Below are positions 1 through 57,681 of a stretch of DNA of 57,681 nt, piece by piece. Position 1 is the stretch's first letter. Every line of letters starts with the position of its first letter. The translations under genes were made by a program, and so were the position numbers. This DNA comes from Gammaproteobacteria bacterium (GTDB lineage: Bacteria; Pseudomonadota; Gammaproteobacteria; Ga0077554; Ga007554): NCBI GenBank assembly GCA_021731145.1, contig JAKFXX010000014.1, forward strand, positions 1-57,681, in the 5' to 3' direction. The notes below the pieces were generated by a model, which was not told the DNA's origin, searched no databases, and saw only the letters and a program-made list of their open reading frames with translations.

Positions 1-146
1 GGATCGAGATGGTGATGCCGGGCGACAACGTGCGCGTCACGGTCAGCCTGATTGCCCCGATTGCGATGGACGAAGGGTTGCGTTTTGCGATTCGTGAGGG
101 TGGCCGTACTGTCGGCGCCGGTGTTGTGACTAAGGTGATTGAGTAA
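1..146 (+). CDS. tuf: Elongation factor Tu, C-terminal end (partial)
   Basis: The window opens inside an open frame encoding the last 47 residues of EF-Tu. They start [14 protein letters not shown], continue through [18 protein letters not shown] and end KVIE before TAA at 144-146. This is the conserved domain III barrel that helps EF-Tu-GTP bind aminoacyl-tRNA. The gene sits directly upstream of tRNA-Trp and secE, the usual position of a tufB copy in gammaproteobacteria. The 5' part lies outside the window. Confidence 0.97.
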
Positions 147-151
147 AGTCA

Positions 152-210
152 GTTGCAGCTTCCGTGTCGCAGGCTCCCATTGTTAGGGCTGGCGGCCCGG
201 AAGCTGCAAC
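152..210. other. Long stem-loop between tuf and tRNA-Trp
   Basis: GTTGCAGCTTCCG (152-164) is the exact reverse complement of 198-210, giving a perfect 13-bp stem around a 33-nt loop. No T-run follows, so it does not look like an intrinsic terminator. In a tuf-tRNA-secE transcript it could protect the tuf mRNA end or guide RNase processing ahead of the tRNA. The structure is visible; the role is inferred. Confidence 0.5.
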
Positions 211-228
211 CAAAAAACGTAAGGTTCT

Positions 229-304
229 AGGCCAGTAGCTCAATTGGCAGAGCGGCGGTCTCCAAAACCGCAGGTTGGGGGTTCGATTCCCTCCTGGCCT
301 GCCA
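229..304 (+). tRNA. tRNA-Trp (CCA anticodon)
   Basis: The 76-nt sequence folds as a cloverleaf. The acceptor stem is AGGCCAG/CTGGCCT, the D stem GCTC/GAGC, and the anticodon stem GCGGT/ACCGC with loop CTCCAAA. The anticodon CCA lies at 262-264. The T arm is GGGGG-TTCGATT-CCCTC, and discriminator G plus an encoded CCA end at 304. It lies between tuf and secE and is probably cut from their shared transcript. An open frame reading through it is spurious, and secE starts further downstream. Confidence 0.97.
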
Positions 305-339
305 CAATCCGGCAGTTACCGGAATTATTAGAAGCAGGC

Positions 340-687
340 ATGGCAGATAAAATAAAGTTAACATTGGCGGTTCTGGTAGTAAGTGGGGCAATAGGCGCCT
401 TTTATTACTACGCCGATCACTCCATGCTATTGCGTGTCATTGGCATCTTGGTGGCGATGGGCATTTCCACCGCCATTGCGATGCAAACCGCTGTTGGCCA
501 GAAGACGCTAGGGTTTATCCGTGAGTCGAAGGTTGAGGTGCGCAAGGTCGTCTGGCCGACACGTAAGGAAACGCTGCAAACGACGCTGGTCGTAATGGTC
601 ATGGTTGTCGTGGTTGCCATTTTTCTGTGGCTGGTTGATATGTTTTTGTTGTGGGCGGTTCGATTTTTGACCGGTCAGGGAGGCTGA
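340..687 (+). CDS. secE: Preprotein translocase subunit SecE
   Basis: This 115-residue inner-membrane protein belongs to the SecYEG channel, where it clamps SecY during export. Three hydrophobic stretches are visible: two in the N-terminal half and one near the C-terminus ([16 protein letters not shown]). The conserved SecE signature [13 protein letters not shown] lies before the last helix. Three helices are typical of gammaproteobacterial SecE. ATG at 340 (MADKIKL) was chosen because the longer frame reads into tRNA-Trp. It precedes nusG by 4 bp, the standard secE-nusG operon. Confidence 0.96.
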
Positions 688-691
688 ACGC

Positions 692-1225
692 ATGGCGATG
701 CGCTGGTACGTGGTTCACGCCTATTCCAATTTTGAGAATCAAGTGGTGCGCTCCCTCAAAGAGCGCATTACCCGTAGCGGTTTGCAGGATCAGTTCGGCG
801 ATGTTCTGGTGCCGACTGAGGAAGTGATAGAGATGCGCGCTGGCCAGAAGCGCAAAAGTGATCGCAAGTTCTTCCCTGGCTATGTGCTTGTGCAGATGGA
901 AATGAACGACGCGACCTGGCATCTGGTAAAAGAAGTGCCCAAGGTGTTGGGTTTCGTAGGCGGCACGACTGAACGTCCCGCCCCTATTACCGATCGCGAA
1001 GCTGAAAGAATTCTACAGCGCGTTCAGGAGGGGGTCGAGAAGCCCAGGCCGAAAGTGCTGTTTGAGCCGGGCGAAGTTGTGCGCGTGACCGAAGGACCAT
1101 TTGCCGATTTCAATGGTGTGGTTGAAGAGGTTAATTACGAGAAGAGCCGACTGCGCGTAGCGGTTTTGATTTTTGGGCGTTCGACTCCGGTGGAGCTGGA
1201 GTTCGGGCAAGTCGAGAAGGGATAG
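692..1225 (+). CDS. nusG: Transcription termination/antitermination factor NusG
   Basis: NusG binds RNA polymerase, raises processivity, and couples transcription to Rho or the ribosome. The 177 residues begin [12 protein letters not shown], carry [10 protein letters not shown] in the NGN domain, and end in a KOW domain ([19 protein letters not shown]). Length is normal for the family. A GGAGG at about 679 supports ATG 692. A second in-frame ATG at 698 is an alternative. The gene forms an operon with secE upstream and sits 106 bp before rplK. Confidence 0.97.
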
Positions 1226-1331
1226 TCTCGGGGCGTTTCGGGTTGTAGCTAACGGCTCGGGACGCGTTGTGGTAGCAGGCAATAATCTTTTAATGGGGAG
1301 CCGCAAGGCGTTTGAACCCGCGGAGTAGAAA

Positions 1332-1763
1332 ATGGCAAAGAAAATTACGGCCTACATTAAGTTGCAGGTCAAGGCCACCCAGGCCAATCCAAGTCCTCCC
1401 GTCGGCCCGGCACTGGGTCAGCGCGGCGTAAATATCATGGAATTCTGCAAGGCATTCAATGCCCAGACGCAGGGCATTGAGCCGGGAACCCCGATTCCTG
1501 TGATCATTACGGTCTATAGTGACCGTAGCTTCACCTTCATTACCAAGACCCCGCCGGCATCAATTCTCTTGAAGAGAGCGGCTGGTATTAAAAGCGGCAG
1601 CAAAACACCTCACACCAACAAGGTTGGTAAAGTCACCCGTGAGCAATTGGAAGATATCGCCAAGGTCAAAATGTCTGATCTGACGGCATCTGATATGGAC
1701 GCAGCGGTGCGCACTATTGCTGGTAGCGCACGCAGCATGGGTATTGAGACGGAAGGGGTATAA
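1332..1763 (+). CDS. rplK: 50S ribosomal protein L11
   Basis: L11 binds 23S rRNA at the GTPase-associated centre. The 143 residues match family length. They show the N-terminal proline-rich switch ([20 protein letters not shown]) and the C-terminal RNA-binding domain ([22 protein letters not shown]). GGAG lies just upstream of the ATG. The stop is one base from the rplA start, so the two genes are translated as a pair. In E. coli, L1 represses this pair by binding the rplK leader; that control is inferred here from family knowledge. Confidence 0.98.
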
Positions 1764-1764
1764 C

Positions 1765-2466
1765 ATGGCCAAACTTGTGAAACGCTTTAAGCCCATCAGG
1801 GAAAAATTGCAGCCGGGCAAGCAATATGCGCTTGATGAGGCGCTGGGTCTGCTCAAACAGTTTTCCTCGGTGAAGTTCAATGAATCAATCGATGTCGCGG
1901 TTAATCTCGGCGTTGATCCACGTAAATCTGATCAGGTAGTTCGTGGTTCCACCGTATTGCCTAACGGCACCGGCAAGGTCGTGCGCGTTGCCGTTTTCGC
2001 GCAAGGGTCGAATGCCGACGCAGCCAGAGCCGCTGGTGCGGACATCGTTGGATTTGATGATCTTGCGGAATCGGTGAAGGCAGGCAGCATGGATTTTGAT
2101 GTGGTCATTGCCACCCCCGATGCCATGCGCGTTGTTGGTCAATTGGGCCAGATTCTTGGTCCACGTGGATTGATGCCTAACCCGAAAGTTGGCACCGTGA
2201 CAGCCGATGTCGCTACTGCGGTGAAAAATGCCAAAGGTGGTCAGGTGCGTTATCGCACTGACAAGGCCGGCATTATCCAGTGTACGATTGGCAAAGTAAG
2301 TTTTGATGTTGACGCGTTGCGTGGCAATCTTCAAGCGCTACTCGCTGATTTGAATAAGGCAAAGCCAAGCACCGCAAAAGGTGTTTATGTGAAAAAGATT
2401 TCCGTGTCCAGCACCATGGGGCCGGGAATTATTGTGGATCAGGCGTCACTGGCTGCTACAGCCTAA
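1765..2466 (+). CDS. rplA: 50S ribosomal protein L1
   Basis: L1 forms the mobile stalk that releases E-site tRNA and also represses its own operon. The 233 residues show [31 protein letters not shown] and the C-terminal [10 protein letters not shown] typical of L1. ATG 1765 (MAKLVKRFK) was chosen over an upstream in-frame start inside rplK because it leaves the standard 1-bp gap and the standard N-terminus. Confidence 0.98.
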
Positions 2467-2761
2467 GTAAGAATGTAAGGCTTTGGGTTGGCGGCGACTA
2501 CGCCGCTGGCCGTCAAAGACCGTAGGTGTTTCGCTTAATGGGGTTGGTTTGAAGCTGGTCCCGCCTACGCAGATGGCGTACCCGAGACAGGTTTTCCCTG
2601 GCGACGGTTGCCGTAAGGGTGGGGTGCTTTTTTGGTTGAACGCTTTAGCGATCTACCGATGAGTGCCCTGTGGTTTACGTGGTAAGCGTGAAAAGGTTAC
2701 TGGTTGGCTTACTGAAAAGCTGGCGGTGGCCTGCATTGCGTTTATATACAGGGGAGCTCTC
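2467..2761 (+). promoter_or_regulatory. L10 (rplJL) autoregulatory leader
   Basis: The 295-bp gap before rplJ has no gene. It contains AGACCGTAGGTG near 2517 and CCTACGCAGATGG near 2564, the paired conserved segments of the gammaproteobacterial L10 leader. In that leader, the L10-L7/L12 complex binds the mRNA and represses translation of rplJ and rplL. The match was made by eye to the known E. coli element. The P(L10) promoter is expected in this interval but could not be placed with confidence. Confidence 0.75.
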
Positions 2762-3286
2762 TTGTTAACACTAGAAGATAAAAAGGCCATTGTTGCTGAA
2801 ATGGCCGGCGTTGCGAGTACCGCTCAAGCTGCGATTGCGGCCGAGTACCGTGGCTTGTCAGCAGAGCAGATGACCAAGTTGCGCTCTGAGGCGCGCAAGT
2901 CGGGTGTTTATCTGCGCGTTGTCAAGAATACACTGGCCCGGCGTGCATTCGAGGGGACTGGTTTTGCTTGCATGCAGTCCTCGATGGTTGGTCCACTGGT
3001 TCTGGCCTTCTCGACAGAAGAGCCTGCTGCCGCTGCCCGCCTGATGCGTGACTTCATGAAGGGTAATGACAAGCTGGTCGTCAAGGTTGTTGCGCTGGGC
3101 GGCAAGTTGTTGACTCCAGGCGATGTCGAGGCCTTGGCCAACATGCCGACACGCGATCAGGCGATTAGTCTGTTGATGGCGGTGATGAAGGCACCCGTGG
3201 AGAAATTTGTCCGCACCTTGGCCGAGCCTACCAGCAAAATGGTCCGTACCGTGGCGGCTATCCGCGATCAGAAACAGGCGGCTTAA
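2762..3286 (+). CDS. rplJ: 50S ribosomal protein L10
   Basis: L10 anchors the L7/L12 stalk and, with L12, is the autorepressor acting on the leader upstream. The start was set at TTG 2762, about 5 nt after GGGGAG, giving 174 residues beginning (M)LTLEDKKAIVAEM, which aligns with the family N-terminus (LEDKKAIV). The upstream ATG/GTG choices would add leader sequence. The RNA-binding part (VYLRVVKNTLARRAFEGT) and the C-terminal helix that binds L12 (LAEPTSKMVRTVAAI) are present. Confidence 0.95.
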   Translation: MLTLEDKKAIVAEMAGVASTAQAAIAAEYRGLSAEQMTKLRSEARKSGVYLRVVKNTLARRAFEGTGFACMQSSMVGPLVLAFSTEEPAAAARLMRDFMKGNDKLVVKVVALGGKLLTPGDVEALANMPTRDQAISLLMAVMKAPVEKFVRTLAEPTSKMVRTVAAIRDQKQAA

Positions 3287-3348
3287 TTCCCATTTATTTT
3301 TATCCGCGTCATAAACCGCGGTCATACATTTTTATTTAGGAGCGTAAC

Positions 3349-3723
3349 ATGGCTGTAAGCAAAGAAGATATTCTGGATACCATTTCCAACATGACCGTGC
3401 TGGAGATCGTTGACCTGATTTCCGCAATGGAAGAGAAGTTCGGCGTTTCCGCCGCTGCTGTAGCGGTTGCTGCCCCGGCTGCTGCGGGCGCTGCTGCGGT
3501 TGTTGAGGAGCAGACGGAGTTCAATGTTGTGATGACCAGCTTCGGCGACAACAAGGTTAACGTGATCAAAGTGGTTCGCGCCATCACGGGTCTTGGTCTG
3601 AAAGAAGCCAAAGATATGGTTGAAGCCGTTCCCGCCGTCGTCAAAGAAGGCGTGAGCAAGGCTGATGCCGAAGCGATGAAGAAGCAGTTGGAAGAAGCTG
3701 GTGCCAAGGTTGAGCTTAAGTAA
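3349..3723 (+). CDS. rplL: 50S ribosomal protein L7/L12
   Basis: This is the acidic stalk protein that recruits translational GTPases. The 124 residues comprise an N-terminal dimerisation helix ([18 protein letters not shown]), an Ala-rich hinge and the conserved C-terminal domain ([20 protein letters not shown]). A strong SD (AGGAG) lies 7-8 nt before ATG. It is co-transcribed with rplJ. A 675-bp spacer with a terminator-like attenuator separates it from rpoB. Confidence 0.98.
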
Positions 3724-4145
3724 GCGCTGCGTTTCCTCGCCTGTAAGCTGAGGGATTTGCCTTAGATATAGGAAGGTGTGTGCGGGCTTAATCAGCCTGC
3801 TAGCTTCCCTTGGCGCAGGACTTGAAGCAAAGAAGTGAATTGGCATAGACGGTAGCCTGCAAGGGTTACCGTCTGGTCACTGAGAGTTGCTGTTGATGGC
3901 AAACTCTTTTATGTGTGGTGGATTGGCGCGTATTAAGTTTACCGCTCGTCCCCGTTGATTCTTGATAAACATGGGATCTTTTTTGACTAGCCGATCTGAA
4001 ATGCTTGAGGATGAAGTTTTTCAGGTATGCTTGATGGGAAGATTTGTAAAGTATCCAGGCGAGTCATATCTGACACTGAACGAGTTATCAATAGCTGGGC
4101 GTCTGGCAGGCCCGCTCAACGTGATGCCGGGATAAGTTATTTTTT

Positions 4146-4174
4146 GGCTGGTGGCCATCGCCACCGGCCTTTTT
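4146..4174 (+). terminator. Attenuator-like intrinsic terminator ahead of rpoBC
   Basis: GGCTGGTGGC (4146-4155) pairs with GCCACCGGCC (4160-4169) around a CATC loop; the single mismatch is a G-U wobble. TTTTT-CT follows at once. This is a textbook intrinsic terminator. Because rpoBC has no other obvious strong start downstream, it probably works as a partial attenuator that lets a fraction of polymerase through to rpoBC. Confidence 0.8.
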
Positions 4175-4288
4175 CTGTTTCAACCATGTCCAGGCAGGCT
4201 GTTTTTTCAGTTGTTTGGTGCGTGGCGTAGTGAAGCATGACCATGTTTAAACATATTGAATGTTTGAGCATGGATTAAAGCAAAACAT

Positions 4289-4311
4289 GCCTTTTTTCGT
4301 TTTGAAAAGGC
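4289..4311 (+). other. Stem-loop 88 bp upstream of rpoB
   Basis: GCCTTTT (4289-4295) pairs with AAAAGGC (4305-4311). With the attenuator upstream it resembles the arrangement in which E. coli has an RNase III cut before rpoB, but the stem is short and the role is only inferred. Confidence 0.35.
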
Positions 4312-4398
4312 CTGTAAACGGACTTTTCAGCGAATTATTTAGTTTGCCGTATGTTTATGGCTTCTGCCCGATTTGGTGATTGAATCTGAGGAACTCTG

Positions 4399-7300
4399 AT
4401 GTCCTACTCCTTTACTGAGAAAAAAAGAATTCGCAAGGATTTTGGTAAGCGGCCCAGCATCTTGGAGACGCCATATCTGCTGGCGATTCAAGTGGAATCT
4501 TATCGTGATTTTCTGCAAGAAGGCGTTAGCCTGGAAAGTCGCCTGGATAAGGGTTTGCATCTCGCGTTCAAATCAGTGTTTCCGATTGTCAGCTACACTG
4601 GCTATGCTGCGCTTGAGTATGTGAGCTATCGCTTGGGTGCGCCGGTTTTCGATGTCAAAGAGTGCCAGTCACGCGGTATGACATACGCGGCCCCGCTGCG
4701 CGTCAAGGTGCGTCTGGTGATTTACGACAAGGAAGCACCTGCTGGCGCGAAGGCCATCAAGGATGTCAAGGAGCAGGAAGTCTACATGGGCGAACTGCCG
4801 TTGATGACCGGTAACGGCACCTTTGTGATAAATGGCACTGAGCGTGTTGTGGTGTCTCAGTTGCATCGCTCGCCCGGCGTGTTTTTTGAGCATGACAAGG
4901 GCAAAACCCATTCTTCCGGTAAATTGCTGTTCTCGGCGAGAATTATTCCTTATCGCGGTTCCTGGCTGGATTTTGAGTTCGATCCCAATGACTGCGTGTT
5001 CGTGCGTATCGATCGCCGTCGCAAGTTGCCGGCGACGATGATACTCCGCGCATTGGGCTATAACACCCAGCAAATGCTGGGTCTGTTCTTTGAGATGAAC
5101 ACCTTCAGGTTCGACCAGGATGGCATCCATCTTGAGCTGGTCGCCGACAGGCTGCGTGGCGAGAGCGCAGGCTTTGATATTAAAGATGCCAAGGGCAAGG
5201 TGATAGTGGAGGCGGGCCGCCGCATCATGGCTCGTCATATCAATGAGCTGAAGAAGGCCAATATCACGCAGCTTACCGTGCCGCCCGAGTATGTGATGGG
5301 CAAGGTGGTTGCGCATGATGTAATCGATCAGGTCACGGGCGAAGTCCTGGCAAACGCCAACGATGAGCTCACTGCCGAATTGCTAAACAAGCTGATCAAG
5401 GCGGGTGTTAAGGAAATTCAGGCGCTTTATACCAACGATCTGGATCGCGGCCCTTATATTTCCGATACCTTGCGCATCGACCATACGCGTAGCGATCTGG
5501 ATGCTCAGGTTGAAATCTATCGCATGATGCGCCCGGGCGAGCCGCCGACCAAGGATGCGGCGCAAGCCTTGTTCAATAACCTGTTCTTTAGCTTCGAACG
5601 TTATGATCTTTCGCCTGTTGGGCGCATGAAATTTAACCGGCGTGTGGGGCGTAGTGAGATTGTCGGTCCCGGCGTGTTGTCCAACGAAGATATCATCGAC
5701 GTCATGAAGGTCTTGATTGATATCAAGAACGGTAATGGCACTGTGGATGATATCGATCATCTTGGTAATCGCCGTATCCGCAGTGTCGGTGAAATGGTGG
5801 AGAATCAGTTCCGTGCTGGCTTGGTGCGCGTTGAACGCGCCGTCAAGGAGCGTCTCAGCCTGGCTGAATCCGAAGGCTTGATGCCGCAGGAGCTGATCAA
5901 TGCCAAGCCCGTATCCGCAGTGATCAAGGAGTTCTTCGGTTCCAGCCAGTTGTCGCAGTTTATGGACCAGAACAATCCGCTGTCCGAGATAACGCACAAG
6001 CGGCGTATATCGGCGCTGGGGCCGGGTGGTTTGACGCGTGAACGTGCCGGATTTGAAGTGCGCGACGTGCATCCAACCCATTATGGCCGGGTGTGCCCAA
6101 TTGAAACGCCTGAAGGCCCTAACATTGGATTGATCAATTCGCTGGCGGCGTATGCCCGCACCAATAGTTATGGCTTTCTGGAAACGCCCTATCGCAAGGT
6201 GCTGAATGGCAAGGTGACCGATCAGATTGAGTATCTGTCGGCCATCGAAGAAGGGCAGTACATGATCGCTCAGGCCAGCGCGACGCTGGATGCGGAAGGC
6301 AACCTGATTGATGAGCTGGTGTCCTGCCGTCACCAGAATGAGTTTACGCTCGCAACCCCTGACCGGGCCGAGTACATGGACGTTTCGCCAAAGCAGATTG
6401 TGTCGGTGGCGGCGTCGCTGATTCCGTTCCTGGAGCACGACGATGCCAACCGTGCCTTGATGGGATCCAACATGCAGCGCCAGGCGGTGCCAACCTTGCG
6501 TGCCGAAAAGCCGCTGGTGGGTACCGGTATGGAACGGATCGTGGCCATTGATTCTGGTGTGACAGTGGTTGCGCTGCGTGGCGGCGTGATCAATTCTGTC
6601 GATGCTGGCCGTGTCGTGGTGCGCGTCAATGATGATGAGACGGTGCCGGGCGAGCCGGGTGTTGATATTTACAATCTAACCAAGTACACCCGCTCGAACC
6701 AGAACACCTGTATCAACCAGCGTCCGCTGGTGAATGTGGGCGATGTGGTGGCGCGCGGTGACGTGCTTGCGGATGGCCCTTCGACCGATATGGGTGAGTT
6801 GGCGCTGGGGCAGAATATGCTGGTCGCCTTCATGCCCTGGAACGGTTACAACTACGAGGATTCGATCCTGATTTCGGAGCGGGTGGTGCAGGAGGATCGT
6901 TTCACCACCATCCACATCGAAGAGCTGACCTGCGTGTCGCGCGACACCAAGCTGGGGCCTGAGGAAGTCACCGCGGATATTCCGAACGTGAGTGAATCGG
7001 CGCTATCCAAGCTGGACGAGTCCGGGATTATCTATATCGGTGCGGAAGTGGTGCCGGGCGATATCATGGTGGGCAAGGTGACCCCGAAAGGCGAAACCCA
7101 GTTGACGCCGGAAGAGAAGCTGTTGCGGGCCATTTTTGGTGAGAAGGCCTCCGATGTGAAAGACACCTCGTTGCGTGTTCCCTCCGGCATGAACGGCACG
7201 GTGATCGATGTTCAGGTGTTTACCCGTGATGGCGTGCAAAAAGATAAGCGCGCTCAGGATATCGAGCGCAGCGCGCTGGAGAGCGTCAAGAAGGACCTGC

Positions 7301-8478
7301 ATGACCAGTACCGTATCCTGGAAGACGATACCTATCAGCGCGTCGAGCAGCTATTGCTGGACAAGGTCGCGGAAGGTGGCCCCAAGGGCTTGAAGGCGGG
7401 CAGCAAGGTTGCCGCCGAGTACTTGTCAGGCATGGCGCGTGACAAATGGTTCGAGATCCGCTTGCGCGATGAGGATGCCAACCAGCAATTGGAGCTGCTC
7501 GGCGAACAGCTTAAGCAGCAGCGCAAGGATTTTGAAGCCAAGCTCGAAGAAAAGCGTCTCAAGCTGATAGCGGGTGACGATCTGGCGCCCGGCGTGCTTA
7601 AAATGGTCAAGGTGTATTTGGCCGTTAAACGCCGTATTCAGCCTGGTGACAAGATGGCCGGTCGCCACGGTAATAAGGGTGTGGTGTCAATGATTGTCCC
7701 GGCTGAAGATATGCCGTACATGGCGGATGGTACGCCGGTTGATATTGTGCTGAATCCGCTGGGCGTGCCGTCGCGCATGAACGTCGGCCAGGTCCTCGAA
7801 ACGCATCTTGGCTGGGCGGCGAAGGGCTTGGGCCTGAAGATTGGGCGCATGCTGGAGGCCAGAAGCAAAGTCTCCGAAGTGCGCACCTTCCTGGGCCGTA
7901 TTTATGACAGCAGCGGCAAAAAGGAAGATCTGAACTCGCTGACTGATGACGAGATTGTCGTGCTTAGCCAAAACCTGTCCAAAGGTGTTCCGACCGCGAC
8001 ACCAGTGTTTGATGGCGCCACCGAAGCGGAGATCAAGGCGATGCTGGCATTGGCCGATTTGCCGCCCAGCGGGCAGACAACGCTGTTTGATGGGCGTACC
8101 GGCGATGCCTTCGATCGTCCGGTGACGGTGGGTTATATGTACATGCTCAAGTTAAACCACTTGGTGGATGACAAGATGCATGCGCGCTCCACTGGCCCCT
8201 ACAGTCTTGTGACCCAGCAGCCTTTGGGCGGCAAGGCGCAGTTTGGCGGGCAGCGATTCGGTGAAATGGAGGTGTGGGCGCTGGAAGCCTATGGCGCCGC
8301 CTACACCCTCCAGGAGATGCTCACTGTCAAGTCGGACGATGTCATGGGACGCACCAAGATGTACAAGAACATCGTGGATGGCGACCATCGCATGGAGGCG
8401 GCGATGCCGGAATCCTTTAACGTGCTGATCAAAGAAATCCGGTCATTGGCTATCGATATCGAATTGGAGCAAAACTAA
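4399..8478 (+). CDS. rpoB: RNA polymerase beta subunit
   Basis: The 1359-residue beta subunit forms part of the catalytic core of RNA polymerase. Length is normal for gammaproteobacteria (E. coli 1342). It begins [18 protein letters not shown]. The rifampicin-binding region starts at about residue 514 ([20 protein letters not shown]), and the residues most often changed in rifampicin resistance look wild type. The conserved [15 protein letters not shown] and the C-terminal switch region ([20 protein letters not shown]) are intact. SD GAGGAAC precedes ATG. rpoC follows 89 bp later in the same operon. Confidence 0.99.
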
Positions 8479-8567
8479 GCGGGCGGCGTAATGCATAGGC
8501 AGGGAGAGGCAGCATGTTATGCGTGCGAGCTTCCTGCCCCATCCCTTATGAGTTAGGAGATACGGCA

Positions 8568-11500
8568 TTGAAAGATTTAATGTATTTATTGAAGCAACAA
8601 GGCCAGGTCGAAGAGTTTGATGCAATCCGCATCGGCTTGGCGTCGCCTGACAAAGTCCGCACCTGGTCATTCGGCGAAGTGAAAAAGCCCGAAACCATCA
8701 ACTACCGTACCTTCAAGCCCGAGCGTGATGGTTTGTTCTGCGCCAAGATTTTTGGGCCGATCAAGGATTACGAATGTCTGTGCGGCAAATATAAGCGTCT
8801 CAAGCACCGCGGCGTGATCTGCGAAAAGTGTGGTGTGGAAGTGACGCTTGCCAAAGTGCGCCGTGAGCGCATGGGTCACATTGAGCTGGCCAGCCCGGTG
8901 GCCCACATTTGGTTTCTGCGCTCATTGCCTTCGCGGATGGGGCTGTTGCTGGATATGACGTTGCGCGATATTGAACGCGTACTCTACTTCGAAGCCTTTG
9001 TGGTAATCGATCCGGGCATGACGCGCTTGGAGCGCGGTCAATTATTGTCCGACGAAACCTACCTGGAAGCCATCGAAGAATATGGCGATGAATTCGATGC
9101 GCGCATGGGTGCGGAAGCCATCTATGAGTTATTGAAGGGCATGAAACTCAAGGATGAGGTTGTCAAGCTGCGTGAAGATATTCCCATCACGACTTCAGAG
9201 ACCAAGGGCAAGAAGCTCGCCAAGCGCCTCAAGTTGATGGAGGCTTTTCTTGAGTCCGGCAACCATCCCGAGTGGATGGTATTGACGGTGTTGCCAGTGT
9301 TGCCGCCTGAGTTGCGTCCGCTGGTGCCGCTGGATGGCGGGCGTTTCGCAACCTCCGATCTGAATGATTTGTATCGCCGCGTGATCAATCGCAACAACCG
9401 TCTCAAGCGCCTGCTGGATCTTAGCGCGCCAGACATTATCGTGCGCAATGAAAAGCGCATGTTGCAGGAGTCCGTGGATGCGCTGCTGGATAACGGCCGC
9501 CGTGGCAAGGCGATTACGGGTTCCAACAAGCGTCCCTTGAAGTCGCTGGCCGACATGATCAAGGGCAAGCAGGGCCGTTTCCGTCAGAATTTGCTGGGCA
9601 AGCGCGTCGATTATTCGGGGCGTTCCGTGATTGTGGTGGGGCCGACGCTCAAGTTGCATCAGTGTGGTCTGCCGAAGAAGATGGCGCTGGAATTGTTCAA
9701 GCCTTTTATCTTCAGCAAGCTCGAGCGCCGAGGCCTTGCAACCACGATCAAGGCCGCCAAGAAGCTGGTCGAGCGTGAAGGTCCGGAGGTCTGGGATATC
9801 CTGGAAGAGGTGATCCGCGAGCATCCGGTGTTGTTGAACCGTGCGCCGACGTTGCACCGTCTGGGCATTCAGGCCTTTGAGCCGGTACTGATTGAAGGTA
9901 AGGCTATTCAGCTTCATCCGCTGGTATGTACCGCGTTCAACGCCGACTTCGACGGTGACCAGATGGCGGTGCATGTGCCCCTGTCACTGGAGGCGCAGCT
10001 TGAGGCGCGTACCCTGATGATGTCGACCAATAACGTGCTATCGCCCGCCAATGGTGAGCCCATTATTGTTCCGTCGCAGGACGTGGTGCTTGGACTTTAC
10101 TACATGTCGCGCGAAAGCATTAACGCGCGCGGCGAGGGTATGATTTTTGCCGATATCTCCGAGGTGCATCGTGCCTATGAGGGCAGGCTCGTCGAGTTGC
10201 AGGCCAAGATCAAGGTGCGTGTTCGTGAAGTGTCCATAGACGAGAACGGCGTGAAGCACGAGAGCGTTCGCCGTGTCGATACTACGGTGGGGCGTGCATT
10301 GTTGTTTGAAATTCTGCCAGACGGCATGTCCTTTGACCTCGTTAATCAGAACATGACCAAGAAGTCGATCTCGCGCCTTTTGAATGGCTGTTACCGTCAG
10401 TTGGGCTTGAAAGAGGCCGTGCTTTTCGCCGATCAGCTCATGTACACCGGCTTTGCCTTTGCCACCCGTTCGGGTGTGTCCATTGGCGCGGATGACATGG
10501 TGGTTCCGGATGAGAAAGAGGCTATTATCCACGCCGCCGAACAGGAGGTGAAGGAGATCGAGAATCAGTATGTCTCCGGTCTGGTCACCAACGGCGAGCG
10601 TTATAACAAGGTGGTGGATATCTGGTCGCACACCAACGACCAGGTGGCCAAGGCCATGATGGACAAATTGGGGTCGGACACTGTGACCGACGCCAAGGGC
10701 AATCAGGTCAAGCAGCCTTCCTTCAACTCCATCTACATGATGGCTGATTCCGGTGCGCGTGGTAGCGCGGCTCAGATCCGTCAGTTGGCGGGTATGCGCG
10801 GCCTGATGGCCAAGCCTGACGGCTCCATCATCGAGACACCCATCACGGCCAACTTCCGTGAAGGGCTTGACGTGTTGCAGTACTTTATCTCCACACACGG
10901 CGCCCGTAAGGGTCTGGCCGATACCGCGCTGAAGACCGCAAACTCCGGGTATTTGACCCGTCGTCTGGTGGACGTTGCGCAGGACTTGGTGATTTCCGAG
11001 GTTGATTGCGGGACGACCCAGGGCTTGCTGATGACCCCATTGATCGAAGGCGGCGACGTGGTAGAGCCGCTGCGCGAGCGTGTGCTGGGCCGTGTTCTGG
11101 TCGCGGATGTCATGGCGCCAGGCAAGGAGCACGAGGTGGCAATCCCGGCGGGTACGCTGCTCGATGAGCGCTGGGTGGACAGGCTCGAAGCGATGAGCGT
11201 GGATCAGGTCAAGGTGCGCTCACCTATTAGCTGTGAGACACGCTACGGGATTTGCGCCGCGTGTTACGGGCGTGATCTTGCCCGCGGACATAAGGTGAAT
11301 AGCGGTGAAGCGGTGGGCGTGATTGCAGCGCAATCGATTGGTGAGCCGGGTACCCAGCTTACCATGCGTACCTTCCATATCGGTGGCGCGGCCTCGCGTT
11401 CCGCAGCAGTCAACTGCGTGGAGCTGAAGACCAAAGGTAAAGTGCGCTTGCACAATATCAAGCTGGTGCAGCACGCCAGCGGCAATAACGTGGCGGTATC

Positions 11501-12785
11501 GCGTTCCGGCGAGTTGACCATGGTGGATGATTTCGGCCGTGAGCGTGAGAGGTACAAGATCCCTTACGGTGCAGTGTTGACTGTGAGCGATGGCAATATG
11601 GTCGAAGCCGGCCAAGTCGTTGCCAACTGGGATCCGCATACCCACCCCGTGGTTACCGAAGTGGAAGGACGCCTCAAGTTCAGCGATGTTATTGACGGCA
11701 TTACCGTGCAGCGTCAGACAGATGACATCACTGGTTTGAGCAGTCTGGTGGTCATTGATCCGAAACAGCGTGGTGCAACGGCCAAGGATCTGCGTCCAAT
11801 GATCAAGTTGGTCGGCGCGGATGATAAGGAATTGCGTCTTGCGGGCACCGAGATCCCGGCGATCTACTTCCTGCCGGCGGGCGCCATCATCAATCTGGAA
11901 GATGGGGCGGCAGTGGGCGTGGGTGATGTTATCGCGCGTATTCCGCAGGAAACCACCAAAACCCGCGACATTACCGGTGGTTTGCCGCGCGTGGCCGATT
12001 TGTTCGAGGCACGCAAGCCCAAGGACCCGGCGATTCTGGCCGAGACATCGGGCACCGTAAGCTTCGGCAAGGAGACCAAAGGCAAGCGTCGTCTCGTTAT
12101 CACTGCCAAAGATGGTGAGCAGCATGAGGAATTGATTCCGAAGTGGCGCCATGTGACGGTGTTCGAAGGTGAGAATGTCGAGCGTGGTGAAGTGATCGTG
12201 GACGGTGCGCCCGATCCGCACGATATCCTGCGTTTGCTGGGCGTTGCACCGCTGGCTAATTATATTGTCAATGAAGTGCAGGATGTGTATCGCCTGCAGG
12301 GCGTGAAGATCAACGATAAGCATATCGAGGTCATCGTGCGCCAGATGCTGCGCAAGGTGGAAGTCACCAACACGGGCGACACAAAGTTCATCAAGGGCGA
12401 GCAGGTTGACCGGCCGCGCGTACTTGAAGAAAACGAACGCGTCCTGGCCGAAGGTAAGTTGCCGGCATCCTATGTCATCTTGTTGATGGGTATTACCAAG
12501 GCCTCGCTGGCGACGGAATCCTTCATCTCCGCAGCCTCCTTCCAGGAGACCACCCGCGTCTTGACTGAAGCGGCGGTGAGCGGCAAGTGCGATGACCTGC
12601 GCGGCCTGAAGGAGAACGTGATTGTCGGACGTTTGATACCGGCTGGAACAGGCTTGGCCTATCATAGTGAAAGGCGCCGCAAGCGTGAGTTGTACAAGCA
12701 AGAGACAGTTATTGCCAAGGCGGCACCGCAAGTGGCTAGTGATGAAGCCGAGGAGGCGTTCAGCACGCCTGTGTCGGGGTTGTAA
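8568..12785 (+). CDS. rpoC: RNA polymerase beta' subunit
   Basis: The beta' subunit carries the catalytic Mg site. TTG 8568 was chosen because it gives (M)[11 protein letters not shown], matching the family N-terminus, follows TAGGAGA at normal spacing, and yields 1405 residues (E. coli 1407). The longer ATG start at 8514 would add 18 unrelated residues. The zinc-binding CLCGKY...CEKCG near the N-terminus and the catalytic NADFDGDQM (N458, with D460, D462 and D464) are present. No defects were seen. Terminator structures follow the gene. Confidence 0.98.
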
Positions 12786-12793
12786 GTGTTTTG

Positions 12794-12822
12794 GGAGACC
12801 TCCGGTAAGTCCGTGGGTCTCC
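12794..12822 (+). other. Hairpin just after rpoC
   Basis: GGAGACC (12794-12800) pairs with GGTCTCC (12816-12822). No T-run follows. It may protect the 3' end of the rpoBC message or assist the terminator 30 bp downstream. Confidence 0.5.
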
Positions 12823-12850
12823 ATTGTTGAGCTGCTCCAAGATGATACGA

Positions 12851-12878
12851 GGGGGGATGAGCCATCCCCCCCTTTTTT
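12851..12878 (+). terminator. rpoBC intrinsic terminator
   Basis: GGGGGGAT (12851-12858) pairs with ATCCCCCC (12864-12871) around GAGCC and is followed by a run of six T. It is a strong terminator for the rpoBC operon, placed before the convergent gene that ends at 12906. It shows that rpsL and the rest of the str operon do not follow rpoC here. Confidence 0.92.
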
Positions 12879-12905
12879 ATAGCATGCTGAAAGTCTCTTC
12901 TCAGG

Positions 12906-13793
12906 TCATTCTTTGTTCACGCACTGGCTGGTTCCGGCGTCATGAAACACGCTGTCTTCTGCCGGTAGAAATTCCCAATCATAACTGTCTGTGTGCAGCG
13001 TAAGTTTCAGCACGCCCCATGTTGTGCCGTTCCAGGCGGCGCTGTGGCTGTTACGCATGCCAAAATTGTAGAGCCGCGCCCCGCCGGTGCCGACAACGAA
13101 CGAGCGGATACCGCGGGTGTCGTCAGGCTCTCCCTTGCCATTGAGAGGAGTAAAACGTTCATAGTGGTGGTCATGGCCTGCGATCACGATGCTTGCCCCG
13201 TGTTGATAGAGAGTTTCCCACGGCGCGGCCATTGAGCGATGATTGCCATGCAAGCCCGAACTGAAGCGTGGATGGTGCCAAAACGCGAGTGTGCAGGTGG
13301 CTGGGTGTGCGGCCAGGTCTTTACGTAGCCACTGGACTTGCTCCGAATCCGGGGCGGTGTCGATGTTACTGTTAAGCGCCACCACATGCCACTTGCCGAT
13401 ATCGATGCTGTAGTAGCCCTTGCCTGGCTCCCCGGCGCGGCTGCCGAAATACTCGAAGTAACCCGCCGCACCGCGCGTGTTGTATTCGTGGTTTCCGGGG
13501 GCTGGCCACGTCCGCTCCTTGAATTTTCCCCACGAAGGTTCGTAACATTGCGCGAAATCCTTGAGGGATCCATTCTGATAGGCCAGGTCGCCGGGCGCCA
13601 GCACTGTGCCCGCTGTCCGATTAATCAAGTCTGCTGTTAGTTGAGCTCCGCGCACGTTGCACTGAGCGACGTCACCCGCGACAAGCAGCACGGGATCAGT
13701 CTGATTGGTGGTGGCTGCCTGTGCTGCGGATCCGCTTGGTGCGTACTGGCACAGCAAGGCGCTCACAGCCCAAAAAAGGTATTTATAGCGCAT
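12906..13793 (-). CDS. Secreted calcineurin-like metallophosphoesterase
   Basis: The product has an N-terminal signal peptide (MRYKYLFWAVSALL..., Ala-rich cleavage region), so it is probably periplasmic or exported. The metallophosphoesterase motifs occur in order: GDVA, PGDLAYQNG, PGNHEYN, FWHHPRF and AGHDHHYERF. These supply the Asp, Asn and His ligands of a two-metal centre, as in purple-acid-phosphatase-like enzymes. ATG 13793 was chosen because it starts the signal peptide; a GTG 45 bp upstream would add an unlikely extension. The substrate is unknown. It is transcribed toward rpoC and is not in an operon with its neighbours. Confidence 0.85.
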   Translation of the reverse strand: MRYKYLFWAVSALLCQYAPSGSAAQAATTNQTDPVLLVAGDVAQCNVRGAQLTADLINRTAGTVLAPGDLAYQNGSLKDFAQCYEPSWGKFKERTWPAPGNHEYNTRGAAGYFEYFGSRAGEPGKGYYSIDIGKWHVVALNSNIDTAPDSEQVQWLRKDLAAHPATCTLAFWHHPRFSSGLHGNHRSMAAPWETLYQHGASIVIAGHDHHYERFTPLNGKGEPDDTRGIRSFVVGTGGARLYNFGMRNSHSAAWNGTTWGVLKLTLHTDSYDWEFLPAEDSVFHDAGTSQCVNKE

Positions 13794-13908
13794 ACTGTCC
13801 AAAAAGATGCTTGCTTGAGTTTGTGCCGAGGCTGTCACGGGGTTGTGGGGTTTTTAGGTTGAATGAGGGTGAGGAACAGGCTCGCCGTTGAGAGTAGCCA
13901 GTACCCAT

Positions 13909-14223
13909 TCAGGAGGAATGTTGGGGTTTGGCTTCCTGGACGAGTACCCAAGGCGCGACCACCACTGCCCAGAATGCCGGATTACGCTCATGCCAGTCCT
14001 TGACATCTTCCACCGAAGCGCGCGACAGTTTGTCGGCCTGCATCAGGTGTTCAATGGCGGCCTTGTCGTCCTTGGCCATGGACGCCGCGACCTCGACCAA
14101 GTCGAGATCCATCGCAACTTTGACCACTATCCCGCGCGCAAAATGCCGCTCAATCCCATGCAATGCCAATTTACCGGTCTCGGCGTTAAGCCTGGCCCGG
14201 AGTTCTTCGTCGAAGTTGTCCAT
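13909..14223 (-). CDS. DUF2288 family protein
   Basis: This 104-residue soluble protein is recognised as DUF2288 by LNAETGKLALHGIERHFARG, DLDLVEVAASMAKDDKAA and the family-specific end AFWAVVVAPWVLVQE. No function is known for the family. ATG 14223 (MDNFDEEL) is preferred to a TTG five codons upstream. A TATAAT lies about 25 bp upstream on the same strand. It appears to be a single-gene unit. Confidence 0.8.
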   Translation of the reverse strand: MDNFDEELRARLNAETGKLALHGIERHFARGIVVKVAMDLDLVEVAASMAKDDKAAIEHLMQADKLSRASVEDVKDWHERNPAFWAVVVAPWVLVQEAKPQHSS

Positions 14224-14246
14224 ATGTTGTCTGCTCAAAAACGAAG

Positions 14247-14252
14247 ATTATA
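14247..14252 (-). promoter_or_regulatory. Possible -10 element for the DUF2288 gene
   Basis: The minus strand reads TATAAT here, 23 bp before the ATG at 14223. TTGACG occurs 14 bp further upstream, shorter than the usual 17-bp spacing, so the -35 assignment is weak. Confidence 0.35.
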
Positions 14253-14424
14253 TCATTCGTGGAATTCGTCAAGTTGGGTGAAGATCCATTTAGGTTTATC
14301 ATCTTGTAATATGATATTTTCCTTGCCACTCTATGCCCAAGGAAAAGTCAGCGGATGTTCGCGTGAGGGAGGGGCATGATGGCGCGGCAAGGATCACTGT
14401 ATTCTCAATAAACTGGAGTTAACC

Positions 14425-14892
14425 GTGGTAAATAATGATGTGTTGCGAAGGCTTCGGTACGCGCTGAATGTTGGCGACGAAAAAATGGTCGAGATAATAA
14501 AACTGTCAGGCCGTGAAATTGACCAGGAAAATGTAGCTAGTCTTTTGAAAAAGGAAGATGAGGAGGGCTATCTTGAGTGTGATAATGATGTCATGGAGTC
14601 TTTTCTGGATGGGTTGATTATTTACAGGAGAGGTAAGGGTGGGCGTGGGCCGGATCAACATAAAACCCCAGCTTCTTTATTAACAAATAACGATATATTG
14701 AAAAAGCTCAGGGTCGCTTTCGAATTGAAGGAAGATGATATGCATGGAGCTTTGGCGCTGGCAGGGTTCCAGGTGTCGAAGTCTGAGTTGAGCGCGTTGT
14801 TTAGAAAAAAAGGACAAAAAAACTACAGGGAGTGTGGCGATCAATTGCTCAGGAATTTTTTGAAAGGCCTTACACTTCGTCTTGGAAGTTGA
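14425..14892 (+). CDS. DUF1456 (YehS-like) protein
   Basis: The 155 residues contain two copies of the DUF1456 repeat. One is at about residues 3-70 (NNDVLRRLRYALNV, LLKKEDEEGY, FLDGLIIYRRGK). The other is at about 88-150 (NNDILKKLRVAFEL, ECGDQLLRNFLKGL). This matches E. coli YehS in length and layout. The function is unknown. The start is GTG 14425 after TGGAG. It stands alone between DUF2288 and the Gld-type transporter, and its base composition is more A+T-rich than its neighbours. Confidence 0.85.
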   Translation: MVNNDVLRRLRYALNVGDEKMVEIIKLSGREIDQENVASLLKKEDEEGYLECDNDVMESFLDGLIIYRRGKGGRGPDQHKTPASLLTNNDILKKLRVAFELKEDDMHGALALAGFQVSKSELSALFRKKGQKNYRECGDQLLRNFLKGLTLRLGS

Positions 14893-14958
14893 TGGCGGCT
14901 TGTGAAAATTTCAGGAATGTTCAATTTGTGAGGCCGGATGGAGCGGCCGTGCTTCATG

Positions 14959-14964
14959 TATAAT
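14959..14964 (+). promoter_or_regulatory. -10 element immediately before the ABC ATPase gene
   Basis: A perfect TATAAT ends 6 bp before ATG 14971, so a transcript starting at the normal distance would begin at or next to the A of the start codon. No SD is visible before that ATG. No convincing -35 was found at 17 bp. This suggests a leaderless message, but the motif could be chance. Confidence 0.35.
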
Positions 14965-14970
14965 GGCGCT

Positions 14971-15927
14971 ATGAGTAACGACGTGCTGGTCCGTGTTGAA
15001 CACCTTTTTCGCTATTACGGCGATATTTGCGCTTTGCATGACGTCACTTTTGACATCGGCAAGGGTGAGGTACTGGGGTTGCTGGGGCCTAATGGAGCGG
15101 GCAAGTCCACTACCATGCAAATTCTCAGCGGCAATCTGGCGCCCAGTGCGGGAAGGGTGTGGATCAATGGCATCGATATCCTGGATCAACCAAAACTCGC
15201 CAAGGCCGCGCTCGGTTACTTGCCGGATCAGCCTCCGCTGTACCGTGAGTTGACCGTTGATGAATATCTGAACTATTGTGCGCGTCTCAACCGCATCCCG
15301 CGTGACAGGCGTGACGCCGCAGTGGACAAGGCCAAACAGCGCTGCGGACTGACCGAGGTGGGCGCGCGCCTGATCGGCAATCTCTCGAAGGGTTATCAGC
15401 AGCGCGTGGGTATCGCCCAGGCGATTGTTCACACACCTGTGCTGGTGATACTCGACGAACCGACGGTGGGACTGGACCCGATCCAGGTACGCGAGATCCG
15501 CGCACTGATCAGGGAGTTGAGCGGCGAGCACAGCGTGATTCTCTCGACGCATATTCTGCCCGAGGTGCAGGCGACGTGTGACCGGGTGCAGATCATCAAC
15601 AAGGGCAGGCTGGTGCTGAACGATAGCATTGATGGATTGCTGGCGCGCATGCAGTCCTCCAGTATGCTGGTGGCGTTGCGCAATCCTCCGCCAGTGCTGG
15701 AGTTGGAATCGTTGCCCGGCGTCAGGTCGGTTGCCCCTCTGCCGGATGGCCGCCTGCGGCTGCACTATTTCCCCGATGCCAGTCCCGCCCAGGTTCTGGT
15801 CGAACGTTCGGTGCAGCACAACTGGGGATTGTATGAGCTGACGCCCGAGCGCATGTCACTGGAGGAGATTTTTGTCGATATCACGCGCACGGAGCCGCAT
15901 GCCGTAGTGGCGGAGGAAGCGGCGTGA
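14971..15927 (+). CDS. Gld/Nos-type ABC transporter ATP-binding protein
   Basis: This is the cytoplasmic ATPase of an ABC-2 type transporter, 318 residues long. Walker A is GPNGAGKST, the signature is LSKGYQQRVGIAQA, Walker B is VLVILDEPTVGLDP, and the switch His is in STHILPEV. It resembles the GldA/NosF class, with a C-terminal extension beyond the nucleotide-binding domain. ATG 14971 (MSNDVLVRVEHL) fits the family N-terminus; ATGs further upstream have no SD. Its stop overlaps the permease start, so the two are coupled. Confidence 0.88.
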   Translation: MSNDVLVRVEHLFRYYGDICALHDVTFDIGKGEVLGLLGPNGAGKSTTMQILSGNLAPSAGRVWINGIDILDQPKLAKAALGYLPDQPPLYRELTVDEYLNYCARLNRIPRDRRDAAVDKAKQRCGLTEVGARLIGNLSKGYQQRVGIAQAIVHTPVLVILDEPTVGLDPIQVREIRALIRELSGEHSVILSTHILPEVQATCDRVQIINKGRLVLNDSIDGLLARMQSSSMLVALRNPPPVLELESLPGVRSVAPLPDGRLRLHYFPDASPAQVLVERSVQHNWGLYELTPERMSLEEIFVDITRTEPHAVVAEEAA

Positions 15928-16694
15928 TGATGTTCACGATAGCGGCGCGCGAGCTGCGCAGCCTGTTTCTTTCGCCACTGGCCTGGTCCATCATGGCTGT
16001 GGTCGAGTTTATCCTGGCATATTTGTATTTGGCCCAGATCGAGACATTCATGCAGATCCAGCCGCGCCTTGCGGGGCTGGAGGGCGCGCCTGGTGTCACC
16101 GGACTGGTCGTCGTGCCGCTGTTTGGCAGCGCCGCCATTGTGCTGCTGCTGGTGGTGCCATTGGTGACGATGCGTCTGATCAGCGAGGAGCGCAGGGCGC
16201 AGACCATCAGCCTGCTGTTTTCCGCGCCGGTCTCCATGAGTGAGATTATCCTTGGAAAGTATTTTGGAATCATGGCATTTCTATTGCTGGTGCTCGCCAT
16301 GATCGCCCTGATGCCACTTGCCCTGCTGCTGGGTGGCTCCATTGATATGGGCATGTTTCTGTCCGGCCTGCTCGGGTTGACGTTGCTGCTGGCCAGTTTC
16401 GCTGCCGTAGGGCTGTTCATGTCCACCCTCACCGAGCAGCCTGCCATCGCCGCTGTTGGCAGTTTCGGCATGTTGCTCCTGTTGTGGATGCTGGACTGGG
16501 CAGGCAACGCGGGGGGCGGTGTAGTGAATGAGCATGTCAGCGGCATCCTTGCCTATCTCTCTCTGTTGCGCCACTATGAGCCGCTGCTCAAAGGGGTATT
16601 TGACAGCGCCGACGTGATTTATTACCTGTTGTTTATTGTGTTATTTCTTGGGTTGAGCGTGCGTCGTCTGGATGCCGATCGCCTACAGCATTAA
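15927..16694 (+). CDS. ABC-2 type permease (Gld-type)
   Basis: This inner-membrane permease of about 255 residues has roughly six hydrophobic segments (for example IVLLLVVPLVTMRLI, FLLLVLAMIALMPLALLLGG and YYLLFIVLFLGLSV). The motif RLISEERRAQTISLLFSAP is characteristic of ABC-2 permeases of the GldF/NosY kind. ATG 15927 overlaps the upstream stop as TGATG; a GTG 3 bp earlier is possible. It partners with the ATPase upstream. The cargo is unknown. Confidence 0.85.
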   Translation: MMFTIAARELRSLFLSPLAWSIMAVVEFILAYLYLAQIETFMQIQPRLAGLEGAPGVTGLVVVPLFGSAAIVLLLVVPLVTMRLISEERRAQTISLLFSAPVSMSEIILGKYFGIMAFLLLVLAMIALMPLALLLGGSIDMGMFLSGLLGLTLLLASFAAVGLFMSTLTEQPAIAAVGSFGMLLLLWMLDWAGNAGGGVVNEHVSGILAYLSLLRHYEPLLKGVFDSADVIYYLLFIVLFLGLSVRRLDADRLQH

Positions 16695-16707
16695 TTGGAA
16701 ATATCTC

Positions 16708-18066
16708 ATGGAGGTTACACGCAAATCCCGTCGTCAAGTGCGGCTGCAAAACATCCTGTTCGTGGTGTTGTTTATCGGCGTGCTTGGCCTGCTGGCCTGG
16801 TTGAGTACGCGTTATAACTACCAGGCGGATTGGACGGCCACGGGGCGTAATACCCTTTCCCAGGCAAGCGTGGCACTGCTCAAAGAGGTGCGGGGGCCTG
16901 TCATTGTCACCGCCTTCGCCCGTGAGGCGGAGCCGCTGCGCAAGCGTATTTCCGAAGTCGTGGGCCTGTATCAGCGTCATAAAAGCGATATGCGCCTTAT
17001 CTTCATTAATCCCGATGCCGAGCCGGATAAGGTGCGTGAACAGGGTATCACCGCGGATGGCGAGATGGTCATCCAGTACGCGGGGCGTATGGAAAAGCTC
17101 AAGGATCTTGGCGAGCAGAGTCTGACCAATGCCTTGCAGCGTCTTGCGCGCGGTGGAGAACGCTGGATCGTGTTTTTGGAAGGCCATGGCGAGCGCAACC
17201 CGCATGGTCGGGCCAATCACGACCTCGGGTCGTGGATCGGCCAGGTCGAGGCCAAGGGTTTCAAGGCGCAAACCATCAATCTGGCCAGCCATCCGCAGAT
17301 TCCCGTCAACGCCACGGCTCTGGTTGTCGCCGGCCCTCAAGTGGATTTTCTGCCGGGCGAGGTGAAGTTGATCCAGGATTACGTGGCGCACGGCGGCAAC
17401 CTCCTGTGGCTGGGTGATCCCGGTTCATTGCACGGTCTGAAGCCATTGGCCCAACAGCTTGGCGTTGAATTTCTGCCCGGTGTAATTGTTGATCCCGCCA
17501 CACAGGCGTTTTCGATCAACAATCCCGCCTTTGCGTTGGTGGCCGATTATGGTGATCATCCCGTCACACAGGGTTTTAACGTGGTCACTTTGTTTCCCTT
17601 GGCGAACGGTCTGAAATTAACAGCGCCCGCAGGCTGGGACGGCCAGCCATTTCTAATGACGGGAGAGCGCAGTTGGTCGGAAAGTGGTAGGCTTTCCGGT
17701 GAGATCAGCTTTAATCAAGGTGGTGATATTGCGGGGCCGCTGGCCATTGGCGTGAGCTTGAACCGTGAGGTCAAGGATACTGGCGGCAAAGACATGCAGC
17801 AACGTGTTGTGGTGTTGGGGGATGGCGACTTTCTCTCCAATGCCTATCTCGGCAATGGCGGCAATCTGAACCTGGGAATGAATATCGTGAACTGGCTGTC
17901 TCATGACGACGCTTTCATCGCCATCCCCGTCAAGACTGCCCCTGACCTGTCGCTCAATTTGTCGCAAACACACTATGCCGTTATTGGCGTCGGTTTCCTC
18001 GTCGTCATCCCAGCCATGCTGGCCGGCAGCGGTTTGCTGATCTGGTTGCGGCGCCGCAAACGGTAA
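16708..18066 (+). CDS. GldG-like ABC transporter auxiliary protein
   Basis: The 452-residue membrane protein starts with basic residues and a transmembrane helix (NILFVVLFIGVLGLLAWL). A large extracytoplasmic domain follows, typical of ABC_transp_aux/GldG proteins (KEVRGPVIVTAFAR, VFLEGHGERNP, VQDYVAHGG-like LIQDYVAHGGNLLWLGDP). It ends with a second helix and a basic tail (GLLIWLRRRKR). ATG 16708 (MEVTRKSRR) was chosen because the longer start overlaps the permease. In Bacteroidetes, GldAFG is tied to gliding, but homologous sets are common in non-gliding proteobacteria and their role there is not settled. Confidence 0.82.
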   Translation: MEVTRKSRRQVRLQNILFVVLFIGVLGLLAWLSTRYNYQADWTATGRNTLSQASVALLKEVRGPVIVTAFAREAEPLRKRISEVVGLYQRHKSDMRLIFINPDAEPDKVREQGITADGEMVIQYAGRMEKLKDLGEQSLTNALQRLARGGERWIVFLEGHGERNPHGRANHDLGSWIGQVEAKGFKAQTINLASHPQIPVNATALVVAGPQVDFLPGEVKLIQDYVAHGGNLLWLGDPGSLHGLKPLAQQLGVEFLPGVIVDPATQAFSINNPAFALVADYGDHPVTQGFNVVTLFPLANGLKLTAPAGWDGQPFLMTGERSWSESGRLSGEISFNQGGDIAGPLAIGVSLNREVKDTGGKDMQQRVVVLGDGDFLSNAYLGNGGNLNLGMNIVNWLSHDDAFIAIPVKTAPDLSLNLSQTHYAVIGVGFLVVIPAMLAGSGLLIWLRRRKR

Positions 18067-18079
18067 TGGTGACGCAGGA

Positions 18080-18961
18080 ATGAAAGTAGGTTCGCGTGCC
18101 TGGATCAATCTGGCATTGTTTGTCCTGCTGGCGGGATTGGCCCTGTTCGCATTTTATGGGACGGGCAAGGAGTCGCCAGAACAGTCATCCACCCTGACGG
18201 TTATTGATCCCGGCAAGATCAGCCAAATCCGCATCAACCACCGGGATGGTGACGTTATAAGCCTGGTTAAGGGTGGCCAGGGCTGGCGTCTCAACCAGCC
18301 CATCAATGTGCCCGCCAATAGCGAAAATGTGCAGCGATTGCTGGAGCTGGTTCGCGCCCCGAGTTACGCGCAACTCGATGTGCGTGGTGTGGATCTGGCA
18401 AAATACAAGCTTGACCCCCCCGATCTTAATGTGGAGTTCGATGGTCTGGAGCTTGCCTTTGGTGGCACCGAACCACTGGAGGGGCGGCGATACGTGCGGG
18501 CGGGGCAGGTCGTGCATCTGATCGACGATAGCCGCTACCGGGATGCAAACATCGCGCTGGCAGCGCTGGTGAGCCCCGCCTTGCTTCCGGCAGGCTTCAA
18601 GCAGGTGGAGATCAAACTGCCTGATGCCACGATCAGCCGCGCGGAAGATGGGCGCTGGACAGTCGCGCCCGCATCGGAGGATCTTTCCGCGGATGTGATT
18701 CGGCGTCTGGTGGACGAGTGGCAACGCGCCGAGGCGCGCAGTGTTGAGACGTATGCCCCGAACGGCAAGGTGCTGGGTGAAATTGTGGTGCGTCTTGAGC
18801 CGGCGGCAGAGCTGCGTTTTGAAATTGTTGCCAGAGAGCCGGAGTTGATTCTGGCCCGCCACGACATCGGCATGCAGTACCATTTTACTGCGGATCAGGC
18901 AAGACGCCTGTTTTTGCAAGAGCCTTCCAAGAACCGTCAGGGTAACGGCCAGAGCCCATAA
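18080..18961 (+). CDS. DUF4340 domain protein
   Basis: The 293 residues have one N-terminal transmembrane helix ([19 protein letters not shown]) followed by an extracytoplasmic DUF4340 region ([54 protein letters not shown]). DUF4340 genes regularly follow gldG-like genes, and this one is 13 bp downstream, so it is probably the fourth component of the same complex. The biochemical role is unknown. Confidence 0.82.
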
Positions 18962-18962
18962 C

Positions 18963-19778
18963 ATGCCCGAACTCCCGGAGGTCGAGACCACCCGCCGCGG
19001 TATTGCCCCCTACGTTGTGGGGCAGCGTGTTGCGCACATTATTGTGCGCAATGCCCGTTTGCGGCAACCCATCTCCCCGGAGCTTGCCGGTGGCTTGGCT
19101 GGGCAAATACTGCAGGCAGTGGAGCGGCGCGGCAAGTATCTGATGTTGCGTTCTCCGGTGGGCAGTGTGATCATCCATTTGGGTATGTCCGGTAGCCTGC
19201 GCATCCTGCCAAGTGCAACCCCGGCCGAAAAGCACGATCATGTGGATATCGTGCTCGCCAGCGGCGATTGCCTGCGCTTGCGCGACCCGCGTCGCTTTGG
19301 CGCCGTGTTGTGGACGCAGGAAAATCCGCTACAGCATGCGCTGTTGCGCGATCTCGGCCCTGAGCCGTTCAGCGATGCGTTTGATGGCGTTTATCTGTAT
19401 CAGCGTTCTCGTGGCCGCAGCCTTGCCGTTAAGCAATTTATTATGGATAGTCATATTGTCACGGGCGTAGGTAATATTTACGCGAGTGAGACGCTATTTC
19501 TCGCCGGCATCCATCCCCTGCGAGAAGCGGGCTGCATTTCGCAACAGCGATATCGGCGCCTGACGCTGGCCATCCAGCAGATATTGAGCGACGCAATCGC
19601 CCAAGGCGGCACGACGTTGCGCGATTTTTATAATGGCGAAGGCAAGCCGGGCTATTTTCAGCAGCAGCTCAAGGTGTACGGCAGGACGGATCAGCCTTGT
19701 GTTCGCTGCGGGCGCGCTATTGTGCAAGTCAAGCAGGGGCAGCGCTCGACGTTTTTCTGTCCGGCGTGCCAGCGATGA
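18963..19778 (+). CDS. mutM: Formamidopyrimidine-DNA glycosylase
   Basis: MutM/Fpg removes 8-oxoguanine and formamidopyrimidines and nicks the abasic site. The start MPELPEVET supplies the catalytic Pro and Glu once Met is removed. The DNA-binding helix-two-turn-helix region ([14 protein letters not shown]) and the C-terminal zinc finger (C246, C249, C266, C269: CVRCG...CPACQ) are complete. Length 271 is normal. ATG lies one base after the DUF4340 stop, so it is probably co-transcribed with the transporter cluster. Confidence 0.97.
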
Positions 19779-19806
19779 CATACAACAAAAAAATGAGGGA
19801 TAAAAC

Positions 19807-20274
19807 ATGATGAAAATCGATTTTCTGAAGCTGTTCAACAAAGTTATCGGCGTAGTATTCGGTGCCATGCTGTTATTCATCACGCTGGGTATGATCATTG
19901 GCGTGCTGCACCTGTTCATGTCTGTCGGTGACATGATGGTTGAGAAGGAGCTGGGCAAACACTACTCCAAGATCATCTCCGATGTCTTGACCCTCTTCAT
20001 TCTGGTCGAGCTATCGCGTTCGCTGGTTGAGTACTTCCATACCCAGCGTCTGCGTATGACATTTATCGTCGATGCCGGGATTGTGTTTGTTTTGCGGGAG
20101 TTGATGATTGGTCTGTTTGAGCACAAAATCCCGACAGAGCAGATCTACGCGCTGAGCGCCCTGATGCTGGTGCTGACGGTGTTGCGTATCGGCTCGGTGG
20201 TGGTGTACCAGCGCGAGAGGCGGATGGCTGATATGGCGAAGCCCGCATCATCGCAAGAAAAAGCGGCGGAATAA
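19807..20274 (+). CDS. psiE: PsiE-family membrane protein
   Basis: The 155-residue protein has about four hydrophobic segments (VVFGAMLLFITLGMIIGVLH, IISDVLTLFILVELSRSLVEY, FIVDAGIVFVLRELMIGLF, ALSALMLVLTVLRIGSVVVY). The phrase LVEYFHTQRLRMTFIVDAGI is typical of the phosphate-starvation-inducible PsiE family. Its role is not well defined. It follows mutM by 28 bp. A MITE-like element begins 6 bp after its stop. Confidence 0.85.
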   Translation: MMKIDFLKLFNKVIGVVFGAMLLFITLGMIIGVLHLFMSVGDMMVEKELGKHYSKIISDVLTLFILVELSRSLVEYFHTQRLRMTFIVDAGIVFVLRELMIGLFEHKIPTEQIYALSALMLVLTVLRIGSVVVYQRERRMADMAKPASSQEKAAE

Positions 20275-20280
20275 CCTTTA

Positions 20281-20390
20281 GGGCCCCCCTATAAATTCAC
20301 TTTTCGTCGTTCCCGTGAAAACGGGAACCCAGTAAAATCAAAAGCCTAGATGCCCGCCTTCGCGGGCATGACGAATTTATAGAGGTGCCC
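20281..20390. mobile_element. MITE-like element with terminal inverted repeats
   Basis: The ends of this 110-bp segment, GGGCCCCCCTATAAATTC (20281-20298) and GAATTTATAGAGGTGCCC (20373-20390), are inverted repeats with 16 of 18 positions matching. TTTA flanks both sides (20277-20280 and 20391-20394), consistent with a 4-bp target duplication. Inside are two strong hairpins, GTTCCCGT-GAAA-ACGGGAAC and TGCCCGC-CTTC-GCGGGCA. There is no coding capacity. It sits 6 bp after psiE and may also act as a transcription stop. Confidence 0.75.
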
Positions 20391-20514
20391 TTTAGATAAC
20401 GCAGAACTGGAAGCTGGGGGCTCCAACGAAACAACGATACGGGCACAACCCTTACGCTGTTAATGTTGGGGTTCCGGCCTACACGGTTTTTTGAAAGTCT
20501 ACCGCCAGCGAGTC

Positions 20515-21909
20515 TTATTGAGTGGCAGGTTTGCTCGCCTGCCGTATTTTAATGATTACCCCTCCTTGTTGCAGCGCCAGCGTTTGCGTTGCGGCACCCA
20601 ATTGAGCGATATTGCGTCCAAGCTCCCGGTAGGCAGGGTTGTAGGGGTTGAAGGTAAGGTGCGTAATGCCCTTGATCGTCCTGAGCAGGGCTTCCCCGTC
20701 CTTGGCGGGCGGCGGCAACGGCAGTACGTCACGTTTGCACGCGATCATGCTGCGGGCCGGCCATTGGCTGGCGGCGCGGAACGGCTGCTTAGTGTCCGAT
20801 GCCTCCATGGCGAGCAACCTGATGAGCTGATCCTCGGGGCTTAATTCGCCGTCTTTCACGAAGCGCGCATAGCTTTTATCCGCAAGCATGAATGACGTGG
20901 AGATAATGACTGTTACTATCATCACCAATCCATAGCGGCCCGCCAGGCTGTTTTTGTTCAGCGCCTGATTTGCTGTGATCAGACGCGGAATTCCGCGGTA
21001 TAAAACCAGCACCAGCGCCAGCATGGCCCATGCGGCGTCAGCGGCGGCGAGGCCGATCAGCAGGCCTATCAGCAGTATGCTGCTCATCAGGTCGTTCAGC
21101 AGCGTACGTCTCTCCAGCCACAGTACCAACAGCAATAACGCTGCGGACAGCGAGCCGATGACCCAGCCTGGTTCTTCCAGCGGATTGCCCATATTCGCCA
21201 AGCCAAGCGTGGTGATAGGGTTGTTCCACCACGCTATGTCGGGCCACCCCAGCCGCATGACCAAAACGAGGGTCGTGATTATCGTGACGCCGATAAGGAC
21301 ATGTCTTTTCTGGCCGACGTCGGTGGGATCTTTATACCACCGCCACATCAGGGCTAGCGGGTAAGCCAGCCCTGCAGGGTGCAGGGTGACGCTGGTGCCG
21401 ACGGCCAGGAGTTGCAGGAAATACCAGCCGCTCAGCGGGCGTTGCGCCGCACGGTAGGTCTTGTCCAGCCAAGCACCCAGGCCAAAGGTCAGAAGCAGGT
21501 AGGGGCCCGCGCCGATGGCGTCAACCTGTGTGATCATGAGCGGTGATATTGCCAGTAATGAGCTGGAAATCAGCGCGGCTTCGATGCCGTTTGTCCGGCG
21601 GCTCCAGGAATAGAGAAGCAGGATGGCGGAGAAGGCCATCATTAAGGTATATACCTTGGCTGCGATAATGCTGCCTGACCAATAAAGTCCCAGTGGAACA
21701 AAAAACAGTGCCCGGAAGTCGGGGAGTCCAAAAATGACAATGGGACTGGCAATGTTGTCGACGACGGACCAATTCAGCAGTAGCCCCCTGGCGGCGCCTT
21801 CATCCAATCCGTAGGGTTCAAATCTAACCAGACCCAGCGCCAGTATCGCGCCACCCCAGATGATCATGGCTAACAGACCCAGGTGGCGGTCTGAAATACG
21901 GTATTGCAT
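20515..21909 (-). CDS. Polytopic membrane protein, possibly a GT-C-type glycosyltransferase
   Basis: The 464 residues contain about ten to twelve hydrophobic segments. The first external loop carries RFEPYGLDEGAARGLLLNW, a placement and acidic character reminiscent of the catalytic loop of ArnT/PMT-like GT-C glycosyltransferases. The C-terminal 110 residues are soluble. Family membership was not firmly recognised, so the function is tentative. It is an isolated minus-strand gene between the MITE and the divergent respiratory operon. Confidence 0.5.
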   Translation of the reverse strand: MQYRISDRHLGLLAMIIWGGAILALGLVRFEPYGLDEGAARGLLLNWSVVDNIASPIVIFGLPDFRALFFVPLGLYWSGSIIAAKVYTLMMAFSAILLLYSWSRRTNGIEAALISSSLLAISPLMITQVDAIGAGPYLLLTFGLGAWLDKTYRAAQRPLSGWYFLQLLAVGTSVTLHPAGLAYPLALMWRWYKDPTDVGQKRHVLIGVTIITTLVLVMRLGWPDIAWWNNPITTLGLANMGNPLEEPGWVIGSLSAALLLLVLWLERRTLLNDLMSSILLIGLLIGLAAADAAWAMLALVLVLYRGIPRLITANQALNKNSLAGRYGLVMIVTVIISTSFMLADKSYARFVKDGELSPEDQLIRLLAMEASDTKQPFRAASQWPARSMIACKRDVLPLPPPAKDGEALLRTIKGITHLTFNPYNPAYRELGRNIAQLGAATQTLALQQGGVIIKIRQASKPATQ

Positions 21910-22021
21910 TGACTTTCCTTTGGAATTTGAGTTTGTAATTTTAGAGTAACATGTTTAATGCGATGTAGTGGGCCGAAGCATTCACCCTTATTATGACAAT
22001 AGCAGCAGGAGGATAGTTTAA

Positions 22022-22108
22022 TTGGGTAAAATTATCACGCATGGATTGGAGGGGATAGTACTTGCATTAATATTATGTGTCATGTTATATATCCTCAAGC
22101 TTGGATAA
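22022..22108 (+). CDS. Membrane microprotein 1 (28 aa)
   Basis: A 28-codon frame starts at TTG 22022, exactly 9 nt after a perfect AGGAGG (22007-22012), and ends TAA. The product is a short basic head (MGKIITHGLEG) plus one hydrophobic helix (IVLALILCVMLYIL) and KLG. The SD quality and the all-hydrophobic helix argue that it is translated. It is the first gene of a cluster encoding c-type cytochromes and a heme-copper-oxidase-like protein, so it may be a small respiratory subunit. No homologue was recognised. Confidence 0.6.
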   Translation: MGKIITHGLEGIVLALILCVMLYILKLG

Positions 22109-22169
22109 AACAATATAATATTCAAGCTCTATTTATTAGGGTGACTCATAAAAGTGGAGGCGATTAAAT

Positions 22170-22262
22170 ATGATGTACTCGGCTGAAGTCTTTACTATCT
22201 ACGCGATCTGGTTTACTGGGGCGTTTGTTTTTGCGGCACTTTTGGTTAAAATGAATTCCTGA
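22170..22262 (+). CDS. Membrane microprotein 2 (30 aa)
   Basis: This 30-codon frame starts ATG 22170, 9 nt after GGAGG (22156-22160); a second ATG follows directly. The product MMYSAEVFTIYAIWFTGAF continues as a hydrophobic helix and ends LLVKMNS: one transmembrane segment with a short basic tail. It lies 61 bp after microprotein 1 and 173 bp before a diheme cytochrome c gene. Size and topology resemble small oxidase subunits such as CcoQ or CydX, but no sequence match to either was seen. Confidence 0.6.
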   Translation: MMYSAEVFTIYAIWFTGAFVFAALLVKMNS

Positions 22263-22435
22263 TCCCATTTGATGGGTTGGGGGTTTTCAACAAAAAAGGC
22301 GGCATGTCGTGCGGGTGGGAATCCTGCGGGGCGGGTCTGTTCATGGTGGGTGATCTCATGCTGGATCTGTCCGCCTGCTGGGCTTGAGTCACAGGATGAT
22401 AAAAATGGTTAAATACTTGGGAGGGTGTCTTTAAG

Positions 22436-23176
22436 ATGAAACGTGTAATAGTTTCGACTGCGGCTGTACTTATGGCGGCAATGTTGCCGTCGATAGTCAT
22501 GGCGAGTGTGGCGTGGCCCAAGGGTGACGGTGATCTTGCTAATGGTAAAAAGATTTTCACGGAAGGCAAGGGCAGTGTTCCCGCGTGTAATTCATGCCAC
22601 GGCCCCGAAGGGCTGGGCGACGACAACATGGGCACGCCCCGTATCTCCGGCCAGTTTTACAATTTCCTCTTGAAGCAACTGGAGGATTTTGCGACCGATA
22701 AACGTACCGACACAACCATGTTCGTCATGAACACTAACGCCAAGGGTCTGAGCGAGCAGGACCGCAAGGATGTGGCGACCTACCTGGCGAGCCTGCGCAA
22801 GCATGGCGACACCAAGGTCTCCAACCTTGAAGAGCTGAAGGCCGCAGGTCAAGTGGTTGGTTTGCCGCACAAAGGCAAATCGCTGGTCGAGTGGGGCGGT
22901 AATGAGAAAGGCATCACTGCCTGCAAATCATGTCACGGATATAATGGCATGGGCGCCCCGCCGGTTTTCCCCATGATTGGCCAGCAGCGTTATGTGTATC
23001 TTGTCAATCAATTGAAAAAATGGCGTGATGGCAGCCGTGCCAATGACCCCAAGGGTGCGATGCGTGCTGTTGCGCAGAAGATGTCCGATGATGATATCAA
23101 TAACGCAGCTGCTTATCTGGCAATAACTTCATTTTATTCCAGCGGTAATACGCGCCACGCATACGATCCGCACTAA
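22436..23176 (+). CDS. Diheme cytochrome c (c4-like)
   Basis: The 246-residue periplasmic electron carrier has a signal peptide ending near VMASVAW and two heme c sites, CNSCH (C51, C54, H55) and CKSCH (C163, C166, H167). These lie in tandem cytochrome domains, as in the cytochrome c4 family. Candidate axial methionines include those in ...DDNMGTPRISGQ and ...MGAPPVFPMIGQQR. SD GGGAGGG precedes ATG. It probably donates electrons to a terminal oxidase. A terminator follows at once, so it may be more abundant than the genes downstream. Confidence 0.9.
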   Translation: MKRVIVSTAAVLMAAMLPSIVMASVAWPKGDGDLANGKKIFTEGKGSVPACNSCHGPEGLGDDNMGTPRISGQFYNFLLKQLEDFATDKRTDTTMFVMNTNAKGLSEQDRKDVATYLASLRKHGDTKVSNLEELKAAGQVVGLPHKGKSLVEWGGNEKGITACKSCHGYNGMGAPPVFPMIGQQRYVYLVNQLKKWRDGSRANDPKGAMRAVAQKMSDDDINNAAAYLAITSFYSSGNTRHAYDPH

Positions 23177-23213
23177 AACCGGCGCTCGCTGGTTTTCATC
23201 AGGTGTTATCTAG

Positions 23214-23250
23214 AGGGTGGGGAATACTTCCCCACCCTTAATTTTAAGTC
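23214..23250 (+). terminator. Terminator after the diheme cytochrome gene
   Basis: AGGGTGGGGAA (23214-23224) pairs perfectly with TTCCCCACCCT (23228-23238) around a TAC loop, followed by TAATTTTAAG. The 11-bp stem is strong and the T-tract is imperfect. It divides the respiratory cluster into two transcription segments. Confidence 0.75.
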
Positions 23251-23394
23251 GTTCGCCTGAACTTCATGCCTGGGGTTTTGTCTCATTAAGGTCGTCCTTG
23301 GTTGCTTGGGCACACTTGCTGGCGGCGCGAACACATACATTGTGCGTCTGCGATGCTTGATGATTTCAGATATGTTATAGGGCGCTAGAACCAA

Positions 23395-23988
23395 ATGAGT
23401 AAACAACGTCTCAAGTCTGGCGAGAAGATACTTTTTAGTATTTTCGGCGCATTTTTTATATTGGGGATCATCGCATTCATTGCCATGGAAGTAGTGCGCT
23501 CGCGTTCCGATGCCCCGATGTTTACCGTAACCACCCACTTCGACTTCTCGCCGGTGGGGCTGGAGGGTTCCAAGGTTTATCGTGAAGCTCGTTGTAACTC
23601 GTGCCATCGGGCGTTGCGCAATGGCACGAACATGGGCGCGAGTCTTGATGGCATTGGCTCCAGGCGTTCTATACAATGGATCGAAAGTTTTTTCATCGAC
23701 CCGGAAAAGACTTATGGCGGACCGACGGTCGATCATGGCTTGCCGCCTAAAGAAGCTGCCTATGTATCATCGTTGCCTACAGAGGATCTCCACAAGATCG
23801 CCGTCTTCCTTTCGGAGCTGAGGGCGGATCGCGGTTCTGCGGCAGCTGCCCAGCCCCCGAAGGAACGCTCCGGATTTATTGATGGCATGGTGGGAACCTT
23901 TGCACCGGAAACCTGGAAAGATAAATATCAAGATATACGCGACAAGCCGCAGGCTAGTGGTTCTGCCGTAGAGGAACATCAGCACTAA
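23395..23988 (+). CDS. Membrane-anchored monoheme cytochrome c
   Basis: The 197 residues begin with a basic head and one transmembrane helix (ILFSIFGAFFILGIIAFIAMEVV), not a cleaved signal. A periplasmic domain follows with one heme site CNSCH (C67, C70, H71) and later NGTNMGASLDGIGSRR. The layout, with a helix and then a heme domain opening with the phrase GLEGSKVYREARCNSCH, resembles the cytochrome subunits of cbb3-type oxidases, but it is shorter. Its stop overlaps the next start (TAATG), so it is translationally coupled to the oxidase-like gene. Confidence 0.82.
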   Translation: MSKQRLKSGEKILFSIFGAFFILGIIAFIAMEVVRSRSDAPMFTVTTHFDFSPVGLEGSKVYREARCNSCHRALRNGTNMGASLDGIGSRRSIQWIESFFIDPEKTYGGPTVDHGLPPKEAAYVSSLPTEDLHKIAVFLSELRADRGSAAAAQPPKERSGFIDGMVGTFAPETWKDKYQDIRDKPQASGSAVEEHQH

Positions 23989-24515
23989 TGAGCAACAACG
24001 AACCCTGGTTGCACCAGAGCGAAATAGAATACAGGCGTTATACATTATGGTTTTTTTATGCCTGCGTAATATATAGTTTGATCGGTTTTTCCTGGGGTGT
24101 GGTAGTAGGTATGCTGCCGGACCTGCGGGATTTCATTAATAACCGCCCCCACGCTCATTTGATCATGCTTGGCCATGGACATATCAATTTGCTGGGCTGG
24201 GTGGAGATGGCTATTTTCGGGTCTGTGTACTTCATTGTGCCGCGCTTGGTGAAGCGGCCCATTTTTAGTCTAAAGCTAGTGAAGATTCATTTCTGGACGC
24301 ACAACCTTGGCCTATTGGGTATGGTGGTGTTTTTTGTCGCCGCAGGCACAATGGGTGGCTTGGCGAGCATGGAAATGCCGCCTGATGAAGTTAAAACGAT
24401 CGTGAAACCATTCATGATATTGGTTGGCGTGTTTGGCTCAATAGTATTGCTGGCTAATTGTATCTGGGCATACAACATCTTTCGCACATGCTCGGGATGG
24501 AAAGAGCGTCAATGA
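23988..24515 (+). CDS. Short heme-copper oxidase subunit I-like membrane protein
   Basis: The 175-residue protein has four transmembrane segments. The second contains HAHLIMLGHGHINLLGW, followed by AIFGSVYFIVPRL, wording typical of the CcoN/NorB side of the heme-copper oxidase superfamily. A full subunit I has 12 helices, so this covers only the first third and lacks the CuB histidines of the catalytic site. It could bind a heme b or serve as an assembly or quinol-oxidising partner of the coupled cytochrome. Start and stop overlap both neighbours. Confidence 0.65.
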   Translation: MSNNEPWLHQSEIEYRRYTLWFFYACVIYSLIGFSWGVVVGMLPDLRDFINNRPHAHLIMLGHGHINLLGWVEMAIFGSVYFIVPRLVKRPIFSLKLVKIHFWTHNLGLLGMVVFFVAAGTMGGLASMEMPPDEVKTIVKPFMILVGVFGSIVLLANCIWAYNIFRTCSGWKERQ

Positions 24516-25069
24516 AAATGACCGGTGGCCACGCGAACAATCAGATCGGTAGCCGACGTTTTGCCCTGAAGGGCACCAGCATCGCCTGTGTGTTGTTTGT
24601 TGGGTTGATGTTTGCCGGGTGTGACGGTGGGAATAACAAGGACACCCTGCTGGTTGGCCAGAAAGCGCCCAGTCTCAGAACCAAAACACTGGCGGATGTT
24701 GGGGGGGATTTCAGCAAGATCACCAGTTACCGCCAGCCCGATGAGCGGATGTATCAGTATTCGATTGATGAGGCGCTTAAAGTAGGTAAGCCTATTGTTC
24801 TGGAGTTTGCCACGCCCGGTCATTGCACTGTGTGCGATGTGCAGTTGCAAATGTTGAAATCCCTGCTTACCAAATATGAGTCCCAAGTACTTTTCCTGCA
24901 TATGGATCAATATCAAAACACTGAAGCTTTTATTGCCTTTCGCGTGAAAGGTGACCCTTGGACGTTTGTGATCGACAAAGATGGCGTGGTGCGGTCGAAG
25001 CATCCCGGACGCATGTTGTATGGCGAGCTTGAGGCAGCCATTACCCGCGTTTTGCCTGCGAAGCGTTAG
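24512..25069 (+). CDS. Thioredoxin-like lipoprotein
   Basis: The 185-residue product starts at ATG 24512, overlapping the upstream stop as ATGA. The N-terminus has SRRFALKG, close to a twin-arginine motif, then a hydrophobic stretch and a lipobox (LMFAGC, lipidated C37). The thioredoxin fold carries CTVC at C105-C108 in LEFATPGHCTVCD and VKGDPWTFVIDKDG. It is probably anchored in the cell envelope, where it could keep heme-site cysteines or metal-site cysteines reduced for the cytochromes encoded alongside. The role is inferred from context. Confidence 0.75.
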   Translation: MKMTGGHANNQIGSRRFALKGTSIACVLFVGLMFAGCDGGNNKDTLLVGQKAPSLRTKTLADVGGDFSKITSYRQPDERMYQYSIDEALKVGKPIVLEFATPGHCTVCDVQLQMLKSLLTKYESQVLFLHMDQYQNTEAFIAFRVKGDPWTFVIDKDGVVRSKHPGRMLYGELEAAITRVLPAKR

Positions 25070-25070
25070 C

Positions 25071-25529
25071 ATGGCGGAATCAGAAAAACGCTACGTCCTG
25101 GTTCAGGATCGCAAGGGCATGACCTGGGATTTGCTACTGTACGCGCCGACCGTGGTATTCCTCGTGGCGATTGCTCTCAAAGTATGGTTTGGGCCGAACC
25201 AGAGCTGGGCATATCTGTTGGTTTTTATGGCCACTTTTTTCCTGCTTACGGGCGCCAACCGCATCCTCAAAACCCGCTTGATGATATTGCCGACGGCGCC
25301 AATTGCCATCGATATCGGTAAGCAGCGCGTGCGCCTGGAGTTGCGTAGTGGTACGCAGGTTGATCTGGTGCAGGGTGTGCGGTTTTTTGCGGATTTTGCG
25401 GGTAAGAGTTTTGCTTTGACCGGACTGGATTTGTCCGGTAAAAAGCAGCAGTACGTTTTTCACCTTGGACAGTTTGCCGATGAGTCTCAATTCAAGGACG
25501 CCAAGTCGTTCTTGCAGGTTTATAAATAG
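25071..25529 (+). CDS. Two-helix membrane protein of the cytochrome operon
   Basis: The 152 residues contain two adjacent transmembrane helices (LLLYAPTVVFLVAIALKVWF and YLLVFMATFFLLTGANRIL) and a C-terminal soluble domain of about 85 residues (PIAIDIGKQRVRLELRSG, GKSFALTGLDLSGKKQQYVF). It starts one base after the thioredoxin gene stop, so it belongs to the same operon. The family was not recognised. The topology suggests a small assembly or accessory protein. A longer in-frame start inside the upstream gene was rejected. Confidence 0.6.
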   Translation: MAESEKRYVLVQDRKGMTWDLLLYAPTVVFLVAIALKVWFGPNQSWAYLLVFMATFFLLTGANRILKTRLMILPTAPIAIDIGKQRVRLELRSGTQVDLVQGVRFFADFAGKSFALTGLDLSGKKQQYVFHLGQFADESQFKDAKSFLQVYK

Positions 25530-25550
25530 AAATAAACCTATAAAAAGTGG

Positions 25551-25592
25551 TTAGCCACAGACGACTGCATGGGTGTGGTCGTCTGTGGCTAA
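25551..25592. terminator. Bidirectional terminator between cytochrome operon and rimO
   Basis: TTAGCCACAGACGAC (25551-25565) and GTCGTCTGTGGCTAA (25578-25592) form a perfect 15-bp stem with a 12-nt loop. It lies between convergent genes. T-rich sequence follows on the plus strand (GGTTGTTTTA) and A-rich sequence precedes it (TATAAAAAG), as expected for use in both directions. Confidence 0.8.
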
Positions 25593-25600
25593 AGGTTGTT

Positions 25601-26932
25601 TTACCCTGAACTCTTTCCCTTGGTTTTGCCCCAAAGGTCATGGTCATCAGCGCCGATAATTTCTACTTCCACGAATTCTCCTTGTTTTAGACCAGTCGCA
25701 TCTTCGATGTACACTTGACCGTCAATCTCCGGCGCGTCCGCGGCTGAGCGGGCGATTGCGCCTTGAGCCCCAACTTCATCCACCAGCACCTTGAACGTTT
25801 TTCCGATTTTGTTTTGCAGTTTTGCGGCGCTGATTTCGGCTTGAACAGCCATGAATCGTTCCAGGCGTTCCTGTTTGATCTCTTCAGGGACCGGGTTCGG
25901 CAAGGCGTTGGCGCTGGCGCCTTCCACGGGCGAATAAGCAAAGCATCCGACACGATCCAGCTCGGCTTCATGGAGGAAGTCTAGAAGATAGTCGAAATCA
26001 TCCTCCGTCTCTCCGGGAAAACCGACGATGAAGGTGCTGCGTATCGTGATGTCCGGGCAAATGCTGCGCCATAGCTGTAGGCGTTTCAGGGTGTTTTCGC
26101 TGTTGGCGGGGCGTTTCATGGCCTTGAGTATGCGGGGGCTGGCATGCTGCAAGGGGGCGTCCAGGTAAGGCAGGATTTTGCCTTCGGCCATGAGCGGAAT
26201 GAGGTCGTCGACATGGGGGTAGGGGTATACATAATGCAGGCGCACCCATGCGCCGAGATCTCCCAACGCATCCGCGAGCGCCGTTAAATGGGTCTTGAGC
26301 GGCTTGCCCTTCCAGAAGCCGGTGCGATACTTGGTGTCAACGCCATAGGCGCTGGTGTCTTGCGAGATTACCAGTAACTCTCTCACGCCTGCATTGACCA
26401 GATGTTCGGCTTCCTGCATGACTTCGCCAATAGGGCGGCTCACCAGATCACCGCGCATCGAGGGGATGATGCAAAAGCTACAGCGATGGTTGCATCCCTC
26501 GGAAATCTTCAGGTAGGCGTAATGTTTTGGCGTGAGCCTGATGCCCTGGGGTGGTATCAGGCTGGTGTAAGGATCGTGTGAGGGTGGCAGGTGCTTATGC
26601 ACGGCGTGCATGACTTCCTGCATGGCGTGGGGGCCGGTGACGGCCAGGACGTGGGGGTGCGCCTCCCGGATAACTTCTTCGCGCGCGCCCAGGCAGCCGG
26701 TGACGATGACCTTGCCATTCTCCGCCAGTGCTTCACCGATGGCATCCAGCGATTCCTCTACCGCGCTGTCGATGAACCCGCAGGTATTGACGACCACCAG
26801 GTCTGCATCCTGATAAGAAGGGGAGATGGCATAGCCTTCGGCGCGCAGTTGGGTGAGAATCTGCTCTGAATCAACGAGCGCCTTAGGGCAGCCGAGGCTG
26901 ATAAAGCCAACTTTGGGTGAGGCCTGTGTCAT
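25601..26932 (-). CDS. rimO: Ribosomal protein S12 methylthiotransferase RimO
   Basis: RimO is a radical-SAM enzyme that adds a methylthio group to the conserved Asp of ribosomal protein S12. The 443 residues show the N-terminal UPF0004 domain ([28 protein letters not shown]), the radical-SAM cluster motif [15 protein letters not shown], and a C-terminal TRAM domain ([14 protein letters not shown]). [10 protein letters not shown] and the S12-type TRAM distinguish it from MiaB. Length is normal. No partner gene is nearby. Confidence 0.96.
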
Positions 26933-27128
26933 GTTAGTTGCTCATTATTCATTGCGGTAGGGCGCCGGGGTGGCGTTGCCTTTCAGTGTTGCGGCGGGTT
27001 GATATGGTGTGGATATATATTTTGTCATTATATCCTTAATTGTCATTGTTGTTCGATAGCCATATTTGTCATGAGCGGCGCTAAAATTGCATGGCAAGTC
27101 ATTTTGTCGGAATTTTGGCTGGAACCTT

Positions 27129-30100
27129 ATGCCTATGTCTGGTGGCAGTGACAAGAATGAATGGATGCGAAGTGGCCTCATCGCCTGGATGGTGCTGCTG
27201 GTTTGTTTGCTGCTGACCGTGTGGGGATGGATTGTTTCCAGGGATAATGCCCTGGAACAGGGCCGCCTGTATTTTGACGGACAGGCCAATGAGATGACGG
27301 TGGCTATAAAAAGCCGCATGCAGGGTTATGAGCAGGTGCTGCGGGGTGGGGTGGCCTACTTTTCTGCTTCAAAGTTTGTTGAGCGTGACGAGTGGCGCCA
27401 GTATGTCACAGGACTGGATTTGGCGAGAAGCTATCCAGGGATTCAGGGGGTGGGTTTTGCCAAGCGCGTTGCTTTGCCGGAACGGGATGTCCATGAGCAA
27501 ACCGTACGCGGCGAGGGATTCCCTGATTACATCGTTAAACCGAAGGGCGAGCGCCCCGAATATTATCCAACCCTATATTTAGAGCCGTTTGCAGGGCGTA
27601 ATTTGCGCGCATTTGGTTTTGACATGTATTCCGAAAGGGTAAGGCGTGCGGCCATGGACCAGGCGCGGGATACAGGGGCGGCGGTGATTTCGGGGAAGGT
27701 GACGCTGGTTCAGGAAACCGATGAGAACAAGCAGGCCGGTTTTCTGATGTATTTACCTCTTTACGCCAACGGGCAACCTACCGGTACGCTGGCCGAACGC
27801 CGCGCCGCAATGTTGGGATTTGTCTACAGCCCGTTTCGCGCTAATGATTTGATGCAGGGCATTCTGGGTCGGCAATGGCCGGGTATCAGGCTTGAAATAT
27901 TTGACGGTAGGCAGATTGCGCCGGAAGCGCGTCTGTACGGAGAGACGCCGAAAAATCACCCTCCTCTTTATGCGCAAACAGCATCAATTGATATGGCCGG
28001 ACACTCGTGGACATTGCGATTTTCCTCTGGGCCGGTTTTTGATGCGAATATCGATCAAGAAGAGTCGTGGATAATCCTGGCTGGTGGGGTGGCTTTGAGT
28101 ATCCTGCTTGCCGCGCTTATCTGGATGTTGTCAACGTATCGAGTGAGGGCGCTGGCCTTGGCAAGCCGCATGACGGGTGAGTTGAGGGAAAATGAGGTCG
28201 TATTGCGCGAGACAACGGCTTTGCAGAAAGCCATTCTTGAAAGTGCGAATTTTGCGATCATCTCGGCTGATCAGAATGGAATAATAAGTACCTTTAATGT
28301 CGCAGCCGAGCGCTTGCTGGGGTATGCCGCGCAAGACCTGATAGGTAAATGCACGCCAGCTATTTTTCATGATCCTGATGAGGTTGTGCGCCGTGCCCAG
28401 GCGTTGAGCACAGAGTTGGGAATGAACATTCAGCCTGGGTTTGATGCGTTCGTCGCCAAGGCGCGTATGGGTGAGGCAGATGAAAACCAGTGGACGTATA
28501 TTCATAAGGGCGGCGGGCGTTTCAAGGCAGACTTGTCGGTGACTGCGTTACGTAACAGCCAGGGTGACGTTACAGGTTTTTTGGGGATTGCCTACGATGT
28601 GACCGAGCGTATGCGGATCATGGATGATCTGAATAGATTCAAGCAGGCTTTAGATAATACTCTCGATATGATTTTCATGTTTGAGCCGGACAGCTTGCGT
28701 TTTGTTTATTTGAGCAAGGGGGCGGTGGAGAGTATGGGTTATGCGCGTGATGAGCTGATGACCATGACACCATGCCAAATCAAGCCGCTGATGCCGGAGC
28801 CTGTATTTCGCAGTGCGATAGCGCCCCTGGTTTCCGGGGAGAAGCCCTCCATGCAGTTTGAAACGGTGCATCGTCATAAGGATGGCCATGACTTTCCGGT
28901 TGAAGTGTTTTTGCAGTTAGTGAAGACGGGGGAAGGAAAAGGATTATTTGTCGCCATCGTGCGTGATATTACCGAGCGCAAGAAAATTGATCTGATGAAG
29001 AATGAATTTGTGTCCACGGTCAGCCATGAGTTGCGAACCCCGTTGACCTCGATACGCGGTTCGCTTGGACTGCTCGCAGGTGGCGTGGCCGGTGAGTTGT
29101 CCGCGCGGGCCAAGCCGTTGATCGATATTGCCTATAAAAACAGTGAACGGCTGGTGCATCTCATCAACGATATATTGGACATCGAGAAGATTGAGTCCGG
29201 CCAAATGACGTTCAACATACATCCGCAAGCGTTGATGCCGTTCATCGAACTCGCGCTGGAGGCAAATCATGCCTACGGTGAGCAATATGGTGTGAAATTT
29301 GGGTTGGTTACAGCGCTGCCGGGCGTTAAGGTAAGCATGGATGGCGACCGTCTGATGCAGGTCATGTCCAACCTGCTTTCAAACGCGGCGAAGTTTTCCC
29401 CGCCGAATGGCCGTGTTGATATCAATGTGGAACGGCGTGGTGCGATGATCAGGGTGTCGGTAACGGATCAGGGTTCAGGTATTCCTTCGGCTTTCCGTGA
29501 CAAGATTTTTCAGAAATTTTCCCAGGCCGATACATCCGATACACGCCAGAAGGGCGGCACCGGTTTGGGTTTGAGCATCTCGAAGGCGATCATCGAAAGA
29601 ATGGGCGGGCAGCTTGCGTTTGATGCGCAACGTGAAACGGGCGCCATGTTTTATTTTGATATGCCGGAGTGGCGGGAAAGCCTGCTGGGTAGCGTTCCTC
29701 GGATTTTGGTCTGCGAAGATGATCCTGATGTAGCGTCATTTCTTGAGGTGATGCTGACGGGTAATGGTTTTGATGTCGATGTTGTGCATGATGCGGCGCA
29801 TGCCAAACAGATGCTCAGTGTTAATCGCTATACTGCGATGACGTTGGATATCGGCCTGCCGGATCAGGATGGCGCAACATTGATCCGTGAACTGCGTGGT
29901 CAGGAGGCTACGCGGACATTGCCTATCATGGTCGTGTCCGCGCAGGTCGAGCAGGCCCGCAAGGATCTGAATGGCGGCGGTTTTGCCGTGCTGGATTGGC
30001 TCAGCAAGCCGATTGATCAGGGGCGGCTGCTAGGTGCATTAAAACAGGCTGCGGCGAATGGGGGTAATCACAAGCCGCGTATTCTGCACATTGAGGATGA

Positions 30101-30428
30101 TCCTGATGTCCGGCAGGTGGTCTCTTCCATGGCGCAGGATATTGCTGATTTTGATTATGCCGGGAATCTGCGGCAAGCGGCTGACAGGCTCGAACAGCAA
30201 CGTTATGACCTGATTATTCTTGACCTGGGTTTGCCCGATGGCTCGGGCTGGGACGTGCTGCCACTGCTCGGCGTGCTCAATCCTCAGCCTCCGGTGGTGA
30301 TATTTTCAGTGCAGAATGTTGCATCTGAAGATGCGCGCAAGACTGCCGCCGCGCTGGTGAAGTCTCAAATTTCGAATCAGGAACTGATTGATACGTTGAA
30401 CACGTTGATCAAGCAAAGCATTCAGTGA
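27129..30428 (+). CDS. CHASE-PAS hybrid sensor histidine kinase with two receiver domains
   Basis: The 1099-residue inner-membrane kinase begins with a transmembrane helix (LIAWMVLLVCLLLTVWGW). A periplasmic CHASE domain follows (RSYPGIQGVGFAKRV, EYYPTLYLEPF), then a second helix near residue 325, two PAS domains, and HisKA (SHELRTP, phosphoacceptor H633). Next come HATPase (NLLSNAAKFSP, GTGLGLSISKAI) and two receiver domains with phosphoacceptors D907 and D1032. ATG 27129 was preferred to an upstream TTG. There is no adjacent response regulator with an output domain, so it probably signals by phosphorelay to a regulator elsewhere. The ligand is unknown. Confidence 0.9.
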   Translation: MPMSGGSDKNEWMRSGLIAWMVLLVCLLLTVWGWIVSRDNALEQGRLYFDGQANEMTVAIKSRMQGYEQVLRGGVAYFSASKFVERDEWRQYVTGLDLARSYPGIQGVGFAKRVALPERDVHEQTVRGEGFPDYIVKPKGERPEYYPTLYLEPFAGRNLRAFGFDMYSERVRRAAMDQARDTGAAVISGKVTLVQETDENKQAGFLMYLPLYANGQPTGTLAERRAAMLGFVYSPFRANDLMQGILGRQWPGIRLEIFDGRQIAPEARLYGETPKNHPPLYAQTASIDMAGHSWTLRFSSGPVFDANIDQEESWIILAGGVALSILLAALIWMLSTYRVRALALASRMTGELRENEVVLRETTALQKAILESANFAIISADQNGIISTFNVAAERLLGYAAQDLIGKCTPAIFHDPDEVVRRAQALSTELGMNIQPGFDAFVAKARMGEADENQWTYIHKGGGRFKADLSVTALRNSQGDVTGFLGIAYDVTERMRIMDDLNRFKQALDNTLDMIFMFEPDSLRFVYLSKGAVESMGYARDELMTMTPCQIKPLMPEPVFRSAIAPLVSGEKPSMQFETVHRHKDGHDFPVEVFLQLVKTGEGKGLFVAIVRDITERKKIDLMKNEFVSTVSHELRTPLTSIRGSLGLLAGGVAGELSARAKPLIDIAYKNSERLVHLINDILDIEKIESGQMTFNIHPQALMPFIELALEANHAYGEQYGVKFGLVTALPGVKVSMDGDRLMQVMSNLLSNAAKFSPPNGRVDINVERRGAMIRVSVTDQGSGIPSAFRDKIFQKFSQADTSDTRQKGGTGLGLSISKAIIERMGGQLAFDAQRETGAMFYFDMPEWRESLLGSVPRILVCEDDPDVASFLEVMLTGNGFDVDVVHDAAHAKQMLSVNRYTAMTLDIGLPDQDGATLIRELRGQEATRTLPIMVVSAQVEQARKDLNGGGFAVLDWLSKPIDQGRLLGALKQAAANGGNHKPRILHIEDDPDVRQVVSSMAQDIADFDYAGNLRQAADRLEQQRYDLIILDLGLPDGSGWDVLPLLGVLNPQPPVVIFSVQNVASEDARKTAAALVKSQISNQELIDTLNTLIKQSIQ

Positions 30429-30658
30429 GTTATCTACTTTCTAGTCAAGAGATAATTGGCTGCCTGGGAGGGGTTGCGTTATTTTGGGCAGTTAGGGTTT
30501 GAGTAAGCGGATTTTGAGGACTATTTCGCTATAGAAATTCCGCTGGTGTGCTGCTTCGGGGTACACTATTTGCGCAGAGGCACGGCAAGAGCCGTTGAAC
30601 CTAGCCAGGGAAGCCAGAAAAGTCCTGGATGTACACAAAAAAGCCGAAGAATTGTGTC

Positions 30659-31147
30659 ATGCCTGAAAAAACCATCCACATCAGCATTGCCAGACAATAC
30701 CTGCAATTACGCGAAAACGGCCAGATATTGCGTGAATTCCCCGTATCCACGGCGGCGAACGGCCCAGGCGAGCGCAAGGGCAGTAACTGCACGCCGCGCG
30801 GCTGGCATGTGATTCGCGCCAGGATCGGTGCGGGTTGTTCGCCCGATACGGTTTTCGTCGGCAGGCGTCCTACTGGTGAAATATATTGCCCGGAGTTGCG
30901 CGCGCAATTCCCGAGCCGCGACTGGATACTCACGCGCATTCTGTGGCTGAGCGGCCTGGAGCCCGGCAGGAACCGGTTGGGCGATGTCGATACCCTACGC
31001 CGTTACATCTACATCCACGGTTCGCCTGATGATGTGCCGATGGGCATTCCCGGCTCACATGGCTGCGTGAGGATGCGCAACCGCGACATTATCGAGTTGT
31101 TTGATAAGGTCGAGGCGGGGACGAAAGTGTTGATCGAAGCGTGCTGA
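30659..31147 (+). CDS. L,D-transpeptidase (YkuD domain)
   Basis: The roughly 162-residue protein carries the YkuD catalytic motif YIHGSPDDVPMGIPGSHGCV, with His in IHGS and nucleophilic Cys in SHGCVRM. These enzymes form 3-3 cross-links in peptidoglycan or attach proteins to it. No clear signal peptide is visible from ATG 30659 (MPEKTIHISI), which is unusual for an envelope enzyme, but small YkuD proteins of this type are often annotated without one. An ATG 30 bp upstream is possible. The gene overlaps the downstream permease by 7 bp. Confidence 0.82.
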   Translation: MPEKTIHISIARQYLQLRENGQILREFPVSTAANGPGERKGSNCTPRGWHVIRARIGAGCSPDTVFVGRRPTGEIYCPELRAQFPSRDWILTRILWLSGLEPGRNRLGDVDTLRRYIYIHGSPDDVPMGIPGSHGCVRMRNRDIIELFDKVEAGTKVLIEAC

Positions 31148-32070
31148 ATTTCATCCTGTCCCGCCTGCTGAGTGCCGCCGTAGTGGTGATCGGCGTGTCA
31201 TCCCTGGTGTTTTTCCTGATCCATCTGGTGCCCGGTGACCCGGTGGAAGTGATGCTGGGGGAGTCCGCCCAGCCTGCGGACCGGGCGGCGTTGCGCCACG
31301 CGCTGGGACTGGATCAGCCTGTGCCTGTGCAGCTATTCAATTACTTCAATGGCCTGCTGCATTTTGATCTTGGTACATCGCTGCATAGCCAGCGTCCCAT
31401 CGCCGAAGTGATGCTGGAGCGCATGCCGGCGACACTGGAGCTGGCGGTTGCAGCTTTGCTGATTGCCGTGGTCATTGCTTTTCCTCTCGGCGCGCTGTCG
31501 GCTGTGCGCAAGGATACGGCGCTGGATCATGGTGCCAGGGTCATATCACTGCTTGGTATCTCCATCCCGCACTTCTGGCTGGGGCCGCTGCTGATCCTGA
31601 TATTTTCCTTGTGGCTGGGCTGGCTGCCGGTGAGCGGGCGCGAGGGATTCGCCTCGCTGGTGCTGCCTGCGCTGACGCTGGGCACGGCGCTGGCGGCGAT
31701 TCTGTCGCGTATGGTGCGCGCCACGCTGCTGGAAACACTGAATGAAGATTACATCCGCACCGCGCGCGCCAAGGGGCTTGGCGAATACACCGTAGTTTTG
31801 CACCATGCGTTACGCAACGCACTGTTGCCGGTGATTACCGTGCTCGGCCTGCAACTCGGCGCGTTGCTGGGGGGGGCGATAGTCACGGAAATGGTGTTTT
31901 CCTGGCCAGGGCTCGGACAGTTGACCATCGAGGCCATCCACCGGCGTGATTACCCTGTCGTGCAGGCATGTATACTGCTAATCAGCGTGACCTACGTACT
32001 GGTGAATACCCTCACCGATCTTGCCTATGTCTGGCTTGATCCGCGCGTGCGTCTGCACGAGGATAGGTGA
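31141..32070 (+). CDS. Dpp/Opp-type ABC permease, subunit 1
   Basis: The 309-residue inner-membrane permease of the DppB/OppB family has the N-terminal signature RLLSAAVVVIGVSSLVFFLIH...PGDPVEVMLGE and about six helices. The EAA loop is DYIRTARAKGLGEYTVVLHHALRNALLP, interrupted only by normal variation. It imports peptides or similar solutes with its partner downstream. The start is GTG 31141, overlapping the transpeptidase gene. No substrate-binding protein or ATPase gene is adjacent, so the transporter must be completed from elsewhere. Confidence 0.88.
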   Translation: MLNFILSRLLSAAVVVIGVSSLVFFLIHLVPGDPVEVMLGESAQPADRAALRHALGLDQPVPVQLFNYFNGLLHFDLGTSLHSQRPIAEVMLERMPATLELAVAALLIAVVIAFPLGALSAVRKDTALDHGARVISLLGISIPHFWLGPLLILIFSLWLGWLPVSGREGFASLVLPALTLGTALAAILSRMVRATLLETLNEDYIRTARAKGLGEYTVVLHHALRNALLPVITVLGLQLGALLGGAIVTEMVFSWPGLGQLTIEAIHRRDYPVVQACILLISVTYVLVNTLTDLAYVWLDPRVRLHEDR

Positions 32071-32870
32071 TGCGTCTGGGATTGCCGTTAGGTATTTTGC
32101 TGTTGTGGTTGGGCATGGCCATGTTTGGCCCGCTGCTGGATTTGCAGCCTGATCATATCGAACTTTCCCGGATACTTGCCTCACCCGGCAGTGATGCGTG
32201 GCTGGGCTACGATGATCTGGGCCGTCCGTTGTGGGATCGTCTTGTCGTTGGGGCGCGCACCTCGTTTTTCGTCGCGCTGTGGGTGGTGGTGATTTCCGCG
32301 CTGATGGGCACCGCCATCGGTACGGCCGGCGCCTATGTGGGTGGCGCGTGGGATCACGTGATCGTGCGCATCATCGACATCTTCCTTGCCTTCCCCGGCA
32401 TCCTCCTCGCCATCGCCATGGCCGGTCTGATGGGGCCGGGCGTCGATAACGTCATCATCGCGCTGAGCACGGTGGGCCGGGTTGGCTTTGCGCGGCTGGC
32501 GCGCGCTCAGGTGTTATCCATCAAACAGCGCCTGCATATAGAGGCGGCAGTGGCGATGGGCGTGAGGCATGCGCGTATTGTCATACGTCATGTTCTGCCG
32601 TTGACCCTCGCGCCACTGATCGTCGAGGCCAGTTTCGCCGTGGCGGGTGTGGTCATTGCCGAAGCAGGTTTGTCATTCCTGGGGCTAGGCGTTCAGCCGC
32701 CCGCCGCCTCGTGGGGCAGCATTATCCGCGATGGCACGCGCTACATGCTGGTTGCGCCGCACATGGTGCTGGCGCCGGGCATAATTCTGATGCTGGTAGT
32801 GCTCGCCGTCAATCTTCTTGGCGATCACTTGCGCGACTGGGTGGATGTGCGGACACGGCGGGTTTTGTGA
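32070..32870 (+). CDS. Dpp/Opp-type ABC permease, subunit 2
   Basis: The DppC/OppC-family permease of 266 residues includes the LGYDDLGRPLWDRLVVGARTS entry region, the helix pair around DIFLAFPGILLAIAMAGLMG, and the EAA loop EAAVAMGVRHARIVIRHVLP. ATG 32070 overlaps the stop of subunit 1 (TGATG). Co-transcription with an L,D-transpeptidase gene hints that cell-wall peptides may be the substrate; that is inference from context only. Confidence 0.88.
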   Translation: MRLGLPLGILLLWLGMAMFGPLLDLQPDHIELSRILASPGSDAWLGYDDLGRPLWDRLVVGARTSFFVALWVVVISALMGTAIGTAGAYVGGAWDHVIVRIIDIFLAFPGILLAIAMAGLMGPGVDNVIIALSTVGRVGFARLARAQVLSIKQRLHIEAAVAMGVRHARIVIRHVLPLTLAPLIVEASFAVAGVVIAEAGLSFLGLGVQPPAASWGSIIRDGTRYMLVAPHMVLAPGIILMLVVLAVNLLGDHLRDWVDVRTRRVL

Positions 32871-32979
32871 GGGTGGTAACTGCTAAATATTTTCATGCTG
32901 CCGATAAAGTTAATAGAGCACTTTATCTGGCGCATTGTTTTACACCTTATGTTGTTTCAATCAATGAAAGGGCACGGCC

Positions 32980-34380
32980 ATGGTAAGAAATAAAGTCACC
33001 GGAAAACGTCTTTTTGTCTTGGACACCAATGTCCTGATGCATGACCCCTCGGCGCTCTTCCGCTTTCATGAGCACGATATTTTCTTGCCCATGATGGTGT
33101 TGGAAGAGCTTGACAACAACAAACGCGGCCCTTCTGAAGTGGCAAGGAATGCCCGCCAGGCCAGCCGTTTCATGGAAGAATTAATGCGCGATGGTTTGGA
33201 GCAAGGCATGGAGGCGGGCCTCAAGCTGCCTACCTCCGTGAACGCCAGCTTCGAAAGCGGGCGCCTGTTTTTTCAAACCCAGATCTTGTCGCACGACCTG
33301 CCACCCAGCCTGCCGGGTAACAAACCGGACAATACCATACTCGAAACCGTGCTGGCCCTTCAGGACAAGCACACCGACGCCACGGTAATTCTTGTCTCCA
33401 AAGACATCAATCTGCGCATCAAGGCCGCCGCACTGGGCATCCCGGCCGAGGATTATCAAAACGACCAGGTGCTCGACGACCTCACCTTGCTGTATAAAGG
33501 CCAGGTTGAGATTGAGCCCGAATTCTGGGACCGGCACAGCAAGGAGCTGACCTCGTGGAAGGAGGAGGGCCGGACATTTTACAGGATTTCCGGGCCTGAC
33601 ATCGCGCAGTGGTATCCCAACCAATTGGTGCATGACGGCGCACTGAATGGCTTTGAAGGCATTGTGCGCAGCATTGAGCACGATACCGCAATTGTCGAGA
33701 TCTGCATCAACTACCGCAGCGCGCACCACGCCGTATGGGGCATCAACGCGCGCAATCGCGAGCAGAATTTCGCCCTCAACTTGCTGATGGACCCGGCGAT
33801 TGATTTTGTCAGCCTGTTAGGCAACGCCGGCACGGGCAAAACATTGCTGACGCTGGCGGCGGGGCTCGCCCAGGTGCTCGATGAGCGCCGTTATCAAGAG
33901 ATCATCATGACACGCGCCACCGTGCCGATGGGTGAGGACATAGGTTTTCTGCCGGGCACAGAGGAGGAAAAGATGGTGCCCTGGATGGGCGCGTTAATGG
34001 ATAACCTGGAAGTGCTCTCCAGCGCTGACGGCGGTGAATGGGGCCGCGCCGCGACCAACGATCTGTTGCGTCACCGCATCAAGATTCATTCCCTGAACTT
34101 CATGCGTGGCCGCACCTTCCTGAAAAAATACGTCATTATCGACGAAGCGCAAAATTTGACATCCAAGCAGATGAAAAGCCTCATCACGCGCGCCGGCCCC
34201 GGCACAAAAATCGTGTGCATGGGCAACGTCGCGCAAATCGACACGCCGTATCTCACCGAGACCACCTCAGGTATCACCTATGTGGTCGATCGCTTCAAGG
34301 ACTGGGCGCATGGCGGGCATATCACCCTCAAGAGCGGAGAACGCTCACGCCTGGCTGATCACGCGGCGGATATTTTGTAA
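32980..34380 (+). CDS. PIN-PhoH fusion protein (PhoH2/YlaK type)
   Basis: The 466 residues join an N-terminal PIN nuclease domain (FVLDTNVLMHDPSALFRF, MVLEELDNNKRG, with acidic residues for metal binding) to a C-terminal PhoH ATPase (Walker A GNAGTGKTLL, Walker B KYVIIDEAQN, then QMKSLITRAGPGTKIVCMG). PhoH2 proteins in mycobacteria act as sequence-dependent RNA helicase/RNases. Length and order match that class. It stands alone, 109 bp after the permease gene. Confidence 0.92.
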   Translation: MVRNKVTGKRLFVLDTNVLMHDPSALFRFHEHDIFLPMMVLEELDNNKRGPSEVARNARQASRFMEELMRDGLEQGMEAGLKLPTSVNASFESGRLFFQTQILSHDLPPSLPGNKPDNTILETVLALQDKHTDATVILVSKDINLRIKAAALGIPAEDYQNDQVLDDLTLLYKGQVEIEPEFWDRHSKELTSWKEEGRTFYRISGPDIAQWYPNQLVHDGALNGFEGIVRSIEHDTAIVEICINYRSAHHAVWGINARNREQNFALNLLMDPAIDFVSLLGNAGTGKTLLTLAAGLAQVLDERRYQEIIMTRATVPMGEDIGFLPGTEEEKMVPWMGALMDNLEVLSSADGGEWGRAATNDLLRHRIKIHSLNFMRGRTFLKKYVIIDEAQNLTSKQMKSLITRAGPGTKIVCMGNVAQIDTPYLTETTSGITYVVDRFKDWAHGGHITLKSGERSRLADHAADIL

Positions 34381-34392
34381 CGCTGGGGCATA

Positions 34393-34426
34393 GCCTGTAG
34401 GAGCAAGTTTGCTCGCTCCTACAGGC
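34393..34426. repeat. REP-like palindrome / bidirectional terminator
   Basis: GCCTGTAGGAGC (34393-34404) is the exact reverse complement of 34415-34426, with a 10-nt loop. The wording TGTAGGAGC...TTGCTCGCTCCTACA is close to the REP palindromes scattered in pseudomonad genomes, which RAYT transposases mobilise. It overlaps the last codons of the minus-strand SAM hydrolase gene and separates two convergent genes. Confidence 0.65.
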
Positions 34427-35156
34427 ATTCCAGAGCGTCTCCTATCTCCAACTCCAGTATTTGATCCGCGCGCCCCTGGTTTACGGCAATTTCAACAAGA
34501 CCATTCGCATTTCCATACCAGAATCCTTGGCCCGGCGCGATATCGGAAAAGGTGCGTGCCCATGGCAGGGTATGCTTCCCTACCTTCAAAACCGCATTAC
34601 TGGATAAGGACGCTGTCCGTATCCCCGTCATCGCATTGCCGAAATGATCAATATAGATGGCCTCATAAAGATCATCCGGCCACCCCGTTTCCAGGCCCCC
34701 ATCCAGCGGCTTGCCGACGATAAGTTCATCAGAAGGCAGTGTGCCGCGCGCTAATTGTCCCGCCACCGGGGCGAACAGGTCGCGGCCGTGAAAGGTGTTT
34801 GATAGCTGCTGCGGCCGCCATGCGATCTCCCACCATTCGACATGTGATCCGCGCCGCGTCACGATGTCGAATAGCCCGTTGTCCGGTCCAACATACCAGC
34901 GGCCACTCGCGCGCATGATGACGGGCCGCCGCGCGGCACTGCCGACTCCGGGGTCCACCACACAAAGGAACACCGTATCCAGCGGAAATTCCTCGGTATA
35001 CGCGGCCAGCAAATAGGACGATGCCTTGGGATTGCAGGCGGGGGCATCGGAGAATAAGTCTACTACCAGCTCCCTCGGTGCCAGTTGCGCAAGAACCGCC
35101 TTCATCTGCCCGACGTACGGGCCTTCCAGCCCGAAATCCGTGAATAGAACGATCAT
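34419..35156 (-). CDS. SAM hydroxide adenosyltransferase (DUF62)
   Basis: The 245-residue enzyme belongs to the SAM hydrolase/fluorinase-like superfamily, which splits S-adenosylmethionine with water to adenosine and methionine. Family motifs are IVLFTDFGLEGPYVGQMK, VVDPGVGSAARRPV, YVGPDNGLFD, FHGRDLFAPVA and YIDHFGNAMT. It lacks the chlorinase/fluorinase insert as far as can be judged by eye. ATG 35156 fits the usual MIVLFTDFG start and puts AGGGAA at a normal distance; an ATG 6 bp upstream is the alternative. Confidence 0.88.
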   Translation of the reverse strand: MIVLFTDFGLEGPYVGQMKAVLAQLAPRELVVDLFSDAPACNPKASSYLLAAYTEEFPLDTVFLCVVDPGVGSAARRPVIMRASGRWYVGPDNGLFDIVTRRGSHVEWWEIAWRPQQLSNTFHGRDLFAPVAGQLARGTLPSDELIVGKPLDGGLETGWPDDLYEAIYIDHFGNAMTGIRTASLSSNAVLKVGKHTLPWARTFSDIAPGQGFWYGNANGLVEIAVNQGRADQILELEIGDALECL

Positions 35157-35232
35157 GAGCATTTCCCTGTGTTATGTGCGGCGATGAATGCATCGCTCCC
35201 CTACGTCCGGCAGGCCGCTATACGATCAATTT

Positions 35233-35973
35233 TTATGCGGGGTTGGCAACCAGATCTTTCAGCCCAGCCAAGTTCTTGATTTCGATGTCCCGGCTATGAA
35301 CACTAATGATCCCTTCCTCCTGAAACTTGCTCAAAAGGCGGCTGATGGTTTCAATCGAGAGTCCCAGATAATTACCGATCTCCTCGCGACTCATGCGTAA
35401 ATAAAAATGCGTAGGGGAGTAGCCGCGCGCGCCAAAGCGCTGGGATAGATTGAGCAGGAAGGCCGCGAGGCGCTGTATCGCCTTCATGGTGCCGAGCATC
35501 AAGATATGCTGCTGTTCCGCAATGATTTCACGGCTCATCAGTCTGTGGAACTGGTGTGACAACGCTGGGATGGTGATGCTCAGTTTTTCCAGGTCGCAGA
35601 ACGGGATCTCACACACGGCACAGTCTTCCAGCGCCACGGCGTTATAGTTAAAGCGGTTGGTGCTGATCGCCTCAATGCCGAGGAGTTCGCCCGCCATATA
35701 AAAGCCGGTGGTTTTTTCCCGGCCTTCCGCGTCCAGGTCGAAAATCTTGAAAAACCCGCTTTTAATTACAAATAATGCATGAAACGGGTCGCCCGCGCGG
35801 TAGAGATGCTCGCCGCGCCGGTATTTGCGGCGGCTATTGACGATTTGATCCAGGAAGTCCACATCATCCGGTTTCAAGCCCAAGGGAAGGCACAACTCAT
35901 ACAGGCTGCATGTACTGCAGGATGCCTTGAGATGGGGCAGGCTGACCTTGATGGGGATAGATTGCAGTGGCAC
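35233..35973 (-). CDS. fnr: FNR-type oxygen-responsive regulator
   Basis: The 246-residue Crp/Fnr regulator has the four cysteines that hold the oxygen-labile 4Fe-4S cluster in FNR: C19, C22 and C28 (SCSTCSLYELC) and C121 (CAVCEIPF). The cNMP-like domain (GEHLYRAGDPFHALF, GFYMAGELLGIEAI) and the HTH with recognition helix (LGLSIETISRLLSKFQ) follow. GTG 35973 was chosen because AAGGGAG lies 8 nt upstream and the length then matches E. coli FNR (250). It should control anaerobic respiration genes. It is divergent from the remnants of a two-component system. Confidence 0.93.
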   Translation of the reverse strand: MPLQSIPIKVSLPHLKASCSTCSLYELCLPLGLKPDDVDFLDQIVNSRRKYRRGEHLYRAGDPFHALFVIKSGFFKIFDLDAEGREKTTGFYMAGELLGIEAISTNRFNYNAVALEDCAVCEIPFCDLEKLSITIPALSHQFHRLMSREIIAEQQHILMLGTMKAIQRLAAFLLNLSQRFGARGYSPTHFYLRMSREEIGNYLGLSIETISRLLSKFQEEGIISVHSRDIEIKNLAGLKDLVANPA

Positions 35974-36287
35974 GAGGCTTTCTCCCTTCCTTTTTTCCCG
36001 CTGTCCATCCATGGATGGTACACGGTTTCTGATCTGGCCTAAAGGCCATACCTTTAGCATGAAAAAATATACGGCGTATTACAGACGGTATGTGTGGCCT
36101 TTGGAGGGTACAGCATCGACCGGTATTATGCCTGTACACGATCCGCTGGGGAATGGAGAAAAACCGGAATGCTGCGTAAGTGTTTTTCCTACACAAACTG
36201 GGGGTGCGCGGGAAGACAAGTTTTATATCAAACTCTTCTATAATCCATAATAATCCGGAAACTTGATCTGTGACCTCATACCATAAA

Positions 36288-36853
36288 ATGACCAAGGCAG
36301 AACTGATTCGGCAAATCGAATCACTGCAGGCCCAGATGAGCGTCTCCATCCGATGGACAAATACGATAAAGCCAGACCGGCGCAGGAGGAGTTAAAGCCT
36401 TCCGTCGAAAAATTGCGCGAGCTGTCCTCCCATTTGCAAATTGCCCTGGAAGCGGAACGGACCCGCATCGCACGCGAGATTCACGACGAATTGGGTTCCA
36501 CACTCGCGATTTTTCAGGAAACGCTCACTAATATCACGTGCCATGCCGGAGCAACCCGAGTGACGGTCAAGGCTCAGGTCTGCGCCGATGGGGTCATGAT
36601 TACGCGATACGGTCGACCGTCTGCCGGGCGGCTTCGAGTCAAGGCGCAGACCTGTGCCGATGGGGTCATGATTACAGTATCCGACAATGGCAAGGGGATT
36701 GTCCCCGCCGACATGGTGAATGGAAAATCATGGGGGATTGTGGGAATGCGTGAGCGGGCCAAGTACTTTGGTGGGGATCTCAATATTGCCGGTGCACCTG
36801 GGCATGGGACCACGGTTATCCTGCGCATGCCGCTGGAGAAAAAGCATGAATGA
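36288..36853 (+). pseudogene. Internally deleted NarX/LuxR-type histidine kinase
   Basis: Pieces of a HisKA_3 kinase remain in order. A start MTKAELIRQIESLQAQ at 36288 lies in one frame. From 36353, in another frame, come SVEKLRELSSHLQIALE and the H-box REIHDELGSTL. That runs directly into FQETLTNITCHAGATRV of the ATPase domain, so about 80 residues between the H-box and N-box are missing, as is the sensor region. The ATPase is also split by an in-frame 72-bp tandem duplication before DNGKGI. The reading frame from 36353 stays open to 36853 but cannot encode a working kinase. Confidence 0.8.
36566..36675 (+). repeat. Tandem direct repeat inside the kinase remnant
   Basis: The 38-nt segments 36566-36603 and 36638-36675 are identical at 34 positions, and their starts are 72 bp apart (24 codons, so in frame). 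Translated, both read VKAQxCADGVMIT. The divergence between copies shows the duplication is not recent. Confidence 0.85.
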
Positions 36854-36974
36854 CAGACCCATAAAAATACTCCTTGTGGAGGATCACGCCATCGTTCGCG
36901 AGGGCCTCAAGCTCATGCTGGAAGAGGCCGGGTGTACCGGGTCACCGGGAGGCTTGCTGCTACTCTCCCATTAA
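36846..36974 (+). pseudogene. Truncated NarL/FixJ response regulator
   Basis: The first 28 residues are a clear receiver-domain start (RPIKILLVEDHAIVREGLKL, then MLEEAGC). The sequence then departs from the family (TGSPGGLLLLSH) and stops. The phosphoacceptor Asp and the whole DNA-binding domain are absent. ATG 36846 overlaps the kinase remnant, the normal kinase-regulator arrangement. The break point lies just before a RAYT remnant, which probably caused the truncation. Confidence 0.82.
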
Positions 36975-37001
36975 CGCATGCCCTCTATTATTGTTCATGT
37001 C

Positions 37002-37491
37002 ATGGCGCGACCTTTAAGAATCGAATTATCCGGCGGTGTGTACCACGTCACCTCGCGGGGTGACGGGGGTGATGATATCTATCTGTCCGATGCAGACAGA
37101 GAAACCTGGCTGGAGGGGTCCACTATAGTTTGGGCGGCGGCGTTCCAGCGCTATAGCGAAATATGTAAGTTTTGTCCATGAAGGCGCGCGTTTACCGAGC
37201 CTATGGGCACAATTGCAGGGACGAATCTATCTGGGGTCGGAAACCTTCGTGCTGAAGATGCAGGCGCAGATAGAGCAGAAACCCACACTGGACGAAATTC
37301 CCCGCGCCCAACGACGGGCAATAACGCAACCTTTGCTTGAATTCGAGCGGCATTATCAGCGTAATGAGGGAACGGCGCGGGCGTATCTATCAGGCCAGCA
37401 TTCGATGGCGGCGATAGCCCGACATTTCGGGGTGCATTATTCGACCGTGAGCCGCGCGGTGAAAAGTTATGAGAATAAGGCAAAGGAGTGA
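37002..37491 (+). pseudogene. REP-associated tyrosine transposase (RAYT) remnant
   Basis: The N-terminus is intact from ATG 37002 (MARPLRIELSGGVYHVTSRG, then DDIYLSDADRETWLE), the start typical of RAYT/TnpA-REP proteins. The central part holding the catalytic HxH and Tyr is gone. After about 37115 the frame is lost, and a C-terminal segment (PLLEFERHYQRNEGTARAYL, AAIARHFGVHYSTVSRAVKS) continues to TGA at 37491. It cannot be active. RAYT proteins mobilise REP palindromes; one REP-like palindrome lies 2.6 kb upstream at 34393. Confidence 0.8.
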
Positions 37492-37539
37492 TGTTGACGC
37501 CAAGACGTGAATCCCAGACAGTCCACCAATCAAAACAAA

Positions 37540-37570
37540 GCCTTGGATCGATGGTCCAAGGCCTTTTATT
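37540..37570 (+). terminator. Intrinsic terminator in the spacer before minC
   Basis: GCCTTGGA (37540-37547) pairs with TCCAAGGC (37555-37562), followed by CTTTTATTTT. It isolates minC from the pseudogene region. The rest of the 283-bp spacer at 37492-37774 shows no gene. Confidence 0.8.
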
Positions 37571-37774
37571 TTGCGTATTTAGGCCTCTTGGCCAAGGTTG
37601 CCCGCCTCTTCGTGGAATGGCGATTTACTGGGCGCCCATCTTGTTTCGTTTCACCCATATGTCTTTAGGCCTCTGAGTTTCTCAGGGTACCCTTTATATT
37701 GTTTTGCTTTGCAACAGGCGAGCCGCGTAAAATGGCGGTATTGTTTCTAGCGACAGAGTGGGGCAGTTAATAGA

Positions 37775-38566
37775 GTGCAGAGATCACAGCAGGATGTGCG
37801 GCAAGCAGGCGGTGCGGAGAAGGACGCTCTGGACATAAAGGGTTCGGTATTCACCTTGTCCGTATTGTGCTTGAAAAGCAATGACATTGATGCCATGGCG
37901 CGGGCATTGGGAGCGCGCCTGGCGCAGGCGCCGCGATTTTTCCAGAATGCACCGGTGGTGATCGACGTCAAAGCGGTGCGCGATGCCGGCTTGGATTTTC
38001 ACGCGTTAGCCCGTTTGCTGCGTGTCCATCAATTGGTGCCAGTAGGTGTGCGTCACGCCACGCCGGAACAACTGGAGGCGGCGATTTCTGCCGGGCTGGC
38101 GGTGCTGCAAGGCGGTTCCAAGCCGGAGACTGTGGATGTGGCATCGGCTAGTGACTCCCCTCAGCCGCAGCCCTCTGCTCAACAGATTCCTGTAGCTGAT
38201 GTCGTCAGTTCTGTCACCCGCCCACCTCAAGCCGGGGCGGCGAAAATCGTGCGTCAGCCAGTGCGTTCAGGGCAGCAGATTTACGCGCGCGGTGGCGATC
38301 TGGTGCTGCTCGCGCCGGTCAATGCCGGGGCGGAGGTGCTGGCTGACGGCAATATTCATGTGTACGCGCCGCTACGAGGCCGCGCCCTGGCGGGCGTAAA
38401 TGGCGACACAAATGCGCGTGTGTTTACACAGTCGCTGGAGGCGGAGCTGGTGTCTGTGGCGGGGCATTACCGCATTTTTGAACAGCAGCCTGCCGCCGAC
38501 GTGTTCGGCAAGCCCGTCCAGGTGTATCTGGACGGCGAGCGGCTCATCATCACACCTTTAACCTAA
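37775..38566 (+). CDS. minC: Septum site-determining protein MinC
   Basis: MinC inhibits FtsZ polymerisation away from mid-cell. The 263 residues have the N-terminal FtsZ-inhibiting domain (FTLSVLCLKSNDIDAMARAL), a Pro/Gln-rich linker (about residues 120-150), and the C-terminal beta-helix that binds MinD (SGQQIYARGGDLVLLAPVNA, GNIHVYAPLRGRALAGVNGD). The start is GTG 37775. It is followed by minD, with a perfect inverted repeat over its stop codon. Confidence 0.95.
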   Translation: MQRSQQDVRQAGGAEKDALDIKGSVFTLSVLCLKSNDIDAMARALGARLAQAPRFFQNAPVVIDVKAVRDAGLDFHALARLLRVHQLVPVGVRHATPEQLEAAISAGLAVLQGGSKPETVDVASASDSPQPQPSAQQIPVADVVSSVTRPPQAGAAKIVRQPVRSGQQIYARGGDLVLLAPVNAGAEVLADGNIHVYAPLRGRALAGVNGDTNARVFTQSLEAELVSVAGHYRIFEQQPAADVFGKPVQVYLDGERLIITPLT

Positions 38567-38597
38567 AAACGGCTCCAATCGCCGTTTTTAGGTTAAA
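38557..38597. repeat. Perfect 17-bp inverted repeat at the minC-minD junction
   Basis: TTTAACCTAAAAACGGC (38557-38573) is the exact reverse complement of 38581-38597 around TCCAATC. The left arm contains the minC stop codon. The right arm reads GCCGTTTTTAGG, so the T-run is inside the stem. It could act as an attenuator or stabiliser between minC and minD. minD's SD (AGGAG, 38611-38615) lies outside it. Confidence 0.8.
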
Positions 38598-38621
38598 TTT
38601 AATTCGTTCAAGGAGATAACA

Positions 38622-39431
38622 TTGGCAAAGATTATCGTCGTTACATCGGGTAAGGGTGGCGTAGGCAAAACCACCACCAGCTCCAGTTTCGCCAGCGGTC
38701 TGGCGTTGCGCGGCCACAAGACGGCTGTCATTGACTTTGATGTGGGGTTGCGTAACCTTGATTTGATCATGGGCTGCGAGCGCCGTGTGGTGTATGACTT
38801 TGTTAATGTCATCAACGGCGAGGCCACATTAAAGCAGGCACTGATCAAGGACAAAAACTGCGACAACCTGTTCGTGCTTCCCGCCTCCCAGACACGGGAC
38901 AAGGATGCACTCACCAAGGAAGGGGTCGGCAAGATTCTGGATGAGTTGCGTGAAAGCTATGATTACATCGTCTGTGACTCCCCGGCGGGCATCGAAAAGG
39001 GCGCGTTGATGGCGCTGTACTTTGCCGACGAGGCCCTTATCGTGACCAATCCCGAGGTGTCATCGGTGCGCGATTCTGATCGCATCCTGGGCATCCTGTC
39101 GGCCAAATCCAAGCGCGCCGAGGAAGGGCAGGAGCCGATCAGGGAGCATTTGCTGATTACCCGCTATTCCGCCAAGCGCGCGGATGCGGGTGAAATGCTG
39201 AGCGTGAGCGATGTGCAAGATATCCTGAGCATTCCCTTGCTGGGCGTTATTCCCGAGGCCGAAGCTGTGCTGCAATCCTCCAATGCCGGTGTGCCGGTGA
39301 TCCACGATGCGGAAAGCACTGCGGGCCAAGCCTACCGCGATGTAGTAGCGCGCTTTTTGGGCGAAGACCTGCCGATGCGTTTTCTGCAGGCCGAGAGAAA
39401 AGGCTTTTTCAGCCGCTTGTTTGGAGCCTAG
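38622..39431 (+). CDS. minD: Septum site-determining ATPase MinD
   Basis: MinD is a membrane-cycling ATPase that recruits MinC and is released by MinE. The 269 residues start AKIIVVTSGKGGVGKTTTSS, with the deviant Walker A KGGVGKTT, and end in an amphipathic membrane-binding helix (FLQAERKGFFSRLFGA). The start is TTG 38622 after AGGAG. minE follows 3 bp after the stop. Confidence 0.97.
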   Translation: MAKIIVVTSGKGGVGKTTTSSSFASGLALRGHKTAVIDFDVGLRNLDLIMGCERRVVYDFVNVINGEATLKQALIKDKNCDNLFVLPASQTRDKDALTKEGVGKILDELRESYDYIVCDSPAGIEKGALMALYFADEALIVTNPEVSSVRDSDRILGILSAKSKRAEEGQEPIREHLLITRYSAKRADAGEMLSVSDVQDILSIPLLGVIPEAEAVLQSSNAGVPVIHDAESTAGQAYRDVVARFLGEDLPMRFLQAERKGFFSRLFGA

Positions 39432-39434
39432 GCC

Positions 39435-39713
39435 ATGTCATTCCTCGATTATCTGCTGGGAACACGCAAAAAAACGGCGCATGTGGCCAAAGACCGCCTG
39501 CAAATCATTCTTGCCCGCGAGCGCGTAGACCGCAAAGGCCCCGACTTTCTGCCTGAGCTGCGCCAGGAGCTGCTCCAGGTGATTTCAAAATATGTCCAGA
39601 TCGATCTGGATCAGGTGAAGGTCAACCTGGAGCATGATGGCAACTTCGAGGTGCTGGAGCTGAACGTGGTACTCCCCGATTCGGTTCATGGCGTGAGGAA
39701 GGCGGCGCAGTAG
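39435..39713 (+). CDS. minE: Cell division topological specificity factor MinE
   Basis: MinE stimulates MinD ATPase and drives pole-to-pole oscillation. The 92 residues start MSFLDYLLGTRKKTAHVAKD (membrane-targeting helix), then RLQIILARER, the MinD-contact segment, and end with the topological domain (FEVLELNVVLPDS). Length is normal. Confidence 0.97.
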   Translation: MSFLDYLLGTRKKTAHVAKDRLQIILARERVDRKGPDFLPELRQELLQVISKYVQIDLDQVKVNLEHDGNFEVLELNVVLPDSVHGVRKAAQ

Positions 39714-39802
39714 GTACATCAAGCAGCTCTGCCTGCTGACGTTCAGTCGGTATGCCGTTCCCACCATTCTAAATGTACAGATTACAATGAACGACGGCTT
39801 AA

Positions 39803-39827
39803 GCGCAGACAGCTTTGCTGTCTGCGC
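39803..39827. terminator. Hairpin between minE and the dynamin-like gene
   Basis: GCGCAGACAGC (39803-39813) pairs perfectly with GCTGTCTGCGC (39817-39827) around a TTT loop. It lies between convergent genes. T-runs are lacking, so its strength as an intrinsic terminator is uncertain. Confidence 0.55.
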
Positions 39828-39872
39828 GGTGGGAGGTTGTTGTGCCCGTGGCTTGACAGCGTGCCGTTTTCT

Positions 39873-41852
39873 TCACGCCACGCTCGAAAGGCGTTCCGGC
39901 ATGGCGGGCGCGCTATCGCCAGGGAGGGGCGCGCGTATGGTTTGATCCATTTCGGCCAGTGCGGCGAGTTGTGCCTCAAGCGCCGTATTTTGCATCTCGA
40001 GTTCCTTGAGTTTTCCCTGAAGATTGTCCTTGGACTCGTTTACCTTATTCAAGGTTTCCATTTGCTGTTCCAGTTGCAGTTTGCTCTCATTGACCTGCTT
40101 TACCAGGGGGTGCATGATTTCTTTAAGCCAGGTGTCCGCCTCCTGGCTGGCCTTGGAGATAATATAGCGGGCGTGGCTTCCCAGTGAGATGAAGAATTTT
40201 TTGACGACAAAGCTCTGTTCCGTCATGGTGGTCACAGGGCTGTTGCGGAATTTTTCAGCCTCCCAATAGAGCTTTTCGAAATCCTCCGAATATTTCTTCA
40301 CGGAAAACATTTTTGGCATGACGTGGGAGGGGCCGCCGTCCTCATGGAATTTGTTGTAAATCGTCTGGATTACGATGTAGGTTTGATCGGCCTGCCTGGA
40401 TACGATCTGCATGGTATCACGCATGTTGTCGAAAAATGTCTGCATGCCTTTTTTCAGCCCACCCGTGCTCCAGCTACCTTCCATGTCCTTGCGCGCTGTC
40501 GCCATCATGTTGTCGAAGACGGGGAGGCTGAGTGCATCCATAATGATTTTAGCCTGCTGCGCCAGGACGCGGCGGCTGGACTGGAAATGCTCCATTTTTT
40601 TGTTGAAGGCGGCCTGTTTTTCACGTGTTTTGCGCACTAAATGTTGCAGCACATCCGCGTTGGTGTTCTCCAGTCCCTGCAACCCCTCGATTTGCTGTTT
40701 GGTGTTGTTCACCCGTGATTCGAGAGTGTTGCGAACATCACCGAGCATGGCACCGGCAATGCCCACGATATTGTCGCGTACAATGGACTGTTTGGCGGGC
40801 ACGATGTTGTCGGAGAGGAAGGATTCGAGTTTCGGGAGCCGGCTGCGTTCCAGCAAATCATGATCCTGGCGGATCTTCGCCAGCAGTGCCTTTTGTGCTG
40901 ACACGGGGAATACATTGCCGGGATCGATGCCGAGCATGCGTGCGGTCTCCCGCAACTGCGACTCAATGGTGGCGTCGACTTCCGCCGGATTTTTAATTTC
41001 ATCCCACAGGGTGTCGATCTTGTTGAGCGCAGCCACCAAGCCGTTGTTCCCTTCGCCGCGGCAGCCTTTAATGTGGTTTTGCCACATGTCGAGATCGCTG
41101 CGCGTGACGCCGGTATCTGCCGCCAGCACAAACAGCACTGCCTGGGCGCTGGGCAGCATGTTCAGGGTAAGTTCAGGTTCGTTGCCGAGGGCGTTAAGTC
41201 CCGGCGTATCCAATATCACCAGGCCTTGCTGGAGGAGGGGGTGAGGAAAGCTGATGAGCGCGTGGCGCCACTGCGGAATTTCCGCCGTATCTGGGGCTTT
41301 ATCGCCCGCGTTCATGCTGGCATTCATGTCTTCGTTATAAAGCCCTAGACGCTGCGCCTCGGCGATGGGTACATGTTTGACCTTGACCACCTGTTGCAGT
41401 GTCTCCGCCATGCTTTCCGGAGAATTGACATTCAGAGGGAAGGTGGTCCAGCGCGAAAGATCGCGTTTGAGGTCGGCGATGCTGATGTCCTCCTGCCGCG
41501 TTTCGATGGGCAGCAGGCGAATATAGGCATCATCCTCCACGGTGTCGTAAAACAGCTCGGTGGGGCACATCGTCGTTCTGCCGGCATCGGATGGCAACAG
41601 GCGGCGTTTATAATCGGCGAAGAAAATGGCGTTGATCAGCTCGGTCTTGCCGCGCGAGAACTCGGCCACGAAGGCGATGGTCAAACGGTCGGAACGCAGG
41701 GTTTCAATCGTATTATAGAGGCGCAAACCCATCTCGGGGGTGCCCAGTTGCTGGCTGTCGAGCCAGTCCATGAAGCTCTGGATGGTTCGCGCGGTATCGG
41801 CCTTCCAATGATCAAAGGCGCGCATTTGTTGTTTAAAACGATCTTCTTCCAT
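39873..41852 (-). CDS. Dynamin-like GTPase
   Basis: The 659-residue protein has a dynamin-type GTPase domain in the first 330 residues: P-loop EFSRGKTELINA, switch/G3 LVILDTPGLNAL and G4 AALNKIDTLW. A long helical stalk follows. The C-terminal 100 residues are strongly coiled (ESKLQLEQQMETLNKVNES, then KDNLQGKLKELEMQNTALEA). No clear transmembrane helix was seen, though a hydrophobic patch in the stalk could touch membranes. Bacterial dynamin-like proteins remodel or protect membranes and some take part in phage defence. ATG 41852 was preferred to GTG 41861. It faces minCDE. Confidence 0.82.
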   Translation of the reverse strand: MEEDRFKQQMRAFDHWKADTARTIQSFMDWLDSQQLGTPEMGLRLYNTIETLRSDRLTIAFVAEFSRGKTELINAIFFADYKRRLLPSDAGRTTMCPTELFYDTVEDDAYIRLLPIETRQEDISIADLKRDLSRWTTFPLNVNSPESMAETLQQVVKVKHVPIAEAQRLGLYNEDMNASMNAGDKAPDTAEIPQWRHALISFPHPLLQQGLVILDTPGLNALGNEPELTLNMLPSAQAVLFVLAADTGVTRSDLDMWQNHIKGCRGEGNNGLVAALNKIDTLWDEIKNPAEVDATIESQLRETARMLGIDPGNVFPVSAQKALLAKIRQDHDLLERSRLPKLESFLSDNIVPAKQSIVRDNIVGIAGAMLGDVRNTLESRVNNTKQQIEGLQGLENTNADVLQHLVRKTREKQAAFNKKMEHFQSSRRVLAQQAKIIMDALSLPVFDNMMATARKDMEGSWSTGGLKKGMQTFFDNMRDTMQIVSRQADQTYIVIQTIYNKFHEDGGPSHVMPKMFSVKKYSEDFEKLYWEAEKFRNSPVTTMTEQSFVVKKFFISLGSHARYIISKASQEADTWLKEIMHPLVKQVNESKLQLEQQMETLNKVNESKDNLQGKLKELEMQNTALEAQLAALAEMDQTIRAPLPGDSAPAMPERLSSVA

Positions 41853-41940
41853 GCCCCTCACTCACTGCCTGTGAACATAACTACCACCTAATTGTTCCAG
41901 CCCAAAGGCCCAACCTTGTTTTCACTATCTCTGTTATCGG

Positions 41941-42307
41941 TCATTTTCCGGCAGGCTTTAGCGGTGAGTCGATAAAGGGTGGAAGCGCGCGCGGCGCCTG
42001 AACACATATGCGCTTTGCCCGGCCCGTTTCGTCGCTCAATATGGTTATGTTCGATTTTGGTACTTTGAACACGCCAGACAGAAACTCAATGAGATGGGTG
42101 TTAGCCTTGCCATCCACTGGAGGCGTTGCATTGCCACCTCATTGTCACCTTCACGGTGATTACGGTGGTGATGCGTATCTTTAAATGATCGCCCTGGCCT
42201 GTGACCATTTCATCCTTGCTGGCGCGCGGCTGCACCCGGATAGTCAGGATCAGGGTATCATCTATACCCCAAGGGTAGGCTACGCGCTCCCAGCGATACC
42301 ATGTCAA
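41941..42307 (-). pseudogene. yggU: YggU (DUF167) gene split by a 40-bp insertion
   Basis: The N-terminal half (MTWYRW..., TLILTIRVQPRASKDEMVTG, DHLKIRIT) is followed by 40 bp (42127-42166) not expected in the family. The C-terminal half then continues one frame over as TPPVDGKANTHLIEFLSGVF, KVPKSNITILSDETGRAKR and stops at 41941. Without the 40 bp the two halves join at the correct codon. The open frame stops early, at 42101, after 68 residues. TTG 42307 overlaps the yggT stop as TTGA, the usual yggT-yggU coupling. Confidence 0.8.
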
Positions 42308-42879
42308 CCCAGTCCGCGCCCCATATCAGTCAGCGGCGCAACCACCAAAATCTTGAGTAGTTGGAAAGTTATCAATACCACGACGGGCGACAAATCAAGA
42401 CCGGCTATCGCTGGAATCACCCGGCGCACGGGCGCCAGAAGAGGCTCATTGAGGGCATGCAGCGGTCCGGCGAGGGGATTGCGGGTTTGTGGTCCCACCC
42501 AACTTAGAATAACTTCGAGTATGAGGGTTATCGTATAGAGGCCGAGCAGCAGTTCGATAAAGTCGGCGAGGGACAGTACCAGCAGCCCCGCGACCGGCAT
42601 GCTTTTGGCGGCGGCGAGGTGGATCAGCAGCATCTTTATAATTTGCAGCGTGGCGATCACAATCACTGAGGCAATATCGATGCCGCCCACGCCGGGAATG
42701 ACCCGGCGTAACGGGATCAATACCGGGTTGGTCACTTTCATGAGAAACTGGCTGACCGGGTTGCGGAAATCGGCGCGCACCCATTGCAGCAAAAAGCGCA
42801 GCAACACCGCGCCGATGAACAGATCAAATGCCGTTTTTATCAGGAATGCCGCAGAGGCTGATAGGTAAGGATTATCCAC
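42304..42879 (-). CDS. yggT: YggT-family membrane protein
   Basis: The 191-residue inner-membrane protein contains two YggT repeats, each with two helices (LFIGAVLLRFLLQWVRADFR...NPVLIPLRRVIPGVGGIDIA; ILEVILSWVGPQTRNPLAG...EPLLAPVRRVIPAIAGLDLS). Its role is unclear; it has been linked to osmotic stress tolerance in E. coli. GTG 42879 overlaps the proC stop (GTGGATAA) and gives the normal length (E. coli 188). The longer ORF upstream is a shadow of proC. Confidence 0.92.
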   Translation of the reverse strand: MDNPYLSASAAFLIKTAFDLFIGAVLLRFLLQWVRADFRNPVSQFLMKVTNPVLIPLRRVIPGVGGIDIASVIVIATLQIIKMLLIHLAAAKSMPVAGLLVLSLADFIELLLGLYTITLILEVILSWVGPQTRNPLAGPLHALNEPLLAPVRRVIPAIAGLDLSPVVVLITFQLLKILVVAPLTDMGRGLG

Positions 42880-43711
42880 GTGTGCCCCCCAGCAGTTCAG
42901 CCAGCTCGATGGAGCGTCCGTGGGCAGCAGTGAGGGCTTTGGAAAACAGATTTTTGATCTGTCCCTCTTGCAACACCTTGATTGCCTGCTCCGTGGTGCC
43001 GCCCGGGGAGGTGACGCGCGCGCGCAGCGTAGCGCTGTCCTCGGTGCTTTCCAATGCCATTTTGGCCGCACCAAAGGCGGTCTGCAAGGTCAGCAGCCGC
43101 GCGGTTTCCGGTGGCAGGCCAAGTTCGCGCCCGGCATTTTCCAGCGCTTCCATTATCAGGAAGAAATAGGCCGGGCCGCTTCCTGATAGCGCCGTAACGG
43201 CATCCATCTGTGCCTCATGGTCCAGCCACAATGTCAGCCCAACAGCGCGCATGATCGACTCCGCCAGATCATGCTGGTGCTTTGATACCCGTGTGTTGGC
43301 ATACAGTGCGGTGGCGCCGCTGCCTACCAGCGCCGGGGTGTTGGGCATGGCGCGCACGATGGGGAAGTCACCGCCCAGCCAGGCATTCAGTGCGGACTCG
43401 CGGATGCCCGCTGCAATGGAAATGATCAGTGGTTTTGTTTTTTGCGCAGTGTTTGCCAAATCCTCGGCTACCGTTTGCAGAACCTGTGGTTTCACGGCGA
43501 GAATCACTGCGTCGGCGTGTTTGATAGCATCCTGATTTGATGCAATGGCATGCACTGGAAAATTTTTCTTTATCGCGTCACGTTGACCCTGATCTGGATC
43601 GGAGACCCAGATGTTTTGTGCGTCATAGCCATCGGCAAGCAACCCGCCAATCAGGCTGCGCGCCATGTTTCCTCCGCCGATAAAGGCGATGGTGCTGGTT
43701 TTTGTGGTCAT
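42872..43711 (-). CDS. proC: Pyrroline-5-carboxylate reductase
   Basis: ProC makes the last step of proline synthesis, reducing pyrroline-5-carboxylate with NAD(P)H. The 279 residues show the Rossmann start IAFIGGGNMARSLIGGLL, VILAVKPQ, VRAMPNTPALVGSGATAL and the family signature near ALSGSGPAYFFLIMEALENA. ATG 43711 has GGAG 11 nt upstream; a TTG 15 bp earlier would include that SD in the gene. It forms the run yggS-proC-yggT-yggU. Confidence 0.97.
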   Translation of the reverse strand: MTTKTSTIAFIGGGNMARSLIGGLLADGYDAQNIWVSDPDQGQRDAIKKNFPVHAIASNQDAIKHADAVILAVKPQVLQTVAEDLANTAQKTKPLIISIAAGIRESALNAWLGGDFPIVRAMPNTPALVGSGATALYANTRVSKHQHDLAESIMRAVGLTLWLDHEAQMDAVTALSGSGPAYFFLIMEALENAGRELGLPPETARLLTLQTAFGAAKMALESTEDSATLRARVTSPGGTTEQAIKVLQEGQIKNLFSKALTAAHGRSIELAELLGGTRG

Positions 43712-43754
43712 GATTTTTTTCTCCAATTATTCACAGCGTTTTAAACAATGCCTT

Positions 43755-44459
43755 TTACGTTGTTCGTTCCCCAAAAATCGCGCTGCCGATGCGCACCAGG
43801 GTGGCGCCTTCGGCAATGGCAGCCTCCATGTCGCCGGACATGCCCATCGACAAAGTATCAAGCGCTAGCCCGCTATCATTAAGTCTCTTCAATGCCTCGC
43901 GCACAATTCGGAATGCCTGGCGCTGCTCCCCGATATTGTCCGTCGGAGGAGGGATCGCCATCAATCCGCGTAATTGAAGGCGCGGCAGTGCCGCCACGGC
44001 GCTTGCGAGAACGGGCAACTCTTTCACCCCGACACCCGCTTTTTGCGGCTCGTTGCCCACATTGACCTGCAAGCAGACATTCAGTGGCGGCATGTGTGAT
44101 GGACGTTGCGCGTTCAGCCGCTCGGCAATGATCAATCTGTCAACGCCATGCGCCCAATCAAAATGCAGGGCGATATTTCTTGTCTTGTTGGATTGAATCG
44201 GGCCGATGAAATGCCACTCCAAGCCCTTGCCCGGCAGCGCTGCAATCTTTGGCAGCGCCTCTTGCAGGTAGCTTTCGCCAAAGCGGACCTGGCCCGCCTC
44301 GACAGCGGCGAGGATATCCGCCACCGGCCAGGTTTTGCTCACTGCCAACAGTGTCACTGAGCCGGGCGGTCTGCCATGCCGTTGCTCCGCCTCGGCAATG
44401 CGCTGCCGCACCGCGTCAAGACACGCTTTTATCGAATCCATGGGTGAATTATTGCTCAT
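43755..44459 (-). CDS. yggS: PLP homeostasis protein (YggS/PLPBP)
   Basis: This 234-residue single-domain PLP-binding protein buffers pyridoxal phosphate and affects amino- and keto-acid balance. The PLP lysine lies in LLAVSKTWP. The GESYLQEALPKI, WHFIGPIQSNK and LSMGMSGDMEAAIAEGATLVRIGSAIFG motifs are all present. It is the first gene of the minus-strand proC cluster, divergent from pilT across 90 bp. Confidence 0.96.
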   Translation of the reverse strand: MSNNSPMDSIKACLDAVRQRIAEAEQRHGRPPGSVTLLAVSKTWPVADILAAVEAGQVRFGESYLQEALPKIAALPGKGLEWHFIGPIQSNKTRNIALHFDWAHGVDRLIIAERLNAQRPSHMPPLNVCLQVNVGNEPQKAGVGVKELPVLASAVAALPRLQLRGLMAIPPPTDNIGEQRQAFRIVREALKRLNDSGLALDTLSMGMSGDMEAAIAEGATLVRIGSAIFGERTT

Positions 44460-44549
44460 CAGTCTGACGAAACATTCAAAAGCGCGTGCAACGTGCCGCT
44501 AATATCTTCATTGCGGTCCCTGATAGGCATTATTTTAGAGGTATACAGA

Positions 44550-45587
44550 ATGGATGTAGCAGAATTACTCGCGTTCAGCGTCAAAAACAAGGCCTCCGAC
44601 CTCCATCTCTCGGCGGGGTTGCCGCCCATGATCCGCGTGGATGGCGACGTGCGGCGCATCAATGTTCCGGCGCTGGATCACAAGGCCGTGCAGGGCATGC
44701 TCTACGATATCATGAATGACCGGCAGCGCAAGGACTTCGAAGAGCGTTTCGAAACGGATTTCTCTTTCGAGATCCCTGATCTGGCGCGTTTCCGCGTCAA
44801 CGTATTCAACCATAATCGCGGCGCGGGCGGGGTATTTCGCACCATTCCCTCGACTATCCTGTCGCTTGAGGATTTGGGTTGCCCGGCAGTGTTCAAGGAG
44901 ATTGCCGACAACCCGCGTGGCCTGGTGCTGGTGACTGGGCCGACCGGCTCGGGTAAATCCACCACCCTTGCGGCGATGGTCGACTACAAGAACAATAACG
45001 AATTCGGCCACATCCTCACCATCGAAGACCCCATCGAGTTCGTCCACACCAGCAAAAAGTGCCTGGTCAACCAGCGCGAGGTACACCGCGATACCTTGGG
45101 ATTCAGCGAATCACTGCGCTCCGCGTTGCGTGAAGACCCTGACATTATTCTGGTCGGTGAAATGCGCGACCCGGAAACCATCCGTCTGGCGTTAACGGCG
45201 GCGGAAACCGGCCATCTTGTGTTCGGCACGCTGCACACCAACTCCGCGGCCAAGACCATCGACCGTATCATCGACGTGTTCCCTGCGGCGGAAAAGGACA
45301 TGGTGCGTTCCATGCTCTCGGAATCGTTGCGCGCGGTTATCTCACAGGCATTGCTGAAAAAAGTGGGGGGAGGGCGTGTCGCGGCCCACGAGATCATGAT
45401 CGGCACCCCCGCCATCCGCAACCTGATCCGCGAAAACAAGATACCGCAGATGTACTCCGCCATTCAGACCGGCCAGGCCATCGGCATGCAAACCCTCGAC
45501 CAGACGCTGATCGAGCTGGTGCGCAAGGGTGTCGTCAGTCGTATTGATGCACGGGCACGGGCGGCGAACAAAGAGGCGTTTAAGTAA
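44550..45587 (+). CDS. pilT: Type IV pilus retraction ATPase PilT
   Basis: PilT powers pilus depolymerisation for twitching and DNA uptake. The 345 residues include KASDLHLSAGLPPMIRVDG, Walker A GPTGSGKSTT, the Asp box (ILTIEDPIEF), Walker B (IILVGEMRDPETI), the His box (GHLVFGTLHTNSA) and the PilT-specific AIRNLIRENK. ATG 44550 (MDVAELL) matches the P. aeruginosa start and length (344). It shares the pilT/yggS divergent layout of many gammaproteobacteria. pilU is not adjacent. Confidence 0.97.
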   Translation: MDVAELLAFSVKNKASDLHLSAGLPPMIRVDGDVRRINVPALDHKAVQGMLYDIMNDRQRKDFEERFETDFSFEIPDLARFRVNVFNHNRGAGGVFRTIPSTILSLEDLGCPAVFKEIADNPRGLVLVTGPTGSGKSTTLAAMVDYKNNNEFGHILTIEDPIEFVHTSKKCLVNQREVHRDTLGFSESLRSALREDPDIILVGEMRDPETIRLALTAAETGHLVFGTLHTNSAAKTIDRIIDVFPAAEKDMVRSMLSESLRAVISQALLKKVGGGRVAAHEIMIGTPAIRNLIRENKIPQMYSAIQTGQAIGMQTLDQTLIELVRKGVVSRIDARARAANKEAFK

Positions 45588-45593
45588 ATCGTA

Positions 45594-46364
45594 TCATTCC
45601 GGCACGAAGACTCGTTTTCCGCCTATTGAAAAGCACTGAATGGGATGTCCATAAAGCCGCGCCAGATTCTCTTCTGTAAGGATCTGGGGCAGCTTTCCCT
45701 GCGTAGTTTCCCCTTCCCCGAACAACATTAGGGCGTGATCGCAATAGCGCGCCGTCAGGTTCAGGTCGTGGCCGATTATCAGCAGCGCCTTGCCGCGCTC
45801 GCGGGTTTGGCGGACGAGCAGGTCGAGGATGGTGATCTGGTGATGCAGGTCGAGGTGGTTAGCAGGCTCGTCAAGCAGCAGCAGTTGCGAATCCTGGGTG
45901 AGCAGGGTGGCGATGGCGAGACGCTGCCGTTCGCCGCCGGAAAGTGTGCCGGCCTGACGAGACGCCATGCCATCCATGCCAACGGTGGCGAGGGCCTGCC
46001 GCGCCAGTGTTTGATCTTCTTCACTTTCCCAGTCCCACGCGTTCAGATAAGGGTGCCGTCCGACCAGGGCGGTTTCCAGTACCGTGCTGGGGAACGGGTC
46101 TTCGCTATGCTGAAAGAGCACGCCGATGGATTGAGCGATATGGCGGCGTGACAGATGGGTCAGCGGTTGTTCCTCCAGATAGATTGCCCCGGCATCGGGT
46201 GCGTGCAGACCAGCCAGGGTATGGAGCAGGGTGGTCTTGCCAATACCGTTGCGCCCCAGTATCCCCCAGCACTGGCCGCGCTCGATGGCGAGATTTAATC
46301 CGCGGCAGACACTCTTGTCCGCGATGGAGACTGTCAGGTCATTGGCTGTCAGTAATGCGGGCAT
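45594..46364 (-). CDS. BtuD/FecE-like ABC ATPase
   Basis: The 256-residue ATPase of a vitamin B12 or iron-siderophore importer has Walker A GRNGIGKTTL, signature LSGGERQRLAIA, Walker B LLLLDEPANHLD and switch IIGHDLNLTARYCDH. ATG 46364 overlaps the stop of the permease gene (ATGA), so the two form a unit. The periplasmic binding protein is not encoded nearby, and no cobalamin riboswitch was recognised upstream, so the substrate is open. Confidence 0.88.
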   Translation of the reverse strand: MPALLTANDLTVSIADKSVCRGLNLAIERGQCWGILGRNGIGKTTLLHTLAGLHAPDAGAIYLEEQPLTHLSRRHIAQSIGVLFQHSEDPFPSTVLETALVGRHPYLNAWDWESEEDQTLARQALATVGMDGMASRQAGTLSGGERQRLAIATLLTQDSQLLLLDEPANHLDLHHQITILDLLVRQTRERGKALLIIGHDLNLTARYCDHALMLFGEGETTQGKLPQILTEENLARLYGHPIQCFSIGGKRVFVPE

Positions 46365-47329
46365 CAGCGGTGACTGCGCTGGAGAAGGTAGAGAAATACC
46401 GGCACACCCAACAGCGCCGTAATCACGCCCACTGGCAGTTGCTGCGGGGCTGCCACGGTGCGTGCCAGGGTGTCTGCGACCGTCAGCAGGCTGCCGCCGA
46501 GCAGCGCGGCAGCGGGGAGCAGCAGGCGCTGGTCATTGCCGATGATCAGGCGTAGCAGGTGCGGTACAACCAGGCCGACAAAGCCGACGCTGCCCGCCAA
46601 CGTCACCGCCACGGCGGTGAGCAGCGAGGCGATCAGGTAGATCTGCCAACGCAACGGCGCAACCGCCACCCCCAACGCGCCAGCCTGCAACTCGCCGCGT
46701 GCAAGCACGTTGAGATTGCGGGCCAGGGGCAGGCATGCCACCACACCCAGCGCCAGCACCATCAGTCCCGGCCACGGGTCATCGGCGTGGCTGAGGTCGC
46801 CCATCAACCAGAACAGCATGCCGCGCAACTGGGCATCGGGGCTGATGGCGAGGATAAAGCTGATCACCGCGCCCCAGCCTGCGGCACAGACTACGCCTGT
46901 CAAAAGCAGGCGGGATGAAGTCCAACTGCCGTGACCATGCGCCAGCGTGAACACCAGCAGCATGGACAGCAGGGCACCGCCAAAGGCGCTGCCGGTGAGC
47001 CAAGCGCCACCTGCGCCCAACAACATTGAGAGCAGTGCGCCCACGGCTGCGCCGCCGGAGATGCCCAGGATGTAAGGGTCGGCCAGCGGATTGCGCAACA
47101 GCACTTGCATCAAGGCGCCAGCCAGCGCCAGCAGGCCGCCGGTGGCGAACGCGGAAGCCGCGCGCGGCAGGCGCAGATCCAGCACCAGGCTGCGGTTCAA
47201 TCCGCCCTCGCCATTGAGCACCGCCCACAGCTCCGGCCAGCGTATCGTCACGCTGCCGAACGCCAGCGCGAGGATCAGGCTTGCCACGGACATCATGAGC
47301 AGGCTGGGCAGGAGGACGCGTTTTCGCAT
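46364..47329 (-). CDS. BtuC/FecCD-family ABC permease
   Basis: The 321-residue inner-membrane permease has about nine to ten helices. FecCD family markers are DLRLPRAASAFATGGLLALAG, NPLADPYILGISGGAAVGAL and GSVGFVGLVVPHLLRLIIGND. ATG 47329 has AAAGG 5 nt upstream; a TTG at 47344 overlapping the HAD stop lacks an SD. It pairs with the ATPase gene that follows. Confidence 0.88.
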   Translation of the reverse strand: MRKRVLLPSLLMMSVASLILALAFGSVTIRWPELWAVLNGEGGLNRSLVLDLRLPRAASAFATGGLLALAGALMQVLLRNPLADPYILGISGGAAVGALLSMLLGAGGAWLTGSAFGGALLSMLLVFTLAHGHGSWTSSRLLLTGVVCAAGWGAVISFILAISPDAQLRGMLFWLMGDLSHADDPWPGLMVLALGVVACLPLARNLNVLARGELQAGALGVAVAPLRWQIYLIASLLTAVAVTLAGSVGFVGLVVPHLLRLIIGNDQRLLLPAAALLGGSLLTVADTLARTVAAPQQLPVGVITALLGVPVFLYLLQRSHR

Positions 47330-47340
47330 CAAAACCTTTT

Positions 47341-48024
47341 TCAAAGGGGGGATGATTCTGCTTTGCTGGATGCTCTAAGGCTGATGATCGGCCATCCTCT
47401 CATCCGGGCGTGGTCGGCCAGGGTGTCATCCGGATCGACCGCCACGGGGTGGGTGACCATCTCCAGCAGCGGCAGGTCGTTTAACGAGTCGCTGTAAAAC
47501 CAGCTCGATGCCAGATTTATGCCGTTGCTTTTCAACCAGTTTTCCAGGCATTTCACTTTGCCTTCGCGGAAGCTGGGAACGCCGGTCACGTTGCCGGTAT
47601 AGCGTCCATTCAGCATCTCAGGTTCCGTGGCGATAAGATGATCCACGTTCAGCGCAGCGGCGATAAGCTCCGTGACAAAACGATTCGTGGCAGTAATTAT
47701 CAACAGCAAGTGGCCCTGTGCGCGGTGTTTTTCCAACAGGTCGCGCGCCGCCGGGAGCATGATGGGCGCTATTTTTTCCTGCATGAAGGCGTCGCGCCAG
47801 ATGCGCAGGCTTGCAACGTCGTGCTCCGCCAAGGGGCGTAATGAAAAACGCAGAAACTCGTGGATATCCAGCGTACCCACTTTGTATTCTTCATAGAAAC
47901 GCTGGTTTTCACGCTCATAGTGTTCACCATCGACGATATTCTGTTCAACCAGAAAACGCCCCCACAGGTAATCACTGTCGCCGCCCAGCAGGGTATTGTC
48001 GAGGTCAAAAATCGCAAGATTCAA
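47341..48024 (-). CDS. HAD-IB family phosphatase (SerB-like)
   Basis: The 227-residue hydrolase has HAD motif I LAIFDLDNTLLGGDSD, motif II near LLIITATNRFVTE, the conserved Lys in SFREGKVKCLENWL and motif III FYSDSLNDLPLLEMV. HAD-IB members include phosphoserine phosphatase; the substrate here is not known. TTG 48024 was chosen because GGAG lies 8 nt upstream and the longer frame adds 35 unrelated residues. It ends 11 bp before the BtuC-like start, probably in one operon. Confidence 0.85.
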   Translation of the reverse strand: MNLAIFDLDNTLLGGDSDYLWGRFLVEQNIVDGEHYERENQRFYEEYKVGTLDIHEFLRFSLRPLAEHDVASLRIWRDAFMQEKIAPIMLPAARDLLEKHRAQGHLLLIITATNRFVTELIAAALNVDHLIATEPEMLNGRYTGNVTGVPSFREGKVKCLENWLKSNGINLASSWFYSDSLNDLPLLEMVTHPVAVDPDDTLADHARMRGWPIISLRASSKAESSPL

Positions 48025-48219
48025 AACGGGTGCTCCAATATTGTTTGGGGATGGTGAAGCAAAAGCATAGAGGGGAAAGTTGAACAGGTAAAGCGCGCGT
48101 TGAAACTCGCGGCATGCGACGTTTTCCACAATCCTTCGGCACCGCGATTTCGCATTTGCGGAAGAGCATGGATTTGTGGAACAATGCGGTTAAGTTAGTT
48201 ATTTTAAAGCGGCGCGCAA

Positions 48220-48762
48220 GTGATTGATGCAGATGGTTACAGACCCAATGTAGGGATCATCGTCAGCAACCTGTCCGGCCGGGTGTTCTGGGCCCGGCGC
48301 ATCGGTCAGGATGCTTGGCAATTCCCGCAAGGCGGCATCCGGGGGCACGAGTCCCCGGAGGAGGCGATGTATCGTGAATTGTACGAGGAGATCGGCCTGC
48401 ACGCCACCGATGTGGCGATTATTGGTCACACCCGTGGCTGGCTGCGCTACCGCCTGCCCCACAAGCTGGTGCGCCATGGCTGCAAGCCATTGTGCATCGG
48501 CCAAAAACAGGTATGGTATATGCTGCGCCTTACCAGCGACGAGAGCTGCATAGGGTTGGACCGCAGCGACAAGCCGGAGTTTGATTGCTGGCGCTGGGTA
48601 AACTACTGGTATCCGCTGCGGGAGATCGTGTCATTCAAACGCCGTGTCTATCAGCGTGCCCTGTGCGAACTGGCACCTTTGCTCAAGCAGCAGAATCAGC
48701 GCAAAGAGCCGTACCGGCCACTGATATTGGAAAGCAGCATGCAACACAAAGCGGAGCGTTGA
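48220..48762 (+). CDS. rppH: RNA pyrophosphohydrolase RppH
   Basis: RppH removes pyrophosphate from mRNA 5' ends and starts RNA decay. The 180 residues start [20 protein letters not shown]. They carry the Nudix box [20 protein letters not shown], followed by IG, and the family segment [19 protein letters not shown]. The start is GTG 48220. It is followed by ptsP, the arrangement known from E. coli. Confidence 0.96.
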
Positions 48763-48810
48763 CCAGCCCCGCAGTCGCAACCCTAAAAGGCGCTCACAGC
48801 TCAACCCACC

Positions 48811-51144
48811 ATGCTCGACATCCTGCGCCGCATTATCCAAGAGGTCAACTCCGCCCAGAATCTGGGGCAGGCGCTCGCCATTATCGTCAAACGCGTCAAG
48901 CAAGAGATGGTCGTCGAGGTTTGCTCGGTATATTTAGCCGACCCTGACACGGAGCACTACGTGCTGATGGCCAGCGACGGGCTTAATCAAGCCGCCATCG
49001 GCGTGGTGCGTCTGGCGCCGGGTGAGGGGATCATCAGCGTAGTTGCAGAGACCGCTGAGCCACTTAATCTTGACAGCGCCACCGGCCATCCACGTTACCG
49101 TTTCATCGCCGAGACCGGGGAGGAGCACTATCATGCCTTCCTCGGTGTGCCGATCATCCATCATCGCAGGGTATTGGGCGTGCTCGTGGTGCGTCAGTTT
49201 GCTCGCCGTCGCTTCGGGGAAGACGAGGTCGCCTTTCTGGTGACTGTCGCGGCCCAGCTTTCTGGGGCTATCGCCCATGCGCAGGCGAGCGGCGGGATCG
49301 ACGGCCTGAATGGTAGCGCCGCGCATGAGCTGCGCCCCATCGATGGCCTGCCGGGCGCGCCGGGCGTGGCCATAGGCACGGCGATGGTCGTCTATCCCGC
49401 TGCGGATCTGGACGCCGTGCCGGATCGAAAAATCACCAATATTGACGCCGAGGTGACCGCCTTCATGGCGGCAGTTGAAGCGGTACGGGCCGACATCCAG
49501 GCGCTCAGCGAGCGCCTCAGCCCGCTACTGCAGGCCGAAGACCGCGCGTTGTTTGATGCCTACCGACTTATGCTGGGCAGCGACAGCCTGGTGGAAAACA
49601 CGGTGCAGCGCATCCGCGCGGGGAGTTGGGCTTCCGGCGCCCTGCGTGAAACGGTCAACGAACACGCGCGCATCTTCGATGAAATGGATGACCCCTACAT
49701 CCGCGAACGCGCCGAAGATATCCGCGACCTGGGGCGGCGCATTCTGGTATGTCTGCAAAGCGGCAAGCGCAGCCAGCCGCCTTATCCGCTCAGGACTATC
49801 CTGGTGGGTGAAGAGATTACCGCCACCCTGCTTGCCGAAGTGCCCCACGAGCGGCTGGTCGGCGTGATATCGGCACGCGGCTCCAGTTCCTCGCATGTCG
49901 CCATTCTTGCGCGTGCGATGGGCATCCCCGCCGTAGTGGGCGCGAACGATCTGCCCGTGGCGCGCATGGACGGGCAGGAAATGATCGTCGATGGTCATAT
50001 GGGCAGGGTGTATGTAAAGCCCACCGCCAGCCTGCGCGTGGAATACGCCCGTCTGGAGCGCGAAGAGGCGGAGATCGCCGCCGGTCTTGCGGAATTGCGC
50101 GACCTTCCCGCCGTAACTCTGGACGGCATCCATGTTCCCCTGTATGCCAACACCGGATTGCTGTCGGATGTCGCCTCGTCGCTCAACAGCGGCGCGGAGG
50201 GTATCGGCCTGTACCGTACAGAAATCCCCTTCATGATCCGCCAACGCTTTCCCAGCGAGGAGGAGCAGAGCCGGGTCTACCGCCAGGTGCTGGAGGCCTA
50301 CGCCCCCCGTCCCGTGACGTTGCGCACATTGGATGTGGGCGGTGACAAGGATTTGCCCTATTTCCCCATCACCGAAGACAACCCCTTCCTCGGCTGGCGC
50401 GGCATCCGTATCACCCTTGACCATCCCGAAATCTTTATCGTACAACTGCGCGCCATGTTGCGTGCCAGCTCGGGGTTAAACAACCTGCACGTGCTGTTGC
50501 CCATGATTAGCGGCGTCACCGAAATCGACGAGGCACAGAGACTGCTGGACCGTGCCTACCGGGAATTGGTCGAGGCTGGGGAAACCATCGTGCGGCCCCG
50601 TGTCGGCGCGATGGTAGAGGTGCCCTCTGCGGTGTACCAGACCGAGGCTCTGGCGCGGCGCGTGGATTTCCTCTCGGTCGGCACCAACGACCTCACCCAG
50701 TATCTTCTTGCCGTGGACCGCAATAACGCCCGCGTCGCAAATCTTTACGATTCGCTGCACCCCGCCGTGCTGCGCGCCCTCATGCAAGTGGTCGACGGCG
50801 CGCACCGGCAAGGCAAACCTGTCAGCGTATGCGGAGAAATGGCCGGCGATCCGGCAGCGGCGCTGCTGCTGTTGGGCATGGGCATCGACAGCCTGAGCAT
50901 GAGCGCCGCCAGTCTGCCGCGTATCAAATGGGTAATACGCAACATCAGCCGCGTCCAAGCGCGTGAAATTCTTGAAGGCGCGCTTACCCTGGAAGATCCC
51001 GCCTCCATCCGCGCTTGCCTCAATGCCTGCTTGGAAGAGGCGGGGCTTGGTGGCTTGGTAAGAGGCGGCGCGCCGTCCGCAAAGCATGTCTTGCCTTGCA
51101 AGGCAAAGGTGGCGGGCGGGTCTTCGCAAGAAGTGGTCGTATAA
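48811..51144 (+). CDS. ptsP: PEP-protein phosphotransferase PtsP (EI-Ntr)
   Basis: PtsP is the first kinase of the nitrogen phosphotransferase system, passing phosphate from PEP to NPr. The 777 residues contain a GAF domain (about 1-165; VCSVYLADPDTEHYVLMASD, AFLGVPIIHHRRVLGVLVV), the phospho-His domain with H362 (GSSSSHVAILARAMGIPAVV), and the PEP-binding barrel (GIGLYRTEIPFM, VDFLSVGTNDLTQYLLAVDR, catalytic C674 in VCGEMAGDP). All key residues are present. It is probably co-transcribed with rppH. Confidence 0.97.
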   Translation: MLDILRRIIQEVNSAQNLGQALAIIVKRVKQEMVVEVCSVYLADPDTEHYVLMASDGLNQAAIGVVRLAPGEGIISVVAETAEPLNLDSATGHPRYRFIAETGEEHYHAFLGVPIIHHRRVLGVLVVRQFARRRFGEDEVAFLVTVAAQLSGAIAHAQASGGIDGLNGSAAHELRPIDGLPGAPGVAIGTAMVVYPAADLDAVPDRKITNIDAEVTAFMAAVEAVRADIQALSERLSPLLQAEDRALFDAYRLMLGSDSLVENTVQRIRAGSWASGALRETVNEHARIFDEMDDPYIRERAEDIRDLGRRILVCLQSGKRSQPPYPLRTILVGEEITATLLAEVPHERLVGVISARGSSSSHVAILARAMGIPAVVGANDLPVARMDGQEMIVDGHMGRVYVKPTASLRVEYARLEREEAEIAAGLAELRDLPAVTLDGIHVPLYANTGLLSDVASSLNSGAEGIGLYRTEIPFMIRQRFPSEEEQSRVYRQVLEAYAPRPVTLRTLDVGGDKDLPYFPITEDNPFLGWRGIRITLDHPEIFIVQLRAMLRASSGLNNLHVLLPMISGVTEIDEAQRLLDRAYRELVEAGETIVRPRVGAMVEVPSAVYQTEALARRVDFLSVGTNDLTQYLLAVDRNNARVANLYDSLHPAVLRALMQVVDGAHRQGKPVSVCGEMAGDPAAALLLLGMGIDSLSMSAASLPRIKWVIRNISRVQAREILEGALTLEDPASIRACLNACLEEAGLGGLVRGGAPSAKHVLPCKAKVAGGSSQEVVV

Positions 51145-51176
51145 TTAAATCCAGCTAACATAAAGAGGGATCTAAC

Positions 51177-51638
51177 ATGAAAATGACACATCGAATACTA
51201 CCCGTTGTAATGGCCGCAACATTATTAGTACCGTTTGCGGTGTCCGCAGAACCCGATAAGCATGGAGCACAGGGCGCCAGCGCCGATGCGCACAATGAAA
51301 AGGCACACAAGTCTGCCCATCATTTTACTGACCATTGGGCAAAAACATTGAACGACGATCAAAAAGCGCGCGTGGATATGATGCACCTCAAGCTTGATCG
51401 CGAACTCGTTGTGTTGAAGGCGCAGGAGGAGTTAGTGCAAAAAGAGATTAATGCCTCGGTGGCACGGGATAATGCAGACACAAACGCGATTCAGGCCAAG
51501 CTCGATGAGCTGATGGGCATAAAAAAACAGATCCTGCGTTCCCGGTATGCACATATTCTGGAAATGCGCGCAATACTAACGCCAGCACAACGCATCTCAT
51601 ACGACATGGGGACGCTTGAGTTTAGTGGTGTTAAGTGA
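51177..51638 (+). CDS. Periplasmic Spy/CpxP-like protein
   Basis: The 153-residue protein has a signal peptide (ILPVVMAATLLVPFAVSAEP), a His-rich mature N-terminus (HNEKAHKSAHHFTDHW) that could bind metal, and long amphipathic helices ending in ILTPAQRISYDM, an LTxxQ-type motif. This fits the Spy/CpxP/ZraP group of envelope chaperones and metal sensors. SD GAGGGA precedes ATG. It stands alone downstream of ptsP. Confidence 0.7.
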   Translation: MKMTHRILPVVMAATLLVPFAVSAEPDKHGAQGASADAHNEKAHKSAHHFTDHWAKTLNDDQKARVDMMHLKLDRELVVLKAQEELVQKEINASVARDNADTNAIQAKLDELMGIKKQILRSRYAHILEMRAILTPAQRISYDMGTLEFSGVK

Positions 51639-51765
51639 TTTTTGGCGGGGGGCTTGATTTGTAGTCCTGAACTGTAATGAAGGAAGCGAGCAAACTTACG
51701 CGCGACCTTGAAATAAGGTTCTTAAATCAATGCCGTGGCAATGTGGTTTCGATAAGGAGCAGAGC

Positions 51766-51966
51766 ATGGGACAACTGAATCGCATCACCCAGCAGCCCGA
51801 TGTGATGGGCGGCAAGGCGTGCATCCGCGGCATGCGCGTTACGGTCGGCATGGTCGTGGGTCAGATTGGTGCCGGCCACAGCATTGATGAAGTTCTGGCC
51901 GACTACCCCTACCTCGAACGTGAGGACATCATGCAGGCGCTTCGCTACCCCGCATGGCGGGCCTGA
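51766..51966 (+). CDS. DUF433 antitoxin-like protein
   Basis: The 66-residue protein matches the DUF433 family (RITQQPDVMGGKACIRGMRV, TVGMVVGQIGAGHS, DYPYLEREDIMQAL), small DNA-binding proteins usually paired with a DUF5615 PIN-like toxin. ATG 51766 follows AAGGAG. The partner gene directly downstream is gutted, so this is probably an orphan antitoxin. It opens the accessory island before clpB. Confidence 0.78.
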   Translation: MGQLNRITQQPDVMGGKACIRGMRVTVGMVVGQIGAGHSIDEVLADYPYLEREDIMQALRYPAWRA

Positions 51967-52144
51967 CTCGGAGATCATGGCCTACGCCAGTGCGAACGAC
52001 TACGTGGTATTCACCCACGATCTGGATTTCAGCGTGATCCTCGCCGCTACCCGCAGTGAGAAGCCCAGCGTATTGCAAATCCGTGCCGAGGACGTCAGTC
52101 CGGAGGTGGTGATCAGCAAACAGGTCATCGCCACAGCATCTTGA
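51965..52144 (+). pseudogene. DUF5615 (PIN-like) toxin, N-terminal part lost
   Basis: In the frame next to the DUF433 stop, a segment reads DSEIMAYASANDYVVFTHDL, then DFSVILAATRSEKPSVLQIR and on to TGA 52144. This is the C-terminal two-thirds of a DUF5615 protein. The usual start with its first catalytic acidic residue (LLDENLP-like) is missing, and no start codon with an SD precedes it. A deletion between the two genes appears to have removed the toxin start. Confidence 0.7.
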
Positions 52145-52203
52145 CTGGGAATAGTAAATGGCATATTGTCCGCATAATTTCCCAGATAATTCCAAGATAA
52201 TAA

Positions 52204-54279
52204 ATGCCCATGAATGCCACCCTAACCCCGGTCAGCGATCAAGGCGCCGCGCTTTCCTGTCTGGACGAAGCCCGCAAGCACCATACACAAGCCGCCATTG
52301 CCAAATATTTGGACATTGATGTCCGCACAGTCAGAAGGTGGGAAGCGAGAGAAACTCACCCTCCCGCCTATTTGTCTCACGCATTGCAGCAACTATTGCC
52401 ATTCGGCGAGGACAGGCCAGAAGGCGCTTTCGATTTCATCGACCTGTTCGCGGGCATCGGCGGCCTGCGCAAGGCATTTGAACAAATCGGTGGGCGGTGC
52501 GTATTCACCAGCGAATGGGACACCTACGCGCAGAAAACCTACGCCGAAAATTTCCGTGATGGACACCCCATTGCCGGAGACATCACCCAAGTGCAGGCCG
52601 CCGACATTCCCAATCACGACGTATTGCTGGCAGGCTTTCCCTGCCAGCCCTTCTCGATTGCTGGGGTATCGAAGAAGAATGCGCTGGGCAAGGCTCACGG
52701 TTTTGCCTGCGAAACGCAAGGCACCCTGTTCTTCGATGTGGCGCGCATCATCGAGGCAAAACGCCCACGCGCCTTTCTGCTGGAAAACGTCAAGAACCTC
52801 GTCTCGCACGACAAAGGCCGCACCTTCGATGTCATCCGCCGCACCCTGACCGAAGTGCTCGGCTACCACATCCACTATCGCGTCATCGACGGCGCGCATT
52901 TTGTCCCGCAACACCGCGAGCGCATCCTCATCGTCGGCTTCCGCGAGCCGGTTGCATTCGATTTTGATGCCTTGCCCCTGCCGCCCAAGGGCCAGCGCAA
53001 ACTCAAGGACATCCTGCACCGCACCGATGGCAGCGAACCTGAATTGCCATGGGACGAAGGAAGATTCTTCGATCACAAAAAAAAGCGCGTGCAGGACAAA
53101 TACACCCTGACCGACAACCTCTGGCTCTACTTGCAGAATTATGCAGAGAAGCATCGCGCCAAGGGCAACGGCTTTGGCTTCGGCTTGGTCAAACCCGGAG
53201 ACGTGACGCGCACTTTATCGGCGCGCTACTACAAGGACGGATCGGAAATTCTCGTGTATCAGAGCACGAGAAAAAATCCGCGCCGGCTGACGCCCAGAGA
53301 ATGTGCACGGTTGATGGGTTATCCCGATACGTTCAGGATCCCGGTGTCGGATACGCGGGCGTACCAAATATTTTCTCAGGCAGCAGTTGTACCGATGGTT
53401 GAATATGCAGCTAAACTGATGGTGTCGCAACTCAACTTAGGGGAGAAGGCACCGGAAGCGAAAGCTGTCGAAGTGCCGCAAGACATAATGACCACAACTC
53501 GCTGGACGAAAGAACAACTCAAGCTCGCATTCCATCTGTACTGCCAACTTTCTTTTGGAAGGTTGCATAGCCGCAATCCCGAAATTATCCAGCTTGCAAA
53601 ATTAATTGGACGAACACCCGGTGCCGTAGCAATGAAGCTGGTGAATTTTGCCAGCCTCGATCCGGCAATCACCAACACCGGACGGGCGGGCTTGGGGAAT
53701 GCTGGTTCGCTCGACAAAGAAGTTTGGGCTGAATTTCATGCCGACTGGGAAAAACTCGCGCTTGAATGCACCCTGTTAAACGCTCAACTCCGTAAGGATG
53801 CAGGAGCCGAAGCAGTTGTTGAATTGGACGTTACCGAACAAGAGGGTCTCCAAGATTTTACTGGCGAGACAAAGCGAGTGATGACTGAACAACGGGTTAA
53901 GCAACACTTCTTCCGGCGTGCGGTGCTGAGTAGCTATCGGGGGCGTTGTTGCCTATCTGGTCTTTCGGATACGCGCTTGCTGATGGCAAGCCATATTGTG
54001 TCGTGGAGTAGCGACAAAACAAATCGTCTTAATCCCAGCAATGGCCTGTGTCTTTCTGCCATCCACGACAAGGCATTTGATCGAGGGTTGATAGCGATCT
54101 CAGATAACTATGAGGTGATGCTGTCTGAGCAATTGAAGCGAAATGATGATGCCTTTGTTGCCCAGATATTTCTGCCATTGGAGGGCTGCAGAATTGAGTT
54201 GCCGGAGAAATTTATTCCGAGCATCGCTTTTCTTACGCGCCATCGCAACGAGATTTTTATTGATGTCGCAGGCCAATAA
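52204..54279 (+). CDS. Dcm-like cytosine-C5 methyltransferase fused to an HNH endonuclease
   Basis: One 691-residue polypeptide has three parts. Residues about 20-65 form an HTH-like region (HTQAAIAKYLDIDVRTVRRW). Residues 75-415 form a C5 methylase with motif I DLFAGIGG (D80), motif IV GFPCQPFS (catalytic C147), motif VI LENVKN (E194), motif VIII QHRERI and a TRD close to Dcm (GNGFGFG, VTRTLSARYYKDGSEILV). From about 429, a formerly separate HNH protein begins at M429 (RWTKEQLKLAFHLYCQL) and carries H597 (ASHIV), N613 (NPSNGLCL) and H621 (HDKAFDRG). Methylase motif X reads IFSQAAVV where family members have FGNSVVV. Dcm similarity predicts CCWGG. The frame has no internal stop. Confidence 0.88.
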   Translation: MPMNATLTPVSDQGAALSCLDEARKHHTQAAIAKYLDIDVRTVRRWEARETHPPAYLSHALQQLLPFGEDRPEGAFDFIDLFAGIGGLRKAFEQIGGRCVFTSEWDTYAQKTYAENFRDGHPIAGDITQVQAADIPNHDVLLAGFPCQPFSIAGVSKKNALGKAHGFACETQGTLFFDVARIIEAKRPRAFLLENVKNLVSHDKGRTFDVIRRTLTEVLGYHIHYRVIDGAHFVPQHRERILIVGFREPVAFDFDALPLPPKGQRKLKDILHRTDGSEPELPWDEGRFFDHKKKRVQDKYTLTDNLWLYLQNYAEKHRAKGNGFGFGLVKPGDVTRTLSARYYKDGSEILVYQSTRKNPRRLTPRECARLMGYPDTFRIPVSDTRAYQIFSQAAVVPMVEYAAKLMVSQLNLGEKAPEAKAVEVPQDIMTTTRWTKEQLKLAFHLYCQLSFGRLHSRNPEIIQLAKLIGRTPGAVAMKLVNFASLDPAITNTGRAGLGNAGSLDKEVWAEFHADWEKLALECTLLNAQLRKDAGAEAVVELDVTEQEGLQDFTGETKRVMTEQRVKQHFFRRAVLSSYRGRCCLSGLSDTRLLMASHIVSWSSDKTNRLNPSNGLCLSAIHDKAFDRGLIAISDNYEVMLSEQLKRNDDAFVAQIFLPLEGCRIELPEKFIPSIAFLTRHRNEIFIDVAGQ

Positions 54280-54304
54280 ACTTCTGCCTGCGAAGGAGGA
54301 ACTT

Positions 54305-54682
54305 ATGACTAATCCGGTCGTGCTTCACGAAGATGTTTTCTATGAGTATTTCAAGCCATATCGCCACCCTGATGCGTGCCACGACATTTGGGGTGGATTA
54401 GGTCTGGAAACTTTTGGCAAAGACCTTGATACAGTCAGAAAGGTGGATGCCTCTTATTTGTGGACAGTGGTGGAAGGTGGTTCAAGCAATGACCAGTGGA
54501 TTACTCCCGGATACCATTTCGTTAATCGCATATGCTACTTGGTCACAGAAAAATCTCATCAAGGGATTGATGTAGAGTTTCGAGTTCCAAGTCGATTAAA
54601 TTCTTTAACGCCTATCGGACTGACGAGACAGATAAACAAAATTTCTCGTTTATTCCAAGCTGCTCATCAAGGAAAACAATGA
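54305..54682 (+). CDS. Unrecognised 125-residue protein in the R-M locus
   Basis: ATG 54305 follows AAGGAGG at good spacing (54295-54301), 25 bp after the methylase-HNH stop, so it is probably translated from the same message. The protein is soluble and rich in aromatic residues (HEDVFYEYFKPYRHPDACHD, IWGGLGLETFGKDL, SYLWTVVEGGSSNDQWITPG). No family was recognised and no catalytic motif is obvious. DNA here is clearly more A+T-rich than the flanking chromosome. Its last codons run into the truncated nuclease remnant in another frame. Confidence 0.6.
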   Translation: MTNPVVLHEDVFYEYFKPYRHPDACHDIWGGLGLETFGKDLDTVRKVDASYLWTVVEGGSSNDQWITPGYHFVNRICYLVTEKSHQGIDVEFRVPSRLNSLTPIGLTRQINKISRLFQAAHQGKQ

Positions 54683-55256
54683 TCGACGAGCTGATTTCAG
54701 GGGTATTGAGGTCAAATGCAAGCAGATCAAAGAAACTGGCGGACATGGCGGAAAAATAAACCTGTTCCAGCAAGCGCCAAGATGGGAGGGAAAATTATCT
54801 GGACTGGAGCGATTACGTCTGATTGGCCAGCCGGATGAGCATGGTAACTATGCTTGCCATTCCCAAGTGACTACGACAGTTAACAACCTCGGATTGTTAC
54901 TTGACCCATCCGCCACACCTGAACAGATTGATTTATTGAAAGGGATTTCACGATTTGGTTACTGGCCCTTCGGGGTTCTTGAGGGGCGGCTTCGTGAAAA
55001 GCATTCTCGCGCAGTCTTCGTGAAAGCGGATGTGCGTAACGCTGCTGGCCGGCAGCGTTTTCACTACAAGGAGTTGATTTACTGTGAGAGACCGTCAATC
55101 CAGCGTTTCAACGACCTCGTTCGGGCGAAACGAATCGTGTTCGAATTTCTGATGTCAGAGAAGGAAGGGGTGGTTCGCAATCACGGCTATCCTTGGCGGC
55201 TGACGGGCGAAGAGTTTTTGAGTGAGTTGTTCTCATTGCGTGTAAAACTCAGATGA
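54639..55256 (+). pseudogene. MvaI/BcnI-family restriction endonuclease, 5' truncated
   Basis: A frame open from 54639 to TGA 55256 encodes a block typical of MvaI/BcnI endonucleases. It reads LIKENNDRRADFRGIEVKCK (D...ExK catalytic core), GGKINLFQQAPRW, TTTVNNLGLLLD, FHYKELIYCERPSIQRFNDL and NHGYPWRL. The family's first 50-60 residues are missing, and the frame has no ATG, GTG or TTG before a GTG at 54867, which lies after the catalytic residues. MvaI cuts CCWGG, the site predicted for the upstream methylase. Confidence 0.75.
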
Positions 55257-55297
55257 CGCCACATTTCTCAGTGCAGTTCCCGCTCATGATTCAGCAA

Positions 55298-55379
55298 AGG
55301 CCGCACGCCCCCGGAAGCGAGAGTTTCACGTACGGTTCTGCGAGAGGCTAAAGGGGAAGTACCTTTGGCCTATTCGACC
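55298..55379 (+). mobile_element. Group II intron 3'-end remnant (domains V-VI)
   Basis: The segment ...GGAAGCGAGAGTTTCACGTA, then CGGTTCTGCGAGAGGC, is the well-known 3' half of group II intron domain V. It is followed by a domain VI-like stem (GGCTAAAGG...CCTTTGGCC) and an ending CTATTCGAC typical of bacterial intron 3' splice sites. The 5' strand of domain V is recognisable at about 55298 (AGGCCGCACG). The reverse transcriptase and domains I-IV are absent, so this is a dead fragment. Recognition was by eye. Confidence 0.7.
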
Positions 55380-55562
55380 AGAGTCATTTAAAGATGAAGA
55401 TCGAGATAGAAGCTACGTTCAAGACAAAAATAGGGCAACCAAGGTGATGGCGGCCTTCGAGAAGGGTTCCGTCCCCTTAAACTGCCCCCGTCCCCAGGTT
55501 GAATCCCCGCCAGACCACCCCCATCATCTAACCATCAATATCTTCCAATATGAGGTAATCCG
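55380..55562 (+). other. Spacer between the intron remnant and clpB
   Basis: This 183-bp stretch has no convincing gene. A 17-codon frame near 55393 (MKIEIEATFKTKIGQPR) has no SD and may be a remnant of the gene the intron entered. The last 70 bp are C-rich. A sigma-32 promoter for clpB would be expected here, but none could be placed with confidence. Confidence 0.4.
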
Positions 55563-57681
55563 ATGCGTATGGACAAACTGACCAGCAAGTTCCAGATGGC
55601 GCTGGCCGATGCCCAGAGCCTGGCGGTGGGGCGTGATCATCAGTTCATTGAGCCGGTGCATGTGATGACCGCCCTGCTCGATCAGCAGGGCGGCGCGGTG
55701 CGTTCACTGCTGACCCAAGCTGATGTCAATGTCAACAGTCTGCGCTCGCAGCTTGGCGAGGCGCTGGAGCGCCTGCCGACGGTGTCGGGCGCGGAGGGCG
55801 AGGTGCATGTATCCAATGACTTGAGCCGTTTGTTGAATCTTGCCGACAAGCTGGCCCAGCAGCGCAAGGATCAATATATCTCCAGCGAGTTGTTCGTGCT
55901 CGCGGCGCTGGAAGACAAGGGTGCGCTGGGGGATCTGCTGCGCAAGGCTGGGGCGGCCAAGGGTTCTCTCCAGCAGGCCATCGAAAAGATGCGCGGCGGT
56001 CAGAAGGTGGATGATCCGAATGCCGAGGAGCAGCGTCAGGCGCTGGAAAAATACACCATCGACCTTACCGAGCGTGCCGAGCAGGGCAAGATTGACCCGG
56101 TGATTGGGCGTGACGACGAGATTCGCCGCACCATTCAGGTGTTGCAGCGCCGCACCAAGAACAATCCGGTGCTGATCGGTGAGCCGGGCGTGGGCAAGAC
56201 CGCTATCGTGGAAGGCCTTGCGCAGCGCATTGTCAACGGCGAGGTGCCGGAAGGGCTCAAGGGCAGGCGTGTGCTGTCGCTGGACATGGGCGCATTGATT
56301 GCCGGTGCCAAGTTCCGTGGCGAGTTCGAGGAGCGCCTCAAGGCGGTGTTGAACGATCTCGCCAAGCAGGAAGGAAATGTCATCCTGTTTATAGACGAAC
56401 TGCACACCATGGTCGGCGCGGGCAAGGCGGAAGGCTCTATGGACGCGGGCAACATGCTCAAGCCAGCTCTGGCACGTGGCGAGTTGCACTGCGTGGGCGC
56501 CACGACACTGAATGAATACCGTCAATACGTTGAGAAAGATGCCGCGCTGGAACGCCGTTTCCAGAAGGTGCTGGTGGATGAGCCGTCGGTTGAGGATACC
56601 ATCGCCATCCTGCGCGGCCTGAAGGAAAAATACGAGGCGCATCACGGCGTCGACATCACCGATCCGGCAATTGTCGCGGCGGCCACCCTGTCACACCGTT
56701 ACATCACCGACCGTAACCTGCCGGACAAGGCGATTGATCTGATTGACGAAGCGGCCAGCCGTATCCGCATGGAAATCGACTCCAAGCCGGAAGAGATGGA
56801 TCGTCTGGAGCGTCGTCTGATTCAGCTCAAGATCGAACGCGAGGCGTTGAAAAAAGAGGCCGACGAGGCATCCAGAAAGCGTCTGGATATTCTCCAGATT
56901 GAAATCGGCAAGCTGGAGCGGGAATTCGCCGATCTGGAGGAGATCTGGAAGGCGGAAAAGGCCGCGATACACGGTACCCAGCATATCAAGGAGGCGCTCG
57001 ATCAGGCACGTATCGAGCTGGAGACGGCACGCCGCGCGGGCAACCTCGCGCGCATGTCCGAGCTGCAATATGGCCGTATCCCAGAGTTACAGAAGCAACT
57101 CGACATGGCCGCGCAGGCCGAGATGCACGAGATGAAATTGCTGCGCAACAAGGTAAGCGACGAGGAGATCGCCGAGGTGGTTTCCAAATGGACCGGCATC
57201 CCGGTGTCGAAAATGCTGGAGGGCGAGCGCGACAAACTGCTGCGTATGGAGGAGGAGCTGGGCAAGCGCGTCGTAGGGCAAATGGAGGCGGTGAAGGCGG
57301 TATCCGATGCGATACGCCGTTCGCGTGCGGGCTTGTCCGACCCCAACCGGCCCAATGGTTCGTTCCTGTTCCTCGGTCCCACCGGCGTGGGCAAGACTGA
57401 GTTGACCAAGGCCTTGGCGGCATTCCTGTTCGACACCGATGATGCCATGGTGCGCATCGACATGTCCGAGTTCATGGAGAAGCATTCCGTGGCACGGCTG
57501 ATCGGCGCGCCGCCCGGCTATGTGGGCTATGAAGAGGGTGGGTACCTCACCGAAGCGGTGCGCCGCAAGCCTTATTCGGTGATCCTGCTCGATGAAGTGG
57601 AAAAGGCCCATCCCGACGTATTCAACGTGCTGTTGCAGGTGCTCGACGACGGACGTCTCACGGACGGCCAGGGGCGCACCG
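55563..57681 (+). CDS. clpB: ATP-dependent disaggregase ClpB (3' end outside window)
   Basis: ClpB is a AAA+ ring that, with DnaK, pulls proteins out of aggregates. The visible 706 residues start [20 protein letters not shown]. They include the N-domain repeat, first Walker A GEPGVGKT (206-213), Walker B ILFIDELH, a coiled middle domain (about 400-520, rich in Leu, Glu and Lys) and second Walker A GPTGVGKT (605-612, the same position as in E. coli ClpB). The window ends after [15 protein letters not shown] 55563 follows GAGG. No defect is seen. Confidence 0.97.

Follow-up and report, generated by a model that had tools for sequence, protein, structure and literature searches.

The open reading frame at positions 54639–55256 of the window (the whole 57,681-nucleotide stretch of contig JAKFXX010000014.1 analysed here, from a Gammaproteobacteria bacterium) is, by its homology, a stub that retains the 3′ part of a restriction nuclease of the MvaI/BcnI type. 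The account that we favor, with a probability of about three in four, is that the front of a UbaLAI-like nuclease was removed in a block exchange that brought in an HNH nuclease domain and a small gene (here P3), and that the stub left behind serves as a recombination arm and is dead as a nuclease. A broader proposal, held tentatively and at somewhat less than even odds, is that the methylase and the nuclease 3′ end act as homology arms by which the whole effector part is swapped; stubs would then be arms rather than debris, and the fusion of a C5 methylase with HNH, with its changed motif X, would be a distinct functional effector.

The stub, its intact counterpart and the exchanged block

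The frame is a single open translation of 205 codons plus a stop, and its length of 206 codons compares with a maximum of 169 in 2000 base shuffles of the stretch. It matches the MvaI_BcnI family (PF15515) with 79.7 bits, against a curated cut-off of 25, over profile positions 31–221 of 227; positions 1–30 are missing from the profile match, leaving the catalytic domain incomplete. The PADLOC nuclease profile PDLC03584 (405 positions) is covered from 205 to 403 only, indicating that the N-terminal half of the nuclease has been lost. A D-x4-E-x-K core is retained at 54693–54716 on the forward strand (D19 at 54693, E24 at 54708, and K26 at 54714, as aligned to MvaI via the intact relative L009), within the sequence ADFRGIEVK at 54690–54716. 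The frame contains no usable translation start of its own: the first ATG, GTG, or TTG codon is a GTG at 54867, 3′ of the core, and no sequence resembling a ribosome-binding site lies upstream of it. The first-pass annotation had described a frame with a D…ExK core and the C-terminal blocks of MvaI/BcnI enzymes but with neither an N-terminus nor a usable start, and this description holds. The open frame that it placed at 54639 is real as well, but nuclease homology begins only at 54666; codons 54639–54665 are the 3′ end of P3 (54305–54682) read in a different frame. The stub proper (54666–55256, forward strand) corresponds approximately to codons 211–407 of a nuclease of UbaLAI-like architecture and would represent the right arm of the exchange.

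A scan of 84,980 genomes yielded four close relatives. One of these, locus L009 of Ca. Ferrigenium bremense, bears out the earlier suggestion that the locus was once a normal methylase with an MvaI-like nuclease, and supplies the intact copy that had been sought in related genomes. Its gene order is methylase, small gene, vsr, nuclease, with a methylase of 424 aa without HNH, a 93-aa gene, a Vsr (PF03852, 6e-31), and a complete 407-aa nuclease. The nuclease matches PF15515 positions 2–223; its residues 7–170 match the solved UbaLAI domain 5o63 (E 6.5e-48) and residues 177–396 match MvaI (2oa9). On these matches, the ancestral nuclease is a two-domain, UbaLAI-like enzyme; this architecture, and the loss of vsr along with the nuclease front, extend what had been proposed for the locus. 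The window stub and the L009 nuclease share approximately 88% protein identity over their common part, and neither the UbaLAI-type N-terminal domain nor the L009 segment TGIGYTFETQ, the first helix of the catalytic domain, is present in the stub. Comparison with L009 places the 5′ break at 54666, with nuclease codons 1–208 gone.

Comparison of the window with L009 by blastn recovers DNA homology at 52210–53363 (83.4% identity) and 54666–55258 (85.5%, L009 8013–8605 for the stub), with none in between. The left arm is thus the part of the methylase gene in common with L009 (52210–53363, forward strand), its end at 53363 given by both blastn and alignment. The intervening replacement block (53364–54665, forward strand), which comprises the methylase C-terminus, HNH, and P3, has no counterpart in L009 and is continuous in homology with L008 and L010; its HNH–P3 portion is also continuous with L114 and L115. 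On the left, the joint lies behind methylase motif IX and ahead of motif X, which reads FGNSVVV in L009 and FSQAAVVP in the window. Read in this way, the sequence is that of a swapped block: a methylase tail, HNH, and P3 stand where an L009-type locus has motif X of its methylase, the small gene, vsr, and codons 1–208 of the nuclease.

The fusion gene occupies 52204–54279 (forward strand) and encodes, in one frame of 691 aa, a predicted Dcm-like C5-cytosine methylase (PF00145, residues 76–405, 267 bits; TIGR00675, dcm) and an HNH_2 nuclease (PF13391, residues 582–632; PADLOC HNH family PDLC04132, residues 408–688). The methylase part has the PCQP, ENV, and QHRER motifs; motif X in its GN(S/A)V form was not found in it, the sequence reading FSQAAVVP instead. 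Its similarity to Dcm and the UbaLAI- and EcoRII-type partners found in relatives suggest a CCWGG specificity. In the HNH part (53488–54279, forward strand) the residues ASHI…NPSNG…IHD are conserved, as they are in 25/25 HNH copies compared, two of which read NPRNG and LHD. P3 (54305–54682, forward strand) is a 125-aa gene that accompanies HNH, being present in L084, L092, L114–L116, and L120, and it does so even at places without methylase or nuclease. Profile searches matched it to no family or named domain, and the structures predicted by AlphaFold for P3 (mean pLDDT 49) and for the intact nuclease (mean pLDDT 33) were left unused. Distant relatives of P3 stand alone on Sphingopyxis and Vibrio plasmids.

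The right-hand joint can be followed in the relatives. L008 and L010 have a common right joint with a 9-nt filler, which indicates one founding event for these loci. Relative to both, alignment places a further 30-bp deletion between ATCAA repeats in the window (54651–54665, forward strand), which altered the end of P3 and eliminated the junction TTG found in L008. The joints of L011 and L092 differ from that of L008, L010, and the window. Recent spread of the single L008/L010/window joint was considered and rejected, P3 beside the joint being as diverged as the stub. A programmed frameshift from P3 into the stub was likewise rejected, since the frame relation varies among joints (+1, +2, or the same frame behind a stop), as was the idea that the stub or P3 came from a virus or a plasmid: viral contigs contain no close relatives, and plasmid matches are distant only.

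Two further elements lie near the locus. Upstream of the methylase, two small overlapping frames at 51730–52144 resemble what we take to be a putative toxin–antitoxin pair. Between the stub and clpB, the sequence at 55314–55384 looks to us like the last part of a group II intron (its 3′ end); it recurs in many plasmids, where it is unannotated, and an Rfam search of 50000–57681 returned no match.

Recurrence of the exchange in related loci

The fusion protein was used to search 158 genomes of the L009 family (Gallionellaceae, going by the origins of L009 and L010), and 40 loci were fetched from this search before the state of their nucleases was known; most loci compared come from metagenome-assembled genomes. 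The nuclease is truncated at its 5′ end in all 18 HNH loci with nuclease sequence (including the window, L008, L010, L011, L039, and L040), none of which carries an intact nuclease beside the HNH gene, the combination that would have spoken against replacement of the nuclease. An open nuclease frame of approximately 405–480 aa is present in all 21 methylase loci without HNH, a set that includes L009 and three wider relatives (Fisher 1.6e-11 for HNH vs. nuclease truncation). Three groups are represented among the truncated nucleases: besides the UbaLAI-like MvaI type to which the window's stub belongs, there are another MvaI_BcnI type and EcoRII-C types. L039 and L040 have HNH and a 105-aa gene followed by a complete EcoRII-C catalytic domain, the N-terminal part alone being missing; these nucleases (L039 4394–5122 and that of L040) may still be active, as natural stand-alone EcoRII-C enzymes.

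Motif X follows the same division. It reads FSQAxVVP or LGQAAVVP in 15/15 HNH loci and FGNSV in 23/23 others, such that motif type and HNH presence agree in all 38 methylases read. A methylase tree built on residues up to motif IX requires nine changes of the HNH label, six of them forced by well supported branches, and places a locus without HNH as the nearest neighbor of the window's methylase; these nine changes indicate repeated exchange of whatever follows the methylase. In two cases, the alternative alleles occupy the same chromosomal place: L010 and L095 have the methylase (90.9%) and the prfB-side flank (89%) in common, and L088 and L093 the upstream flank (83%). Other loci occupy different chromosomal places, so for some copies the entire unit must have relocated, which speaks against allelic exchange in those instances.

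Most relatives carry the methylase and HNH fused; an in-frame stop separates them in L010 (6826–6840) and L090, and in L039 and L040 they are separate neighboring genes. The HNH gene of L011 (629–1402) itself looks mosaic, with a diverged N-terminal half and a C-terminal half that, together with P3, is close to the window; the synonymous distance of L011 to the window is approximately 2 for HNH vs. 0.6–0.7 for P3.

Substitution patterns, mechanism and alternative explanations

Between truncated copies the stub has a dN/dS of 0.09–0.11, similar to that of the methylase and HNH, in its 5′ and 3′ parts alike. Taken alone, this value argues against an old, decaying pseudogene, and of all the results it is the hardest to square with the decay supposed in the first-pass annotation. 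However, EcoRII-type stubs that cannot be functional (L088, which has lost its two ends, and L085, with a broken 3′ end) show values of 0.02–0.11; because these are equal or lower, a low dN/dS is no proof of function at these loci, and a functional stub argued from dN/dS alone was dropped on the same grounds. The L088 stub has 90.9% identity with the intact L099 gene, vs. 83% with L085, whose joint L088 also has. By synonymous distance, the L086 stub is nearer to L089 (0.38), which belongs to another joint group, than to L088 (1.35), while the HNH and small gene of L086 show the opposite, being nearer to L088 than to L089. Stubs interleave with intact alleles. The affinities of the L088 and L086 stubs show that, although the joint is old, the sequence behind it is traded between stubs and intact alleles. 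The same exchange, demonstrated for the EcoRII-C type, would explain the stub in the window; a single intact copy of its exact nuclease was found (L009), and right-arm exchange is consequently not directly demonstrable for this stub itself.

These observations can be assembled into a mechanism. In the intact state, a Dcm-like methylase and vsr were followed by a nuclease with a UbaLAI-type N-terminal and an MvaI-type catalytic domain. As the mosaic with L009 shows, a block consisting of a methylase 3′ end (with motif X), HNH, and P3 displaced the resident methylase 3′ end, small gene, vsr, and the first 208 nuclease codons. This probably happened by homologous recombination in which the methylase gene served as left arm and the conserved 3′ portion of the nuclease gene as right arm. 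The stub would be this right-hand arm, reset again and again to the recipient's allele and, in the window, presumably dead as a nuclease. The methylase–HNH protein may be the present effector, which is the least certain step.

Other explanations for the truncated frame fare less well. Shortening of an intact gene by assembly or sequencing error, including a frameshift that hides an intact upstream start, has next to no likelihood. The start is simply missing within this one assembly, but the missing N-terminal region occurs nowhere else in the genome, which has a single PF15515/PDLC03584 place, and four other, independent genomes have the same arrangement with different joints and likewise lack the nuclease N-terminus; together, these absences indicate that the truncation is not a sequencing error. 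The first-pass annotation had supposed that the nuclease decayed and that an HNH domain joined to the methylase may have assumed restriction, or that the methylase became a solitary protector. Decay in place, with the HNH takeover following it, now seems very improbable as an order of events, since vsr and the front of the nuclease are missing and the HNH–P3 block directly abuts a nuclease codon at the joint, nucleases of three families are cut alike, and none of the 21 methylase loci without HNH has a decayed nuclease; the position of a truncated nuclease beside the HNH fusion, and the frameshifts or stops in several stubs (L091, L118, and L010), would fit it. The sequence reads instead as an exchange of one block, and the substitution pattern of the stub is unlike that of an old decaying pseudogene. 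What stands of the proposal is replacement as such, as the HNH segment occupies the place of the nuclease front; its order and detail do not.

It is also unlikely, though less so, that the truncated frame is a working protein under selection, either a shortened nuclease or a DNA-binding regulator. Low dN/dS among truncated copies, their freedom from frameshifts, the strongest constraint in the 3′ 129 codons, and a GTG at codon 77 in 5/5 truncated copies where intact L009 has GTA would all suit such a protein. It is difficult to reconcile, however, with a window sequence that offers it no credible start codon or ribosome-binding site, with L010 (TTT at the joint, a nonsense codon, and a change of the catalytic D to N), with the absence of the active-site block from L011 and L092, with the lost first-helix segment, or with the dN/dS of stubs that are certainly dead.

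The HNH domain, Vsr and known restriction systems

The HNH domain resembles nucleases of restriction systems, and HNH and an intact standard nuclease are mutually exclusive among the loci compared; this exclusion is consistent with HNH taking over restriction. HNH is fused to or beside the methylase in 15 loci. HNH genes with intact motifs also occur in six genomes without a C5 methylase match (G875, G885, G886, G906, G756, and G763), which renders a simple role in cutting unmethylated CCWGG doubtful. HNH with or without the small partner is also found solitary, for example between putative uppP and thiC genes (names read off the sequence). HNH-family genes without an adjoining methylase, often with P3 or another small gene, are found in L115, L121, L122, L123 (about 2700–4200), L114, and L120. 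HNH may either act only with its methylase or do another job, possibly making Vsr dispensable.

HNH–P3 might replace Vsr in T:G mismatch repair at methylated sites, or do some unrelated job, with restriction lost and the methylase solitary. This we regard as a serious possibility that falls short of being probable; it concerns the role of HNH and so is compatible with the block exchange. A search for vsr found none in the window's genome or in 9 of the 11 other HNH-locus genomes tested, and the six genomes noted above suggest that HNH requires no C5 methylase for safety. In L039 and L040, moreover, HNH is found where vsr would be, and the EcoRII-C catalytic domain downstream of it is complete. 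A mere swap of vsr would not, however, require that the catalytic domain itself be cut, as it is in 16 of the 18 HNH loci, and in PADLOC this HNH family forms part of the models for Type II systems. A Neisseria gonorrhoeae record (L047 2980–4747; listed as a plasmid but chromosome-sized) contains, one after another, a Vsr, a methylase match of short extent, and a relative of HNH.

UbaLAI is a CCWGG-specific enzyme of two-domain order with an effector domain. Going by its title, the paper on UbaLAI (Sasnauskas et al., 2017; doi 10.1093/nar/gkx634) reports a monomeric Type IIE enzyme. The L009 nuclease has the UbaLAI domain order, whereas in the window the entire N-terminal domain is lost, as is the beginning of the catalytic one. 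With MvaI and BcnI (PF15515; PDB 2oa9, 2odh) the stub shares the D-x4-E-x-K core and C-terminal blocks; it differs in the loss of the first 30 profile positions and the start codon, and in its C5, Dcm-like partner methylase. The window methylase resembles Dcm and EcoRII-type methylases in its N-terminal helix-turn-helix-like segment and its NF007772 and TIGR00675 matches, and intact relatives have vsr alongside the methylase as these systems do; it departs from them in the fused HNH, the change of motif X from FGNSV to FSQAAV, and a genome without vsr. Known Type IIC proteins similarly combine methylase and nuclease domains in one chain, but are mostly an N-terminal PD-(D/E)xK domain with a gamma-class methylase (Pingoud et al., 2014; PMC4081073), whereas the window has a C5 methylase with a putative C-terminal HNH nuclease. 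Pseudogene fragments and nuclease loss between strains are likewise known at the methylase loci dam2/dcm of Metamycoplasma hominis (PMC10305163); here, by comparison, a defined block (vsr and the nuclease front) is replaced by HNH and a small gene, recurrently and in three nuclease families. Shuffling of restriction loci is thus known, and it is the recurring series that makes nuclease exchange readable in this case.

A nuclease without its matching methylase kills the cell, and how a restriction system swaps its nuclease without exposing the cell is therefore an open question. These loci offer many natural before/after pairs for a single methylase gene, their joints legible to the nucleotide, and suggest a route in which the methylase is kept and everything behind it is swapped by recombination between flanking common sequences. 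They also urge caution, in that a gene fragment which often recombines with intact alleles may show a low dN/dS that does not prove function. Finally, the strict link of HNH with a changed motif X and with loss of the standard nuclease makes the methylase–HNH protein a clear candidate for biochemical study.
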